From positions 1 through 64,000 of the forward strand of contig NZ_JABWGQ010000040.1 of assembly GCF_014595975.1 (NCBI RefSeq): DNA of 64,000 bases, read 5' to 3'. The position numbers were made by a program, and so were the translations under genes. The notes beneath the pieces were generated by a model. It had not been told where the DNA came from. It did no database searches and worked only from the letters and a program-made list of their open reading frames with translations. The number at the start of each line of letters is the position of its first letter. The first letter of the stretch is position 1. Shown here piece after piece: positions 1 to 64,000 of this stretch. The DNA is from Sphingopyxis sp. LK2115. GTDB lineage: Bacteria; Pseudomonadota; Alphaproteobacteria; Sphingomonadales; Sphingomonadaceae.

Positions 1-89
1 ACTCCGCTAATTTACGCCGCAAGTTGCGCCAAATGTTCTGACGACGGACACCGGGCCGTTTTGTTGCGCATGAATGCCATGAAAGCAAT

Positions 90-131
90 GGCCTGCGCAG
101 CGGAGCCCGCAGGGCGGTAGCTGCGCAGGCC
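90..131 (-). terminator. Hairpin downstream of the TonB receptor gene
   Basis: An 11-bp perfect inverted repeat (GGCCTGCGCAG at 90-100, CTGCGCAGGCC at 121-131) with a 20-nt loop lies just past the receptor stop codon. Only a weak T-rich stretch follows on the minus strand. It is a probable transcription stop but not a textbook intrinsic terminator. Confidence 0.5.
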
Positions 132-154
132 GTCTGCTTCCCCTTCTGCTCAGG

Positions 155-2257
155 TCAGAAGCGCCACTGGAGCGAGGCCGTCAGGTTGCGCGGCGCGGCA
201 TAGTAGGACTGGTCCCAGTACAGGCTCTGCAAATGTTTGCGATTGGTCGCATTGGCCAGGTTGAGTGTCAGCGCCAGCTGGTCGCTGATGTCGTAGCGGC
301 CATGCAACTGCATGGTGGCGTAGCCCCCCTGTCGGATCGTGCCGACGGCGTTGACGAGATAGATATCATCCTGCCACCGGATTGCGGTCCCCAGCGTCAA
401 CGCCGGCAGCAGCTTCCAGCGGGCCGAAAGGTTGGCCGTCGTCCTGGGCGTATAGGTGCGCACCCGGTCTCCGGCGTCATTGTTGAGCGCAAACAGGTGT
501 GCGACGCCGCCTTGCACGGTCAGTGCGTTGCTCAGCTTTCCACCGAATTCGAGTTCCACGCCGGCGCTCTTGACCGTTATGCCACGATAGAGCGTTCCAA
601 AGGGCGGCACGAAATCGGCAGCCTCCGGGATGTTGCTCTGTCTTGAGGAGAAGATGGCCAGTGATCCGAACAGCTTGCCTCCAAGAAAATTGCCCTTGAC
701 GCCGCCTTCAAGGCTCTGCCCCTTGGCCGAACCCAGCGGCAGAAGATCAAGTCCGGTTTCGTGCTGCGGCTCGAACAGGTCGGAATAGCTGGCATAGAGG
801 TTGACCTGCGGGGCGATTTCATAGGTTGCCCCGACATAAGGGCTGATGGCCTTCTCACTGCGGCCGTAATCGACTTCGAAACTGATGCCGGACGAGCGAA
901 CGTCAATGTAGTTGAACCCGCCGATAAGTTTGAGCTGGTCCGTCAAGGCAAGCCGAATAGCGCCATAGATGCGCCAAACGCGGTAATCGACATCGGACGA
1001 TTCGTAGGGGGCGCCGAATGCGGGCATGGCCACTTCCAGTCCAGACCAGTTCGGCAGGGCAGGCAGCGGCCCCCATGCGGGGTCAGAAAAATCGACCGGA
1101 TAAGTCAGGTAATGCAGGTTGCTGTCGACGTATTGGCCACCCAACGTCAGTTCGTGTTCCCGCCCAAAGGCGCGAAGCTTGCCGACGACCTCGGCATCGC
1201 CGATCCAGCCGTCATTGGTGTGGTAATAGCCACCTGGATAGCCGAAAAGGCCCAACCCGGTGACGGGGTCCGGCGTGCCATAGACATAGAACAGCCGCGA
1301 TGGCTCAGAATAGTCCTTGCGGGTCAGCGAAGTCTTGAGTGACCAATCATTGGCGAAGTCCCAGCGCAGCTCGCCAAATGCGGTCGCATCGTGGGTGTCC
1401 CAGTAAGCCCATTTCTGCGAAGTCGAGGTGCCGACCGGAAAATGAGTCTGTGTGCCGTCCGTGTAGAGCAGCGGCAGCGCACCCCACAGCGGGCTGTCCG
1501 CGTGAGTATCCTGCCGTGTATAACCAGCGACGATGCCAAGATTTTCTGCCAACCTCCCGCTCGCAATGCCCTGAATAACTGTGCGCTTCTGCTGATAGTC
1601 GCGCAGATAAGAATCGTTGGTCTGGGCAGCCCCCACCATCCGGGCCAACCAGCTGCCATCTGACGTGAGAGGGACTTCGACATCCGCTTCGGCGCGGAAG
1701 CGGTTCCAGGAGCCGGCGCTGAGTTCGCCAAACAGCCGCCGTTCGCCCGTAGGCCGCTTACGCAGGAAATTGACCGTGCCCGACGGATTGCCGGTTCCGG
1801 ACAAAAGGCCGTTCGCGCCGCGCACCACCTCGATGCGATCGAATACCGCAGTGTCAAGCTGCCCGGCATATACGCCCCAGATATTGGGCAGGCCAAGACC
1901 ATCCACCCGCATCGATTTGATGTCGAACCCGCGCGAGTTGTAATAGGTTCGGTCGCTCTCGGCGCGTTCCACGTTGACGCCGGTAACCAGACGCAGGACG
2001 TCATTGATGTCATCAAATCCGAAATCATCGAGATAGTCGCGCTCGATCACGGTGACCGACTGCGGCGTGTCGACAATGCTGATCGGCAAAGTGGTGGCAG
2101 CGCTTGGCTGTTCGCCCATCCGCGCTCCGGTGACGATGATTGCCGAGCGATCAACCGCATCACCGGAATCTTCGGCTGCCCCGGCAGCATATACCGGCTG
2201 CGTCATGCCGGCTGCGAACGCGATCGACGCTACCCTTATCAAATAACTGCGCTTCAT
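155..2257 (-). CDS. TonB-dependent siderophore-type outer membrane receptor
   Basis: A 700-residue outer membrane receptor that would import a ferric siderophore using TonB-ExbBD energy. I chose the ATG at 2257 because it starts a clear signal peptide (MKRSYLIRVASIAFAAG, cut after VYA); an upstream in-frame ATG at 2371 would precede it with non-signal sequence. The plug domain follows at about residues 50-200, with the DTPQSVTVI and RIEVVRGANGLLSGTGNPSG segments typical of the siderophore-receptor subfamily (FhuA/FecA/FpvA type). A beta-barrel runs to the C-terminus, which ends in the usual aromatic residue (LQWRF). A Fur-like palindrome lies about 170 bases upstream. The specific ligand cannot be told from sequence. 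The gene stands alone, without siderophore biosynthesis genes. Confidence 0.9.
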   Translation of the reverse strand: MKRSYLIRVASIAFAAGMTQPVYAAGAAEDSGDAVDRSAIIVTGARMGEQPSAATTLPISIVDTPQSVTVIERDYLDDFGFDDINDVLRLVTGVNVERAESDRTYYNSRGFDIKSMRVDGLGLPNIWGVYAGQLDTAVFDRIEVVRGANGLLSGTGNPSGTVNFLRKRPTGERRLFGELSAGSWNRFRAEADVEVPLTSDGSWLARMVGAAQTNDSYLRDYQQKRTVIQGIASGRLAENLGIVAGYTRQDTHADSPLWGALPLLYTDGTQTHFPVGTSTSQKWAYWDTHDATAFGELRWDFANDWSLKTSLTRKDYSEPSRLFYVYGTPDPVTGLGLFGYPGGYYHTNDGWIGDAEVVGKLRAFGREHELTLGGQYVDSNLHYLTYPVDFSDPAWGPLPALPNWSGLEVAMPAFGAPYESSDVDYRVWRIYGAIRLALTDQLKLIGGFNYIDVRSSGISFEVDYGRSEKAISPYVGATYEIAPQVNLYASYSDLFEPQHETGLDLLPLGSAKGQSLEGGVKGNFLGGKLFGSLAIFSSRQSNIPEAADFVPPFGTLYRGITVKSAGVELEFGGKLSNALTVQGGVAHLFALNNDAGDRVRTYTPRTTANLSARWKLLPALTLGTAIRWQDDIYLVNAVGTIRQGGYATMQLHGRYDISDQLALTLNLANATNRKHLQSLYWDQSYYAAPRNLTASLQWRF

Positions 2258-2428
2258 TGCTTTTCCCGTTCCTGGCTCTCGCCCACGTTGAGTTCCGCCC
2301 CTTCCGAACAGCCGCGAAAGGGGCCGGGATGCGAATGCACCCGGCCGAAGTCCGGGAAAGGATGCCAGCACAAGTGCCGAAAGTTATCGGGTTGGCGAGG
2401 CACCCTCCCGGCGCGAACCAGCCGCTAA

Positions 2429-2449
2429 TGCGAATGACTAGCAGTTGCA
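2429..2449 (-). promoter_or_regulatory. Possible Fur-box-like palindrome upstream of the TonB receptor
   Basis: The 21-bp segment has the imperfect dyad TGCnAnTG-N5-CAnTnGCA and sits 172-192 bases before the receptor start. An iron-dependent site would be expected for this gene class. The match to a Fur consensus is loose, so this is tentative. Confidence 0.3.
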
Positions 2450-2875
2450 AGGAAGAATCGAATGTCGGCTGATCACTGGCTTTACGAGCTGAAGCGAAGG
2501 GCCGTTCGCAACGGCAGCGATCGGGGGTGACTGTCACCTGGATCCATGCGCGACCGGCTTGTGCGTCGCTGGCGCTATCGCACGATGCGGCACGCCTGCC
2601 TGACGCGGCGGACCGTCGGTGGCATGGACATTCGGCGCCTGTTGGAATGGGCCAACCACGGCAACATCCCGATCACGGCCGGGCGGCATGTCCACCTTAT
2701 GATCGAGGTCCTGTCTGGCGGGGGCGACATTGTTGGCACACATGGCACCAGCGCAATCATAGCCGTTCCGAATGAAGGCTTTTGCGTAATGCGGAACCTT
2801 CGAGATGCCGGAGCTAATCGTCCCGGCGCTGCCACTGGCACGATCAATTAAAGCCGCAGACTTCACGGAAAGTAA
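2450..2875. other. Gap between receptor gene and tRNA-Arg with no convincing gene
   Basis: Of the 618-base gap from 2258 to 2875, this is the part beyond the possible Fur site. It holds only short open frames on both strands. The longest reasonable plus-strand one is 2546-2851 (101 codons, internal ATG at 2624). None shows a recognisable motif, a good ribosome site or a clear advantage over the other frames. It could be a decayed gene next to the tRNA. Confidence 0.4.
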
Positions 2876-2952
2876 TGGCGCACCCGGAGCGATTCGAACG
2901 CCCGACCCTCAGATTCGTAGTCTGATGCTCTATCCAGCTGAGCTACGGGTGC
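2876..2952 (-). tRNA. tRNA-Arg, anticodon ACG
   Basis: A 77-nt cloverleaf on the minus strand. The 7-bp acceptor stem is GCACCCG/CGGGTGC, the D arm contains AGCTCAGCTGGATAGAGC, and the anticodon stem CAGA/TCTG encloses the loop CTACGAA, giving anticodon ACG (read as ICG, arginine CGU/C/A). The T arm contains GTTCGAATC. Discriminator G is followed by an encoded CCA (2876-2878). All structural positions are intact. Confidence 0.97.
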
Positions 2953-3006
2953 GTGGAGCGGTGCCTTTAGGGGCCTGCGCGGAGTCGCGCAAGCCCCTTT
3001 GGGCGA

Positions 3007-5664
<2,658 letters not shown>

Positions 5665-5866
5665 CTCTTGCTCCTGCTGCCCCGGGGAGGAGGTTGCGGC
5701 TGGATAGGTATGCAATCGCGCCTGGTCGATTCAGTTTTGCTTCGCTCGTTATAAGCTAAGTGGCATTTCAATTCCCGTTCGCATCGATCGCCGTCGAGAT
5801 GGCCGTCGTTCCATCTTGCCTTCCCGCTTTCTCGACTTCCGGCGAAGCCGGACGTTTAGCCTGAAC

Positions 5867-5888
5867 GCCTGCGAGGCAGCCGAAGGGC
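5867..5888. repeat. 22-bp dispersed repeat, copy 1
   Basis: The sequence GCCTGCGAGGCAGCCGAAGG followed by GC recurs with one mismatch at 57275-57296, in the ftsB-pdhA gap. This copy lies between glyS and ppdK. It contains the small dyad GCCT/AGGC. No function is evident. Confidence 0.6.
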
Positions 5889-5917
5889 ACGGCACGAACG
5901 GAAACGGACGGTCGGCT

Positions 5918-8032
5918 TTATCCCTCGATCTTCGAGAAATCGGCAACGCCGTGCACCGCGCCGGTAAATCGGGCGAGCAGGCCGAGCCGACAGGCGCGGA
6001 CCGCCGGATCGGGATCGTTGACCATCACGCCATCGAAAAAGGCGTCGATCGGCGCGCGCAGCGATGCGAGCGCGGCCATGGCGTCGGTGAAGCGTTCGTC
6101 GGCAACCGCGGCGGCGGCGGCGGGTTCGGCGGCGTCAAGCGCGGTGAGCAGCGCCTTGTCCACATCCGTCGCCCCCGCGAAGGCGGGGGCCGCCACCTTG
6201 GGTGCGCCATCGCCAGCAATCCCGACTTCCGCTGGGATGACGGTATCTTTACCCGCTTGCTTCAATATATTCGCCGCGCGCTTATACCCCGCAAGCAAGT
6301 TTGTGCCGTCCTCGGTCGCCATGAACGCCTGCAACGCCTTCACGCGCGCGAGCAGACGCACAAGATCATCCTCACCGCCGAGCGCGAACACGGCGTCGAT
6401 CAGGTCGTGGCGGACCCCGGCCTCGCGCTGCTGGACCTTGAGGCGGTCTGCGAAGAAGGCTGCCAGCTTCTTCTCGGTGTCGCCTTCCCAGACAACTCCG
6501 AACTTATCCAGATCATCCTCAACAGCCTTCAGCAGCACCTGTTCCAGGCGGAAACGCAGGCCGTTCCGTATAATGATGGCAATCACGCCCAAGGCCGCGC
6601 GCCGCAAAGCGAACGGATCTTTCGATCCGGTTGGCGCTTCATCGATCAGCACGAAGAATTGGGTGAAAACGTCGAGCTTATCCGCCAACGCCACGGCCAC
6701 CGTCACCGGCGCCGTCGGCACATCATCGCCCTGCCCGACCGGTTTGTAATGGTCGCGGATCGCGTCGGCGACCGCATCGGGCAAGCCCTCGGCGCGGGCG
6801 TAATAGCCGCCCATCAGGCCCTGCAATTCGGGAAACTCGCCGACCATTTCGGTGACGAGATCGGCCTTGGCCAGTTCGGCGGCCTGCCGCGCGAGCGTGG
6901 GGTCGCAGTTCGGGACGATGCCTTCGTGCGCCAGCCATTCGGCAAGTTTGGCGACGCGCTCGACCTTGTCGGCCACCGTGCCGAGCTTCTCGTGAAAGGT
7001 GATGCGGTCCAGCTTCTTCGCATGATCCGCGAGGCGGGTCTTGCGATCCTGTTCCCAGAAAAAACGCGCGTCCGACAGCCGCGCCGCCAGCACCTTGCGA
7101 TTGCCCGCGACGATTTCCGCGCCGCCGTCCGTCGCGTCGATATTCGCGGTGCAGACGAAGCCGTTCGCCAGCTTTCCATCCGGCCCGTTCACGACGAAAT
7201 ATTTCTGGTTCACCCGCGCGGTGAGCTGGATGACCTCAGGCGGCACCTCCAGAAACGCTTCGTCGAAACGGCCGAGCAACGGCACCGGCCATTCGGCGAG
7301 CCCGGCATTTTCGATCACCAGCCCATCGTCCTCGACAAGGCTGAGCCCGGCGTCAGCCGCCGCTTTGGCAGCGCCGCCGCGGATCATGTTCTGCCGTTCC
7401 TCATGATCGACGATGACATGGCAGGCGCGCAGTTTTTCGGCATAGTCCGACGCCGATCCGATGGTGATCTCGCCCGGACAATGGAAGCGGTGCCCGCGCG
7501 TCACGAAGCCGCTGGCGATGCCGCCGATCTCGCACGGCACGAGGTCTTCGCCAAAGATTGCGACGATGCCCGACAGCGGGCGCACCCAGCGCAGGCTTTC
7601 ACTGCTCGCGCTTTCCCTGCCCCAGCGCATCGACTTGGGCCAGGCAAAGGCGCGGACGATCGCGGGGATCGCTTCGGCCAGCACGTCGGCGGTCGCGCGG
7701 CCGGGCCTGTCGATCACGGCGAAATACACGCCGTCGCGGTCCTCCAGCAGATCCTGCGTCAAGCCGGTTTTGCGGAGGAAACCCTCGAGCGCCTGCGGCG
7801 GCGCGCTGGTGCGCGGGCCTTTGATTTCTTCGCTCACGGCAGCGGTGGCGTCGGGCAGGCCCTTCGCAATCAGCGCAAGACGGCGCGGCGTTGACCAGAT
7901 GGTGAGATCGCCCACCGGGACGCCCGCAGCGGCCATCTGTGCACGGAACAGCTTATCAAGCTCGGCGCGCGCACCGGCCTGCATCCGCGCCGGGATTTCC
8001 TCGCTGCGCAGTTCGAGAAGGAAGTCGGTCAC
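5918..8032 (-). CDS. glyS: Glycyl-tRNA synthetase beta subunit
   Basis: Beta subunit (704 residues) of the alpha2beta2 glycyl-tRNA synthetase; it binds tRNA-Gly and partners with GlyQ. The family N-terminus [14 protein letters not shown] sits directly after the start, with [17 protein letters not shown] and the HD-like middle domain following, and an anticodon-binding C-terminal domain ([13 protein letters not shown]). I chose the GTG at 8032, which overlaps the glyQ stop as GTGA, a typical coupled start. Oddity: about 28 residues near residue 600 ([19 protein letters not shown], then [10 protein letters not shown]) are encoded by a copy of the dispersed hairpin repeat at roughly 6160-6245, read in frame. 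Confidence 0.96.
6160..6245. repeat. Dispersed two-hairpin repeat inside glyS
   Basis: Hairpin 1 is an 8-bp perfect stem (GCCCCCGC 6171-6178, GCGGGGGC 6183-6190). Hairpin 2 pairs ATCCC (6219-6223) with GGGAT (6234-6238). The 24 bases at 6168-6191 are an exact reverse complement of 54591-54614 and differ at one base from 41040-41063. The hairpin 2 side matches the repeat at 25599 in 21 of 24 bases. The element keeps the glyS reading frame open. Confidence 0.85.
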
Positions 8033-8955
8033 AGCGTCCACCCCGGATATTTTGCGGTCCAGCTGTCGGACTGGCTGTCGATCCACGCCTTGCAGCTGCC
8101 TTTCGCAAGGTCGCGGACGCGAGCCATATAATTGGCACGTTCCTGCACACTGATGACGCCGCGCGCCTGCAACAGGTTGAACAGGTGGCTCGCCTCGATC
8201 GCCTGATCATAGGCGGCGAGCGGCACCCCCGCATCGATCGCGCGCTGGCATTCGGCTTCGGCCGCCCTGAAACCCGCGAACAGGCTGTCGGTGTCGGCAA
8301 CCTCGAAGTTCCATTTCGAGAACTGGCGCTCGTTTTCGAGAAACACGTCGCCATAGCTCAACCCCGGCACGTCGCCGACGGGGTCAGAAAAGCGCAGGTC
8401 GTACACATTGTCGACGCCCTGGATATACATGGCCAGCCGCTCGAGCCCATAGGTCAGCTCGCCCGCGACGGGCTTGCAGTCAAAGCCCCCCATCTGCTGG
8501 AAATAGGTGAACTGGGTGACTTCCATCCCGTCGCACCAGACTTCCCAGCCCAATCCCCATGCGCCGAGCGTCGGCGACTCCCAGTCGTCCTCGACGAAGC
8601 GAATATCGTGAAGCAGCGGGTCGATGCCGATCGCTGCAAGGCTGCCCAGATATTGCTCCTGCAGGTCGGCGGGCGAGGGTTTGAGGATCACCTGATATTG
8701 ATAATAATGCTGGAGCCGGTTGGGGTTCTCGCCATAGCGGCCATCCGTGGGCCGGCGGCTCGGCTGGACATAGGCGACATTCCATGGCTCTGGCCCCAGG
8801 CTGCGCAGCGTCGTCGCCGGATGAAAGGTTCCCGCCCCGACGCGCATGTCATAGGGCTGCAGAACCGCACAGCCCCGCGCGCTCCAGTAATTGTGCAGCG
8901 TCAGGATCATGTCCTGAAAGCTTAAGGGTTTCGTCTCCGCCGCGTCGACCACCAT
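8029..8955 (-). CDS. glyQ: Glycyl-tRNA synthetase alpha subunit
   Basis: Catalytic alpha subunit (308 residues) that activates glycine with ATP. The sequence begins with the family hallmark [20 protein letters not shown] and contains [35 protein letters not shown] and the [19 protein letters not shown] stretch of class II synthetase motifs. The start at 8955 is preferred over 9042 because the extra residues are low-complexity Arg-rich and unlike the family, and a GAAAGAG site precedes it. The gene is first in the glyQ-glyS pair, overlapping glyS by four bases. It is divergent from the TraB-like gene at 9157. Confidence 0.96.
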
Positions 8956-9156
8956 TCCGCTCTTTCGCAGGTGCAACAAGTTTCGCCGCCCTTGGCGCAG
9001 CGGCGCGCAAGGGTCAAGGGCGGGCGAACGGGCGGCGCGCACCGCCGGCCTGTCGCTTCGTTTCGGCCGCCCTTGAACTGCCCCACCCTATGTGGTTGAA
9101 GGTCGCCGTTCCACATCCCCTCGACCGCCATAACCGACCCACGAAAGGCCCTCCCC

Positions 9157-10122
9157 ATGAACAGCTGGTTCAAGACGCTCGCCTCGACCTGCGCGATCAT
9201 TCCTTTTGCGCAATGCGCGCTGATCCCCGGCGGCAACATGGCCTCCGCGGCCGAACCGGCGCCCGCGGCGACCACACCGGCACCGGCCACCGCTGCCGCG
9301 CCAGCGACCGTCGACGCCGACCCCGCGCTGTGGGTCGTCAAGGACGAGGACACGACCATTTATCTGTTCGGCACCGTCCATGTGCTGAAACCCGGCCTCA
9401 GCTGGTTCGACGAAGCGGTGAAGGATGCGTTCGACAAGTCCGACCAGCTGATGCTCGAACTGGTGCTGCCCGACGACCAGGCCGAGGTGGCCAGGACGAT
9501 GCTGCCGCTCGCGATCGACGCGAACGGCACGACGCTGACCTCGCGGCTCGACGCGGAGCAGCTTGCAGCCTATCAGGCGGCAATGGCGAGCGTCGGCCTG
9601 CCGCCAGCGCAGTTCGACATGTTCGAACCCTGGTTCCCCGCCATCACCCTGTCGGTCCTGCCGCTCACCAAACTGGGCTATGATCCCGAACAGGGCGCCG
9701 AAAAGCAGCTCACGCGCTTTGCCAAGGCGAGTGGCAAGCCGGTGGCGGGATTCGAGACGCTGAGCGAGCAGCTCGGCTTTTTCGACGGCCTGCCCGAAAC
9801 GCAGCAGATCGCCTTCCTCAATTCGGTGGTGAAGGATCTCGACACGCTGGGGCCGACGCTCGACAAGATGGTCGTGCTGTGGGCGAAAGGCGACCCCGAC
9901 GGGCTCGCCGTCGCGATGAACGAAAGCCTGGCCGCGACGCCCGAACTGGCTCAGACGCTGCTTTACGATCGCAATGCGCGCTGGGCCGAGGCGCTGAAGG
10001 CGCGGATGGAGCAGCCGGGCACGGTGTTCGTCGCAGTCGGCGCGGGGCATCTTGCGGGCGAAAAGAGCGTGCAGGACTATCTGAAACAGCACGGCCTGAC
10101 TGTATCGCGGGTCGATTATTGA
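9157..10122 (+). CDS. TraB/GumN family protein (first of a tandem pair)
   Basis: A 321-residue exported protein of the TraB/GumN (ChaN/EreA-like) family; the biochemical role of bacterial members is unsettled, possibly hydrolase or protease-like. A signal peptide (NSWFKTLASTCAIIPFAQCA) leads into an Ala/Pro linker and the conserved core starting with LWVVKDEDTTIYLFGTVHVLKPG, which holds the family GxxH element. The C-terminal end FVAVGAGHLAGEKSVQDYLKQHG carries the second conserved GAGHL motif. A paralogue overlaps its stop by four bases, so the pair is probably co-transcribed and co-translated. Confidence 0.85.
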   Translation: MNSWFKTLASTCAIIPFAQCALIPGGNMASAAEPAPAATTPAPATAAAPATVDADPALWVVKDEDTTIYLFGTVHVLKPGLSWFDEAVKDAFDKSDQLMLELVLPDDQAEVARTMLPLAIDANGTTLTSRLDAEQLAAYQAAMASVGLPPAQFDMFEPWFPAITLSVLPLTKLGYDPEQGAEKQLTRFAKASGKPVAGFETLSEQLGFFDGLPETQQIAFLNSVVKDLDTLGPTLDKMVVLWAKGDPDGLAVAMNESLAATPELAQTLLYDRNARWAEALKARMEQPGTVFVAVGAGHLAGEKSVQDYLKQHGLTVSRVDY

Positions 10123-11018
10123 AGCGGGCATCGGCCTCGCCCGGTCCAGCGAGGCGCCGCATCGCGGCGGCCCTTTTGCCGTTGCTGCTCGCGGCGTGCG
10201 GCCCCGCCGATCCCGGAACCAGGGCGCGACCGGCAATGTGGCTGGCCGAGGATGCCGACACGCGCATCTATATCCTGGGGTCGATGCACGCGCTGCCGCG
10301 CGGCACCGATTGGGACGACGGCGCGGTCGGCGCCGCGATCGAAGCCGCCGACGAGCTGGTGATGGAATTGTCACCGACCCAGCTCGACGCCGCCGCCGAT
10401 GCGTTCCGCAAGCTGGCGCCGCGCAGCGCTCCGCTGGCAATCGACGCGCGGCTGACCGGCAAGGCGCTGATGGGTTACCGCGCGCTGGAGGCGAGCGGGC
10501 GGCCGCTGAACGCCGACGGCCTGGACGATTGGGCGGTCATGGTGCTGGTCGGCCAGCGCATCGCGCAGAATGCCAAACTGTCGCCGGAGGAAGGAGTGGA
10601 GGCGCAGTTGACCGAACGGTTCAAGGCGGCGGGCAAACCCGTCGCGGGACTGGAACGCGCGCGCGAACAGCTGATGCTGTTTGAAACACTCGATCCGGCG
10701 GCGCAGCGCATGCTGTTGATTCGCGCGGCCGAAGAGGCCGATACGGCGACCCGCGACGTGCTGGCGTTGACCGCGGCATGGAGCCGCGGCGACGTCGCGG
10801 CGTTGGAGAAGGTCGTCAACGAGGACATCGACACCGTCCCCGCGGCGCGCAAGGCGATCATCACCGATCGCAACCATCGCTGGGCCAAATGGGCGGCGCG
10901 CCGGATGGAGCGGCCGGGAACGGTGCTGATGGCGGTCGGCGCGGGGCATCTGGTCGGCGCCGACGGGGTTCCGGCATTACTGGCAGCGCAGGGGGTGCAG
11001 GTGCGGCGCGTGCAATAG
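10119..11018 (+). CDS. TraB/GumN family lipoprotein (second of a tandem pair)
   Basis: A 299-residue paralogue of the preceding gene, with the same motifs: MWLAEDADTRIYILGSMHALPRG at the start of the core and LMAVGAGHLVGADGVPALLAAQG at the end. I chose the TTG at 10119, which overlaps the upstream stop as TTGA, because it gives a basic N-terminus, a hydrophobic run and a lipobox LLLAAC (Cys 27). An upstream in-frame ATG at 9879 would lie deep inside the previous gene. The product is therefore probably lipid-anchored, whereas its partner looks like a soluble periplasmic protein. Confidence 0.8.
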   Translation: MKRASASPGPARRRIAAALLPLLLAACGPADPGTRARPAMWLAEDADTRIYILGSMHALPRGTDWDDGAVGAAIEAADELVMELSPTQLDAAADAFRKLAPRSAPLAIDARLTGKALMGYRALEASGRPLNADGLDDWAVMVLVGQRIAQNAKLSPEEGVEAQLTERFKAAGKPVAGLERAREQLMLFETLDPAAQRMLLIRAAEEADTATRDVLALTAAWSRGDVAALEKVVNEDIDTVPAARKAIITDRNHRWAKWAARRMERPGTVLMAVGAGHLVGADGVPALLAAQGVQVRRVQ

Positions 11019-11232
11019 GGGGGCTGGGCCGGGACGCTGCCATCGCCCCCTGATCTTCGGAGGACAGGGTAGCGCAGCTTGCTCCGCCACGAGCCGGCGA
11101 ATCTCGATCCTTTCCCGCCTTCTCGCCGCCACGCTTGCTTTTCCGGCCGATCCCCGCTAAGCGCCCCGGCTTCCGCCATGGTCATCCCTGGAGGCGCGGC
11201 GGAACTGTGCAACTGTTTCTCGGAGAAATGAT

Positions 11233-11871
11233 ATGAGCGATCAGCTGACGCTGACGGCCGAGACGCGCGAACGCGGAGGCAAGGGAGCCTCGCGTGATCT
11301 GCGTCGCAACGGCCGCGTCCCCGCCGTCGTCTATGGCGGCAAGGAAGAACCCCTGATGATCCACGTCGAAGAAAAGCTGCTGATGAAGCAGCTGATGACG
11401 GGTCACTTCATGAACTCGATCGTGATGATCGAGGTCGGCGGCAAGACCATCCGCACCCTGCCCAAGGACGTCGCTTTCCACCCGGTCAAGGATCGCCCGA
11501 TCCACGCCGACTTCCTGCGCATCACCAAGGACGCCAAGGTCACCGTCGCGGTGCCGGCGGTGTTCCAGAACGAAGAAAAGTCGCCGGGCCTGAAGCGCGG
11601 CGGCGTGCTGAATATCGTTCGTCACGAGCTGGAACTGGTCTGCGACGCGGACAAGATTCCCGACGAGATCGTGATCGACGTCACCGGTTTCGACATCGGC
11701 GATTCGATCCACATCAGCAATGTCACCCTGCCGAAGGGCGTCGAAAGCGCGATCACCGACCGCGACTTCACCATCGCCACCATCGTCGCCCCGTCGGCGC
11801 TCAAGTCGAGCGACGGCGACACGACCAAGGATGACGGCGAAGGCGCTTCCGAAGGCGGCGGCGAAGCCTGA
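11233..11871 (+). CDS. rplY: 50S ribosomal protein L25/general stress protein Ctc
   Basis: Binds 5S rRNA in the large ribosomal subunit. At 212 residues it is the long CTC/TL5 form: an N-terminal L25 domain ([29 protein letters not shown]) plus the C-terminal TL5 beta domain ([33 protein letters not shown]), with an acidic Gly/Glu tail. An AGAAATG start follows CTCGGAGA. It is followed by pth, the usual partner. Confidence 0.95.
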
Positions 11872-11885
11872 GACCGGCACTTCGG

Positions 11886-12010
11886 CCCCTCCCCTTTGGC
11901 GGAGGGGTCGGGGTGGGGTTCCGCGGGGCAGCGCAAGGCCAGCCGGCCCGCCCCGCTGCACCCCGGATGAAATCCGGGGCGCGCTGCCCCTCCCTTGAAG
12001 CGGAGGGAAG
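11886..12010. repeat. Hairpin-rich repeat between rplY and pth
   Basis: A first hairpin (CCCCTCC 11886-11892, GGAGGGG 11901-11907) lies just after the rplY stop. A second (CCTCCC...GGAGGG, about 11991-12007) abuts pth and contributes its GGAGGG ribosome site. Between them a CCCCGGAT/ATCCGGGG dyad is visible (about 11963-11980). No T-run follows, so it looks like a repeat more than a classic terminator. Confidence 0.6.
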
Positions 12011-12017
12011 AAAAAAA

Positions 12018-12587
12018 ATGCAGCTCTGGGTCGGCCTTGGCAATCCGGGGCCCAAATATGCGATGCACCGCCACAATGTCGGCTTCATGGCCGCCGACGT
12101 CATCGCCGATTTCCACGATTTTCCGCCACCCGCGAAGAAGTTTCAGGGCTGGTTGCAGGACGGGCGCGTCGGATCGACGCGGATCCTGCTGCTCAAACCC
12201 GGCACCTTCATGAACGAAAGCGGCCGCAGCGTGCGTGCGGCGCTCGATTTCTACAAGCTGACCGCCGCCGACGTCACCGTCTTTTACGACGAGCTCGACC
12301 TCGCGCCCATGAAGGTCAAGGTGAAACGCGGCGGCGGTGCGGCGGGGCACAATGGCATCCGGTCGATGATCCAGCATATCGGCGACGATTTTCGCCGCGT
12401 TCGCATCGGCATCGGCCATCCGGGACACAAGGACCGCGTGACGGGCCATGTCCTCGGCAATTATCACAAGAGCGAGATGGAGCCACTGATCGACCTGCTC
12501 GGCGCAATCGCCGCCGAAGCGGAATGGCTGGCCGCGGGCGACGACGTGCGGTTCCAGAGCGATCTGGCGTTGAGATTGCAGGGGTGA
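12018..12587 (+). CDS. pth: Peptidyl-tRNA hydrolase
   Basis: Releases peptide from peptidyl-tRNA dropped by stalled ribosomes. The 189-residue protein begins MQLWVGLGNPGPKYAMHRHNVGF, with the catalytic His19 and Asn9, then KPGTFMNESG and the catalytic-site Asp region YDELDLAPMKVKVKRGGGAAGHNG, and the end of the fold GIGHPGHKDRVTGHVLG. The ATG at 12018 has a GGAGGGAAG ribosome site that belongs to the adjacent hairpin repeat. The upstream in-frame frame back to 11913 is repeat-derived and is not part of the gene. Confidence 0.96.
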   Translation: MQLWVGLGNPGPKYAMHRHNVGFMAADVIADFHDFPPPAKKFQGWLQDGRVGSTRILLLKPGTFMNESGRSVRAALDFYKLTAADVTVFYDELDLAPMKVKVKRGGGAAGHNGIRSMIQHIGDDFRRVRIGIGHPGHKDRVTGHVLGNYHKSEMEPLIDLLGAIAAEAEWLAAGDDVRFQSDLALRLQG

Positions 12588-12639
12588 ACGGGACTGGTGA
12601 GCGCCGCGACGGTCGAACCCGGCCCCTTGTTCCCTCGTC

Positions 12640-12700
12640 ATCCCCCGTCCGTCGATGGTCGCCCCTGCGAAGGCCGGGATCACGGATGGGATCGTGACAA
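12640..12700. repeat. Dispersed hairpin repeat between pth and SDR gene
   Basis: Contains the arms CGTCATCCCC, GTCGCCCCTGCGAAGGCCGG and GATCACGGATGGGATCGTGA, diverged relatives of the repeat family at 6168, 25598, 41040 and 54591. It fills most of the pth to SDR gap. Confidence 0.6.
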
Positions 12701-12786
12701 CCCGCCGCCCCACGGCCCCCACCCCGCCGCCGATTTGGCACAGACCGCCGACTGAGGCATGATGGATGCGAAAGGAGCCATTCGCC

Positions 12787-13776
12787 ATGCCGCATACCCC
12801 CAATCGCCGCGAGATTCTTGCCGGAGCCGCTGCGCTGTCCGCCGCCGCCCCCGCCCTGCTCCACGCCGCGACGCCCGCCGACAATCCGTCGCTCAAAGGC
12901 CGCACGGTGCTGATCACCGGTTGTTCGAGCGGTTTTGGCCGTCTCGGCGCGCTGCATTGTGCGCGGCTTGGCGCAAAGGTGATTGCAACGATGCGCGGAT
13001 TGCCGCGCGTCGAAGCGGAAAGCCTGGCCGCCGAGGCCGCGAAAGAGAAGCTCGACCTCCACATCGTCGAAATCGACGTGACGAACGATGCCTCGGTCGC
13101 GAGCGGGACCGCGAAGGCGCTCGACATTGCGGGCGGGCACATCGACACACTGGTCAACAATGCCGGGATCGGCATCACCGGACCGGTCGAGGTGCAGGAT
13201 ATGATGGCGACGCAGCTGATCTTCGACACCAATGTCTTTGGCATCCAGCGGATGCTCCGCGCGCTGCTGCCGCAGATGCGCGCCGCCCGATCGGGTCAGG
13301 TCTTCAACATTTCGTCCCAGCTCGGCCGTGTTATCGTGCCCGGCGGCGGCCATTATTCGGCGACCAAGTTCGCGGTCGAGGCCCTGTCCGAACAGCTCGC
13401 CTATGAACTGGTGCCGCACGGCATCGACGTCACGATCATCCAGCCGGGCGGTTACCCGACGAAAGTGTGGGTCAACCGCAACGCCTATACCGGCGCGCTG
13501 AAAGCGCGGAGCGACGCGGCGCTGCTTGATGCTTATGCACCCTTCACGCGCGGCATGGGGACCGAGGACGGCAGCGGGCGCAGCGCCGATCCGCTCGACG
13601 TGCCGCGCGCGATCGCCGAAATCATGGCGATGCCCGCGGGCAAGCGGCCGCTGCGCCGCGCAGTGCATCCGGGGAACAAGCCGCAGGAGGCGATCAACCG
13701 CGTGTCGGCCGAGGTCCAGCTTGCCTGGCTCGGCGGATCGGCGTTGGGGCCGCTCGTGAAAGCGGTCCACGACTGA
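12787..13776 (+). CDS. SDR-family oxidoreductase with Tat-like signal
   Basis: A 329-residue short-chain dehydrogenase/reductase. The cofactor-binding motif TGCSSGFG is near residue 45, followed by NNAG (VNNAGIGITGP), the catalytic Ser in FNISSQLG and the YSATK catalytic pair. The start at 12787 follows an AAAGGAG site by a standard distance. The N-terminus NRREILAGAAALSAAAPALLHA resembles a twin-arginine signal, which is unusual for an NAD(P)-dependent SDR and would place the enzyme in the periplasm if genuine. Substrate unknown. It sits between pth and ychF, genes normally close together. Confidence 0.85.
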   Translation: MPHTPNRREILAGAAALSAAAPALLHAATPADNPSLKGRTVLITGCSSGFGRLGALHCARLGAKVIATMRGLPRVEAESLAAEAAKEKLDLHIVEIDVTNDASVASGTAKALDIAGGHIDTLVNNAGIGITGPVEVQDMMATQLIFDTNVFGIQRMLRALLPQMRAARSGQVFNISSQLGRVIVPGGGHYSATKFAVEALSEQLAYELVPHGIDVTIIQPGGYPTKVWVNRNAYTGALKARSDAALLDAYAPFTRGMGTEDGSGRSADPLDVPRAIAEIMAMPAGKRPLRRAVHPGNKPQEAINRVSAEVQLAWLGGSALGPLVKAVHD

Positions 13777-13787
13777 GGCGCGGGCGG

Positions 13788-14441
13788 CTATGGTGTCCGT
13801 TTGGGCGGCGGGGGCGGTGATCCGTCAGCGGTCTGCGCCATAAGCGTCACGCACATCGTGCGGTGGACCGGATGGCGCCCGCAGGCGATGCCGACAAAAC
13901 GGTGGGTGGGGCGGAGCAGGCTGAAACGGTGGCCGCGGTCGGGAACCCCATCGTCGATCAGCAGCTGGTCGACGACGCCTTCGGGCGTGTGATGCCCATA
14001 GGTGATGACTTCGTTGACATAGGGTCCGCCGCCGCGCGCGCGCATCCGTTCGCCGGGCCCCTGCCCCCGCGTATAATGGCCGACCGCACCAGATCGCGAC
14101 TGGACCGCGACATGATCGGCGGCGGCGCGGGCGAGCAGATCGCTCCATTCGAGACGCGGCAAGGGTCGCTCGCGGCTGAGTTCGCGGATCGCCTCGTCGA
14201 CCGCAACGACGCCTTCACGCGTCAGAATGTCAATCTCCCCCTCCTCCGCGGCGCGCAGCCGCCGCCCCTCGAACCGCGGGCGATAATCGCGCAGAAAATC
14301 AGCATAGGCGGCAGGATCACTGCGGAAACGGTTGAGTTCGGCGAACACCCCCGCCTCGAACCGGTCGGGAGAGGCAAGCGCAGACGTTGCGCCCACGGCG
14401 ATCAGGAAAAGAATGACGACAGGCGGGCGCGAGGGTTTCAT
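13788..14441 (-). CDS. Secreted CAP (SCP/PR1) domain protein
   Basis: A 217-residue protein with a signal peptide (PSRPPVVILFLIAVGATSALA) and a CAP domain: helix with FAELNRFRSDPAAYADFLR, the conserved His in VGHYTRGQGPGERM, and YVNEVITYGHHTPEGVVDQLLIDDG leading to GHRFSLLRPTHRFVGIACG and a Pro-rich tail. CAP proteins are extracellular or periplasmic and bind lipids or ions; the role here is unknown. The ATG at 14441 is chosen because the signal peptide starts there. It converges with the SDR gene and is divergent from ychF. Confidence 0.85.
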   Translation of the reverse strand: MKPSRPPVVILFLIAVGATSALASPDRFEAGVFAELNRFRSDPAAYADFLRDYRPRFEGRRLRAAEEGEIDILTREGVVAVDEAIRELSRERPLPRLEWSDLLARAAADHVAVQSRSGAVGHYTRGQGPGERMRARGGGPYVNEVITYGHHTPEGVVDQLLIDDGVPDRGHRFSLLRPTHRFVGIACGRHPVHRTMCVTLMAQTADGSPPPPPKRTP

Positions 14442-14558
14442 AGGCCGGGCGATAAAGCGCCAAGTCTGAACGCTGTGCAACCGCAAAGGCTGGTGCCGCA
14501 CGCGTCTTGGCGCTAGGGGCGCTGCGACGCCGGGGTCATCCGGCCTGATGGAGTGTTT

Positions 14559-15656
14559 ATGGGTTTCAAATGCGGGATCGTCGGATTGCCCAACGTCGGC
14601 AAGTCCACCCTGTTCAACGCGCTCACCGAAACCGCGGCGGCGCAGGCGGCAAACTATCCCTTTTGCACGATCGAGCCGAATATCGGCAATGTCGCGGTGC
14701 CCGATGACCGGCTCGACAAGCTGGCGGCGATTGCAAACAGCAAGAAGATCATCGCGACGCAGCTCGCCTTCGTCGACATCGCCGGGCTGGTGCGCGGCGC
14801 GTCGAAGGGCGAAGGACTGGGCAACCAGTTCCTTGGCAACATCCGCGAGGTCGATGCGATCGTTCACGTCCTGCGCTGTTTCGAAAATGACGACATCCAG
14901 CATGTCGAAAACCGCGTCGATCCCGTCGCCGATGCCGAAACGGTCGAGACCGAGCTGCTGCTCGCCGACCTCGAAAGCCTGGAAAAGCGCGTCCCCGCCT
15001 TTGCCAAAAAAGCGGCTCAGGGCGACAAGGAGGCCAAGATCGCCGCTTCGGTGCTGGGCCAGGCGCTCGACCTGTTGCGCGACGGTAAACCCGCGCGGCT
15101 GGTCGAACCCAGGGACGACGAGGAAGCGCGCGTGCTACGCAATGCGCAGCTGCTGACCTCGAAACCCGTGCTTTACGTCTGTAATGTCGACGAAGGCAGC
15201 GCGGCGAACGGCAACGCCTTATCCGAAAAAGTATTTGCCAAGGCCGCCGCCGAAGGCGCGCAGGCCGTCGTCGTCTCGGCTGCGATCGAAAGCGAGCTGG
15301 TGACGATGGACATGGCCGACCGGATGGAGTTCCTGTCCGAAATGGGGCTCAGCGAGACCGGCCTCGCCCGCGTTATCCGCGCAGGCTATGCGCTGCTCCG
15401 CCTCATCACCTTCTTCACCGTCGGCCCACAGGAAGCGCGCGCGTGGACCGTGCATCAGGGCGCCACCGCACCCGAAGCCGCGGGCGAGATCCACAGCGAT
15501 TTCCAGAAGGGCTTCATCCGCGCCGAAACGATCGCCTATGACGATTATGTCGCGCTGGGCGGCGAAGCCAGGGCGCGCGAAGCCGGCAAGCTGCGCGCCG
15601 AAGGCAAGGGCTATGTCGTGCAGGATGGCGATGTGATGCATTTCCTGCATAGTTGA
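14559..15656 (+). CDS. ychF: Redox-regulated ATPase/GTPase YchF
   Basis: A 365-residue Obg-family P-loop NTPase (OLA1/YchF), associated with ribosomes and stress responses, which prefers ATP because its G4 motif is non-canonical. Visible motifs: GLPNVGKST (G1), DIAGLVRGASKGEGLGNQFL (G3 and the switch II region), CNVDEGS (NVDE in the G4 position), and the C-terminal TGS domain with TFFTVGPQEARAWTVHQGATAPEAAGEIH. The ATG at 14559 follows GGAG; a GTG at 14553 is an alternative two codons upstream. Confidence 0.96.
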   Translation: MGFKCGIVGLPNVGKSTLFNALTETAAAQAANYPFCTIEPNIGNVAVPDDRLDKLAAIANSKKIIATQLAFVDIAGLVRGASKGEGLGNQFLGNIREVDAIVHVLRCFENDDIQHVENRVDPVADAETVETELLLADLESLEKRVPAFAKKAAQGDKEAKIAASVLGQALDLLRDGKPARLVEPRDDEEARVLRNAQLLTSKPVLYVCNVDEGSAANGNALSEKVFAKAAAEGAQAVVVSAAIESELVTMDMADRMEFLSEMGLSETGLARVIRAGYALLRLITFFTVGPQEARAWTVHQGATAPEAAGEIHSDFQKGFIRAETIAYDDYVALGGEARAREAGKLRAEGKGYVVQDGDVMHFLHS

Positions 15657-15699
15657 CGCAGCCCAGGCTATTCCGCCGCGCCGTTGCCGGGCGCGTCGC

Positions 15700-15728
15700 T
15701 TGACAATCGGCCCGACTCAGCCTAGTTG
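15700..15728 (+). promoter_or_regulatory. Predicted promoter of the rpsM-rplQ operon
   Basis: A consensus -35 TTGACA (15700-15705), a 17-base spacer and TAGTTG (15723-15728) as the -10. It is the only good candidate between ychF and rpsM and would leave a leader of about 130 bases. Confidence 0.5.
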
Positions 15729-15863
15729 CGCTTCCATTCCGACAGGCTGACCGGACGGCGAAGCGCAGCGGCGCGTTCGTGGTCCGTTTTTTGCGTTGGA
15801 AATCAGACGCTTTGAGATGGGGCCGTTTGCCAGCGCGCCCTGTGGAGCAGGAGAAAGTTAACA

Positions 15864-16232
15864 ATGGCACGTATCGCGGGCGTCAACCTGCCCACCAACA
15901 AGCGCGTGATCATCGCGCTCACCTATATCCATGGCATCGGCCGCAAGACCGCCGTCGACATCGCCGACAAGCTGGGCATCGACCACAGCCGCCGTGTTCA
16001 GGACCTGTCGGACGCCGAAGTTCTGCAGATCCGCGAAACGATCGACGCCGATCACACGGTCGAGGGCGACCTTCGCCGCAACACGGCGATGAACATCAAG
16101 CGCCTGATGGACCTCGCCTGCTATCGCGGCCTGCGCCATCGCAAGGGCCTTCCCGTTCGCGGCCAGCGCACGCACACCAATGCGCGCACCCGCAAGGGCA
16201 AGGCCAAGCCGATCGCCGGCAAGAAAAAGTAA
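15864..16232 (+). CDS. rpsM: 30S ribosomal protein S13
   Basis: A 122-residue head protein of the small subunit that contacts P-site tRNA and 5S bridges. The whole family signature is present: [70 protein letters not shown]. An AGGAGAAAG ribosome site precedes the ATG. First gene of the rpsM-rpsK-rpoA-rplQ group. Confidence 0.98.
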
Positions 16233-16310
16233 GTCGGTTTTTCCGCGTCGGCGGCCGCCCATCGCGGCTGCGCCCCGGCCCGCTTTACGGATTTAGGTTA
16301 GGATTTCATC

Positions 16311-16700
16311 ATGGCTCGTGAACCCCAGCGCCTTCGTCGGCGCGAACGCAAGAATATCTCGTCGGGTGTGGCCCACGTCAACGCGACCTTCAACAACACG
16401 ATGATCACCATCACCGACGCGCAGGGCAATGCCATTGCCTGGTCGAGCGCCGGCATGATGGGTTTCAAGGGCAGCCGCAAATCGACCCCCTATGCGGCGC
16501 AGGTCTGCGCCGAAGACGCGGGCAAGAAGGCCGCTGAACATGGCGTCCGCACGCTTGAAGTCGAAGTCAAGGGCCCCGGCGCCGGCCGCGAATCGGCGCT
16601 GCGCGCGTTGCAGGCGGTGGGTTTCCACATCACGTCGATCCGCGACGTGACCCCGATCCCGCACAATGGCGTCCGCCCGGCCAAGCGCCGCCGCGTCTGA
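16311..16700 (+). CDS. rpsK: 30S ribosomal protein S11
   Basis: A 129-residue platform protein near the decoding-region Shine-Dalgarno helix. Typical sequence: [45 protein letters not shown] and the C-terminal [18 protein letters not shown]. It lies 78 bases after rpsM and 103 before rpoA. Confidence 0.98.
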
Positions 16701-16803
16701 CGTCCTTTCGGCCGCGCCCCGGAACGGGGCGCCGCTCGCGTAAAACTCCTCGCTGGACCGATGGCCGACCCCCATCCGTCCCGCCACTAGCAAAGGGAAA
16801 TCC

Positions 16804-17862
16804 ATGACTGTCAACATCCGGAACTGGCAGGAATTGAAGAAGCCCAGCAACCTGGAAATCAAGGCCGGCGGCGACGGCAAGCGCAAGGCGACCTTTGTTG
16901 CCGAACCGCTCGAACGCGGTTTCGGTCTGACGCTGGGCAACGCGCTGCGCCGCGTGCTGCTTTCGTCGCTCCAGGGTGCGGCGATCACCTCGATCAAGAT
17001 CGAAAATGTGCTGCACGAGTTTTCGAGCCTGGCCGGCGTGCGCGAAGACGTCACCGACATCGTGCTCAACGTCAAGCAGATCGCGCTCAAGATGGAAGGC
17101 GAAGGTCCGAAGCGGCTCCAGCTTTCGGCGACCGGTCCCGCAACCGTCAAGGCGGGCGACATCATGGTGTCGGGCGACATCAAGGTGATGAACCCGAACC
17201 ATGTCATCTGCCACCTCGACGAGGGCGCGACGCTGAACATGGAACTCGTCGCCGACACCGGCAAAGGCTATGTTCCGGCGACCGCCAACCGCCCGGCCGA
17301 CGCGCCGATCGGGCTGATCCCGGTGGACTCGCTCTATTCGCCGGTGCGCCAGGTCGCCTACAAGGTCGACAATGCCCGCATCGGGCAGGAACTGGACTAT
17401 GACAAGCTGAACCTGACCGTCGAAACCGACGGCACGGTGACGCCGGAAGATGCCGTCGCTTACGCCGCGCGCATCCTGCAGGACCAGCTCCAGGTCTTCG
17501 TCCACTTCGAAGAAGCGATGAACGACAGCGGCCTCATCGGCATGGCGGCCCCGTCGGCCGCAAGCGATGAGTCCGACGTCAACCAGCTCAACCGCTTCCT
17601 CCTGAAGAAGGTCGACGAGCTTGAATTGTCGGTCCGTTCGGCCAACTGCCTGAAGAACGACAATATCATCTATATCGGCGATCTGGTTCAGAAGACCGAA
17701 GCCGAAATGCTCCGCACGCCGAACTTCGGCCGCAAGTCCCTGAACGAAATCAAGGAAGTGCTGTCGTCGATGGGTCTGCGGCTCGGCATGGACATCCCCG
17801 GCTGGCCGCCCGAAAATATCGAGGAAATGGCCAAGAAGCTGGAACAGGAACTGCTGGGATAA
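16804..17862 (+). CDS. rpoA: RNA polymerase alpha subunit
   Basis: A 352-residue alpha subunit that nucleates RNA polymerase assembly and contacts UP elements and activators. The N-terminal dimerisation domain includes [25 protein letters not shown] and the C-terminal helix-hairpin-helix domain contains [24 protein letters not shown] and [21 protein letters not shown]. The GGAAATCC context precedes the ATG. Followed by a hairpin and rplQ. Confidence 0.98.
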
Positions 17863-17867
17863 TGGCG

Positions 17868-17887
17868 CTCTCCCCATCTGGGGAGAG
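17868..17887 (+). repeat. Perfect hairpin between rpoA and rplQ
   Basis: CTCTCCCCA (17868-17876) and TGGGGAGAG (17879-17887) form a 9-bp perfect dyad 6 bases after the rpoA stop. No T-run follows, so it is unlikely to end transcription; it may be an RNA-processing or stability element, or a small repeat. Confidence 0.55.
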
Positions 17888-17973
17888 GTCAAGGAACGGG
17901 AATGGGTCGGCCCGCAAATCGACCTGGCTTGGGGTACCTCACACGGCCCCTTTGACAAACGAAGGAAGAAATC

Positions 17974-18393
17974 ATGCGTCACAAATCGGGTGGCCGGAAG
18001 CTGCAGCGCACGAGCGCACACCGCACGGCCCTGTTCCGCAACATGTCGGCTTCGCTGATCAAGCATGAGCAGATCACGACGACGCTCGCCAAGGCGAAGG
18101 AACTGCGTCCCTATGTCGAAAAGCTGGTCACGCTGGCAAAGCGCGGGGGCCTCGCCAACCGCCGCCTCGCGATGAGCCGCCTGATGGACGAAGCCCAGCT
18201 TGCCAAGCTGTTCGACGTGCTCGCGGAACGCTATAAGGACCGCAATGGCGGTTATACCCGCATCATCAAGGCCGGTATCCGCGCCTCGGACGCCGCGCCG
18301 ATCGCGATCATCGAATTCGTCGACCGCGACGTTGATGCCAAGGGCCAGGATTCGGGCCCGGTGATGACGGACGAGGCACTGGAAGACGCATAA
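17974..18393 (+). CDS. rplQ: 50S ribosomal protein L17
   Basis: A 139-residue large-subunit protein near the exit tunnel. Family start [19 protein letters not shown] and [31 protein letters not shown] are intact, with the [10 protein letters not shown] motif and an acidic C-terminal extension. Preceded by GAAGGAAG. Last gene of the group; a strong terminator follows. Confidence 0.98.
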
Positions 18394-18419
18394 ACCGCGC
18401 CTTCGCAGATACAGGATCA

Positions 18420-18453
18420 AGGGCGGCGTCCGGCAGGACGACCGCCCTTTTTC
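18420..18453 (+). terminator. Intrinsic terminator after rplQ
   Basis: AGGGCGG and CCGCCCT pair around an inner CGTCC/GGACG stem with a GGCA loop, followed by a run of T (TTTTT). It ends the rpsM-rplQ operon. Confidence 0.9.
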
Positions 18454-18483
18454 GTGCCGCAGCGCCTGCTTTTGGGGCGGGGA

Positions 18484-18600
18484 GCGGATATTCGCCCTGC
18501 CGCCATATCCCGGCGAAAGCCTGGCCCCGGGGCGCCCCAGGGCTGGCGTCGGCTCATCCCGCTCTGGACCCCGGCTTTCGCCGTGGCACGGAAATTATCG
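18484..18600. repeat. Repeat-rich spacer between rplQ and ctrA
   Basis: Contains ATCCCGGCGAAAGCC and CCCCGGCTTTCGCCG arms of the dispersed repeat type, with a GGGGCGCCCC dyad between them. No coding potential of note. Confidence 0.55.
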
Positions 18601-18621
18601 GTCGTCAGCCGTCACCCCGAC

Positions 18622-18658
18622 AAAAAAGGAAAACCGGCGCGGATTGCTCCGCACCGGC
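18622..18658 (-). terminator. Intrinsic terminator of ctrA
   Basis: On the minus strand CCGGTGCGGA pairs with TCCGCGCCGG (one G-U), closing a GCAA tetraloop, and is followed by TTTTCCTTTTTT. It lies about 30 bases past the ctrA stop. Confidence 0.9.
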
Positions 18659-18690
18659 TTCCCTCGGTTAACTTTTGCGCGATGCGGGCG

Positions 18691-19398
18691 TCAGGCGACG
18701 CGGCGCACCTCATTGCCTTCGTCGTCGATGTCGCGAAGGACATAACCGCGGCCCCAGACCGTCTCGATATAATTTTCGCCCCCGCAGGCGAGCGCGAGTT
18801 TTTTGCGCAGTTTGCAGATGAAGACGTCGATGATCTTCAACTCGGGCTCGTCCATCCCGCCATAAAGGTGGTTCAGGAACATTTCCTTGGTGAGCGTCGT
18901 GCCCTTGCGCAGGCTCAACAGCTCGAGCATCTGATATTCCTTGCCGGTCAGATGCACGCGGATGCTGTCGACCTCGACCGTCTTGGTGTCGAGATTGACC
19001 GCGAGCTTGCCGGTCTTGATGACGCTCTGGCTGTGCCCCTTCGACCGGCGAACGACCGCGTGGATGCGGGCGACCAGCTCGTCGCGGTGGAACGGCTTGG
19101 TGACATAATCGTCGGCGCCGAATCCGAACGAGCGCACCTTCGAATCCATTTCCGAAATGCCCGACAGGATCAGCACCGGCGTCTGCACCTTGGCGGTGCG
19201 AAGCTTCTTGAGCACGTCATAGCCGTGCATGTCGGGCAGGTTCAGGTCGAGCAGGATGATGTCGTAATCATAGAGCTTACCCAGATCGAGGCCCTCTTCG
19301 CCCAGATCGGTGGTGTAGACGTTGAAGCCCTCGGTCGTGAGCATCGTATCGATCGCTTTCGCGGTCGTCGGCTCGTCCTCGATCAGCAGTACGCGCAT
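18691..19398 (-). CDS. ctrA: Cell-cycle response regulator CtrA
   Basis: An OmpR-type DNA-binding response regulator of 235 residues, the master regulator of division, motility and cell-cycle genes in alphaproteobacteria. The receiver domain has the acidic pair in LLIEDEP, the phosphorylated Asp51 in [11 protein letters not shown], the Thr/Ser switch and Lys in the KPF motif. The winged-helix domain contains [42 protein letters not shown], a near-diagnostic CtrA signature. Its promoter carries a perfect CtrA box and two GANTC sites, implying autoregulation and CcrM methylation control. The last residues RRVA are typical of degradation-tag-like CtrA C-termini. Confidence 0.97.
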
Positions 19399-19497
19399 TG
19401 GGCACCCCTTGACTGTTTCCCACGATGATCCCGCGAACCGATCGCATGACCATCAAGGATGTCACCGACCAACCCCCGTTGCAGGACTGCCGGAACA

Positions 19498-19561
19498 TTA
19501 ACCATGAAAGCAATGAAGGGAAAAGGTTAATTTTGGTTTAACCCGCAGGAATCCACGAGTC
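19498..19561 (-). promoter_or_regulatory. ctrA promoter region: CtrA box and GANTC methylation sites
   Basis: A perfect TTAA-N7-TTAA CtrA box lies at 19527-19541. A TTAACCAT half-site lies at 19498-19505. GANTC motifs occur at 19549-19553 (GAATC) and 19557-19561 (GAGTC). The block is 100-163 bases upstream of the ctrA start codon, as in Caulobacter-type ctrA promoters where CtrA-P and CcrM methylation tune expression. Confidence 0.8.
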
Positions 19562-19594
19562 GCGCCTTATTTGCAACAGTCGGACATCGCCTTT

Positions 19595-20530
19595 TCACCC
19601 CCTGTGGAGCACCGCGTAACGGTCGTTGGCGCGGCTGCAAGAGCGCTTGAGCGTGTCGACGAGATGGTCCGAAAAGGCGCGGACGCGCGCCGGACGCAGC
19701 CGCGAAGGGGGCGAAAGAAGGTGAAGATGGGATCGCGGCAGCGACCAGTCGGTGAGGATCGGCACCACCGTCCCCGCGGCGAGCTCGTCGGCCGCTATGA
19801 AATCGGGCAGCACGGCAATGCCGCCGCCCGCGACGATCATCGGCACCATGACATCGCCATTGTTCGCGAACAACGGCCCGGTCGGCAGCACCGTCGCCTC
19901 TTCGCCCTTGCGCGAAAAATGAAGCGGCACCGCGCGCTGGCGGTGACCGTAGCCGATGAGACGATGACGCGCCAGATCAAGCGGATGGCGGGGCGTGCCA
20001 TGTTTTTCAAGATAGGCGGGACTGGCGATCACCGACGCCGTAACAGGCGCGATCGTGCGGGCAAGCAGGCTGGAATCGGCGAGCGGCGCGATGCGCAGCG
20101 TAAGGTCGATTCCCTCGGCAATCGGATCGTTGCGCGCGTCGCTGAGCATAAGCTCGATCTCGACCGCGGGATGACGGTCGAGGAAAGATGCGAGCACGGG
20201 GCCGAGCACCTTGATGCCAAAGCTCATCGGCGCGGCAAGGCGGATCGGGCCGGCGAGGTCGAGCCGGTCGCCGCGCGCCGCCTCGGTCGCCGCGGTCGCG
20301 GCGGCAACCATCGCGCGCGCCTCATCGAGCAGCCGCGCGCCCGCGGTCGACACCGCAACGACGCGCGAGCTTCGGTGCAGCAGGGTGATGCCGAGCGACG
20401 CCTCCAGCCGCGTCACCGCTTTCGACACGCTCGCCTTCGACAGGCCAAGCGCGGCCGCGGCCGCGGTAAAGCTGCCACCGTCCGCAACGGCGACGAAACA
20501 GGCCCAGCCTTCATAATCGGGAAGCGCCAT
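19595..20530 (-). CDS. LysR-family transcriptional regulator
   Basis: A 311-residue LTTR. The N-terminal helix-turn-helix is clear (WACFVAVADGGSFTAAAAALGLSKASVSKAVTRLEASLGITLLHRSSR), followed by an effector-binding domain (LAAPMSFGIKVLGPVLASFLDRHPAVEIELMLSDARND). It is divergent from the pirin gene, with a perfect ATGGAAA-N7-TTTCCAT palindrome in the shared promoter, so it probably controls the pirin and azoreductase genes. The effector is unknown, perhaps a quinone or electrophile given the neighbours. Confidence 0.93.
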   Translation of the reverse strand: MALPDYEGWACFVAVADGGSFTAAAAALGLSKASVSKAVTRLEASLGITLLHRSSRVVAVSTAGARLLDEARAMVAAATAATEAARGDRLDLAGPIRLAAPMSFGIKVLGPVLASFLDRHPAVEIELMLSDARNDPIAEGIDLTLRIAPLADSSLLARTIAPVTASVIASPAYLEKHGTPRHPLDLARHRLIGYGHRQRAVPLHFSRKGEEATVLPTGPLFANNGDVMVPMIVAGGGIAVLPDFIAADELAAGTVVPILTDWSLPRSHLHLLSPPSRLRPARVRAFSDHLVDTLKRSCSRANDRYAVLHRG

Positions 20531-20544
20531 ATATTGGCTCCAGC

Positions 20545-20565
20545 ATGGAAACGATGATTTTCCAT
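20545..20565. promoter_or_regulatory. LysR-type operator in the regulator/pirin intergenic region
   Basis: A perfect 7-bp inverted repeat, ATGGAAA and TTTCCAT, spaced by 7 bases, containing the T-N11-A pattern of LTTR sites. A second small palindrome (GTTTC-A-GAAAC, 20573-20583) follows immediately toward the pirin gene. Confidence 0.65.
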
Positions 20566-20664
20566 TTATGCTGTTTCAGAAACAATCCCAATCCCTATTT
20601 TGTCCTCAACGCATGAACGCCGCCGGGCACTCCGGCCCAGCGGCGGCAGAGAAAGGACAAGGCC

Positions 20665-21363
20665 ATGATCGACATTCGCAAGTTCGACACGCTGGGCCAC
20701 GCCGACCATGGCTGGCTTGACGCCCGCCATCATTTTTCCTTCGCGAACTATCACGATCCCGATCGCATGGGCTGGGGCGCGCTGCGCGTGTGGAACGACG
20801 ATCGGATTGCAGCGCAGTCGGGCTTTCCCCCGCACCCGCATCGCGACATGGAAATCATCACCTATGTCCGCACGGGCGCGATCAGCCATCGCGACTCCAT
20901 GGGCAACGTCGGCCGCACCGCCGCAGGCGATGTGCAGGTGATGAGCGCCGGCACCGGCGTCACGCACAGCGAGTTCAACCTGGAAGACGAGGAAACGACG
21001 CTGTTCCAGATCTGGATCATCCCCGACCAGGCGGGTGGCAACCCCGGCTGGGGCGCGCGGCAATTTCCCAAGGCGGATCGGTCGGGCCGATTCGTGACAT
21101 TGGCGAGCGGGATCGAAAGCGACGCCGACGCGCTGCCGATCCGCGCCAACGCCCGCGTCGCGGCGGCGACGGTGAACGCCGGGGAAAGCGTGTCCTATGA
21201 CCTCGAACCCGGACGCCACGCCTATCTGGTCGCCGCCAAGGGGCGCATCCGCGTCAACGGCCACGACGCCGATCCGCGCGACGGCATCGCACTGCGCGAC
21301 GTCGGCGCGATCGAGGTCGAGGCGATCGACGACGCCGAACTGGTCCTCGTCGACAGCCTGTAA
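20665..21363 (+). CDS. Pirin family protein (bicupin)
   Basis: A 232-residue pirin of the YhhW type, a metal-binding cupin; E. coli YhhW has quercetin 2,3-dioxygenase activity in vitro. The metal-site His/Glu pattern is visible in GFPPHPHRDMEIITYVRTGAISHRDSMGN and GTGVTHSEFN, and FQIWIIPD is characteristic. AAAGGAC precedes the ATG. It is transcribed away from the LysR gene and lies 110 bases upstream of the azoreductase; together they look like a small redox or aromatic-stress unit. Confidence 0.9.
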   Translation: MIDIRKFDTLGHADHGWLDARHHFSFANYHDPDRMGWGALRVWNDDRIAAQSGFPPHPHRDMEIITYVRTGAISHRDSMGNVGRTAAGDVQVMSAGTGVTHSEFNLEDEETTLFQIWIIPDQAGGNPGWGARQFPKADRSGRFVTLASGIESDADALPIRANARVAAATVNAGESVSYDLEPGRHAYLVAAKGRIRVNGHDADPRDGIALRDVGAIEVEAIDDAELVLVDSL

Positions 21364-21473
21364 TCACCCCCCCCCCGGCCGCCATCCTCCCCGGCGGCGG
21401 CCCGCCCGGTGCCGCGGGCTGCCCCGGTTCGCGGCACCCCCTTCTCCCCGCAAGCATCCCCAGGAGCAATCTG

Positions 21474-22070
21474 ATGTCCCATATTCTTCGTATCGACGCC
21501 AGCGCCCGCACCAGCGGATCGACCACGCGCCAGCTTACCGACCGACTCGTCGCCCGCCTCGTCGAACAGGGCTATGGCGCGGCGGTCACCACCCGCGACC
21601 TGGCGCTGACCCCGCCCGCGCTGCTCACCGAAAGCTGGGTCGGCGCCAGTTTCACCGACGAGAGCGAACGCAGCGACGCGCAGAAAGCGGCGCTCGCCAG
21701 CTCCGACGAGCTGATCGCCGAGCTGGAAGCGGCCGACACGATCGTCATCGGCGTACCCGTCTATAATTTCGCGATCCCCGCGTCGCTCAAGGCCTGGGTC
21801 GACCTGATCGCCCGCGCCCGTCGCACTTTCCGCTACACCGAAAACGGTCCCCAAGGGCTGCTGAAGGGAAAGAAGGCCTATCTCGTCGTCGCGTCGGGCG
21901 GCGTGCCCGTCGGAAGCAACCATGACTTTGCCACCGGATACCTGCGCCACGTCCTCGGCTTTGTCGGCATCACCGATGTCACGATCATCGCCGCCGACCA
22001 GCAAATGATGGACGCAGAGGCCATGGCGCGCGCGACATCGGCGATCGAGGCGCTGCAACAGGCGGCTTGA
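21474..22070 (+). CDS. azoR: FMN-dependent NADH-azoreductase / quinone reductase
   Basis: A 198-residue flavodoxin-fold enzyme that reduces quinones and azo compounds with NADH. Motifs: ILRIDASARTSGSTTRQLTDRL at the FMN phosphate site, IVIGVPVYNFAIPASLKAWVDLIARARRTFRY, and the SGGVPVGSNHDFATGYLRHVLGFVG segment typical of AzoR. CAGGAGCAAT precedes the ATG. Likely in the regulon of the nearby LysR protein. Confidence 0.93.
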   Translation: MSHILRIDASARTSGSTTRQLTDRLVARLVEQGYGAAVTTRDLALTPPALLTESWVGASFTDESERSDAQKAALASSDELIAELEAADTIVIGVPVYNFAIPASLKAWVDLIARARRTFRYTENGPQGLLKGKKAYLVVASGGVPVGSNHDFATGYLRHVLGFVGITDVTIIAADQQMMDAEAMARATSAIEALQQAA

Positions 22071-22085
22071 TCGGCGGCCTGCAAG

Positions 22086-22118
22086 AAAAAAGGGCGGTCC
22101 GTCGCGGCCGCCCCTTTT
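22086..22118. terminator. Bidirectional hairpin between azoR and the small membrane gene
   Basis: GGGCGG (22092-22097) pairs with CCGCCC (22108-22113), flanked by an A-run on the left and TTTT on the right, so it can stop transcripts from both converging genes. Confidence 0.75.
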
Positions 22119-22144
22119 CCTGTTCCGGGTTAAGCGCTCCGAAC

Positions 22145-22369
22145 CTATTTGATCTTGCCGCGATTGGCGTAGAGCAGTGCCGCGATCACCGCCGCCGAAC
22201 CGATTCCGATGCCCGCGGCCGCCGCGGTTTTCCAGCCGCGCCTGGACTTGCCCGCCTCCTTCTCGGCGGCTTCGGCCGCCTCGCGCTGTTGTTGCAACTC
22301 GCGCGCGGCGCGCAGCACTTCATTCTCCTGGGCTTCGTCGTCGGCGGGCCTCGGGCTTTGGTCGGTCAT
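22145..22369 (-). CDS. Small single-pass membrane protein, unknown function
   Basis: 74 residues: an acidic/Gln-rich predicted helical N-terminal half (DEAQENEVLRAARELQQQREAAEAAEKE), a basic SRRGWK junction and one C-terminal transmembrane segment (TAAAAGIGIGSAAVIAALLYA) ending NRGKIK. I do not recognise a family. It follows ald on the same strand by about 20 bases and may share its transcript. Confidence 0.7.
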   Translation of the reverse strand: MTDQSPRPADDEAQENEVLRAARELQQQREAAEAAEKEAGKSRRGWKTAAAAGIGIGSAAVIAALLYANRGKIK

Positions 22370-22390
22370 CTTGCTCTATGGTCCTTGTCG

Positions 22391-23506
22391 TCAGGCGAGT
22401 GCCTGTTCGACAGGCACATAATCGGTTCCGATCGCTTCGGCTACGGCTGCGAACGTCACCTTACCATTCCAAACGTTCAAACCCTGCGCAAGATGCACGT
22501 CGCGTTTCAACGCTTCCTTCCAGCCGAGATCGGCGATGCGCAGCGCGTGCGGCAGCGTGACGTTGTTCAGCGCATAGGTGCTCGTGCGCGCGACCGCGCC
22601 CGGCATGTTGGCAACCGCGTAATGGACGATGCCGTCGACCACATAGGTCGGATCGGCGTGCGTGGTCGGATGGCTGGTTTCAAAGCATCCGCCCTGGTCG
22701 ATCGCGACGTCGACGAGCACCGAGCCGGGCCGCATCGTGCCGAGCATCTCACGCGTCACAAGCTTGGGCGCTTCGGCGCCGGGGATCAGCACCGCGCCGA
22801 TCACCAGATCGGCCTCGGCGACGCATTCGGCGAGGTTCGCGCGGTTCGAGAAGCGCGTCTTGGCGCGCGCCTCGAAAAAGGTGCCGACGCGTTCGAGCAC
22901 TTCGGGATCGCGGTCGAGGATGGTGACGTCGGCGCCAAGCCCGGCCGCCATTTGCGCCGCGTTGAAGCCGACGACGCCGCCGCCGATCACGCACACCTTG
23001 CCCGGCGCGACGCCGGGGACGCCGCCGAGCAGCACCCCGCGACCGCCATGCGCCTTTTCGAGCGCGGTGGCGCCCGCCTGGATCGACATGCGCCCCGCGA
23101 CCTGGCTCATCGGTTTGAGGAGCGGCAACCCGCCGTGCGGGCTGGTGACGGTTTCATAGGCGATGCACACCGCGCCCGATTTCATCAGGTCGCGCGTCTG
23201 GTCGGGGTCGGGGGCGAGGTGGAGATAGGTATAGAGGATCTGCCCTTCGCGCAGCATCGCGCGCTCGCCTGGCTGCGGCTCCTTGACCTTCACCACCATG
23301 TCGCAGGCGGCAAAGATGTCCTCCGCGCTCTGAACGATCTCGGCGCCCGCCTCTTCATAAAAGCGATCATGCGCGCCGATGCCCTCGCCCGCGCCGGTCT
23401 GCACCAGCACGCGGTGGCCGTGGACGACGAGCTCGCGCGCGCTTTCGGGGGTCAGCCCGACGCGATATTCGTGATTCTTGATTTCCTTCGGGGTGCCGAT
23501 GATCAT
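22391..23506 (-). CDS. ald: Alanine dehydrogenase
   Basis: A 371-residue NAD-dependent L-alanine dehydrogenase converting alanine to pyruvate and ammonia. The N-terminus [23 protein letters not shown] is the family start, so the ATG at 23506 is chosen over one at 23695. The pyruvate-binding Lys is in [10 protein letters not shown], the active-site His in YTYLHLAPD, and the NAD fold in [28 protein letters not shown]. It is divergent from an Lrp/AsnC regulator, the usual AldR arrangement. Confidence 0.96.
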
Positions 23507-23593
23507 CTTCGCTCTCCACTGTCCTTGGCCATGGCGCGCCCGGTCGGTGCGCGGCGCCTTCCGAAAAGAATAGCAGCAAAGCCCCGCGAGGTG

Positions 23594-23631
23594 CTTGCAT
23601 ATGATCCTTTGATTCGACAGGTTCGTGCAAG
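23594..23631. promoter_or_regulatory. Possible Lrp/AldR binding region between ald and its regulator
   Basis: An inverted CTTGCA (23594-23599) and TGCAAG (23626-23631) flank an AT-richer stretch in the divergent promoter. AldR-type regulators bind such spaced half-sites, but the assignment is only positional. Confidence 0.3.
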
Positions 23632-23662
23632 TTTTATGCGCCAGTTCGGGATTTGCTGCACA

Positions 23663-24130
23663 ATGATTGATCGGATCGATGCAAAGCTGCTTCATCTACT
23701 CCAGCGCAGGGGACCAAAGCCTGCCGCCGAACTCGGCGAGATCGTCGGGCTGTCGCCGTCGGCTTGCCACCGCCGCATCCGCGCGCTCGAGGCGGCGGGG
23801 ATCATTACCGGCTATGCCGCGCGGCTGTCGCCCGAACGCATCGGGCTGGGGCTCGACGTCTTCGTCGACATCAGCCTGACCTCGCAGAGCGAGGAGGCGC
23901 TGACGGCGTTCGAGAGCGCGGTCAAAAGTTTCGACGAGATATTGGAATGCCAGCTCTTGTCAGGCGCCTCCGATTATCGGCTGCGCGTGGCGGCGCGCAG
24001 CGTTGCCGATTTCGACCGGCTGCATCGTCATTGCCTGTCACGTCTGCCCGGCGTGGCGGCGATGCACAGCGCCTTTGCGTTGCGCACGATCAAGGCGTTC
24101 GAGGGCTATCCGGTTTCCGCAGCGGGTTAA
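23663..24130 (+). CDS. Lrp/AsnC-family transcriptional regulator (AldR-like)
   Basis: A 155-residue regulator with an N-terminal helix-turn-helix ([48 protein letters not shown]) and a C-terminal RAM effector domain ([46 protein letters not shown]). The ATG at 23663 aligns with the family start; an ATG nine codons upstream is possible. Divergence from ald suggests alanine-responsive control of that gene. Confidence 0.92.
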
Positions 24131-24230
24131 CGGTCGATTTACCAGTCTTGCCGCATATCCCGTTCACCAGTTTCGTGGGACGCAAACGGGCAAAGACCCG
24201 CGCGGCTTTGGATCGACCAGGGATGGGATC

Positions 24231-25583
24231 ATGGTGAAGGACAGTCCGATTCACAAACAGCAGATCGAACCGATTTTGATGTCGGAGCGCTTTCCCTATT
24301 ATGATCTCGACGGTCGGCTGGCCGCAGACGCGGCCGAAATCCATGCCATCGTCGGCGGCCGCGAGGAAGCCGTCGCGCGGGCCTATTGGGATGCGTTCAA
24401 CAGGCTGCCGAACATGGATCGCCGTGTCGAAGGCGAGCTTTACGACAGCTATGTCCACGGTAGCGCCCGTCACGCGTCGGTCAAATATGCCGACGCGGCC
24501 GGACAGGAAGCCGCGACGATCGCCTGTCAGAATACGCATATGGCGCGGCGCGTCAAAATGCCGCTGGCCTCGGTCATGTCGTGCATCGCCGAAAGCCATC
24601 GATTGACAATCGAATATGTCGTCGAGGCCTGTATCGGCGATGCCGAACGGCTGGCACGGCTGACGAGCGCCATCAACCGCCTCGCGCTGCTCGAGTTCGA
24701 CATCATGCAGCGATACGCCAGCAAGCTTGATCGCGCCGTGATTTCCAGCGAACGACAGACGCTCGCGCGCGACTTCGACCGCTCGATCGCCTCGCTGGTG
24801 CAGGATACGGAAGGTGTGCGCGAGCAGCTCGCCAAGCAGGCGGCTTCGGCCGACCATGCGGCCAAGGGCATGATCGCCAAGACGAGCGAGGTCGCCGCGG
24901 CATCCGAACAATCGGCGATGGCGATGCGCGAAGCGGCTTCGACCGCCGCGGGACTGATCCGCGCGATCGAGGATGCACGCAGCGAAGTCGAAGCCTCGGC
25001 CAGTGTCGCGACGCGCGCGTCGGAACAGGCGGGCGAAGCGGTTGCCATGTCCGAGGCGCTGTCGCACCATGCCGAATCGATCGAATCGATCCTGGGATTG
25101 ATCCGCGAGATTGCCGGGCAGACCAACCTGCTTGCGCTCAACGCCACCATCGAGGCGGCGCGCGCGGGCGAATCGGGTCGTGGCTTTGCCGTTGTCGCGC
25201 AGGAGGTCAAAAGCCTGGCCAACGAAACCGCGCGCGCGACCGACGATATCGCGGGCAAGATCACCGCGATCCAGCAGGCGACGCGCGGGTCGGTGAACGC
25301 GAATCAGTCGATCCAGCAGACGATCGTCGAAGTCCAACGATCGGCGCAACGCATCCGCGAGGCGATGGACGCGCAGGCGCAGACGGTGACGTCGATCACC
25401 GCCGCAGTCGACGAAACCGCGCTGGCCGCCGACAGCATGTCGTCGACGATCGCCAGCATCCGTAACGATTCGGGCATGGTCGCGAGCGAGATCAGCGTGC
25501 TGAGTCAGGAGTTCGCCAAGATGGGTGGACGGTTGCAACAGCTCGAACAGGCGGCGAGCGAGTTCAGCCGCCGGGTGGCGTAA
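24231..25583 (+). CDS. Soluble methyl-accepting chemotaxis protein with globin-like sensor
   Basis: A 450-residue cytoplasmic chemoreceptor: no transmembrane helix is visible. The C-terminal signalling domain has the hairpin tip [43 protein letters not shown] and long Ala/Glu/Ser coiled coils. The N-terminal ~180 residues ([17 protein letters not shown]...[19 protein letters not shown]) resemble a diverged protoglobin, with His in NTHMARRV as a candidate heme ligand, which would make it an oxygen or redox aerotaxis sensor. That heme role is inferred. An internal ATG at 24279 is an alternative start. No che genes are adjacent. A repeat hairpin follows. Confidence 0.88.
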
Positions 25584-25597
25584 ACTCGCTTGTTTCA

Positions 25598-25627
25598 TCG
25601 TCATCCCGGCGAAGGTCGGGATGACGA
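25598..25627. repeat. Dispersed hairpin repeat after the chemoreceptor gene
   Basis: An 11-bp perfect stem (25598-25608 with 25617-25627, arms TCGTCATCCCG and CGGGATGACGA) with loop GCGAAGGT. It is the clearest single-hairpin member of the repeat family also seen inside glyS, and could double as a transcription stop. Confidence 0.8.
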
Positions 25628-25682
25628 GTTTTTGGGGATGCGCCCGCTTGGCAAGCCCGGTCCCGCTGCCTAAAGCCGCATC

Positions 25683-26375
25683 ATGCCAACCCATATCCTG
25701 ATCACCGGCGCAAGCCGCGGCATTGGCGCGGCGATCGCCAAGGCGCTGAGCGCCGACACAAGGAAGGTGGTCGCGCTGTCGAGCGCCGACGGCGACCTTT
25801 CCGACCCCGCGACCCCCGACCTTCTGTGGCAGGCGAGCCTCGACCGGCTGGACGGGCGTATCGACATAATCGTCAACAACGCCGGGGTGTTCGAGGCAAA
25901 CCCGATCGACGCCGACGACGCCGACTGGCTCGCGAGCTGGAACCGCACGATGCAGGTCAACCTCACCGCCGGCGCACAGCTTTGCCGCCGTGCGGTGCTG
26001 CACTGGCAGGCGCGCCGATCGGGCGGACGCATCGTCAATATCGCGAGCCGGGCGGCCTATCGCGGCGACAGCCCCGCGCACTGGCACTATGCCGCATCGA
26101 AAGCGGGAATGGTTGCGATGACCAAGACGATCGCGCGCGCCTATGCCAAGGACGGCATCCTTGCCTTTGCCATATGCCCCGGCTTCACCATGACCGGCAT
26201 GGCCGAAGAGTATCTGGAAAGCCGCGGCGGCGATAAACTGCTCGCCGACATTCCGCTGGGACGCGTCGCGGCGCCCGATGAAGTGGCCGAAGCGGCACGC
26301 TGGTGCGCGATGGAGGCGCCCGCGTCGATGACCGGCGCGGTGCTCGACATCAATGGCGCGAGCTATGTGCGCTGA
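25683..26375 (+). CDS. SDR-family oxidoreductase
   Basis: A 230-residue classical short-chain dehydrogenase: ITGASRGIGAAI cofactor loop, VNNAGVFEANP, catalytic Ser in NIASRAAYRG and YAASK, and PGFTMTGMAEEYLES. Substrate unknown; the length and AGAVLDINGASYVR ending are typical of FabG-like reductases. Its TGA is directly followed by the prmA ATG, so the two are probably co-translated. Confidence 0.88.
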   Translation: MPTHILITGASRGIGAAIAKALSADTRKVVALSSADGDLSDPATPDLLWQASLDRLDGRIDIIVNNAGVFEANPIDADDADWLASWNRTMQVNLTAGAQLCRRAVLHWQARRSGGRIVNIASRAAYRGDSPAHWHYAASKAGMVAMTKTIARAYAKDGILAFAICPGFTMTGMAEEYLESRGGDKLLADIPLGRVAAPDEVAEAARWCAMEAPASMTGAVLDINGASYVR

Positions 26376-27347
26376 ATGAACTGGATCGCTTCCCTCCCCT
26401 GCACCCGCGCCGAGGCCGAAGCGCTGTCGGGCGAGATACCGGCACTCGACGCACTGCCCCAGCCCCCGGTGGTGGTTACGCGCGAGGTCGACGAGGATTC
26501 GGGGCGGTGGCAGCTCGACGTCTATCTGGACAACAAGCCCGACGCGGCGCTGCTGGACCTTCTACGCTCGCTCGTTCCGAGCGCCAGGGACGATAGGCCG
26601 ATCGTCGAGCCATTGCCCGACGCGGATTGGGTCACGATATCGCAGCAGGGCCTCGAACCCGTCCGCGCGGGCCGTTTCTTTGTCCATAGCAGCAGCTTTG
26701 CCGACCGCATACCGCCTGGCACGACCCCCTTTCTGATCGACGCGAGCCAGGCGTTCGGCACCGGCGGGCACGATACGACGGCGGGCTGTCTTGCGATGCT
26801 GGACCGGCTTGCGCGGCGGGGCGGGAATCCGCGCAACATCGCCGACATCGGCACGGGCACCGGTCTGCTCGCCTTCGCAGCGGTGGCGCTCTGGCCGCGC
26901 GCGCGGGTGATCGCGTCGGACATCGACCCGGCGAGCATCCTTGTCACCCGCGAAAACGCCGCGATCAACGGCGTCCCGCTGGGTCGCGGCGGCGGGCGGC
27001 TTACGCTTGCGGTCGCGCCGGGCACCGACCATCCCGCGATCCGCCACCGCGCACCCTATGACCTGGTCATCGCGAACATCCTTGCCGGACCGCTGATAAC
27101 GCTCGCCCCCGACATCGCCGCGGCAACCGCGCCGGCTGGCCATGCGATCCTCGCGGGGCTGATCGCGCGGCAGATGGCACCGGTGCTCGCCGCCTATCGC
27201 GCACAGGGGTTCCGCCTCGCCGCGCGCGGCGGCAGCGCCGAATGGCCATGCCTGCTGCTCGTCAAGCGCCGCCGTTATGGCTGGCGCCGCAAGGAACGGG
27301 CGTTCCACCGGGCGAATCCGGCGGACGCCAGTTTCGGCAGCTGGTAA
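26376..27347 (+). CDS. prmA: Ribosomal protein L11 methyltransferase
   Basis: A 323-residue SAM-dependent enzyme that trimethylates ribosomal protein L11. The N-terminal substrate-recognition domain precedes the Rossmann domain with IDASQAFGTGGHDTTAGCLAMLD, the SAM motif IADIGTGTGLLAFAAVAL, SDIDPAS and the NILAGPL active-site motif. The start directly abuts the SDR stop codon. A basic C-terminal extension (KRRRYGWRRKERAFHRANP) follows the conserved core. Confidence 0.93.
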   Translation: MNWIASLPCTRAEAEALSGEIPALDALPQPPVVVTREVDEDSGRWQLDVYLDNKPDAALLDLLRSLVPSARDDRPIVEPLPDADWVTISQQGLEPVRAGRFFVHSSSFADRIPPGTTPFLIDASQAFGTGGHDTTAGCLAMLDRLARRGGNPRNIADIGTGTGLLAFAAVALWPRARVIASDIDPASILVTRENAAINGVPLGRGGGRLTLAVAPGTDHPAIRHRAPYDLVIANILAGPLITLAPDIAAATAPAGHAILAGLIARQMAPVLAAYRAQGFRLAARGGSAEWPCLLLVKRRRYGWRRKERAFHRANPADASFGSW

Positions 27348-27382
27348 AAACGTCGCTCTCCCTTCATGGGAAAGGGCATTGT

Positions 27383-28255
27383 TTACCCGCTTTTCGCGAG
27401 GGCATATTCCTGCGTCCCGCGCGTAATCACCCTGTCACCAGGCAGAATGTCGGCAATGGGGATCGGCGGCAACGCTGCGTTCGCGGCATAGAGCGGCGCG
27501 AAGTCGGTGTTTACCGTTATGTCGAGCAACTGTTCGAGGCTGTCGATCACAAAATAATTCTGCTGAAAATCGTCAATCCGGTAGTCGGTGCGCATGACAC
27601 GCGCGAGGTCGAATCCGATGCGGTTCGGGCTGTCCGATTCCAGCGCAAAAATGCTTTCGGCGTAGGAGGAAACGATGCCCGCGCCATAGATGCGCAAGGC
27701 CCCGGCTTCGCGGATCAGTCCGAACTCGACCGTATACCAGTAAAGCCGCGCCAGCTGTTTCAGCGCATCGAACTTCAGGCTGCGCAGGCCTCCTTCGCCA
27801 TAAGCCACCATATAGTCGGCGAACACCGGGTCGGCGAGCATCGGGACATGACCGAACACGTCATGAAAGACATCGGGTTCCTGAAGATAATCGAGCTGGT
27901 CGGGGGTCCGAATGAAATTGCCCGCGGGAAAGCGCCGGTTCGCCAAATGGTCGAAAAAAACGTCGTCGGGCACCAGTCCCGGCACAGCGACGACCTGCCA
28001 CCCGGTCGCCGCCATCAGCCGCGCGTTGAGCTCGCGGTAATCGGGAATCCCCGGCTTTTCGAGCTTGAGCACGTCGATGCCGCGCAGGAATGCCTCTGAA
28101 GCGCGTCCGGGCAGCATCGCCGACTGGCGCGCGAACAGCTTGTCCCACATCGCATGTTCGTCGGCGGTGAAGGCGTCCCAATTCTGCGGAATCGTCCAGT
28201 CGGCAGCGGCGCCCGGCGGCGGCGTTTCGTGAACATGGGTAAAACCATCTTTCAT
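27383..28255 (-). CDS. phhA: Phenylalanine-4-hydroxylase
   Basis: A 290-residue iron- and tetrahydropterin-dependent monooxygenase that turns phenylalanine into tyrosine. The iron site is in FHDVFGHVPML (His131, His136) with Glu in YWYTVEFGL; the substrate-binding stretch RTPDQLDYLQEPD precedes it. The ATG at 28255 is taken because upstream residues do not look like the family; MKDGFTHVHETPPPGAAADW fits. Co-directional with the PepSY gene, 40 bases away; no pterin-4a-carbinolamine dehydratase is visible nearby. Confidence 0.95.
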   Translation of the reverse strand: MKDGFTHVHETPPPGAAADWTIPQNWDAFTADEHAMWDKLFARQSAMLPGRASEAFLRGIDVLKLEKPGIPDYRELNARLMAATGWQVVAVPGLVPDDVFFDHLANRRFPAGNFIRTPDQLDYLQEPDVFHDVFGHVPMLADPVFADYMVAYGEGGLRSLKFDALKQLARLYWYTVEFGLIREAGALRIYGAGIVSSYAESIFALESDSPNRIGFDLARVMRTDYRIDDFQQNYFVIDSLEQLLDITVNTDFAPLYAANAALPPIPIADILPGDRVITRGTQEYALAKSG

Positions 28256-28295
28256 GAACCATGACCTATCATGAACTGGTTTCAAAAGAAACCAT

Positions 28296-29648
28296 TTATG
28301 CGCGAGCCACCCCCAGCCAGGCGGCGGCGCGCGGCAGGCGCGGAATGATGAGCCGATCGACAATCCATAGCAAGACCAGCGATGCGGCGAGCAGCGGCAA
28401 CAGCGCCGCGAGCAGCAGGGTGATCGCCGCCACGCCTTTGAGCCTGGCCGGATCGCGCGGCAGCGGCGGCGCGCCCAGCATGTCCTCCGGCTTGCGACGG
28501 CGCCACATCAGGAACCCCGATACCGCGACAATCATCAGCATCAGCGCGGTGAGCACCCCGATCAGCTGGCTGACGATCCCGAACAGCGCGCCCTCGTGCC
28601 AGGCGACGCCGATGCCGACGATGCGATCGATGACATGCTTGTCGGCAAAGCCGCTGCGCGACACCTCGATCCCGGTCACGACGTCATAGCTCACCTTGCG
28701 CACCAGCGGGCGGTTCTGCGTCTGGGTGGTCAGCGTCCAGGCGTTGCCATTGGGCGGCCCGAACATATTTGGCGCCCCCGGCGGCTGGATGATCACCGGC
28801 GCAGGCAGATTTTCGTTTCGCGCGCGCAACACGATGCGGTCGAGCGGGACGCGCGGCGTATCGTTCGCGACCGGCGCGGGCGTCGCCTTTGCCACCGCGC
28901 TGTGGTCATGCGCGGCGTGATGGCTGGCATGACCGCCGCTTTTCCAGTCCTGAGCGCCCTGCACCCAACCCATTTCGGCGCGCACTGCGCGAAAGCCCTG
29001 CGCCCAGACATCAGTCCACGGCAAGGCGGTGAGCAGCAGCACCAACGCCAGCCCCGACACCCAGAAACCGGTGACGGCGTGCAGGTCGCGCAGCGCCGTG
29101 CGACCGCCCAGCCGCAGCCGCGGCCACACGACCCCCGCCGGCCCGCGCCCGCGCGGCCACCACAGATACAGTCCGGTCAGGATCATCACGATCGCCCAGC
29201 TTGCCGTCAGTTCGACAATTATGCCGCCCGCGCGCCCAATCAACAGGCTGCCATGGATTTTCGCCAGCCACGCCGAAATGCGGTCGTCGGGATTGACCGA
29301 TCCGATCACTCGGCCCCGCGGCGCGACCGCGACATCGCGCATCGTGCCATTTGGCAGGCCGACACGGACGATCGCCGCATCGCCCGGCGCCTCTGGCACC
29401 CGGTAATAATGAAAGCTGGCGCCGGGAAAGGCGGCGAGCGCCGCCGTCACCTGCGCGTCGGCGTCGACTCGCTCGGCGACCGGCAGGCCGCGCCATTCAC
29501 GCTCCTGCCACCGGTCCAGCTCAGGCTTGAACAGATAGGCCGCGCCCGTCACCGACAGCATAAGGATAAAGGGGATGACGAACAGCCCGGCATAAAAATG
29601 CCAGCGCCAGATCGTGCGATAGAGCGGAATGCGGCAGATGTCAGCCAT
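28296..29648 (-). CDS. PepSY-associated inner-membrane protein
   Basis: A 450-residue membrane protein of the PepSY_TM (iron-regulated membrane protein) family found beside TonB receptors, probably handling or reducing the imported metal. It starts with TIWRWHFYAGLFVIPFILMLSVTGAAYLF, carries a periplasmic PepSY region, two central helices (ASWAIVMILTGLYLWWPRG and FWVSGLALVLLLTALPW) and two C-terminal helices (VLTALMLMIVAVSGFLMWRR and LLLAALLPLLAASLVLLWIV). The periplasmic loop contains a His-rich segment GGHASHHAAHDHSAVAK, a likely metal-binding patch. It follows the TonB receptor by 16 bases. Confidence 0.88.
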   Translation of the reverse strand: MADICRIPLYRTIWRWHFYAGLFVIPFILMLSVTGAAYLFKPELDRWQEREWRGLPVAERVDADAQVTAALAAFPGASFHYYRVPEAPGDAAIVRVGLPNGTMRDVAVAPRGRVIGSVNPDDRISAWLAKIHGSLLIGRAGGIIVELTASWAIVMILTGLYLWWPRGRGPAGVVWPRLRLGGRTALRDLHAVTGFWVSGLALVLLLTALPWTDVWAQGFRAVRAEMGWVQGAQDWKSGGHASHHAAHDHSAVAKATPAPVANDTPRVPLDRIVLRARNENLPAPVIIQPPGAPNMFGPPNGNAWTLTTQTQNRPLVRKVSYDVVTGIEVSRSGFADKHVIDRIVGIGVAWHEGALFGIVSQLIGVLTALMLMIVAVSGFLMWRRRKPEDMLGAPPLPRDPARLKGVAAITLLLAALLPLLAASLVLLWIVDRLIIPRLPRAAAWLGVARA

Positions 29649-29664
29649 CCCCTGTTCCTCCCCT

Positions 29665-31671
29665 TTAGAAGCGCGCGCGAATGCCGGCGGACAGCGCGCG
29701 GCGCTCGACGGGGTAATAGATCGCCGATGCCGGGGTCACGGTGATCGCGGCGCTGATGTCGCCGATCGCCTTCTTGCCGGTGATGTTGCGGACATCGACA
29801 AAGGCGTCGATGCCCTCGGCAACCCGCGCCCCGCCGGTCACGCCCAGCAAGGCATAGCCGGGTGTCTGGACGAGGTTGCGATAGTCGGCGAACGGTCCAT
29901 CGGGCACCCACTCGACATTCGGCGCGATATGCAGCGCGTCGCTGCCGATCCGCGCTTCGGCCCGATAGACATGCTTGGGCACCACCGGCAGGCGGTTGTT
30001 GCCGAACTGGCTGTCACCCCGAAAGCGGAAGTCGCTGCAGGTATAAACCTGCCGTAGCCGCAGCCAGCCCGTCGGCGCGATTTCCAGTGCCGCCTCGACC
30101 CCCTGATGCAGCGTGCGATCGGCGTTGAAGGTCGCTGCCGGAATGCTGGCGTTGGTGGTGAATTGCAGCAATTCGCCCCTCAGCGTCGAGCGATAGAACG
30201 CGACGTCCCAGCGGACGACCCCGGCCTTGCCGCGCGTCCCGACCTCGGCCGTCCACGCCCGCTGCGGGCGAATCGTCGAGACGATCTGGCTGACCGGCGG
30301 GGTGCCGATCGTCTGGAACACTTCGCCGAAGCCCGGAAATTCGGCCGAGCGGCTGTAATTGGCAAAGAACTGCACATCGGCGTTCGGTTCGAACAGCACC
30401 CCAAGCTTGGGCGAAAAGGCGTCGAAGTCGATCCGCCCGTCGCGCGACGTCGACACATTGACGCGCCGCTTGCGGAAACCGTCAGCATAGACCCCGCCCG
30501 CGATCAAGGTCAGCTGACGGGTCGGCCGAACCCGCACCTCGCCATGGATACTGGCGGTGCGGGCGGTCTGGTCGGCATCGAACAGCAGGGCCCCGCGCCA
30601 TCCGGCGATATTGACATATTGCCGCGCGTCGGTGCTGCCGCGACGCAGTTCGCCGCCCAACGTCACCTCGACAGACCCCGCCGCATAATCGGCGCGGAAA
30701 AAGCCGCCGGCGTCGAGCGAATCCTGATCGATTACCTGAAAGATCGGGTGATACAGCGACTTGGCATTGACAAACCCGCCAACGTCGAGCCGGAACGCGC
30801 CCCAGTCGAACGAGGTGCGGTTCTGGAGCCGCAGCGACACGATATCGCGCGCCTGATCGCCCGCCACCGCCGCCGCGCTCGCCATGCGCGGCGTGGTCAG
30901 CGCCTGAGCGAGGGTCAGCGCGCCGGGGATTTCCTGTTTGATGTCATTGTAACTGGCATAGAAGCGCGTCGAAACCACGTCGCTGAGCTTCAGCCCGACA
31001 TTGCCGTGAAAGCGAAAGCTGCGCCGGTTTACATGGTCGCGGTCGCCGCTCGATGTATCGGCGCTGACGGCTCCCCATGCATCGACGCGCTCACCGGCGC
31101 CGCCCGCCGACACCAGCCCGCGCCAGCTATCGAAGCTGCCGACATCGCCGCGCAGGTAGAAACCCTCGGCGGTGCGCCCGGTCGGGGTCACGCCATTGAC
31201 CGCACCGCCGAGCGTGCCCGACCCGAAGCGCAAGGCGTTGGCGCCGCGATAGACCTCAAGATGATCGAAAAAGATCGGTTCGAGTTCCTGGAAATCGCCA
31301 TTGTCATCGGCCAGGTTGATCGGCACCCCGTCCTGCAGCAGCGTGAGCCCGCGCATATGAAAGCCGCGCGACAGCCCCGATCCGCGGATCGAAATGCGAA
31401 CCTCTTGCCCGTAACGCGGCTGGAGATAGACGCCCGGCGAAAAGGCCAGCGTGTCGCGCAAGCTGACGATCGATTTGTCGGCATAGTCCTGGTGGCGGAC
31501 GACATCGGTGCCGCCCGCGGTTTTGGCTGCGCGCTGCTCGGCTTGGTCGGCAAGCTGCGGCGCGGTGACGATGATGGTGGCGTCGGCCGCTTCGTCGGCG
31601 TGCGCGGGACTGGCGGCAAGGCTGGTGGCGAGCGCCAGCAAGGGCGCCGCGCGAGTGGCGAATATGGTCAT
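29665..31671 (-). CDS. TonB-dependent outer membrane receptor
   Basis: A 668-residue receptor for uptake of a metal chelate or metal. A signal peptide (FATRAAPLLALATSLAASPAHA) precedes a plug with YADKSIVSLRDTLAFSPGVYLQPRYGQEVRISIRGSGLSRGFHMRGLTLLQDGVPINLADDNG and FFDHLEVYRGANALRFGSGTLGGAVN, which belongs to the FecA-like group, and a barrel ending RALSAGIRARF. It is first in a PepSY/phhA-ward transcription unit, and a DUF2946-like protein lies just upstream. Neighbours suggest metal rather than sugar import; iron or copper cannot be separated. Confidence 0.92.
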   Translation of the reverse strand: MTIFATRAAPLLALATSLAASPAHADEAADATIIVTAPQLADQAEQRAAKTAGGTDVVRHQDYADKSIVSLRDTLAFSPGVYLQPRYGQEVRISIRGSGLSRGFHMRGLTLLQDGVPINLADDNGDFQELEPIFFDHLEVYRGANALRFGSGTLGGAVNGVTPTGRTAEGFYLRGDVGSFDSWRGLVSAGGAGERVDAWGAVSADTSSGDRDHVNRRSFRFHGNVGLKLSDVVSTRFYASYNDIKQEIPGALTLAQALTTPRMASAAAVAGDQARDIVSLRLQNRTSFDWGAFRLDVGGFVNAKSLYHPIFQVIDQDSLDAGGFFRADYAAGSVEVTLGGELRRGSTDARQYVNIAGWRGALLFDADQTARTASIHGEVRVRPTRQLTLIAGGVYADGFRKRRVNVSTSRDGRIDFDAFSPKLGVLFEPNADVQFFANYSRSAEFPGFGEVFQTIGTPPVSQIVSTIRPQRAWTAEVGTRGKAGVVRWDVAFYRSTLRGELLQFTTNASIPAATFNADRTLHQGVEAALEIAPTGWLRLRQVYTCSDFRFRGDSQFGNNRLPVVPKHVYRAEARIGSDALHIAPNVEWVPDGPFADYRNLVQTPGYALLGVTGGARVAEGIDAFVDVRNITGKKAIGDISAAITVTPASAIYYPVERRALSAGIRARF

Positions 31672-31734
31672 GGAAATATCTTCCCCGGAAAACTGGTATG
31701 GCGCCGCGCAAGACGGCGCGGCACATCATTCGTC

Positions 31735-31802
31735 ATTCCGGCAAAGGCCGGAATCTCGAAGCTGCGTCAGGGCGCAAGGGCGATAACCCGGCTTTCGCCG
31801 GG
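31735..31802. repeat. Two hairpins of the dispersed repeat between DUF2946 gene and TonB receptor
   Basis: ATTCCGGC-AAAG-GCCGGAAT (31735-31754) and CCCGGC-TTTC-GCCGGG (31787-31802) are two perfect short stems, separated by 32 bases, typical of the family seen elsewhere in the window. Confidence 0.7.
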
Positions 31803-31813
31803 CTGACGCGATC

Positions 31814-32206
31814 TCAGCTTAGCGATGGGGGTCCGGTGCTGGGCGGCAGCGGCGATGCGATGCCGGGGGCAAAGCCCGGCGACGGCAGCGCAAGCCGCGC
31901 GGGTTCGGGTCCGGTCGCCGCGGCAGCCAGAACCGGTGGGTCGGGAAGGATCGGCGCATGGGCGAGCGCGCCCCACGGGCAATGTTGCTGCCCTTCAATC
32001 CTGTCGTGCTCCCCGATTTTTTCGATCGGGATCGTCATCGTCGCGCCGGGATTCGCGGGGTCCGAACAGATGCGCACGGTGATCGACCCGCTTGCATCGC
32101 TTTCGATCATCCAGCCCGGCGCGACGAGCATCCGCGCCGCGAGCGCCAGCAGCACCGGCAGCAGAAGCAGGATGCCGGGACGGCGAAAGGCGGCGAGCAG
32201 GCTCAC
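31814..32206 (-). CDS. DUF2946-like small membrane/secreted protein
   Basis: About 130 residues. An N-terminal hydrophobic segment (GILLLLPVLLALAARMLVAPGWM) precedes ITVRICSD, GEHDRIEGQQHCPWGALAHAP and a Pro/Ala-rich tail. The Cys-Pro-Trp and nearby His resemble DUF2946 proteins, which often sit beside TonB-dependent copper or metal receptors. The start is uncertain: GTG at 32206 is assumed here, a TTG at 32242 is possible. Role in metal handling is inferred from position. Confidence 0.6.
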   Translation of the reverse strand: MSLLAAFRRPGILLLLPVLLALAARMLVAPGWMIESDASGSITVRICSDPANPGATMTIPIEKIGEHDRIEGQQHCPWGALAHAPILPDPPVLAAAATGPEPARLALPSPGFAPGIASPLPPSTGPPSLS

Positions 32207-32278
32207 GGCGCGCGCCCTATGGCGCGACTGCGCGGCTGGCAAGCGGACAAATTGTCCTGGCGCACGGCCCTCGCAGAT

Positions 32279-34462
<2,184 letters not shown>

Positions 34463-35152
34463 TCAATTCGCAGCGATCACCAGCACATGCACGTGTCGCC
34501 GGATGCGAAAGCCCAAGGATTCATACAGCGCGATCGCGCCCGCATTGTCGGCATAGCTGTGCAGGAAAGGCGTTTCGCCGCGCGCGACCATTTCGCGCAT
34601 GACATGGCCGATCAGCGCGCGCGCCAGCCCGCGCCCGCGGCAATCGGCCCAGGTTGCAACGCCGCTGACCTCTGCCATGCCGGGCATCAGCATCCTTTGC
34701 CCCGCCATCGCAAGCAGGCGCCCGTCTTCGCGAACCCCGAAAAAGGGCCCATAACGGTGCGTCGCCGGTCCCCACGGCCCCGGCTGGGCATGATCGGCAA
34801 GCGCCGCCATTTCGGGCGCGTCCGAATCGTGCAAAGCGATGATCGTCGGTTCGCCGTCGCGCGCCGCGGGCGGCGGTCCTTCGGCAACCATCTGCGCCAG
34901 CACCGCGCGCTTCACCTCGCGCACGCCCGGCGGCACCGGCCAGGGATCGCCCTCGACGATCCAGAGTTCGCCGTCGGCGGGCACCAGCGCAGCAAGGGCC
35001 GCCTGCGCCTCGGCGCCCGTATCGGCGGCGACCCCGAACACGCCATAGCCGCGGTCGATCCGCAGCGCCCGCGCGTCGCCCTCGGCCAGATGCGCCTGCC
35101 GCCCGGTGAGCATCGACCAGACGGGACGATCGAGGGGGTGGGGCGAGGTCAC
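34463..35152 (-). CDS. GNAT-family N-acetyltransferase
   Basis: A 229-residue acetyltransferase. The C-terminal half carries the acetyl-CoA motif SGVATWADCRGRGLARALIGHVMREMV (with the R/QxxGxG/A element) and the closing SYADNAGAIALYESLGFRIRRHVHV. The N-terminal half is less conserved. The GTG at 35152 overlaps the recN stop (GTGA), suggesting translational coupling. Substrate unknown. It sits between recN and ligA. Confidence 0.85.
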   Translation of the reverse strand: MTSPHPLDRPVWSMLTGRQAHLAEGDARALRIDRGYGVFGVAADTGAEAQAALAALVPADGELWIVEGDPWPVPPGVREVKRAVLAQMVAEGPPPAARDGEPTIIALHDSDAPEMAALADHAQPGPWGPATHRYGPFFGVREDGRLLAMAGQRMLMPGMAEVSGVATWADCRGRGLARALIGHVMREMVARGETPFLHSYADNAGAIALYESLGFRIRRHVHVLVIAAN

Positions 35153-36816
35153 GCCACCTCCAGCAGCCGCTCTGCCTGGGCACGCGCTTCCTCGGTCACC
35201 TCCGCGCCGGACAGCATCCGCGCGATTTCTTCGCGGCGGCCGCTATCGTCGAGCGCGTGGACGCTGGTGCGCGTGATGGTCCCCTCGCTCGATTTGGCGA
35301 TGACGAAGTGAAAGGCGCCTTTCGCCGCGACCTGCGGGCTGTGCGTCACCGCCAGCAACTGCTTGCCCGCACCGGCCAGTCTTGCCAGCCGCTCGCCGAT
35401 CGCGCTGGCTACCGCGCCGCCAACACCGCGGTCGATCTCGTCAAAGATAATCGTGTCGGCGCCGCCCTCTTCGGCGAGCGCGACCTTGAGCGCCAGGATG
35501 AAGCGCGACAATTCGCCGCCGCTGGCGATCCTGGCAAGCGGGGCAAAGGGCGCGCCGGGGTTGGTCGCGATCAGGAACTCGACGCGGTCCATCCCGTCGG
35601 GGCCCCAGCGGTCGGCGGGAAGCCGCTCGACGAGCGTCTGGAAACGCGCCGCGTCGAGCTTCAGGGGCGCCAGCTCGGCCGCCACGGCCGCGTCGAGCCG
35701 TGCCGCCGCCTTCGCGCGCTGGTCGGACAGCGCCGTTGCGGCGTGGGTATAGGCTGCCGCCGTTTCGGCCACCGCGGCTTCGAGCCGGGCAAGTCCCGCG
35801 CTGCCGCCCTCGATCGCGTCGAGCCGCGCGGCCAGCTCGCCCGCCAGATCGGCAAGCTCGTCGGGCTGGCGGCCATGCTTGCGCGCCATCGCGCGAAGCT
35901 CGAACAGCCGCGTCTCGGCCGCCTCGAGCCGTTCAGGGTCATATTCCAGCGCGCGCGCCGCGTCGTGCAGCTTCGTCTCGGCCTCGTCGGCCTCGATGAT
36001 CGCGCGGTCGAGCGACGCGAGCGCCTCGGCAAGCAGCGGATGGTCGCCCGCAAGCCGGTCCAGTCGCCGCGCCGCGCCGCGCAGCAGCGCAGGGCCGCCT
36101 TCGCTGCCGTCGAACGCCTGCATGATCGCGCCAAGATCGCCCGCGAGCCGTTCGCCCTTTTGCATCGCGGCGCGCGCTTCGGCCAGTTCGGCCTCTTCGC
36201 CCGGCCGCGGAGCGAGCGCCCGCAGTTCGGCGACGCAATGTTCGAGCCATTCGCGGTCGCGCTCGGCCTCGACAATGGCCGCGCGGGCGGCGGAAAGCTT
36301 CGCCTCGGCGGCGCGCCACGCGGCATGGGCGGCGGCGACCGCGGCGGTGTCGGCGCGCGCATAGGCGTCGAGCAGCGCGCGGTGCCCCGCGGGCGCGAGC
36401 AAGCCGCGGTCGTCATGCTGGCCATGGATTTCGACCAGATGCGCTCCGACCTCGCGCAGCAGCGCCGCCGAACAGGGCTGGTCGTTCAGAAAGGCGCGGC
36501 TGCCGCCGTCGGCTTTCAGCGTGCGGCGCACGATCAACGGCTCGCCGACGCCCTGCGGGATGTCATTGTCGGCCAGCAAGGCCGCAAGCGCGCTGCCCGC
36601 GGCGGGCGCGGTGAAGCTTGCGGTGACCTGTGCTTGCCCGCTCCCCTGCCGCACCAGCGCGCTGTCGGCGCGCGCGCCGAGCGCGAGGCCCAGGGCGTCG
36701 AGCAGGATCGATTTCCCGGCCCCCGTCTCGCCGGTCAGCACGCCCAGCCCGCCCTCGAAATCGAGGTCGAGCCGTTCGATCAGAACGATGTTGGCGATGG
36801 ACAATGCGGTCAGCAC
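35149..36816 (-). CDS. recN: DNA repair protein RecN
   Basis: A 555-residue SMC-like ATPase acting in double-strand break repair. Walker A GETGAGKSILLDALGLALG near residue 35, long Ala/Glu coiled-coil arms, the signature LASGGELSRFILALKVAL and Walker B TIIFDEIDRGVGGAVASAIGERLARL, with QLLAVTHSPQVAAKG at the D/H loop. Follows bamD by 32 bases. Confidence 0.96.
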   Translation of the reverse strand: MLTALSIANIVLIERLDLDFEGGLGVLTGETGAGKSILLDALGLALGARADSALVRQGSGQAQVTASFTAPAAGSALAALLADNDIPQGVGEPLIVRRTLKADGGSRAFLNDQPCSAALLREVGAHLVEIHGQHDDRGLLAPAGHRALLDAYARADTAAVAAAHAAWRAAEAKLSAARAAIVEAERDREWLEHCVAELRALAPRPGEEAELAEARAAMQKGERLAGDLGAIMQAFDGSEGGPALLRGAARRLDRLAGDHPLLAEALASLDRAIIEADEAETKLHDAARALEYDPERLEAAETRLFELRAMARKHGRQPDELADLAGELAARLDAIEGGSAGLARLEAAVAETAAAYTHAATALSDQRAKAAARLDAAVAAELAPLKLDAARFQTLVERLPADRWGPDGMDRVEFLIATNPGAPFAPLARIASGGELSRFILALKVALAEEGGADTIIFDEIDRGVGGAVASAIGERLARLAGAGKQLLAVTHSPQVAAKGAFHFVIAKSSEGTITRTSVHALDDSGRREEIARMLSGAEVTEEARAQAERLLEVA

Positions 36817-36848
36817 GCGCCGTCCTTACCGCAGAACAAAGGCAGAAT

Positions 36849-37643
36849 CTATGCGCTCGGTGCGTGTTTCTGCATCAGCTTGTACGCGCGCTCATACCAT
36901 TCATTGCCCGGATAGTTGGCACCGAGCACCGCCGCCGATTTCTTCGCTTCTTCGGGAATGCCAAGCGCAAGATAGGATTCGGTCAAACGGTAGAGCGCCT
37001 CTGGCGCGTGGCTGGTCGTCTGATATTTGTCGACGACCTCGCGAAAGCGGATCGACGCGGCGAGCCAGTTCGAGCTGCGCTGATAGAAACGCCCGATTTC
37101 CATTTCCTTGCCCGCGAGATGATCCTGCACCAGGTCGAGCTTCAGCCGCGCGTCGGCGGCATAACGGCTGTCGGGATAGCGGCGGATGATTTCGCCGAGT
37201 GCCGCCTGCGCCTGCTGCGTGATCCGCTGGTCGCGCGTCACGTCGCTGATCTGCTCATAATAGCTGAGCGCGATCAGATAATAGGCATAGGGCGCGTCCT
37301 TGTTGCCTGGATGGATCGCGAGGAAGCGCTGCGCGGCTTCGATCGCCGGGGTATATTCGCGGTCCATATAATAGCTGAACGAGCTCATCAGCTGCGCACG
37401 GCGTGCCCAGGGCGAATAGGGGTGCTGGCGCTCGACTTCGTCGAACAACGCGGCAGCCAGGCCATATTGCCCGCGGTCGAGCCGATCCTGCGCGGCGCGG
37501 TAAAGCGTGTTGACGTCGCGCGCGACATAGCGCGTATCCTGCTTGACCCCGCCGCCCCCGGCGCAGGCCGCGAGCATGGGCGTCATCACGAATGCGGCGG
37601 CGAACAGGCGCACGGCGGCGCGCGAAGGAGCAAAATGAGTCAT
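36849..37643 (-). CDS. bamD: Outer membrane assembly lipoprotein BamD
   Basis: A 264-residue lipoprotein of the Bam complex that inserts beta-barrels. Lipobox MLAACAGG with the modified Cys27; then TPR repeats (LYRAAQDRLDRGQYGLAAALFDEVERQHPYSPWARRAQLMSSFSYY, AAQRFLAIHPGNKDAPYAYYLIALSYYEQI). The ATG at 37643 starts the signal peptide; the frame upstream is not signal-like. Forms bamD-recN-(GNAT)-ligA. The lpxC gene often found upstream in relatives is not here. Confidence 0.95.
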   Translation of the reverse strand: MTHFAPSRAAVRLFAAAFVMTPMLAACAGGGGVKQDTRYVARDVNTLYRAAQDRLDRGQYGLAAALFDEVERQHPYSPWARRAQLMSSFSYYMDREYTPAIEAAQRFLAIHPGNKDAPYAYYLIALSYYEQISDVTRDQRITQQAQAALGEIIRRYPDSRYAADARLKLDLVQDHLAGKEMEIGRFYQRSSNWLAASIRFREVVDKYQTTSHAPEALYRLTESYLALGIPEEAKKSAAVLGANYPGNEWYERAYKLMQKHAPSA

Positions 37644-37740
37644 GCGCGCGGTATAGCCACAGCGCGGATGAACGCAAAATAAATGATGGGCGCCCCGTCG
37701 GGTTTCGACATCGCCTTGCGGGAACAAGCGGCAGGCCGCC

Positions 37741-38445
37741 TCATCCCGCCTTGACCACACAGCCCGCTGGCGCATCGGCCGGCGCGGGCACGCGGCGCGC
37801 CGTCCTGATCGTCACATGCGGGTCAAGAATCTGCCCCGCCATCACCCCCTCGCCTGCGGTGGGCGATATCGGCGCGTTGAAGATTGCTGCGGCGACATCG
37901 GCGCCCGCGACGATTTCGCCGAACACGGCAAAACCGGCGCCGTCGCCCCCCGGCGCATCGGCGTCAAAGCCCTTGATGTCGGAGAGCAGCAGGAAAAAGT
38001 CGGTGGTTGCGTCACCGGGATTGAGCCGCGCCATCGACAGCGCGCCCTTGCAATTGGTGAGGCCGGTGCTGGTTGTCGGCTCGTGCGCGATGGGCGGGAA
38101 GTTCTTTCTTGCATCGCCACGATTGCCCGCCTGGATCAGCTGGTTCGCAGGCCCCCAGCTTCGGGTCGAGCGATAGAATTGGAACCCGTCCATCCGCTTC
38201 GTATCGACATAGCGAAGGAAATTGGCGGCGGTGACCGGCGCGCGCTTGTCCTCGATCCGCACGGTAATCGTGCCAAGATCGGTGGTAAGCGCGACATGGG
38301 GCCGCGTGTCGACCGCGACGACCGGCGCGACGGGCGCGGGCACCGGCGGCACGGCCGGCGGCAACTGCGTGGCCTGCGGGGGAAGTGACGGCGATTGGGC
38401 GGCGAAGAAGAAGATGGCGACAAGGTTCAGCATAACCCCGATCAT
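37741..38445 (-). CDS. Periplasmic peptidyl-prolyl isomerase (cyclophilin type)
   Basis: A 234-residue cyclophilin-fold protein with an N-terminal hydrophobic segment (IGVMLNLVAIFFFAAQS), a Pro-rich linker, and a core DLGTITVRIEDKRAPVTAANFLRYVDTKRMDGFQFYRS, SMARLNPGDATTDFFLLLSD and FAVFGEIVAGADVAAAI. The SMAR stretch stands where canonical cyclophilins have the active-site segment. The ATG at 38445 begins the hydrophobic stretch; the frame upstream is unlike a signal. Confidence 0.88.
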   Translation of the reverse strand: MIGVMLNLVAIFFFAAQSPSLPPQATQLPPAVPPVPAPVAPVVAVDTRPHVALTTDLGTITVRIEDKRAPVTAANFLRYVDTKRMDGFQFYRSTRSWGPANQLIQAGNRGDARKNFPPIAHEPTTSTGLTNCKGALSMARLNPGDATTDFFLLLSDIKGFDADAPGGDGAGFAVFGEIVAGADVAAAIFNAPISPTAGEGVMAGQILDPHVTIRTARRVPAPADAPAGCVVKAG

Positions 38446-38557
38446 AAACGCATCTGCGCCGCCGACGCGAGTGCTTTCCTGTCGCCCGGCGACGGGCCGG
38501 TCCGCCTTGGGCAGGGACCGGCCTTGTCCATTCCCCACCCCAAAGCCGCCATTCCGC

Positions 38558-38585
38558 AAAAAAGGGGCCGCCTCTCGGCAGCCCC
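38558..38585 (-). terminator. Intrinsic terminator after pnp
   Basis: On the minus strand GGGGCTGCC pairs with GGCGGCCCC (one G-U) around a GAGA tetraloop, followed by six T residues, 25 bases past the pnp stop. Confidence 0.9.
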
Positions 38586-38609
38586 TTCGCTGTTCGCCTA
38601 TCGAAAGAC

Positions 38610-40904
38610 TCAGTCTTTCAGAAAGTCGGGCACATGGCCCTGGTCTTCCGGGCCTTCGCTGCGTTCACGGCGGGACCCGCGATCGCCGCCGTCACGACGC
38701 GGGCCACGGTCGCGGCCGCCGCGGCCGCGGTCGCCGCGGTTCTCGCCGTCACGCCGCGGACCGCGATCACCGCGCGGTTCACGCGCCGGGCGGGTATCTT
38801 CGAGTTCCTCGCCAGTATCCTGATCGACGACGCGCATCGACAGGCGAACCTTGCCGCGCGGATCGATCTCGAGCACCTTGACCTTGACCTCCTGCCCTTC
38901 GGACAGGACGTCGGTGACCTTTTCGACACGTTCATTCCTGATTTCCGAAACATGGACAAGGCCGTCCTTGCCGCCCATGAAGTTCACGAACGCCCCGAAA
39001 TCGACAAGATTGACGACCTTGCCGTCATAGATTTTGCCGACTTCCGCTTCCTCGACAATGCCCGCGATCCATTTGCGCGCCGCCTCGATCTGGTCGAGGT
39101 CGCTCGACGAAATCTTGATGAGGCCTTCGTCGTCGATGTCGACCTTGGCGCCGGTGGTCGCGACGATCTCGCGGATCACCTTGCCGCCGGTGCCGATGAC
39201 GTCGCGGATCTTTGCCTTGTCGATCTGCATCGTTTCGATCCGCGGCGCGTGCGCCGACAATTCGCTGCGGACTTCGCCGAGCGCCTTGTTCATCTCACCC
39301 AGGATGTGCGCGCGGCCTTCCTTGGCCTGCGCGAGCGCAGCCTCGAAGATTTCGCGCGTGATGCCCGCGATCTTGATGTCCATCTGCATCGTGGTGATGC
39401 CTTCGGACGTGCCCGCGACCTTGAAATCCATGTCGCCAAGGTGATCCTCGTCGCCCAGAATATCGCTGAGGATCGCATAATCCTTGCCCTCAAGGATCAG
39501 GCCCATCGCGATGCCCGACACGGGACGCTTGATCGGCACGCCGGCGTCCATCATCGCGAGCGAACCGCCGCACACCGACGCCATCGACGACGAACCGTTC
39601 GATTCGGTGATGTCGCTGGTCAGACGGATGGTATAGGGGAACTCATCCTTCGTCGGCAGCACCGGATGCAACGCCCGCCACGCAAGCTTGCCATGACCGA
39701 CTTCGCGGCGGCCGGGCGCGCCAAAGCGGCCGACTTCACCGACCGAATAGGGCGGGAAGTTATAGTGCAGCATGAAATGCTGATACGACAGCCCGTTGAG
39801 ACCATCGATCATCTGTTCGGCATCCTTGGTGCCGAGCGTGCAGGTCGCGATCGTCTGCGTCTCGCCACGGGTGAACAGCGCCGAGCCGTGCGCGCGGGGC
39901 AGGAAGTGCGTTTCGGCGACGATCGGGCGGATCTGCGTGGTGGTGCGGCCGTCGATGCGCTTGCCTTCCTTCAGGATCGCGGTGCGGACGATTTCGGCTT
40001 CGAGCTTCTTGGTAAGCTTGATTCCCGCCATCACGGCCTGCGGGTCGAGCCCGTCCTCGGCGAACATCGCCTTCGCCTTGTCGCGCGCGGCATTGAGCGC
40101 GTTCGAGCGCGCCGACTTGTCGGTGAGCTTGTAAGCGGCGGCAATATCCTTGCCGATCAGCTTCTTGAGCTTGTCCTTGAGCGCGGCATTGTCGTCCGAA
40201 GGTGCGATCTCCCAGGGATCCTTCGCGGCCTGTTCGGCAAGCTTGATGATCGCCTTGACGACCTCCTTGCACGCATCGTGCGCGAACATCACCGCGCCCA
40301 GCATGACCTCTTCCGACAGCTCATTGGCCTCGGATTCGACCATCATCACCGCGTCGTGCGTCGCCGCGACGACCAGGTCGAGGTCGCCTTCGGCAACCTG
40401 TTCGTCGGTGGGGTTAAGGATATATTCGCCGTTCAGATAACCGACGCGCACCGCGCCGATCGGGCCCATGAAGGGGACGCCCGAAATGGTGAGCGCGGCC
40501 GATGCGGCGACCATCGCGAGGATGTCGGGCTCATTGTGGCCGTCATAGCTCAGAACCTGGGCAATGGCGTTGATTTCGTTATAGAAACCTTCGGGAAACA
40601 GCGGGCGGATCGGGCGGTCGATCAGGCGGCTGACCAGGGTTTCCTTTTCGGTCGCGCCGCGCTCGCGCTTGAAGAAGCCGCCGGGGATGCGCCCTGCGGC
40701 TGAATATTTTTCCTGATAATGGACGGTGAGCGGAAAGAAATCCTGCCCCTCCTTCACCGACTTCGCGGCGGTCACGGCGCACAGCACGACCGTTTCGCCC
40801 AGCGTCGCCATCACGGCGCCGTCGGCCTGACGGGCAACCTTGCCCGTTTCGAGCGTCAGCGTTTCACCGCCCCACTCGATCGATACTTTTTTCACGTCAA
40901 ACAT
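38610..40904 (-). CDS. pnp: Polynucleotide phosphorylase
   Basis: A 764-residue 3'-5' exoribonuclease that phosphorolytically degrades RNA. Two RNase PH domains (the second with [25 protein letters not shown] and [15 protein letters not shown]-type sequence), KH domain ([29 protein letters not shown]) and S1 domain ([20 protein letters not shown]). After S1 there is a roughly 60-residue Arg/Gly/Asp-rich tail (for example [15 protein letters not shown]) ending DFLKD. Downstream of rpsO on the same strand, as in most bacteria. Confidence 0.97.
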
Positions 40905-41039
40905 GCTTTTTCCTTCGCCCGCCGGGCCCTATGCCGGGCGGGGCCTCTGATTCCGGGCAATCCGGCCCGGGGCGGTGCGGGGCGCTTTGATGCCCCAATG
41001 GCGGTCCCGCCGGATGCGGGAGCGGCCCTTGTTCCTTCC

Positions 41040-41110
41040 GTCGCCCCCGCGAAGACGGGGGCCGCGATCGGCCTTGACGGTCGCTGAAGGCTTGCAGCGA
41101 TCCCCCGCCG
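41040..41110. repeat. Dispersed hairpin repeat between rpsO and pnp
   Basis: The 24 bases at 41040-41063 match the glyS-internal repeat (6168-6191) with one difference. The spacer continues with a further ATCCCCCGCC/CGGGGA arm. It is the main content of the rpsO-pnp gap. Confidence 0.8.
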
Positions 41111-41132
41111 CGGGGAATACGCCATATGTAAA

Positions 41133-41154
41133 CGGCCCCCGTTACCGGGGGCCG
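41133..41154. terminator. Hairpin after rpsO
   Basis: CGGCCCCC (41133-41140) and GGGGGCCG (41147-41154) form an 8-bp perfect stem just downstream of the rpsO stop. The T-tract is short, so read-through to pnp is likely; it may be a processing site (RNase III-like). Confidence 0.55.
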
Positions 41155-41164
41155 AACGATTGCG

Positions 41165-41434
41165 TCACTTACGCAGACCCAGCTTCGCGATCAGTGCCGA
41201 ATAGCGGGCCTCGTCCTTCTTCTTCAGATAGTCGAGGAGGCTGCGGCGCTTGTTGACCATCATCAACAGGCCGCGGCGGCTGTGGTTGTCCTTGTGGTGC
41301 GCCTTGAAATGCTCGGTCAGCGCGTTGATGCGGTCGGTCAGGATCGCGACCTGGACTTCCGGCGAACCGGTATCGCCCTTTGCACGGGCATTGTCCTTGA
41401 TGACTTCGGCTTTGCGCTCGGCGGTAATCGACAT
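41165..41434 (-). CDS. rpsO: 30S ribosomal protein S15
   Basis: An 89-residue 16S rRNA-binding protein: [53 protein letters not shown]. The ATG at 41434 has GAGGAAG upstream. It lies 24 bases after truB on the same strand. Confidence 0.97.
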
Positions 41435-41458
41435 GGTTTCTTCCTCGAACATCGTGTC

Positions 41459-42454
41459 TTACAGATTAAAGCCTCGCACGACCTTCAGCCTTCCCGCCAA
41501 AGCCTCGATCAAGGCAACGGGCCGGTTTTCGGCGTCGCGTCCCCAATAGAGCCCGTCGTGCGTGCTAACCCCGGTCCAGACGCGACCCTGACGGATCGCC
41601 CCTGCCGCTTCCGGGGAAAGGTCAAGAGCCGGGATGTCGACCAGCCCTGCCTCGAGCGGCAGAATAATTTCTGATTGCGCGGCCCCTTGGCCGAAAGCGC
41701 GCAATTTGTCCAGCGAAATCGCCTGTTCAAGCGTGAAAGGCCCGGCTTTGGTGCGGCGGAGCATCGTGACATGGCCGACGCTGCCGACGGCGCGCGCGAT
41801 GTCGCGGGCAAGGCTGCGGATATAAGTGCCCTTGGAAACATGGGCCGTGAGGGTGATTTCATCCACGCCCTGCCATTCCTGGGACGGCAGCGAGACTTGC
41901 GAGCCTGCCCGCTTGGTCGCAGCGGGTGCGGGCCATCCGCCTGGCGCAAGGCCGACGGCTCCCGCTCCAGCCGCTCTCCCAAAAGCGAGGGTCTGGAGCG
42001 AATAAACCGTTACGCCCCGTGCTTTCATCTCGACCGCCTCGCCCTTGCGCGCCCGATCATATGCCCGCTGCCCGTCGATCCTGATCGCCGAAAAGGCGGG
42101 CGGCACTTGTTCGATCGGCCCGGTGAAGCGCGGCAGCACCGCCTCGATTTCCGCGAGTGTCGGCCGCACCTCGCTTATCGCCACAACTTCGCCTTCGGCA
42201 TCGAGTCCTGCGGTCTCCGTCCCGAACCGCACCGTAAAATCATAGACTTTGCTCGCATCGAGCATCCGCCCGCACAGCTTCGTCGCCTCACCCAGCGCGA
42301 TCGGCAATACCCCCGAAGCGAGCGGATCGAGCGTCCCGCCATGGCCAACCTTGACTTTGCCCAGCCCCGCCTCGCGGCACACGCGCTTGACCGCGCCGAC
42401 CGCCTGCGTCGAGCCGAGCCCCAGGGGTTTGTCGAGGATGATCCAGCCGTTCAC
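41459..42454 (-). CDS. truB: tRNA pseudouridine-55 synthase TruB
   Basis: A 331-residue enzyme making the universal pseudouridine in the T loop. The catalytic Asp lies in GHGGTLDPLASGVLPIALGEATKL, with VSKGTYIRSLARDIARAVGS as the second motif and a PUA-like C-terminus. Oddity: about 33 residues (near AAGAGAVGLAPGGWPAPAATK and RAGSQVSLPSQEW) separate SLQTLAFG from DEITLTAHVSKG, where other TruB proteins are short, suggesting an in-frame repeat insertion at about 41870-41985. Confidence 0.95.
   Translation of the reverse strand: MNGWIILDKPLGLGSTQAVGAVKRVCREAGLGKVKVGHGGTLDPLASGVLPIALGEATKLCGRMLDASKVYDFTVRFGTETAGLDAEGEVVAISEVRPTLAEIEAVLPRFTGPIEQVPPAFSAIRIDGQRAYDRARKGEAVEMKARGVTVYSLQTLAFGRAAGAGAVGLAPGGWPAPAATKRAGSQVSLPSQEWQGVDEITLTAHVSKGTYIRSLARDIARAVGSVGHVTMLRRTKAGPFTLEQAISLDKLRAFGQGAAQSEIILPLEAGLVDIPALDLSPEAAGAIRQGRVWTGVSTHDGLYWGRDAENRPVALIEALAGRLKVVRGFNL
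41870..41985. repeat. Candidate in-frame insertion inside truB
   Basis: This segment encodes about 33 Ala/Gly/Pro-rich residues that are not part of the usual TruB fold. It contains the dyad CCCGC...GCGGG (from about 41908). No second copy is obvious in this window, so calling it a dispersed repeat rests on the extra length and composition. Confidence 0.45.
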
Positions 42455-42486
42455 GGGCGCGCGCTAGGCGCGCCGGGCGGCGCTTG

Positions 42487-42891
42487 TCAATTTGCCGCGG
42501 GCTTTTCGCCCATGATGTCCTTCGACTTGTCGCGCTTCGACGGCGGCGGCGCGGAGGTCACGAAGGAGGAGAGCGGGCAGCGCTCGCCGCGCACGATGAT
42601 CGCCGAAAAACGGTCGAGCCGCGCCGCGCCGCGCGTTTCGACGCCGATCGCATGGGCGAAGTCGATGTCGCGGCAATATCCCGCAAAGGTGCCATAATAC
42701 CAATCGCCGCGGCGGTCCTGAATCCAGACGCCGCGCTCGCCATCGGCGCGCCAGTTGCGGATCGAGCTGTCGTTCGGAAAGACGATGCCCGATTCGACGC
42801 CGAGCGCGCGCGGTTGCGTGGCGGGCTCGTCGGCCGCCGCGACCGAAAGGGGAAGGAGCGCAGCGGCCAGGGAGAGTGCGAGTATCTTCAT
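42487..42891 (-). CDS. Secreted small protein, DUF6491-like
   Basis: 134 residues. A signal peptide (KILALSLAAALLPLSVAA) is followed by a compact domain containing SIRNWRADGERGVWIQDRRGDWYYGTFAGYCRDIDFAHAIGVETRG and a second Cys in GERCPLSSF, giving two conserved Cys that may form a disulfide. It resembles DUF6491 proteins common in sphingomonads. Function unknown. The ATG at 42891 begins the signal peptide. Confidence 0.7.
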   Translation of the reverse strand: MKILALSLAAALLPLSVAAADEPATQPRALGVESGIVFPNDSSIRNWRADGERGVWIQDRRGDWYYGTFAGYCRDIDFAHAIGVETRGAARLDRFSAIIVRGERCPLSSFVTSAPPPSKRDKSKDIMGEKPAAN

Positions 42892-42988
42892 GGCGACTCG
42901 CCTAGCAGGAGCAGGCTGAACGGATGCTGACATCGCCGCGACGGCGCCCCACCCCGACACCTCATCCCGGCCCTCGCGAGGATGAGGA

Positions 42989-43531
42989 TCAGGATCGAAC
43001 GGCCCACTCGTCCGCCAATATCGACCACAGTCCGGTATCGCGCACATGCCCGGTCCAGGTGATGCGCTCGGCGCGCAGAACGCCTTCCTTGGTGCAGCCG
43101 AGCTTGGCGACCGCCGCCTGCGACCGCCCGTTCCGTTCGTCGATGCGGAACTCGACGCGGCGGATGCCGACCGCGAACGCATGATCGAGCATCAGCCGCT
43201 TGACCCGGCCGTTGAGCCCCGTGCCGCGCACCGCGGGATGAATATAGCTGTTGCCCAGTTCGATCGTCTGCGCCGACACATCGGGACGCAGCCACGCGGT
43301 CATGCCGACCAGCGTTTCGCCGTCGAAAATGGCATAGGGCATCCGGCTTTCATGCCCGACGAGCGCGGTGAAGCTCGCGTCGAAATGCTCGGTGTCAAAG
43401 CTCGACGAATAAATTGGCCAGATGTCGGCGTCGGCGGCGCAGGCAATGCGCAGCGCTTCGCGATGCGCCTCGGCAAGCCTGACGAGCCGAAGGTCGCCGT
43501 CGGCAAGCTCGACATAAAGCCGGTCAAGCAT
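42989..43531 (-). CDS. GNAT-family N-acetyltransferase (RimL-like)
   Basis: A 180-residue acetyltransferase of the RimJ/RimL type: [27 protein letters not shown] at the start, [30 protein letters not shown] as the acetyl-CoA site and [33 protein letters not shown]. Its ATG lies inside the end of tdk (8-base overlap), so it is likely co-translated with that gene. Target unknown. Confidence 0.88.
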
Positions 43532-44117
43532 CGGCCGCCGCCTCGCGCCGCTTTTGCATGAAATGCCGCCGGCACATCGCGATATAGCGGTCGTTGCCGC
43601 CGATTTCGGTCTGCGCGCCTTCGACCACCGCGCGGCCGCCTTCATCGACGCGCAGGTTCATCGTCGCCTTGCGCCCGCATTCGCACACGGCTTTGAGTTC
43701 GACGAGCGCATCGGCAAGGCCGAGCAGCGCCGCCGAGCCCGGAAACAGGTTCGCGGCGAAATCGGTTCGCAGCCCATAGCAGAGCACCGGGATATTCGCT
43801 TCGTCGGCAAGCCGTGCCAGCTGCAATACCTGCTCACGCGACAGGAATTGCGCTTCGTCGACGAGCACGCAGGCCAGCGGACGCCCGGCATTCTCCGCCG
43901 TCACCGCGGCCCACAGGTCGGTCTCGGGATCGAACTTGCGCGCCTCGGCCATCAAGCCGATCCGGCTCGCCACCCGTCCCGCGCCGTAACGGTCGTCGAG
44001 CGCCGCGGTCCACAGCATTGTTTCCATGCCGCGCTCGCGATAGTTGAAATCCGCCTGCAACAGCGTAGTCGATTTGCCTGCGTTCATGCTGGCATAATAA
44101 AAGTAGAGCTTGGCCAT
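43524..44117 (-). CDS. tdk: Thymidine kinase
   Basis: A 197-residue type II thymidine kinase for dTMP salvage. Walker A in [21 protein letters not shown], the catalytic Glu in [13 protein letters not shown], the lasso and a zinc site ([22 protein letters not shown]). The ATG at 44117 fits the family start. Confidence 0.95.
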
Positions 44118-44173
44118 GGCCCGGCTATAGTCGGCGCCACGCGAACGACAAGCCGATCGAAAAGGGATTGAGG

Positions 44174-45763
44174 ATGACCGACAGCACCGCCGCCGCCACG
44201 CCACCGCAAAAGGGCGTGCTGGGATGGATCGAACGGGTCGGCAACCGCCTGCCCGATCCCGTCGTGCTGTTTCTGTGGCTCGTCGGCATGCTTGTCGTCA
44301 TTTCGGCGATCGCGTCGGCGGCGGGCTGGTCGGCGCTGCACCCGACCGAGGTGGATCCCGAAACCGGGCGGCAGAAAGTCATTGCTGCAACCAGCCTGCT
44401 CAGCGCCGACAATATCGCAAGGCTGTGGGTCGAAATGCCCGCGACCTTCACCCATTTCCATCCGCTCGGCTATGTGCTCGTCGTCATGCTCGGCGCGGGC
44501 GTGGCCGAGCGCAGCGGCCTGTTCGGCACGGCGATGCGCGCAAGCGTGCGCGGCGCGCCGACATGGATGCTCACCCCGCTTGTCGCTTTTGTCGCGATGA
44601 TGGGCAATCTTGCCGCCGATGCCGCCTATGTCGTGCTGATCCCGCTTGCGGCGGTGATCTATCACGCCGCCGGGCGCCATCCCGTCGCGGGGATCGCCGC
44701 GGCCTTTGCAGGCGTGTCGGGCGGCTTTTCGGCCAACTTGCTGCCGGGCCAGCTCGATGCCTTGCTGTTCGGCATTACCGAGGCGGCGGTCGAAACGGTG
44801 TTCGGCGACTGGCAGGCGAATATCGCGGGCAACTGGTATTTCATCGCGGCGATGCTCATCATTTTCCTGCCGGTCATCTGGTACGTCACCGACCGTATCA
44901 TCGAGCCGCGCCTTGGCACCTATGTCCCCGCCGGTCTCGCGGCAAAGGGCGACATCGGCGAACAGGACCGTCCGCTGAACGACGGCGAGCGCAAGGGGCT
45001 GCGCCATGCCGGGCTTGCGATCCTCCTGGTCGTCGGGCTGTGGCTGCTCTTCACGCTCGGCCCCGGCACGCCATTGATCGCCGAGGACGGGCCGCCCGAG
45101 GGGCGCTTCACCCCCTTCTACCAGTCGCTGGTCGCGGGCTTTTTCCTGCTCTTCCTGCTCGCCGGCTGGGCCTATGGCCGCGCCACCGGGGTCGTCGGCA
45201 ACCACCGCGACCTTGTGAAGATGATGAGCGAATCGATGGGCGACATGGCCTATTATCTCGTCCTCGCCTTTGCCGCGGCGCATTTCGTCGCGATGTTCGC
45301 CTGGTCGAACCTGGGGCTGATTCTCGCCGTCCATGGCGCCGACGGGCTGAAGGCGATGGACCTGCCCGCGCCCGTGCTGCTCGCCGCCATCGTGTTGCTG
45401 ACCGCGGCGCTCAATCTGTTCGTCGGGTCGGCAAGCGCCAAGTGGGCGCTGCTCGCCCCCGTCCTCGTGCCCATGCTGATGCTGCTTGGCATCAGCGCCG
45501 AAATGACGACCGCAGCCTATCGCGTCGGCGACGGGGCGACCAACATCATCACCCCGCTGATGGTCTATTTCCCGCTGATCCTGATTTTCTGCCAGCGCTG
45601 GCAACCGAGCTTCGGGCTGGGCAGCCTCGCCGCGACGATGCTGCCCTATTCGATCGGGCTGCTCGTTACCGGAATGGCGCTGGTGATCGGCTGGGTCGCG
45701 CTCGACCTCCCCCTCGGGCCGGGCGCGAGCGTTCATATTGCGGTGCCGACCGCCACGCCCTGA
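44174..45763 (+). CDS. AbgT-family transporter
   Basis: A 529-residue multi-pass membrane protein of the AbgT family, whose members import p-aminobenzoyl-glutamate or export sulfonamides. Motifs: [93 protein letters not shown] and [22 protein letters not shown], the conserved hairpin. Divergent from tdk. Preceded by an AGG start context; ATG at 44174 chosen. Confidence 0.92.
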
Positions 45764-45782
45764 CCGGGCGGCTCCTGCGGCC

Positions 45783-46016
45783 TCACTCCGCGCCGGGCAT
45801 CGCGCGGAACCGCGCGGGCTGCGGCATCAGGTCGGCGAGCGTGTGGCGGTCGAGGTGCGCGCGGATATGGCCCAGCCTTTGCAGCCGCTGCGCGACCTTG
45901 GCCCGATGGTTGCGCCAAATCCCATTGCGGCTGGCGATCTCATCCACCGGCATCCGCTTGCCGGTCGCCGCCAGCGCGACCAGTATCCGCAGCGCATAAT
46001 CGCTGTGCCGTTGCAC
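45783..46016 (-). pseudogene. Remnant of an Rrf2-family regulator
   Basis: Translation from the GTG at 46016 gives VQRHSDYALRILVALAATGKRM and EIASRNGIWRNHRAKVAQRLQRLGHI, the helix-turn-helix of Rrf2 (NsrR/IscR/RirA) proteins. It stops at 77 residues, so the C-terminal half with the three-cysteine cluster is missing, and family recognition residues are altered (ISRNH is here IWRNH). It is probably a decayed gene or a truncated DNA-binding fragment. Confidence 0.6.
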
Positions 46017-46114
46017 GCCGTGCCCGCGGGCTTTGCCGTTCCGGGCCTGACCTTGACTCGTCCGCCTCCCCTGCCATGCTGCGCGGACAAGACGCAGCAT
46101 AGGGGAGAGCTGCC

Positions 46115-47536
46115 ATGCGGTTGATGCCGGTGACCGATGCGATGTTCCTGTGGGGGGAAAGTCGCGAGATGCCGATGCACATCGGCGGCATCAACCTCTA
46201 TACGCTGCCCGACGGGGTCGACGAGACCGAGTGGCTTAATGACCAGCTTGCTCTCCTCCGCCAGTCGGAAGGCCTCAGGCGGCCGTTCAGCGAAGTGCTG
46301 AAGCTCACCCCCTTCGGCCAGTACGGCCCGATCCGACTTGTCCCCGACCGCGACATCGACATGCACTATCATGTCCGCGCCGCGGCGCTGCCCAAGCCGG
46401 GGCGCTATCGCGAAATGTTCGAGCTCGCCTCGCGGCTCCATTCGAGCCTCCTCGACCGCACGCGGCCGCTGTGGGAAATCACGCTCATTTCGGGCCTGCC
46501 AAACCGCCAGATCGCGACCTTCAAGAAAATCCACCACGCGCTGATGGATGGCGCGGCGAGCATTCATTTCTACAACTCGATGTTCTCGCCCGACCCCGAC
46601 GAGCGCCGCACCGCCTCGCCGCTGTCGGTCGAAGCCTATGAGGCCTATAAGCGCAAGTTCCCCGCCCCCAAAAAGCCGCCGCGCCCCGACCTTACCGACA
46701 TCAAGGCGATCGGCAATTTCCTTAAAGAACAATGGGGCAACAGCGTCGGTGTCACCAGGGCGCTGAACCAATATCTTGCGGCCATGTTCGGTATCGGCGG
46801 CAACGGGCTGGTCACGCCCTTTTCCGGGGTGCCGCGCACCAGCTTCAACCGCAATATCACGGGCGCCCGCCGCTTCGTCGCGCAAAGCTGGTCGCTGGAA
46901 CGCGTGCGCGCGATGGGCAAGGCCTATGACGGCACGATCAACGACGCGGTGCTCGGCATGTGTGCGGGCGCGATGCGCAAATATCTCCAGTCGCTGAACG
47001 AATTGCCCGACAAGCCCCTGAAAGCGATGGCGCCGGTGTCGATCCGGCCCAAGGACGACGTCGATTCGGGCAATTCGGTCGCATCCGTCACCGCGAACCT
47101 TGCGACGCACATCGACGATCCGGCAAGCCGCATGGCGGCGATCCAGGAATCGATGAACTCGGCGAAGGCGCAGCTGCGCGCGATGACCGCGCAGCAGATC
47201 CAGCTCTACACCGCGATCACCAGCTTCCCGATGATGCTCACCGCGCTCACCCGCACCGCCGACAGGTTTCCGGCCTATTCGGCGACCATCTCCAATGTCC
47301 CCGGCCCGCGCGAGCAGATGTACTGGAACGGCGCGCGCCTCGACGGCATGTATCCCGCGAGCATCCCTGTCGACGGCATGGCGATGAACATCACGCAGGT
47401 GTCGAACTTCAAAAACATCGATTTCGGCATCACCGCCTGTCGCCGCAGCGTGCCCCATGCACAGCGGATGATCGACTATCTGGAGGATGCTCTGGTCGAA
47501 CTCGAAACGGCAGCGGGAATCAAGAAGCCGAAATAA
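46115..47536 (+). CDS. Wax ester synthase / diacylglycerol acyltransferase
   Basis: A 473-residue WS/DGAT enzyme that makes wax esters or triacylglycerol from acyl-CoA. The catalytic HHxxxDG motif is in KKIHHALMDGAASIHFYNSM (about residue 140), with the family NDAVLGMCAGAMRKYL, PVSIRPKDD and SNVPGPREQMYWNGARLDGMYPASI segments following. Starts MRLMPVTDAMFLWGESREMPMHIGGI. The Rrf2-type remnant lies immediately upstream on the other strand. No other storage-lipid gene is near. Confidence 0.94.
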   Translation: MRLMPVTDAMFLWGESREMPMHIGGINLYTLPDGVDETEWLNDQLALLRQSEGLRRPFSEVLKLTPFGQYGPIRLVPDRDIDMHYHVRAAALPKPGRYREMFELASRLHSSLLDRTRPLWEITLISGLPNRQIATFKKIHHALMDGAASIHFYNSMFSPDPDERRTASPLSVEAYEAYKRKFPAPKKPPRPDLTDIKAIGNFLKEQWGNSVGVTRALNQYLAAMFGIGGNGLVTPFSGVPRTSFNRNITGARRFVAQSWSLERVRAMGKAYDGTINDAVLGMCAGAMRKYLQSLNELPDKPLKAMAPVSIRPKDDVDSGNSVASVTANLATHIDDPASRMAAIQESMNSAKAQLRAMTAQQIQLYTAITSFPMMLTALTRTADRFPAYSATISNVPGPREQMYWNGARLDGMYPASIPVDGMAMNITQVSNFKNIDFGITACRRSVPHAQRMIDYLEDALVELETAAGIKKPK

Positions 47537-47550
47537 ACCGCCGATCCGCG

Positions 47551-48915
47551 TCAGAAATCGACCTGCGTTCGCAGTCCGAAACTGTCCGCGGTATAATCGC
47601 GGTCCCCCGTCGCCGTCGCGACGCGTGCATCGTCGATCCACAATTTGCCATAGTTGGCGGTGATGCGGATATAGTCGATCGGCGCCCAGACAAGCCCGAT
47701 CAACGCCGCCTGCTGGCGTCCGCCCACGATTCCGCCGTCGTTGAGATCGAGATGATCGTAGCGGGCGTTAAGCTCGAACGCGCCGATGCCGCCGGCCGTG
47801 ATCGGCTTCGAAGGCTTCAGCCGATCGAAACCGCCGTCCTTATATCCGCGGCGGTCGCCCGGCGTCAGCACCATCCCGACCTCGGCATAACCGCCAAAGA
47901 AGGTCGGATCGGCCGAGCCGGTGCGGTTGACGCGGTGCCAATAGGCTTCGCCCGCGGCGTGGAACGGCCCCGCGATCACCGCGCCCTCCAGCCCGACGCC
48001 GCGCTCGCTCGCCACATCGATCAGTCCGGTATCGACCAGCCGAACGTCGGTCGTGTGAACGAAGGGCCGCGCGCGATAGCGGCCGAGCGCCGCCGGGTCA
48101 TTGGGGTCGCGCCAGTGGCCCGACGCGGCAAGGTGCAGCTGGGCATCGGCGAGCTTTGGCATCCACACGACGCGACCGTCGAGGCTGACCGCATTGTTGC
48201 TGTCGTCGAGCAGATCTTCGGCATTGTCGCCGAACACCCCCGCCTGAAGCAGCAGGTCGCCGCGCTTATACTGCGCCGACAGGCCGACGCGCCGCTCGAA
48301 ACCAAAGGCCTGCGCAAAGGCTGCACGCTCCAGGAAGCTGGTGAAGAGGTCGCTCGTCATCTCGTCGAGCGACCAGAAGGGTTTGATCTGTCCTGCCGTG
48401 ATCGACAGCGGACCGGTGCCATAGGTCAGGTAAACGTCGGTGAGCTCGACCGAGCTGTTCGCGACATCAGCCTCGACGCGATAGGCGAAACCGCCGGGAA
48501 TCTTTCCATCGACGCCCAGATAGATGCGGCGGAACTCGGTTTTAAGGCCGCCCCGCACGCCGGTCGCACCCACCGGCGTGTCGACTGCGGCCAGATCAAG
48601 CTGCATCCGCCCGCGCGGCTTGAAGCTCCAGCCGTCGGCGGTCCCGATCTCAGGCGCGCCCTTCCAGGCAATCGCGCTCGCGGGCTTGGCGGTGACCGAA
48701 GGCACCGCGGGCGTCGGCGCGGGCGCCGTTGTCGGCACTGGCTGCACGGTCGCGGCGTCGAGCCGCGATTCGAGCGTCGCGACCTGCGCCTTCAATGCCG
48801 CCAGCTCGGCGCGAAGCGCGGCAGCTTCCTCAGCCGTCATCGCCTGCGCCCGTGCCGCCGTCGGCAGGCAGAAGATCGAGGTCGCCAGCAGGGCGGCGGT
48901 CAGCGAATAGCGCAT
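47551..48915 (-). CDS. Phosphate-selective porin (OprO/OprP type)
   Basis: A 454-residue outer membrane porin. Signal peptide (RYSLTAALLATSIFCLPTAARAQA), then a short coiled coil (EEAAALRAELAALKAQVATLESRL), an Ala/Pro linker and a beta-barrel with alternating sequences (KTEFRRIYLGVDGKIPGGFAYRVEADVAN, DVYLTYGTGPLSITAGQIKPFWSLDEMTS) ending FGLRTQVDF. Matches the Porin_O/P group used for phosphate or polyphosphate uptake. A triple Pho-box-like repeat lies 56-88 bases upstream, consistent with phosphate-starvation control. Confidence 0.88.
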   Translation of the reverse strand: MRYSLTAALLATSIFCLPTAARAQAMTAEEAAALRAELAALKAQVATLESRLDAATVQPVPTTAPAPTPAVPSVTAKPASAIAWKGAPEIGTADGWSFKPRGRMQLDLAAVDTPVGATGVRGGLKTEFRRIYLGVDGKIPGGFAYRVEADVANSSVELTDVYLTYGTGPLSITAGQIKPFWSLDEMTSDLFTSFLERAAFAQAFGFERRVGLSAQYKRGDLLLQAGVFGDNAEDLLDDSNNAVSLDGRVVWMPKLADAQLHLAASGHWRDPNDPAALGRYRARPFVHTTDVRLVDTGLIDVASERGVGLEGAVIAGPFHAAGEAYWHRVNRTGSADPTFFGGYAEVGMVLTPGDRRGYKDGGFDRLKPSKPITAGGIGAFELNARYDHLDLNDGGIVGGRQQAALIGLVWAPIDYIRITANYGKLWIDDARVATATGDRDYTADSFGLRTQVDF

Positions 48916-48970
48916 GGAAGGGAAAGCTCCGTGACGAAAAGGTTACAAACTGGCGACGCCGTTATGGCGT

Positions 48971-49003
48971 ATAAGTGACCGTTACACGTCATTTACATGA
49001 CAT
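48971..49003 (-). promoter_or_regulatory. Pho-box-like triple 11-bp repeat upstream of the porin
   Basis: On the minus strand three adjacent 11-mers occur: ATGTCATGTAA, ATGACGTGTAA and CGGTCACTTAT. The spacing and the TGTCAT/GTCAC cores resemble PhoB boxes (CTGTCAT plus four AT-rich bases). It sits upstream of the phosphate-type porin. Confidence 0.65.
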
Positions 49004-49117
49004 TTTTGTTGCATCGCCATTTTTCCTGCCCCCTTGCCAGCGAGGCGCGAGCGGCTAAGGACGTTCCAGTTTTTTCGGGCAACCTTTCACGCGAAGGGCC
49101 TTTTGCGGGAGACCATC

Positions 49118-50020
49118 ATGACGATCAATTTTGACGGCCGCGTTGCCATTGTCACTGGCGCGGGCGGCGGCCTTGGCCGCGCCTATGCGCTCGAACTCGC
49201 GCGACGCGGCGCCAAGGTCGTCGTCAACGACCTGGGCGGCGCGCGCGATGGCACCGGCCATTCGGACGCGGCGCTCAAAGTCGTCGAGGAAATCCGCGCC
49301 GCTGGCGGCACCGCCATGCCCGACGGCGGCAGCGTGACCGAATATGAACAGATGGTCGAAATGGTGGCCAGGGCGAAAGAGGAATGGGGCGGCGTCCACA
49401 TCCTCATCAACAATGCCGGTATCCTGCGCGACAAAAGCTTCGCCAAGATGGACCCCGCCGATTTCGACCTGGTGGTCAAGGTCCATTTGCTCGGCAGCGC
49501 CTATGTCACCAAGGCATGCTGGGACCTGATGCGCGACCAGGCCTATGGCCGCATCCTGATGACCGCATCGTCGACCGGCCTTTACGGCAATTTCGGCCAG
49601 GCCAATTATGGCGCGGCGAAGCTGGGCCTCGCCGGTCTCACCAAGACGCTGCACCTCGAAGGCGCAAAATATAATATCCGCTGCAACACCATCGCACCGG
49701 TTGCGGGCACGCGGATGACCGAGGATATTTTCCCCGCCGAGCTGTTCGAGAAGTTCACACCGGAAAATGTCGTTCCGGCCGCGCTCTATCTGGTCAGCGA
49801 AGACGCCCCGACCAACATGATCGTCGGCGCGGGCGCGGGCGCCTATCACGCCGCCTATGTCACCATGACCCCCGGCGTCGCGCTGCCCGAAAGCGAGCGC
49901 ACCCCCGAAGGCGTCGCGGCCGCGTGGGACAAGATCATCGACCGCACCGGCGACACCGTCCCGCAATCGGGCAGCGAACAGTCGATGAATGTGATGAAGG
50001 CCCTGATGGCGCTGGGGTGA
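49118..50020 (+). CDS. SDR dehydrogenase of the MFE-2 (HSD17B4) type
   Basis: A 300-residue short-chain dehydrogenase like the (3R)-hydroxyacyl-CoA dehydrogenase part of multifunctional enzyme 2: VTGAGGGLGRAYALELARRGAKVVVNDLGG with the DLGG signature, NNAGILRDKSFAKM, SSTGLYGNFGQANYGAAKLGLAGL and RCNTIAPVAGTRMTED. Likely acts in fatty-acyl or steroid side-chain oxidation. It is a stand-alone enzyme, without hydratase or SCP-2 domains. The ATG at 49118 is chosen by family start. Confidence 0.92.
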   Translation: MTINFDGRVAIVTGAGGGLGRAYALELARRGAKVVVNDLGGARDGTGHSDAALKVVEEIRAAGGTAMPDGGSVTEYEQMVEMVARAKEEWGGVHILINNAGILRDKSFAKMDPADFDLVVKVHLLGSAYVTKACWDLMRDQAYGRILMTASSTGLYGNFGQANYGAAKLGLAGLTKTLHLEGAKYNIRCNTIAPVAGTRMTEDIFPAELFEKFTPENVVPAALYLVSEDAPTNMIVGAGAGAYHAAYVTMTPGVALPESERTPEGVAAAWDKIIDRTGDTVPQSGSEQSMNVMKALMALG

Positions 50021-50092
50021 TCGTCGGATGATCCTCCCTGTGGCCAAGCCGTGGGGATTGCGATTCTGACGACGTCCGGTTTCCAAACTCGT

Positions 50093-50168
50093 CATTGCGA
50101 GCGAAGCGCAGCAATCCAGAGCGGTTTCGCTGCTCTGGATTGCCGCGTCGCTTCGATCCTCGCAACGT
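50093..50168. repeat. Dispersed hairpin repeat between SDR and membrane-protein genes
   Basis: A 12-bp perfect inner stem (GCAATCCAGAGC 50111-50122, GCTCTGGATTGC 50132-50143) is flanked by outer arms ATTGCGAGCGAAGCG and CGCTTCGATCCTCGCAACG. This is a different repeat type from the glyS-internal one, of the widespread 'gcgagcgaagc...aatccag' kind. Confidence 0.8.
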
Positions 50169-50281
50169 CGATTCCGATTGGCGTCATGGCCGAGGATGGC
50201 GCCATACCGTGTTGACACAGCAATACAGTTCTGGAATAGTCGCCGCGGGGCAAGGGGATCAGTCTGGGAAGGACGACCCCG

Positions 50282-51328
50282 ATGTATAGTGAAAGCGACC
50301 TGCAAGCTGCGGTCGATGCAAAGATATTGACGCCGGAGGCCGCAGCAGCCTTTCGGGGTCATGTCGCATCGCTGCGCGCCGCCCCCGGAGCGGATGAAGA
50401 ATCCTTCCGCCTCATCACGGGCTTCAACGATATTTTCGTCAGCATCGCGGCGGTGATCCTGCTCGTCGCGGTGGCGTGGATCGGCGAATCGATTCACAGC
50501 GCATTGGCGGGCGCGTTCGTCGCCAGCTCGGCCTGGCTCCTGGCGGAATATTTCACGCGTCGTCGCCGCATGGCGCTGCCCAGCATCATCCTTGTCCTTG
50601 CTTTCGCCGGCGGTGTCTTTGCGACAATGGCGGGTTTCCTCGTCGAACATGGCGAGGCCATTTTCGGGAGCAGTCCGGGCGAAACCGTCGGCGCACTGCT
50701 CGTCGGAACGATCGCCGCGGTGACCGCGGGCGCGACCTGGCTGCACTGGAAGCGCTTCATGGTGCCGATCACCGTCGCGGCGGGCACGGCTGCCCTCGCC
50801 GCGACCGCGATCGCGCTGATCCTGTCGCTGACCGGGGTTCCCGATCATAATCCGACGCTGGTGATGGCGCTGGTTCTCGTCGCGGGACTCGGCGTCTTCG
50901 CGCTCGCCATGTGGTGGGACAAGAGCGACCGCGCGCGCCAGACACGGCGCAGCGACGTCGCCTTCTGGCTCCACCTGCTCGCCGCGCCAATGATCGCGCA
51001 TCCGATCTTTCACCTGCTCGGCGTGACCCAAGGCGACAATATCGGCAGCGGCGCCGCGGTGATGGTCGTTGCCATCTATGTGCTGTTCGGGCTGATCGCG
51101 CTCGCGATCGACCGCCGCGCGCTGCTCGTCTCGGCGCTCGCCTATGTGCTGTTCGCGCTGACGCAGCTGTTCAACCAGTTCGGCGCGGTCGAACTCAACG
51201 TCGCGCTCACCGCCTTCGTGATCGGCTCGGCGCTGTTGCTGCTGTCGGCCTTCTGGCAGAATGCGCGCCGCGCCGTCGTCGCCCTGTTGCCCGCGAATGT
51301 GGCGGGGCAATTGCCCGCCGCCGCCTAA
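50282..51328 (+). CDS. Integral membrane protein, unknown function
   Basis: A 348-residue protein with a soluble N-terminus (MYSESDLQAAVDAKILTPEAAAAFRGHV) and about ten hydrophobic segments. Family resembles DUF2157-like membrane proteins with that N-terminal helical head, but I do not recognise it securely. GGAAGGAC precedes the ATG. Its stop overlaps that of the convergent LysR gene. Confidence 0.8.
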   Translation: MYSESDLQAAVDAKILTPEAAAAFRGHVASLRAAPGADEESFRLITGFNDIFVSIAAVILLVAVAWIGESIHSALAGAFVASSAWLLAEYFTRRRRMALPSIILVLAFAGGVFATMAGFLVEHGEAIFGSSPGETVGALLVGTIAAVTAGATWLHWKRFMVPITVAAGTAALAATAIALILSLTGVPDHNPTLVMALVLVAGLGVFALAMWWDKSDRARQTRRSDVAFWLHLLAAPMIAHPIFHLLGVTQGDNIGSGAAVMVVAIYVLFGLIALAIDRRALLVSALAYVLFALTQLFNQFGAVELNVALTAFVIGSALLLLSAFWQNARRAVVALLPANVAGQLPAAA

Positions 51329-52230
51329 ACCGCCGCTGCCGCGCGCCGGACGAGCGCGCGCAGCCAGATCGATGCCGGATCGGCCTCGGCTGTCACGGGC
51401 GTGAACAGCCATTGCCGGTCCGGCGACGGGGCCAGCGGCAAGTCCAGCGCCGCCACGCCCAGCGCCGCGCCTGGCCCGGCGCAGAAACGCGACGGCAGCA
51501 CCGCAACCAGATTGCTGCTCGCGACCAGGTGCAGCGCCTGAAGATAATGCGGCACCGCCACGGCGATATTGCGTTCCACCCCCACGGCGCGCCACCAGCG
51601 GTCGACCGGATCATGCGGCATCGCGGCAGTGGCGACGGCGACGTGTGGCAGGGCGGCAATCTCCGCCAGCCCCATCGCGGCAATCGCCGCGGCGCGATCG
51701 GCGCGAACCGCCAGCCGGTCGTCATCCTCGAACAGCGGCTCCATCCGCATGGAAGGATAGAGATGCGGCTCGCAGCTGATCGCAAAATCGATCTCGGCCG
51801 CCGCGCCGGGCATGGCGCCGAACGCCCAGGGGACGATCTCGATGCGGCACGATGGCGCTTCGTCCAGCAGCAACGCCGCGAACCGCGGCAGGATCGTCGC
51901 CGCTATCACATCGGGCATGGCGCCGCGAAAGACCTGCCGCGCCGACGCCGGGTCGAACGCTTCGGCGCGATAGAGCGCCGCCGTCTTCGCAAGCAGCGCG
52001 CGCAGCGGATCGAGCAGCGCGACCGCGCGCGGCGTGGCCGCCATGCCGCCGCCGGTGCGAACGAGCAGCGGATCGCCGAAATCGCGGCGAAGGCGCCCGA
52101 GCGCGCGGCTGACCGCCGGCTGCGACAATCCGACGCGCTGTGCCGCCGCCGACACCCCGCGCGTTTCGAGCAACGCGAGCAATATGCGCAGCAGATTGAG
52201 GTCACAGCGATCCAAATCCGTTTCACGCAT
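51325..52230 (-). CDS. LysR-family transcriptional regulator
   Basis: A 301-residue LTTR: helix-turn-helix DLNLLRILLALLETRGVSAAAQRVGLSQPAVSRALGRLRRDFGDPLLVRTGGGMAATPRAV, then an effector domain. Divergent from a SnoaL-like gene, which it probably controls. Effector unknown. Confidence 0.93.
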   Translation of the reverse strand: MRETDLDRCDLNLLRILLALLETRGVSAAAQRVGLSQPAVSRALGRLRRDFGDPLLVRTGGGMAATPRAVALLDPLRALLAKTAALYRAEAFDPASARQVFRGAMPDVIAATILPRFAALLLDEAPSCRIEIVPWAFGAMPGAAAEIDFAISCEPHLYPSMRMEPLFEDDDRLAVRADRAAAIAAMGLAEIAALPHVAVATAAMPHDPVDRWWRAVGVERNIAVAVPHYLQALHLVASSNLVAVLPSRFCAGPGAALGVAALDLPLAPSPDRQWLFTPVTAEADPASIWLRALVRRAAAAV

Positions 52231-52302
52231 AGCCGATATCCACCATATTCATTTTTGTTATGGTCTAGCCGCGGGCATGATCGGCGTCGAAAGGATAATT
52301 CG

Positions 52303-52740
52303 ATGACGGCACAGGCCAACAAAGAGACTATCCGCCGCATCTATGCCGCGCTCGAAACCGGCGACCGGGCGCCCTTTGGGGCGGCAGTCCACCCCGATTA
52401 TGTCTGGCGGCTTACCGGCCATGCCAGCTGGTCGCGCCGCTTCGAAGGACAGGAAGCGGTGCGCCGCAACCTGTTCGCGCCGTTGTTCGGGCTGTTCGCG
52501 ACGACCTATACAGCGCGCGCGATCAACCTGATCGCCGAAGGCGACACCGTCGTCGCCGAGGTCCGCGGCGATGTGATGACGAAGCGCGGCGAGCGATATA
52601 ATAATGAATATTGCTTCCTGTTTCGCTTTTCGGGCGGCAAGATTGTCGAGATCGTCGAATATGGCGACACCGCCCTGGAAGAACGCGTGCTCGGAAATTA
52701 CGACGCCGTCCTCGCCGCACACCGCGGCGCCGATGACTGA
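52303..52740 (+). CDS. SnoaL-like / NTF2-fold protein
   Basis: A 145-residue protein of the NTF2-like cone fold: ANKETIRRIYAALETGDRAPFGAAVHPDYVWRLTG at the start and GDTVVAEVRGDVMTKRGERYNNEYCFLFRFSGGKIVEIVEYGDTALEERVLG. Such proteins are often small isomerases or hydrolases (SnoaL, limonene epoxide hydrolase), but the catalytic set cannot be fixed. Divergent from the LysR regulator at 52230. Confidence 0.88.
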   Translation: MTAQANKETIRRIYAALETGDRAPFGAAVHPDYVWRLTGHASWSRRFEGQEAVRRNLFAPLFGLFATTYTARAINLIAEGDTVVAEVRGDVMTKRGERYNNEYCFLFRFSGGKIVEIVEYGDTALEERVLGNYDAVLAAHRGADD

Positions 52741-52743
52741 CGG

Positions 52744-53091
52744 TCAGTCGCCGACCAGTTTCAACAGTTTGCGTTCGACGGGCGCGAGAATGTTGGACAG
52801 TTCGTCCCCGCGTTTCAAAATCGCCCCGCCTTCGGAGACCAGAGCCCACATGCCCTGGCGGTTCCGCAGCGCGGGACGTTTTTCGATGCGATATTCGGGG
52901 CGCTCGGCAGCGCGGCGAAAGGCGGAAAAGATCGCGGCGTCGCGGTGGAAATCCATCGCATAGTCGCGCCAGTGCCCCGCCGCCACCATCCGGCCGTAAA
53001 GATCGAGGATGCGCATGAGTTCGGGGCGTTCGAAACCGGTCTGGAGCGGCGCCGTCCGGCCATGGAACGGCAGGGGCGTGACCGTTCCCAT
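52744..53091 (-). CDS. DUF2794 protein
   Basis: 115 residues: MGTVTPLPFHGRTAPLQTGFERPELMRILDLYGRMVAAGHWRDYAMDFHRDAAIFSAFRRAAERPEYRIEKRP, the DUF2794 pattern found next to cysE in alphaproteobacteria. Function unknown. Its ATG overlaps the cysE stop by one base (TGATG), implying coupling. Confidence 0.88.
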   Translation of the reverse strand: MGTVTPLPFHGRTAPLQTGFERPELMRILDLYGRMVAAGHWRDYAMDFHRDAAIFSAFRRAAERPEYRIEKRPALRNRQGMWALVSEGGAILKRGDELSNILAPVERKLLKLVGD

Positions 53092-53816
53092 CAGGCGCTT
53101 TTCCGGCTCCCTCTGCGCCGCGGCGCCTCTTCGACTTCGGTGCCGCTTGCCGCGTCGCGTTCGGCGATCAGCGCCGCGAGCTGCTTCTGCATCTGTTCGA
53201 GCTGGCACTGCAACAGCTCGACCTTTTGTGTCGCGGGGTCGAAGGTTTCGCTGCACGGCGTGCCGTATGGCACGAACTCGCGCGCATATTCGGTTGCGTC
53301 CAGCAAGGTCGAACGCGCCGGGATGCCCACCATCACCGCACCTTCAGGCACATCCCTGGTCACCACGGCATTGGCTCCGACGCGCGCGCGCGCATTGACC
53401 GTGATCGGCCCCAATATCTGTGCGCCCGATCCGACGATGACGTCGTCGGCAAGCGTCGGATGGCGCTTGCCGCCGATGCCGTTCGCCGGGTCCGTGCCGC
53501 CGAGCGTCACCCCCTGATAGATCGAGACATTGTCGCCAATCTCCGCCGTCTCGCCGATGACGACGCCGAAACCATGGTCGATGAACAGATGCCGGCCGAT
53601 CGTCGCACCCGGATGGATGTCGATCGCAGTCAGGAAGCGCGACAGATGGTTGACGAAGCGGGCGAGGAAGAACAGCCGCGCCTCGAACAGCCAGTGCGCG
53701 ATGCGGTGCATCCCGACGGCGAGCAGACCCGGATAGAGCAGGATTTCCCAGCGCGAACGCGGCGCGGGGTCGCGCGCCTTGATCGAATCGAGATAGGCGA
53801 TCAGCCCGTTGAACAT
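53091..53816 (-). CDS. cysE: Serine O-acetyltransferase
   Basis: A 241-residue enzyme of cysteine biosynthesis using acetyl-CoA. The left-handed beta-helix hexapeptides are clear (DIHPGATIGRHLFIDHGFGVVIGETAEIGDNVSIYQGVTLGGTD, GKRHPTLADDVIVGSGAQILGPITVNARARVGANAVVTRDVP), with catalytic His/Asp region in FIDHGFG. Short EpsC-type N-terminus. A basic extension ends the protein. Confidence 0.95.
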   Translation of the reverse strand: MFNGLIAYLDSIKARDPAPRSRWEILLYPGLLAVGMHRIAHWLFEARLFFLARFVNHLSRFLTAIDIHPGATIGRHLFIDHGFGVVIGETAEIGDNVSIYQGVTLGGTDPANGIGGKRHPTLADDVIVGSGAQILGPITVNARARVGANAVVTRDVPEGAVMVGIPARSTLLDATEYAREFVPYGTPCSETFDPATQKVELLQCQLEQMQKQLAALIAERDAASGTEVEEAPRRRGSRKSA

Positions 53817-53901
53817 AAACTGTCCCCTGCGACCCTATTTCTGTACCGCGCAAGATAGATGGTCGCAGGCGCCATTTCCACCCCCGGCGGCATTTATTCG
53901 A

Positions 53902-54501
53902 TCAACGGCCGAACAACCCGATACGCAAAAGCAGCACTCCCTCGCTTCTGAGGTGCCGTTCGCCATCGCGCGCCGCAATCGCCGCGGCCCAACGATCAAG
54001 CATCAGCAGCGCGCGGTTTCCGCCGAAAACAGCGCGCGCTGGCACGTCGGCGTATTTGGCCTCGGCCAGAAGCCGGCGCGCCGCATCATCCGCCCCGACG
54101 ACGCCCGCGCCCCACAGCAGCCCCCAGCGCCTGCCCGCCGCGTTACCGCCGCCCGACAGGACGAACAGCTGCATCCCGAAATCTTCGGACGCCGCGCACC
54201 GATCGGCGTCGCTGTCAGCGAGCAGCATAGCTTCGGCCGCATCGACCAGCGCATCGAGCCCGCCCTGCCCGCTCCAGCTCGCCTGCAATTCGGCGAGCAG
54301 CGGCTCACCCTTCGGCAGCGCCGCGGGATCGCTTGCGAGCATCGTCATCATGTCGCGCCACCACGCAAGCTTGATCTGTCCGATCAGCGGTTCGCGCGCT
54401 TCGACCAGCAATTTCGTCAGACGCGCGGCCAATCCCCACAGCGCCGCCATGGCCGCGCGCCGCGATTGCGGCACCGCGACCATGACGCGCGGATCGCGCA
54501 T
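53902..54501 (-). CDS. Squalene/phytoene synthase-like protein (NDUFAF6 type)
   Basis: A 199-residue protein with IGQIKLAWWRDMM as the hallmark and ALWGLAARLTKLLVEAREP before it, resembling the short squalene-synthase-like group that includes the complex I assembly factor NDUFAF6. It lacks the two DxxxD prenyltransferase motifs, so it is probably not a terpene synthase. Start is unclear: MRDPRVMVAVPQ at 54501 fits the family, but an ATG at 54570 is open and would add residues coded by a dispersed repeat. Confidence 0.75.
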   Translation of the reverse strand: MRDPRVMVAVPQSRRAAMAALWGLAARLTKLLVEAREPLIGQIKLAWWRDMMTMLASDPAALPKGEPLLAELQASWSGQGGLDALVDAAEAMLLADSDADRCAASEDFGMQLFVLSGGGNAAGRRWGLLWGAGVVGADDAARRLLAEAKYADVPARAVFGGNRALLMLDRWAAAIAARDGERHLRSEGVLLLRIGLFGR

Positions 54502-54528
54502 GTCGGGACAGGCGCCGGGTTCAGCCGT

Positions 54529-54614
54529 TGCCCCCGCAAGGGCGGGGGTCGCTGTCGGTTTACTCGGCATGGAAGGGCAAGGCCGATGACGGCCCCCGCC
54601 TTCGCGGGGGCGAC
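54529..54614. repeat. Dispersed two-hairpin repeat between pdhB and the synthase-like gene
   Basis: Hairpin A: CCCCCGC (54531-54537) with GCGGGGG (54542-54548). Hairpin B: GCCCCCGC (54592-54599) with GCGGGGGC (54604-54611). The 24 bases 54591-54614 are an exact reverse complement of glyS-internal 6168-6191. Confidence 0.85.
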
Positions 54615-54617
54615 AAG

Positions 54618-56036
54618 CTAACGATGGAGAACCGCCTTCACCGCCTTCACCACGCGTGGCGTGTCGATCAGGGCGGCCTTTTCAAGATTATTGGCATAGG
54701 GCAACGGCACGTCCTCGTTGCACACGCGCATCACGGGCGCGTCGAGATCGTCGAAACCCTGTTCCATCGCGACCATCGCGAGCTCGCTGGCGATCGAGCA
54801 GACCGGCCAGCCTTCCTCGACGACGACGAGGCGGTTCGTCTTCTTGAGGCTCGCCAGCACCGTCGCGGTGTCGAGCGGACGCAAGGTGCGCAAATCGATC
54901 ACCTCGGCGTCGATGCCCTCGCCCGCGAGCTGGTCGGCGGCTTCAAGCGCCAGCCCGACGCCGATCGAATAGCTGACGATCGTAACGTCGCTGCCTTCGC
55001 GCATGATCCGCGCCTTGCCGATCGGCAGGACGAAATCCTCGACATCGGGAACCTCGAAGCTGCGACCATAAAGCAGCTCGTTTTCAAGGAATACGACGGG
55101 GTCTTCGGTGCGGATCGCGGCCTTCAACAGACCCTTGGCGTCGGCGGCGTCATAAGGCGCGATGACGATCAGGCCGGGGACGCTGGCATACCAGGGCGCA
55201 TAATTCTGGCTGTGCTGCGCGCCGACACGCGCCGCGGCGCCGTTGGGCCCGCGGAACACGATCGGACAGCGCATCTGCCCGCCCGACATATAGTTGGTCT
55301 TGGCCGCCGAGTTGATGATGTGGTCGATCGCCTGCATCGCGAAGTTGAACGTCATGAACTCGATGATCGGCTTGAGGCCGCCCATCGCCGCGCCCGCGCC
55401 GAGCCCGGCAAAGCCATATTCGGTGATCGGCGTGTCGATGACGCGGCGCGCGCCGAATTCGTCGAGCAGTCCTTGGGTGACCTTGTAGGCGCCCTGATAT
55501 TCGGCGACTTCCTCGCCCATCACAAAGACGCGGTCGTCGGCGCGCATCTCCTCGGCCATCGCGTCGCGCAGCGCTTCGCGGACGGTGAGCCTGACCATCG
55601 CGGTCCCTTCGGGAATCGCAGGGTCAGAGGCGCGTTCGGTCGCGACGGGCCTGTCCGCAGCGGGAGCGGGCGCAGTCTCATCCATCGCCGCCGAGGAAGG
55701 CGTCGGGAGTCCGGCGCCTCCCGTCGCGGCCGCTGACGTGGGCGCGCTGTTGCTTGCGCCCCCCGCCTGCGCGGGGGCGACGTCTTGCTCTTCCCCCTCA
55801 CCCGCGATCGTCGCGATCACCGTGCCGACCTTCACATTGTCGGTGCCTTCGGCAACCAGAATCCGGGTGATCGTGCCTTCGTCGACCGCTTCAAACTCCA
55901 TCGTCGCCTTGTCGGTTTCGATTTCGGCCAGAATGTCGCCCGACTTCACCGCGTCGCCTTCCTTGACGAGCCACTTGGCGAGCGTGCCTTCTTCCATCGT
56001 CGGCGAAAGCGCCGGCATCTTCAGTTCGATGGCCAT
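54618..56036 (-). CDS. pdhB: Pyruvate dehydrogenase E1 beta subunit with lipoyl domain
   Basis: A 472-residue E1 beta subunit. The N-terminal biotinyl-lipoyl domain ([30 protein letters not shown] with lipoylated Lys in [17 protein letters not shown]) is the alphaproteobacterial fusion. An Ala/Pro linker ([20 protein letters not shown]) follows, then transketolase regions [29 protein letters not shown]-like and [33 protein letters not shown], and the C-terminal domain [21 protein letters not shown]. The linker contains a copy of the dispersed repeat. One base separates its start from the pdhA stop. Confidence 0.97.
55756..55779. repeat. Dispersed repeat fragment inside the pdhB linker
   Basis: These 24 bases, read on the minus strand, match glyS-internal 6168-6191 in 22 positions and encode VAPAQAGG in the inter-domain linker. 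The reading differs from the glyS copy because the frame is on the opposite repeat strand. Confidence 0.7.
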
Positions 56037-56037
56037 C

Positions 56038-57108
56038 TCAATACTGCTCCACCAGCACGTCGGTATAAAGTTCGGACAGGTCGGGTTCGGGCGCGCTTTC
56101 GGCAAAGTCGGCCGATTCGGCGACGATTGCACGAATCTCCCTGTCGATATCCTTGATCCGGTCGTCACCGATCCCGGCGTCGGTCATCAGCTTCTTGAGA
56201 TGCTCGATCGCGTCCGACTTGTCGCGGACCGCCTGCACTTCCTCGCGGCTGCGATATTTGGCGGGGTCGGACATCGAATGGCCGCGATAGCGATAGGTCT
56301 TCAATTCCATCAGCACGGGCCCCTTGCCCGCCCGCACCCATTCGAGCGCCGCTTCGGCCGCGCCGCGCACCGCCAGCACGTCCATGCCGTCGACCTGCAT
56401 CCCCGGAATGCGAAAGCTTTCGCCGCGGCGATAGAGCTGGTCCTCGGCCGACGCGCGGTTGACCGACGTGCCCATCGCATATTGATTATTCTCGATCACG
56501 AAAATGATCGGCAGCTTCCACAGCTCGGCCATGTTGAAGCTCTCGTAAACCTGTCCCTGGTTCGCGGCCCCGTCGCCGAAATAGGCCATCGCCACGCCGC
56601 CGTCGCCGCGATATTTGTGCGCAAAGGCAAGCCCGGTGCCGAGCGACACCTGCGCCCCGACGATGCCGTGGCCGCCGTAAAACTTGTGCTCGACGCTGAA
56701 CATGTGCATCGAGCCGCCCTTGCCCTTTGAAATGCCTGCGGCGCGGCCGGTCAGTTCGGCCATGATGACCTTGGGGTCGATGCCGTAAGCAAGCATGTGA
56801 CCATGGTCGCGGTATCCGGTGATGACGCTGTCCCTGTCGCCGTCGAGCGCGGACTGAAGCCCCACCGCGACCGCTTCCTGTCCGATATAGAGGTGGCAGA
56901 AACCGCCGATCAGGCCCAATCCGTAAAGCTGCCCCGCCTTTTCTTCAAAACGCCGGATGAGCAGCATGTCGCGATAGAATTTCTCAAGCTCCTCCGGTGT
57001 CGCCTCATAGGGGACGGGGTCGCGCGGTTGCTCGCGATTGGACGATGGAGCGGGGGTGGAGGCGACTTTTTTTGGCGCGGCAGTCTTACGCGCGGGTGCT
57101 TTGGCCAA
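56038..57108 (-). CDS. pdhA: Pyruvate dehydrogenase E1 alpha subunit
   Basis: A 356-residue TPP-dependent E1 alpha: [48 protein letters not shown], the thiamine motif [31 protein letters not shown] and phosphorylation-loop region [19 protein letters not shown]. An N-terminal Lys/Ala/Pro extension ([14 protein letters not shown]) precedes the core. In the eno-ftsB-pdhA-pdhB string. Confidence 0.97.
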
Positions 57109-57274
57109 GGCGGATTTCCTTTGCGATTAGCCGTTACGGCAAGGCCCCCTATAGGAGCGGCGCAGCGGGTTTGGCAACGCCCGCTTGGCAACGCGCCCGC
57201 TTCCGTTACGTATGCAGCATCTGGCGCAAAACAGGCCCGTCATCGCGAACGCGGCGCGCGAGTTTATACGCGGC

Positions 57275-57296
57275 GCCTGCAAGGCAGCCGAAGGGC
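57275..57296. repeat. 22-bp dispersed repeat, copy 2
   Basis: Identical but for one base to 5867-5888. It sits between pdhA and ftsB. Confidence 0.6.
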
Positions 57297-57317
57297 TGAT
57301 GATGACGACGGGAGCCG

Positions 57318-57641
57318 TTACTTCGCCTCGGGCTCCATCGGAATGATCACCTCGTCAGGGTGATAGGCACCGAGCTTCGAGCGCACATATTCCTCGGCGA
57401 GATCGGGATCGACGCGCCGCCGGTCGAGCAGGTTGACGCGGTTCTGAAGCTCGCGCTCTTTCTTGGTCAGCTCGCTCAAGACGACACGTTTCTTTTCGAC
57501 CGACTGGCTGTATTCGCCCCAGGCGTAAAGCCCCGTCGGGCCGAAAATCGCATAGCCCAGCATCGCCAGCACCGCGATCACGGCGAGCGCCGGCCCGGTC
57601 GCCCGGCTCATCGATTTGCGGAACTTGTGGCGCTGCATCAT
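57318..57641 (-). CDS. ftsB: Septum formation initiator FtsB/DivIC-like
   Basis: A 107-residue bitopic membrane protein of the divisome FtsQLB subcomplex. One transmembrane helix (ATGPALAVIAVLAMLGYAIFG) is followed by a coiled coil (SQSVEKKRVVLSELTKKERELQNRVNLLDRRRVDPDLAEEYVRSKLG). Its place between eno and pdhA is the usual alphaproteobacterial one. A palindrome made of two GANTC sites abuts the ribosome site. Confidence 0.9.
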   Translation of the reverse strand: MMQRHKFRKSMSRATGPALAVIAVLAMLGYAIFGPTGLYAWGEYSQSVEKKRVVLSELTKKERELQNRVNLLDRRRVDPDLAEEYVRSKLGAYHPDEVIIPMEPEAK

Positions 57642-57650
57642 CGCCGCCCT

Positions 57651-57668
57651 TGAATCACAGGTGATTCA
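57651..57668 (-). promoter_or_regulatory. Palindrome with paired GANTC sites before ftsB
   Basis: TGAATCACAGGTGATTCA is an 8-bp perfect dyad with a 2-base centre, containing GAATC and GATTC, both CcrM-type GANTC motifs. It ends 10 bases before the ftsB ATG, next to AAGGG. Confidence 0.6.
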
Positions 57669-57711
57669 CGGCGTCAAGGCGCCAGCGCGCACTTGCCCCC
57701 TCGCGTTGCGA

Positions 57712-59040
<1,329 letters not shown>

Positions 59041-59180
59041 TTATCGGCGGCTGCGCGCCGACGCAATATGCATAGGATTTTTGCGCGGCTATGGAACCAA
59101 AAGGCGCCGCTTGCTATATACAGGACAGGATCAAAAGGATGCCCGCCCGCGCGGCGCCCGACACGACAGAAGAGGACAAG

Positions 59181-59729
59181 ATGATGGCAAAAGCCGCTAC
59201 GCCCGCGACCAAGAAAGCCGCCGCGCCCCGCCCCAAGGCCCCGGCGAAGGCCGCAGCCACCAAGGCGGCGCCTGCTCGCAAGCCCGCGTCGACAAAGACC
59301 GCCAAGGAGCATCCGATCCGCGATCAGCTGGCGGTGACGCGCGACACGATCAAGTCCGAAGCGTCAAAGAAGGCGGCGTCGCTGAAGCAGGAAGCCGCAG
59401 CGCTCAAGAAACAGGCCACCGCATCGGCGCGCGATGCCGCGATCAAGGGCAAGGACAAGGCCGCCGAAGCGGTGGGCAGCCTTGCCAAGCTGCTCGAAGA
59501 CAGCGCGGGCACTGTCGATGCCAAGTTCGGCAAGCAGTATGGCGACTATGCGCGCTCGGCCGCCTCGACCGTCGCCGGCCTCGCCTCGACGCTCGACAAG
59601 AAGGATCTCGACGAACTTGCAGCTTCGACGCGCGACATGGTCAAGAAGAATCCCGCGATCGCGGTTGGCGCCGCGACCGTGATCGGCTTCGTGCTCGCCC
59701 GTATGCTCAAGGGCGGTTCGAACGATTGA
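59181..59729 (+). CDS. Lys/Ala-rich membrane-anchored protein (DUF883/YqjD-like)
   Basis: 182 residues. A Lys/Ala/Pro-rich N-terminus (KKAAAPRPKAPAKAAATK) resembles nucleic-acid-binding tails; then a helical DUF883-like region (KEHPIRDQLAVTRDTIKSEASKKAASLKQEAAALKKQ, STRDMVKKNPAIAVGAATVIGF) and a C-terminal transmembrane segment (VLARMLKGGSND at the end). Start at the MM pair after AGAGGAC. The KNPAIAVGAATVIGF segment is the typical YqjD/ElaB tail. First of the yqjDEK-like string. Confidence 0.8.
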   Translation: MMAKAATPATKKAAAPRPKAPAKAAATKAAPARKPASTKTAKEHPIRDQLAVTRDTIKSEASKKAASLKQEAAALKKQATASARDAAIKGKDKAAEAVGSLAKLLEDSAGTVDAKFGKQYGDYARSAASTVAGLASTLDKKDLDELAASTRDMVKKNPAIAVGAATVIGFVLARMLKGGSND

Positions 59730-59736
59730 TCGGGCC

Positions 59737-60186
59737 TTGGCATCCTCCGACTCCAACACCCCCGCATCCGCCGGCCAGAACTTTGACGGCGTAAGCCACG
59801 GCTATGCGCCCGATGGTCGCCGGGCGACCAGCGAACCCGTGCCGCTCGATAAGATCGTCGGCGACGTCGTCGAAAATCTGTCGGCGACGGCAAAGGCCGA
59901 ACTGGCGCTGATCGAGGCGCGGGGCGAACTGGCACTGCACGGCGCGACGTGGAGCGCCGCGTGGGGCGCCGTCGCCGCTTGCGCGCTCGGCGTCGCGATG
60001 CTCGCGCTCGCGTTCGGCGCGATCCTTGTGCTCGCACCGCACACGGGGCCTTTGCTCGCGACGATCATCGTCGTCGCGGTGCTGCTGGCGATCGCGGCGC
60101 TCGCCGGTTGGCGTGCGCGGCGGGCGTATGACGATATTCGCACCGCATTGCGGCGCGACCTGGTGAATGAAGGGGCGGACGATTGA
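59737..60186 (+). CDS. Holin-superfamily membrane protein (YqjE/DUF1469-like)
   Basis: 149 residues: an acidic start, then DKIVGDVVENLSATAKAELALIEARGELALHGATW and two transmembrane segments (AAWGAVAACALGVAMLALAFGAILVLA and LATIIVVAVLLAIAALAGWRA), then RRAYDDIRTALRRDL. Matches the YqjE/Phage_holin_3_6 family. A TTG start at 59737 is needed; no ATG is nearby. It lies just after the DUF883-like gene and overlaps the next gene by one base. Confidence 0.85.
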   Translation: MASSDSNTPASAGQNFDGVSHGYAPDGRRATSEPVPLDKIVGDVVENLSATAKAELALIEARGELALHGATWSAAWGAVAACALGVAMLALAFGAILVLAPHTGPLLATIIVVAVLLAIAALAGWRARRAYDDIRTALRRDLVNEGADD

Positions 60187-60569
60187 TGCCGCGCACGCGC
60201 AACCGCCTGATCGCCGCCGCGCGCCGCTCGATGCTCCAGCGCGCCGAGCTCTATCGGCGGCTCGATGTCGCCAAGGCGGCGCTGCACCCGGCGGCGCTGC
60301 TCGACCGCGGCAAATATCGCGTGCGGGCCAAGGTCGACGATGCCGCGCACGCGGTTCGGCAGGAGTTTCGCGACAATCGCTGGCCGATTGCCATCGCCGC
60401 TGCAGCGGGCATCGCCTGGCTGCTGCGCGAACCGATCAGGGAGCATGCGCCCAGACTGGCGCGCAAGGTGCAGGATATGGCGGCGGGCGTCGCCGATCAT
60501 TTTCGTGCCGACACGGCCGACGAAGATGACACCGGACAAGTGGAGGAAGATGATGAAGCCGTTCAGTGA
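60186..60569 (+). CDS. Small protein in the yqjDE-like operon (YqjK position)
   Basis: 127 residues: basic N-terminus (PRTRNRLIAAARRSMLQRAELYRRLDVAKAALHP), a short hydrophobic segment (WPIAIAAAAGIAWLLREP) and an acidic tail (ADTADEDDTGQVEEDDEAVQ). It occupies the place of yqjK. ATG overlaps the previous stop (TGATG) by one base. Function unknown. Confidence 0.75.
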   Translation: MPRTRNRLIAAARRSMLQRAELYRRLDVAKAALHPAALLDRGKYRVRAKVDDAAHAVRQEFRDNRWPIAIAAAAGIAWLLREPIREHAPRLARKVQDMAAGVADHFRADTADEDDTGQVEEDDEAVQ

Positions 60570-60909
60570 AACCGCGCGCGAAACACGTGCGAAAGCGAGT
60601 GAGCTTGCGGAAAAAACCGCCGAGAACGCTCGCCTGACCGCCGAGGCGGCAAAGGCGCGCATCCAGGAAGGCTATGGCCGCGCCCGCGCCGCGACCGAAG
60701 AGATCGCGGCGCGGGCCAGCGAACAGGCGGGCGCCGCGCGCGAAGCGGCAAGCGAGGCCTATGCCAAAGGCAAGGTGCAGGCGAAGCGCGCGAACAGCAA
60801 GCTCAAGGAGGTTGCCGAAAAGCAGCCGCTGGCGCTGGTGGCCGGCGCGGTCGCCGTTGGCGCGCTCATCGGCTCGCTGCTGCCCAAGGGACGATCGGGC
60901 GAGGAATGA
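60553..60909 (+). CDS. DUF883/ElaB-like membrane-anchored protein
   Basis: 118 residues of Ala/Glu/Lys helix (SETARETRAKASELAEKTAENARLTAEAAKARIQEGYGRARAATEEIAARASEQAGAAREAASEAYAKGK) ending in KEVAEKQPLALVAGAVAVGALIGSLLPKGR, the membrane-anchoring tail of the ElaB/YqjD group. ATG at 60550 or 60553, within the previous gene. Fourth gene of the cluster. Confidence 0.82.
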   Translation: MKPFSETARETRAKASELAEKTAENARLTAEAAKARIQEGYGRARAATEEIAARASEQAGAAREAASEAYAKGKVQAKRANSKLKEVAEKQPLALVAGAVAVGALIGSLLPKGRSGEE

Positions 60910-60990
60910 GCCCGCTTGCGGGACAGGAAAAGCGCTGGTAGGGGGCGCCGCTTCTCCCCCAACCAGCGGTTATCCGCAAGGAAAGCAGCC

Positions 60991-61206
60991 ATGAGCAAAT
61001 TGCACCTCGTGTTCGGCGGCCGGGTCAGCGATCCGCAGGGCCTCGACTTCATCGACCTCAACAATCTCGATGTCGTCGGCCTCTATCCCGATTATAAATC
61101 GGCGGAAAAGGCGTGGCGCAGCGCCGCGCAGCGCACCGTCGACGATGCCGAAATGAAATATGTCGTCGTCCACCTGCACAAGCTGTTGCAGCCCGACGCC
61201 GAGTAG
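60991..61206 (+). CDS. DUF4170 protein
   Basis: 71 residues: MSKLHLVFGGRVSDPQGLDFIDLNNLDVVGLYPDYKSAEKAWRSAAQRTVDDAEMKYVVVHLHKLLQPDAE, the DUF4170 family found in alphaproteobacteria. Function unknown. AAGGAAAG precedes the ATG. Confidence 0.85.
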   Translation: MSKLHLVFGGRVSDPQGLDFIDLNNLDVVGLYPDYKSAEKAWRSAAQRTVDDAEMKYVVVHLHKLLQPDAE

Positions 61207-61235
61207 CGCGGCGGGATCAAAACACTCCCTTTGCC

Positions 61236-61306
61236 CTGAGCTTGTCGAAGGGCGGTTCTTTCTTTCAGGCGTCGCAAAAGCAAGAACGATGCTTCGACAG
61301 GCTCAG
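61236..61306. repeat. Dispersed inverted repeat (cttgtcgaag type)
   Basis: CTGAGCTTGTCGAAG (61236-61250) and CTTCGACAGGCTCAG (61292-61306) are near-perfect reverse complements (one mismatch), with an inner GTTCTT/AAGAAC pair. It is a third repeat family, distinct from those elsewhere. Confidence 0.8.
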
Positions 61307-61331
61307 CACGAACGGAGTTGATGAATCCGCG

Positions 61332-61610
61332 TCAACGGAAATTGTCGGCGTAGGCCTGGATCTTCAGCTTGCGCGCGGGCGTCGGCATCACCTCGGCCTC
61401 GATCCCATATTTTTCGGCGTAGGCGACCGCGTCTTCGCGGCTCTTAAAGCTCAGCCGCAGCTGGCGCTGCGTGTCGCCGCTGCCCGCCCAGCCCATCAGC
61501 GGGTCAGCCTTGCGCGCCTCGGCGGGGGCAAACTCCAGCATCCAGCGATCGGTGCCCGCACGCCCCGACTGCATCGCATTTTTGGGCTTCTGGTAGATTC
61601 GCGCTTTCAT
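61332..61610 (-). CDS. NDUFS4-like ETC complex I subunit
   Basis: 92 residues: MKARIYQKPKNAMQSGRAGTDRWMLEFAPAEARKADPLMGWAGSGDTQRQLRLSFKSREDAVAYAEKYGIEAEV, the conserved NDUFS4 (ETC complex I) domain. It is an accessory subunit of NADH dehydrogenase in alphaproteobacteria and mitochondria. It lies next to hrpB, not in the nuo operon. Confidence 0.93.
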   Translation of the reverse strand: MKARIYQKPKNAMQSGRAGTDRWMLEFAPAEARKADPLMGWAGSGDTQRQLRLSFKSREDAVAYAEKYGIEAEVMPTPARKLKIQAYADNFR

Positions 61611-61708
61611 GATCTCGTCCTCGGGTGGAGTCTTTGGCGCGCCTTAACGCCGCATAGGCCGCAGGAAAAGAGGAAAGCCCGTCACCTCCGCGAAGGCGGG
61701 CGCGGCGA

Positions 61709-64000
61709 TTATTGCGCATCGCGCCGCGCCTGCGCCGCCTTGGTCATCAGCGTCGGTCGCGCGTCGGCGGGGTCGTCGGGCCAGCTGTGCTTCGGATATC
61801 GGCCGCGCATCTCGCGCGCGACATCGTGCCAGCTGCCCGCCCAGAAAGAGGCGAGATCGCGTGTCGTCTGAATTGGCCGGTTAGCAGGCGAGGTCAGCGC
61901 GAGGATGAGCGGCACCGGCGGATCGCCGACGGTCGGATGGCGCGACTGGCCGAACATTTCCTGTACCCGCACGCTGACCGTCGGGCCGCCGTCGGCGCCA
62001 TAGTCGATCGGATGCCGACTGCCCGCCGGGGTTACATAGTCGGCAGGCGCGCATGTTTCGAGCCGCTGTCGCGTCGGCCAGTCGAGCAGAGTCATCAGCG
62101 CATCGGCGAGCCTGCGGTCGCCGATGTCGCGCAGCCCGCGGCAACCGGCAAGCAAGGGTTCGAGCCAGATTTCGAGCCTGTCGCGCAGCGCATCGGCCGA
62201 CAGCGCGTCCAGTCCCGCAAAGGACGCACGCTGGCGCAGCGCCTGCGCCGCCGGACCCCAGCCGATCAGCCCCAGCCCCTTGTCGCGCACCGCCGCCATG
62301 CGCACACCTATGTCGCTTTCCGCATGATCGTCGCGCGGCGCATGCCCGATCGTCAGCGTGATCGCGCCAAGCCGCCGCTCGCGGCGATGATCGACGCGGT
62401 CGCGCGCGCTGTCATAGCGGCTCGTTGAATGGGACAGGATGCGGTCCGCGAACAAGGTTTCGACCTCGGCCGCTTCGATCGGCGCCGCGGCAAGGATACG
62501 CACACCGGCGGCATGGCCCTGCGCGTCGGCAATGGCCAGCCATTCATGGTTGCTCAGCGGGTCGACCGGATCGATGCGAAAGGCGCGTCCGCCGACGCTC
62601 AGATAATCGCCACGCTGCCCGGCGCGCCGACGCGCGACGCGGTCGGGCCATGCGGTCGCGATCCAGCCACCGATCGAGCGCGGCGCGATTTCGCCTGCGT
62701 CCCCCGCCAGCCTCTCGGCAATAGCCGACAGCCGCCGTGCAAGGCGAAACGCCCCTTCGGACCGCCCGTCGCGCTGCCCGCGCCAGCGCGCCAGCCGCGC
62801 CTCGACATCGGCGCCGCGCCCGCCAAGGCCCGGTTCGGTAAGCAGCACCGCAAGGCGCCCCGCCAGCGCCCCCTCCCCCGCGCGCGCCGCGTCAAACAGC
62901 ATGTGCGCGAGCGGCACCGGCAGCGGGATCGCAGCGAGCGCCTTGCCATGCGCCGTGATCCGCCCGTCGTCGCCCAGCGCGCCGATCGCTTGCAGCCGCG
63001 TTTTCGCTTCGGCGACCGCCGCGGGCGACGGCGGATCGAGCCAACCCAGCTGGCGCGGGTCGATGATGCCCCAGCTCGCGCAGTCGAGCACGACGGGCAT
63101 CAGGTCGCTTTCATGGATTTCGGGCGGATCGAAGGGCGGCATCCCCGTGGTCGCCGCGGCTTCCCACAGACGATAGGCGACCCCCGGCCCCTGCCGCGCC
63201 GCGCGCCCCGCGCGCTGCGTCGCCGACGCCTGGCTTTCGCGTTCGGTAACGAGGCGCGATATACCCGCCGCCTTGTCGAAGCGCGGGCGGCGCGACAGGC
63301 CCGCGTCGATGACGATGCGCACGCCGTCGATCGTCAGGCTGGTTTCGGCGATGCTCGTCGCAAGGATCAGCTTGCGCCGCCCGTCGGGGTCGCGGACGAG
63401 CGCCCTGCGCTGGAGCGCGGGGTCGATCTGGCCGTGAAGGCGGTGGACGGCGAGCGGCAGGCGTGCCTCCTCCACCGCATTCGCCGCGCGCTCGATGTCG
63501 GCGGCGCCCGGCAGGAAGGCGAGCATGTCGCCGTCCGCCTCGTCCGCCATCGCCTGCCGCACCGCGGCGAGCACCGACAACTCCAGCCGATCCTCGACGC
63601 GGCGGCCGATGTGGCGGAGTTCGAGCGGGAAAATCTTGCCCTCGCTCCTGATCACCGGCGCGTCGCCGAGCAGCGCGGCGAAACGCGCGCCGTCGAGCGT
63701 CGCCGACATGGCGACCAGACGCAGATCGTCGCGCAGCCCCTGTTGCGCGTCGATCGCCAATGCCAGCGCAAAATCGCCGTCGAGGCTGCGTTCGTGCACC
63801 TCGTCGAACAGCACGGCCGACACGCCCGACAGTTCGGGGTCGGCAAGGATGCGGTTGCGGAACAGCCCCGGCGTCATCACCAGCAGGCGCGTCGCCGCCG
63901 ACTGCTTGCTGTCGAGCCGCGTCGCATAACCGACCGTGCCGCCCACCGCCTCGCCCATCTCCTCGGACATGCGTTCGGCCGCGCCGCGCGCCGCAAGTCG
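61709..64000 (-). CDS. hrpB: ATP-dependent helicase HrpB (5' end outside the window)
   Basis: The frame stays open to the window edge, so the N-terminal part (Walker A) is missing; 764 codons are present. Seen here: motif II LFDEVHERSLDG (DEVH), motif III MSATLDG, motif V/VI region ATSIAETSLTIDGVRIVIDAGLSRR and QRAGRAARQGPGVAYRLW, then the HA2 and HrpB C-terminal domain ending in YPKHSWPDDPADA. HrpB is a DEAH-type helicase of unclear cellular role. Confidence 0.95.
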   Translation of the reverse strand, partial: RLAARGAAERMSEEMGEAVGGTVGYATRLDSKQSAATRLLVMTPGLFRNRILADPELSGVSAVLFDEVHERSLDGDFALALAIDAQQGLRDDLRLVAMSATLDGARFAALLGDAPVIRSEGKIFPLELRHIGRRVEDRLELSVLAAVRQAMADEADGDMLAFLPGAADIERAANAVEEARLPLAVHRLHGQIDPALQRRALVRDPDGRRKLILATSIAETSLTIDGVRIVIDAGLSRRPRFDKAAGISRLVTERESQASATQRAGRAARQGPGVAYRLWEAAATTGMPPFDPPEIHESDLMPVVLDCASWGIIDPRQLGWLDPPSPAAVAEAKTRLQAIGALGDDGRITAHGKALAAIPLPVPLAHMLFDAARAGEGALAGRLAVLLTEPGLGGRGADVEARLARWRGQRDGRSEGAFRLARRLSAIAERLAGDAGEIAPRSIGGWIATAWPDRVARRRAGQRGDYLSVGGRAFRIDPVDPLSNHEWLAIADAQGHAAGVRILAAAPIEAAEVETLFADRILSHSTSRYDSARDRVDHRRERRLGAITLTIGHAPRDDHAESDIGVRMAAVRDKGLGLIGWGPAAQALRQRASFAGLDALSADALRDRLEIWLEPLLAGCRGLRDIGDRRLADALMTLLDWPTRQRLETCAPADYVTPAGSRHPIDYGADGGPTVSVRVQEMFGQSRHPTVGDPPVPLILALTSPANRPIQTTRDLASFWAGSWHDVAREMRGRYPKHSWPDDPADARPTLMTKAAQARRDAQ

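Follow-up and report, generated by a model that had tools for sequence, protein, structure and literature searches.

Two GANTC motifs lie just ahead of the divisome gene ftsB in Sphingopyxis sp. LK2115, and together they form a palindrome. Does this arrangement place ftsB under the control of DNA methylation, or is it the work of chance, of an ordinary promoter or of some other regulator? And is the palindrome itself the unit that has been kept?

The paired GANTC sites ahead of ftsB in Sphingopyxis

The preliminary description of this locus held that an 18-bp dyad made of two GANTC motifs sits beside the ribosome site of ftsB, and that its methylation state could link the gene to replication in the way of GcrA/CcrM targets. 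The sequence confirms the dyad. In the window, that is, the whole stretch of 64,000 nucleotides that was analysed, TGAATCACAGGTGATTCA on the + strand consists of two 8-bp arms flanking AG and includes, in + strand reading, GAATC and GATTC (Table 1). It lies inside the 70-bp gap between eno and ftsB, with both GANTC at most 27 bp upstream of ftsB and the nearer one ending 10 nt upstream of the ATG. Its position beside a ribosome site holds for this genome, where a Shine-Dalgarno-like AAGGG (57647-57651, - strand) abuts the dyad, but not for many family members, in which AAGGG is absent.

Table 1. Coordinates and basis of the features at the ftsB locus, including the predicted promoter elements
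Feature	Position	Strand	Basis
18-bp dyad TGAATCAC-AG-GTGATTCA, two GANTC inside	57651..57668	.	sequence, genome search
CTTGAC, predicted -35	57673..57678	-	no variation among the 55 full Sphingopyxis rows; in the family, TTG at -21 in 82/86 rows
TTCAAG, predicted poor -10, TGA before, 17-nt spacing	57649..57654	-	inference
GANTC site 2, GATTC in ftsB sense, overlaps predicted -10	57652..57656	-	genus and family conservation
GANTC site 1, GAATC in ftsB sense, at 11 bp from site 2 within the predicted spacer	57663..57667	-	genus conservation
ftsB, DivIC/FtsB family, 107 aa	57318..57641	-	ORF; Pfam DivIC PF04977, 4.6e-08
eno, upstream neighbour of ftsB	57712..58986	-	

With its centre left free, the 18-mer is single copy in the 3.2-Mb genome when up to two mismatches are allowed. 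The perfect arms alone are weak evidence, because three further dyad pairs, given two GANTC with complementary N, have a chance of about 1/64. In favour of a pairing by chance, the genome holds 15 occurrences of GANTC-N6-GANTC, and 7 out of the 10 inspected lie within stop-to-stop frames of at least 100 codons. However, a chance origin at ftsB is hardly credible, since conservation across the genus, family and class surveys described below exceeds the controls and places the GANTC sites, as sequence evidence, beyond chance. Another inverted pair, GAATCATCGCAGATTC, is found elsewhere in the genome (L068; C25:100082-100097), where there is no stop-to-stop frame of 100 codons.

Sixty Sphingopyxis genomes, that of LK2115 included, were searched, and 57 loci were counted; L058, L060 and L061, in which ftsB was not located in the stretch, and L001, a duplicate of L002, were left out. 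All 57 loci carry CTTG-N18-GATTC upstream of ftsB, and 55 carry GANTC-N6-GATTC, the exceptions being L059, which retains site 2 only, and L014, in which site 1 is broken. The layout in the ftsB sense is CTTGAC-N5-GAATC-N6-GATTCAAG-N~7-ATG. The 55 full rows show no variation in CTTGAC, GAATC or TGATTCAA, and their flanks vary, columns such as -15 to -8 upstream of TTGA being far more variable than these three blocks. The six inner bases read AACTCT in 37 of these rows and ACCTGT, the form of LK2115, in one. Judged by these alignments, the longer palindrome is private to LK2115 within the sample, and the exact dyad is not the conserved unit. Where the preliminary description had looked to relatives for the palindrome, the GANTC sites are kept before ftsB but the palindrome itself is not. 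Because eno and ftsB lie anywhere between 68 and 3408 bp apart across the genus, the element goes with ftsB rather than with eno. TTGA is preceded, at a distance of 16-20 bp, by a fairly well conserved GGAAAA stretch (51 of the 55 rows have A at -17 and 49 have A at -16); it could be an UP-like element and is weaker in LK2115.

A promoter-like frame across the family and the class

A strict search for TTGAC-N5-GANTC-N6-GATTC, which found the pattern in 10 out of 149 genomes, had suggested that it is lost outside Sphingopyxis, a reading that was overturned by a survey anchored on FtsB. FtsB was located in 144 of the 149 family genomes, and 107 of the 141 non-Sphingopyxis loci, mostly one per genus, were compared. 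GATTC stands 8-14 nt ahead of an in-frame start in 86 of them. When these 86 rows were aligned on GATTC alone, with the upstream sequence unused, TTG was found exactly 21 nt upstream of GATTC in 82 and CTTG in 76. Site 1 is variable beyond Sphingopyxis: a second GANTC lies in the spacer in 34 rows, on the -35 (TTGANTC) in 19 and in either place in 45. Eight of the 19 rows with GANTC overlapping the -35 (e.g., L107, L109 and L164) also have one in the spacer. The remaining 21 loci are without GATTC at this position; in some of them a single change seems to have removed it (e.g., GGTTC in L202 and GATGC in L104), and others have a more usual -10 at the same position (TAAAGT in L191). TTAAC, which we take to resemble a CtrA half site, immediately precedes TGATTC in 7 of the 86 rows (e.g., L208, L189 and L150), never together with a spacer GANTC.

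In the class sample of 142 genomes, 125 gave a hit with a profile built from 12 FtsB proteins; 108 of the 123 non-family loci were examined and 107 scored. GANTC occurs 5-14 nt ahead of the start in 58 out of 107 loci, compared with 4 to 12 for seven other palindromic pentamers and, under a similar rule, with 2 out of 57 long neighbouring ORFs; 49 loci have no site at ftsB. A second GANTC lies 9-15 bp upstream in 39 of the 107, and TTG is at -21 in 24 loci and at -22 in 27. Where site 1 is present, it reads GAATC in 28 loci, GACTC in 5, GAGTC in 3 and GATTC in 2, and few rows carry a form with one mismatch at offset 11 (2 of 55 in the class, 2 of 86 in the family). An all-or-none site with a free N is the trace expected from a GANTC-reading system.

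These distributions bear on two further explanations of the dyad. Its symmetry in LK2115 would suit an operator for another DNA-binding protein, such as CtrA, which is reported to control ftsB in Hyphomonas neptunium (PMC7200025), or an unrecognized dimeric regulator. We regard this as quite improbable: the longer dyad is not conserved, outside Sphingopyxis its upstream half is often gone while its downstream half and the TTG remain, and TTAA adjoins the site in the 7 family rows only. It might also be suspected that the dyad works in the RNA, as a hairpin that masks the ribosome site of ftsB or terminates eno transcription, as a 7-bp stem is possible in a transcript across the site. However, the fold energy is ordinary (z -0.94), with 32 out of 200 shuffles as good, no terminator-like site was found at the locus, and the paired arms are not kept across the family, which retains one GANTC and the TTG; moreover, transcription is predicted to start downstream of the dyad. 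Both the hairpin and the terminator were rejected, and we consider them very improbable.

The conserved unit may instead be a GANTC-bearing ftsB promoter rather than a free-standing palindrome. Counting a 17-nt spacer from TTG leads to a -10 hexamer composed of the last three bases of GATTC and three more, namely TTCAAG, TTCTGT or TTCNNT, the last of which is found in much of the class. The T that precedes GATTC would form a TGN extended -10. The ATG is mostly 9-11 nt downstream, where the predicted transcription start falls (at about 57642 in the window, adjoining the ATG), and because of this coincidence a leaderless or near-leaderless ftsB mRNA is predicted. Methylated adenines would then occupy the -13 and -11 base pairs. 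A simple scan gave no consensus sigma-70 promoter at the site. Zymomonas belongs to the same order as Sphingopyxis. Its commonest promoter is reported to have -35 TTGNNN, -10 TANNNN and a 17-nt spacer, and 119 leaderless pairs of start site and gene are listed for it (PMC7566282). At the level of sequence, GANTC lies inside a promoter-like frame, TTG-N18-GATTC, as would be expected if this predicted promoter were regulated by CcrM/GcrA.

Such a frame can be read without any methylation. TGATTCNNT might be a mere alphaproteobacterial variant of the extended -10 (TGN + TTCNNT) that happens to overlap GANTC, with methylation playing no regulatory role at ftsB. In support of this idea, T stands directly before GATTC in 85 of the 86 family rows, T at +7 is found in 49 of the 55 class rows (37 of 86 in the family), both of which would be promoter bases, and site 2 is almost always GATTC, not any GANTC (55 of the 58 class loci with GANTC). 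However, it leaves unexplained why there is a site 1 in which N is free, and why second sites have moved onto the -35. A -10 with T at -11 is also a poor one, and some loci that have lost GANTC show A again at this position (L191). Finally, the presence of the site goes with that of CcrM, though this association is confounded. Taken together, we consider the variant -10 unlikely, though far from negligible.

CcrM, GcrA and GANTC in the genome

The genome of LK2115 encodes a GcrA homologue (PF07750, 1.2e-39) and, in a 380-codon open frame, a RAMA-domain protein (5.1e-19), which is expected to be CcrM, as CcrM bears a RAMA domain. Across the class, GANTC is present at ftsB in 52 out of 78 genomes with a detected RAMA domain and in 6 out of 29 without (Fisher 2.5e-5, kinship uncorrected). 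GC content confounds this association, which shrinks within GC strata to p = 0.033 with an odds ratio of 4.1, again uncorrected for kinship. The presence of GcrA does not track GANTC at ftsB in the class (39 of 66 versus 19 of 41, p = 0.23), in a comparison in which diverged GcrA may escape the Pfam model. As measured, this null result counts against a reading by GcrA only. The proposal of a GcrA/CcrM-type target fares unevenly: both homologues are encoded and the N of site 1 varies among GANTC forms, which befits a target of a methylase, but the GcrA half of the claim is lowered.

The motif YGAKTCK has been proposed for activation by GcrA, and the GcrA of Brevundimonas is described as having no such preference (PMC7987155). 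Site 2 of LK2115 is TGATTCA, which leaves the last K unmatched; the motif is matched at site 2 in 42 of 86 family rows and 27 of 55 class rows. The window holds 108 GANTC against a mean of 313 in dinucleotide shuffles, an approximately threefold depletion, and such depletion has been reported for Alphaproteobacteria bearing CcrM (PMC3973325).

Searches of the genome for TTGA-N14-TNTGANTC and CTTG-N18-GANTC revealed no regulon with the exact ftsB layout. The former occurs only twice, once at ftsB and once (L229) close to an fmt-like ORF, where no gene in the appropriate orientation is apparent. The latter has 48 occurrences on both strands (control 23), and all 30 loci inspected lie inside stop-to-stop frames of at least 166 codons. 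Elsewhere (L231; C46 ~30763-31068), eight GANTC fall within 200 bp ahead of the ccrM-like frame, two of them directly following TTGAC (cttgacggcgGACTCtgccgGACTC), and a GTTAACCATTA stretch in the same upstream region presumably resembles a CtrA site.

A proposed link between methylation and division at ftsB

From these comparisons we think it fairly probable that the element is ftsB's own promoter, with CcrM sites built in, and that their methylation state sets its output. The promoter would consist of the -35 CTTGAC, 17 nt and a poor -10, TTCAAG, built on the CcrM site TGATTC, with a second CcrM site roughly one turn of the helix farther upstream, in the spacer; transcription would start at the ATG or one base before it, and the mRNA would be near-leaderless and would not depend on eno. 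On the model of Caulobacter promoters, CcrM would methylate both sites, and passage of the replication fork would leave them hemimethylated. Either GcrA with sigma-70 or the polymerase itself may read that state, which would so set the output of ftsB. We prefer activation as the sign of the effect of methylation. What we infer here comprises the identity of the promoter, its start site, the methylation, the reader and the sign of the effect. The idea of the preliminary description points in the right direction: the conserved GANTC sites suggest a tie between division and DNA methylation at ftsB, methylation control of the gene being a proposal.

Several Caulobacter promoters offer parallels. 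One is that of mipZ, which is likewise a division gene with two close GANTC (two juxtaposed GAnTC sites). Methylation-dependent binding of GcrA is reported there, and GcrA prefers methylated promoters (PMC3667746). Methylation and GcrA binding have been demonstrated for mipZ, whereas ftsB, known from sequence, is likened to it by description. At ctrA P1 and podJ P2, as at the predicted ftsB promoter, GANTC lies within a promoter of sigma-70 type. Their output is described as linked to the cell cycle, and Caulobacter start sites with GANTC between the -10 and the -35 as activated at 40-60 minutes (PMC4287350). The position of the motif differs, however, being -29/-28 and -24 at ctrA P1/podJ P2, whereas site 2 of ftsB is predicted to fall at about -14 to -10, overlapping the -10. 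Like ftsB, the Caulobacter genes ftsZ and ftsN are division genes with conserved upstream GANTC; both are reported to be expressed at a lower level in a ccrM deletion, and full expression of ftsZ, mipZ and ftsN to require CcrM (PMC3973325). The table of essential CcrM-responsive Caulobacter genes in that paper (Table 1) does not include ftsB.

It is possible, and we suggest it tentatively, that ftsB is an ancestral, class-wide target of CcrM: an early alphaproteobacterium with CcrM would have carried GANTC in the ftsB -10 and a second one in the spacer, and the second site would have been moved or lost in later lineages. The supply of a divisome protein would then be gated by the passing replication fork, and methylated adenines at the -13/-11 base pairs would affect how the promoter melts. 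If true, the geometry of this promoter would differ from that of ctrA P1 and podJ P2. CcrM and GcrA are widespread in Alphaproteobacteria, and their target lists differ greatly even among close relatives; a target promoter retained over many families would therefore be rare and useful. The GcrA regulon has been described as rewired beyond the Caulobacterales, in an account that does not mention ftsB in the passages concerned (PMC7987155), whereas the ftsB sites are seen in many families. If methylation controls ftsB, the locus would provide a short, portable promoter for the effects of m6A on initiation in the -10 region, as well as a handle on the coupling of division and replication outside Caulobacter.

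The literature searched contained no paper linking ftsB to CcrM sites, and the gene lists of Haakonsen 2015 and Wu 2018 could name the gene. Only one paper in that literature concerned ftsB together with CcrM, a study of S. granuli TFA (PMC6472365). In the part of it that deals with the shift to anaerobic conditions, ccrM is reported to decrease 7-fold and ftsB 3.5-fold, with ftsN, ftsB and ftsW down 3- to 6-fold and the other fts genes unchanged (PMC6472365). The joint decrease of ccrM and ftsB is correlative, but it matches the present case in both genus and gene.
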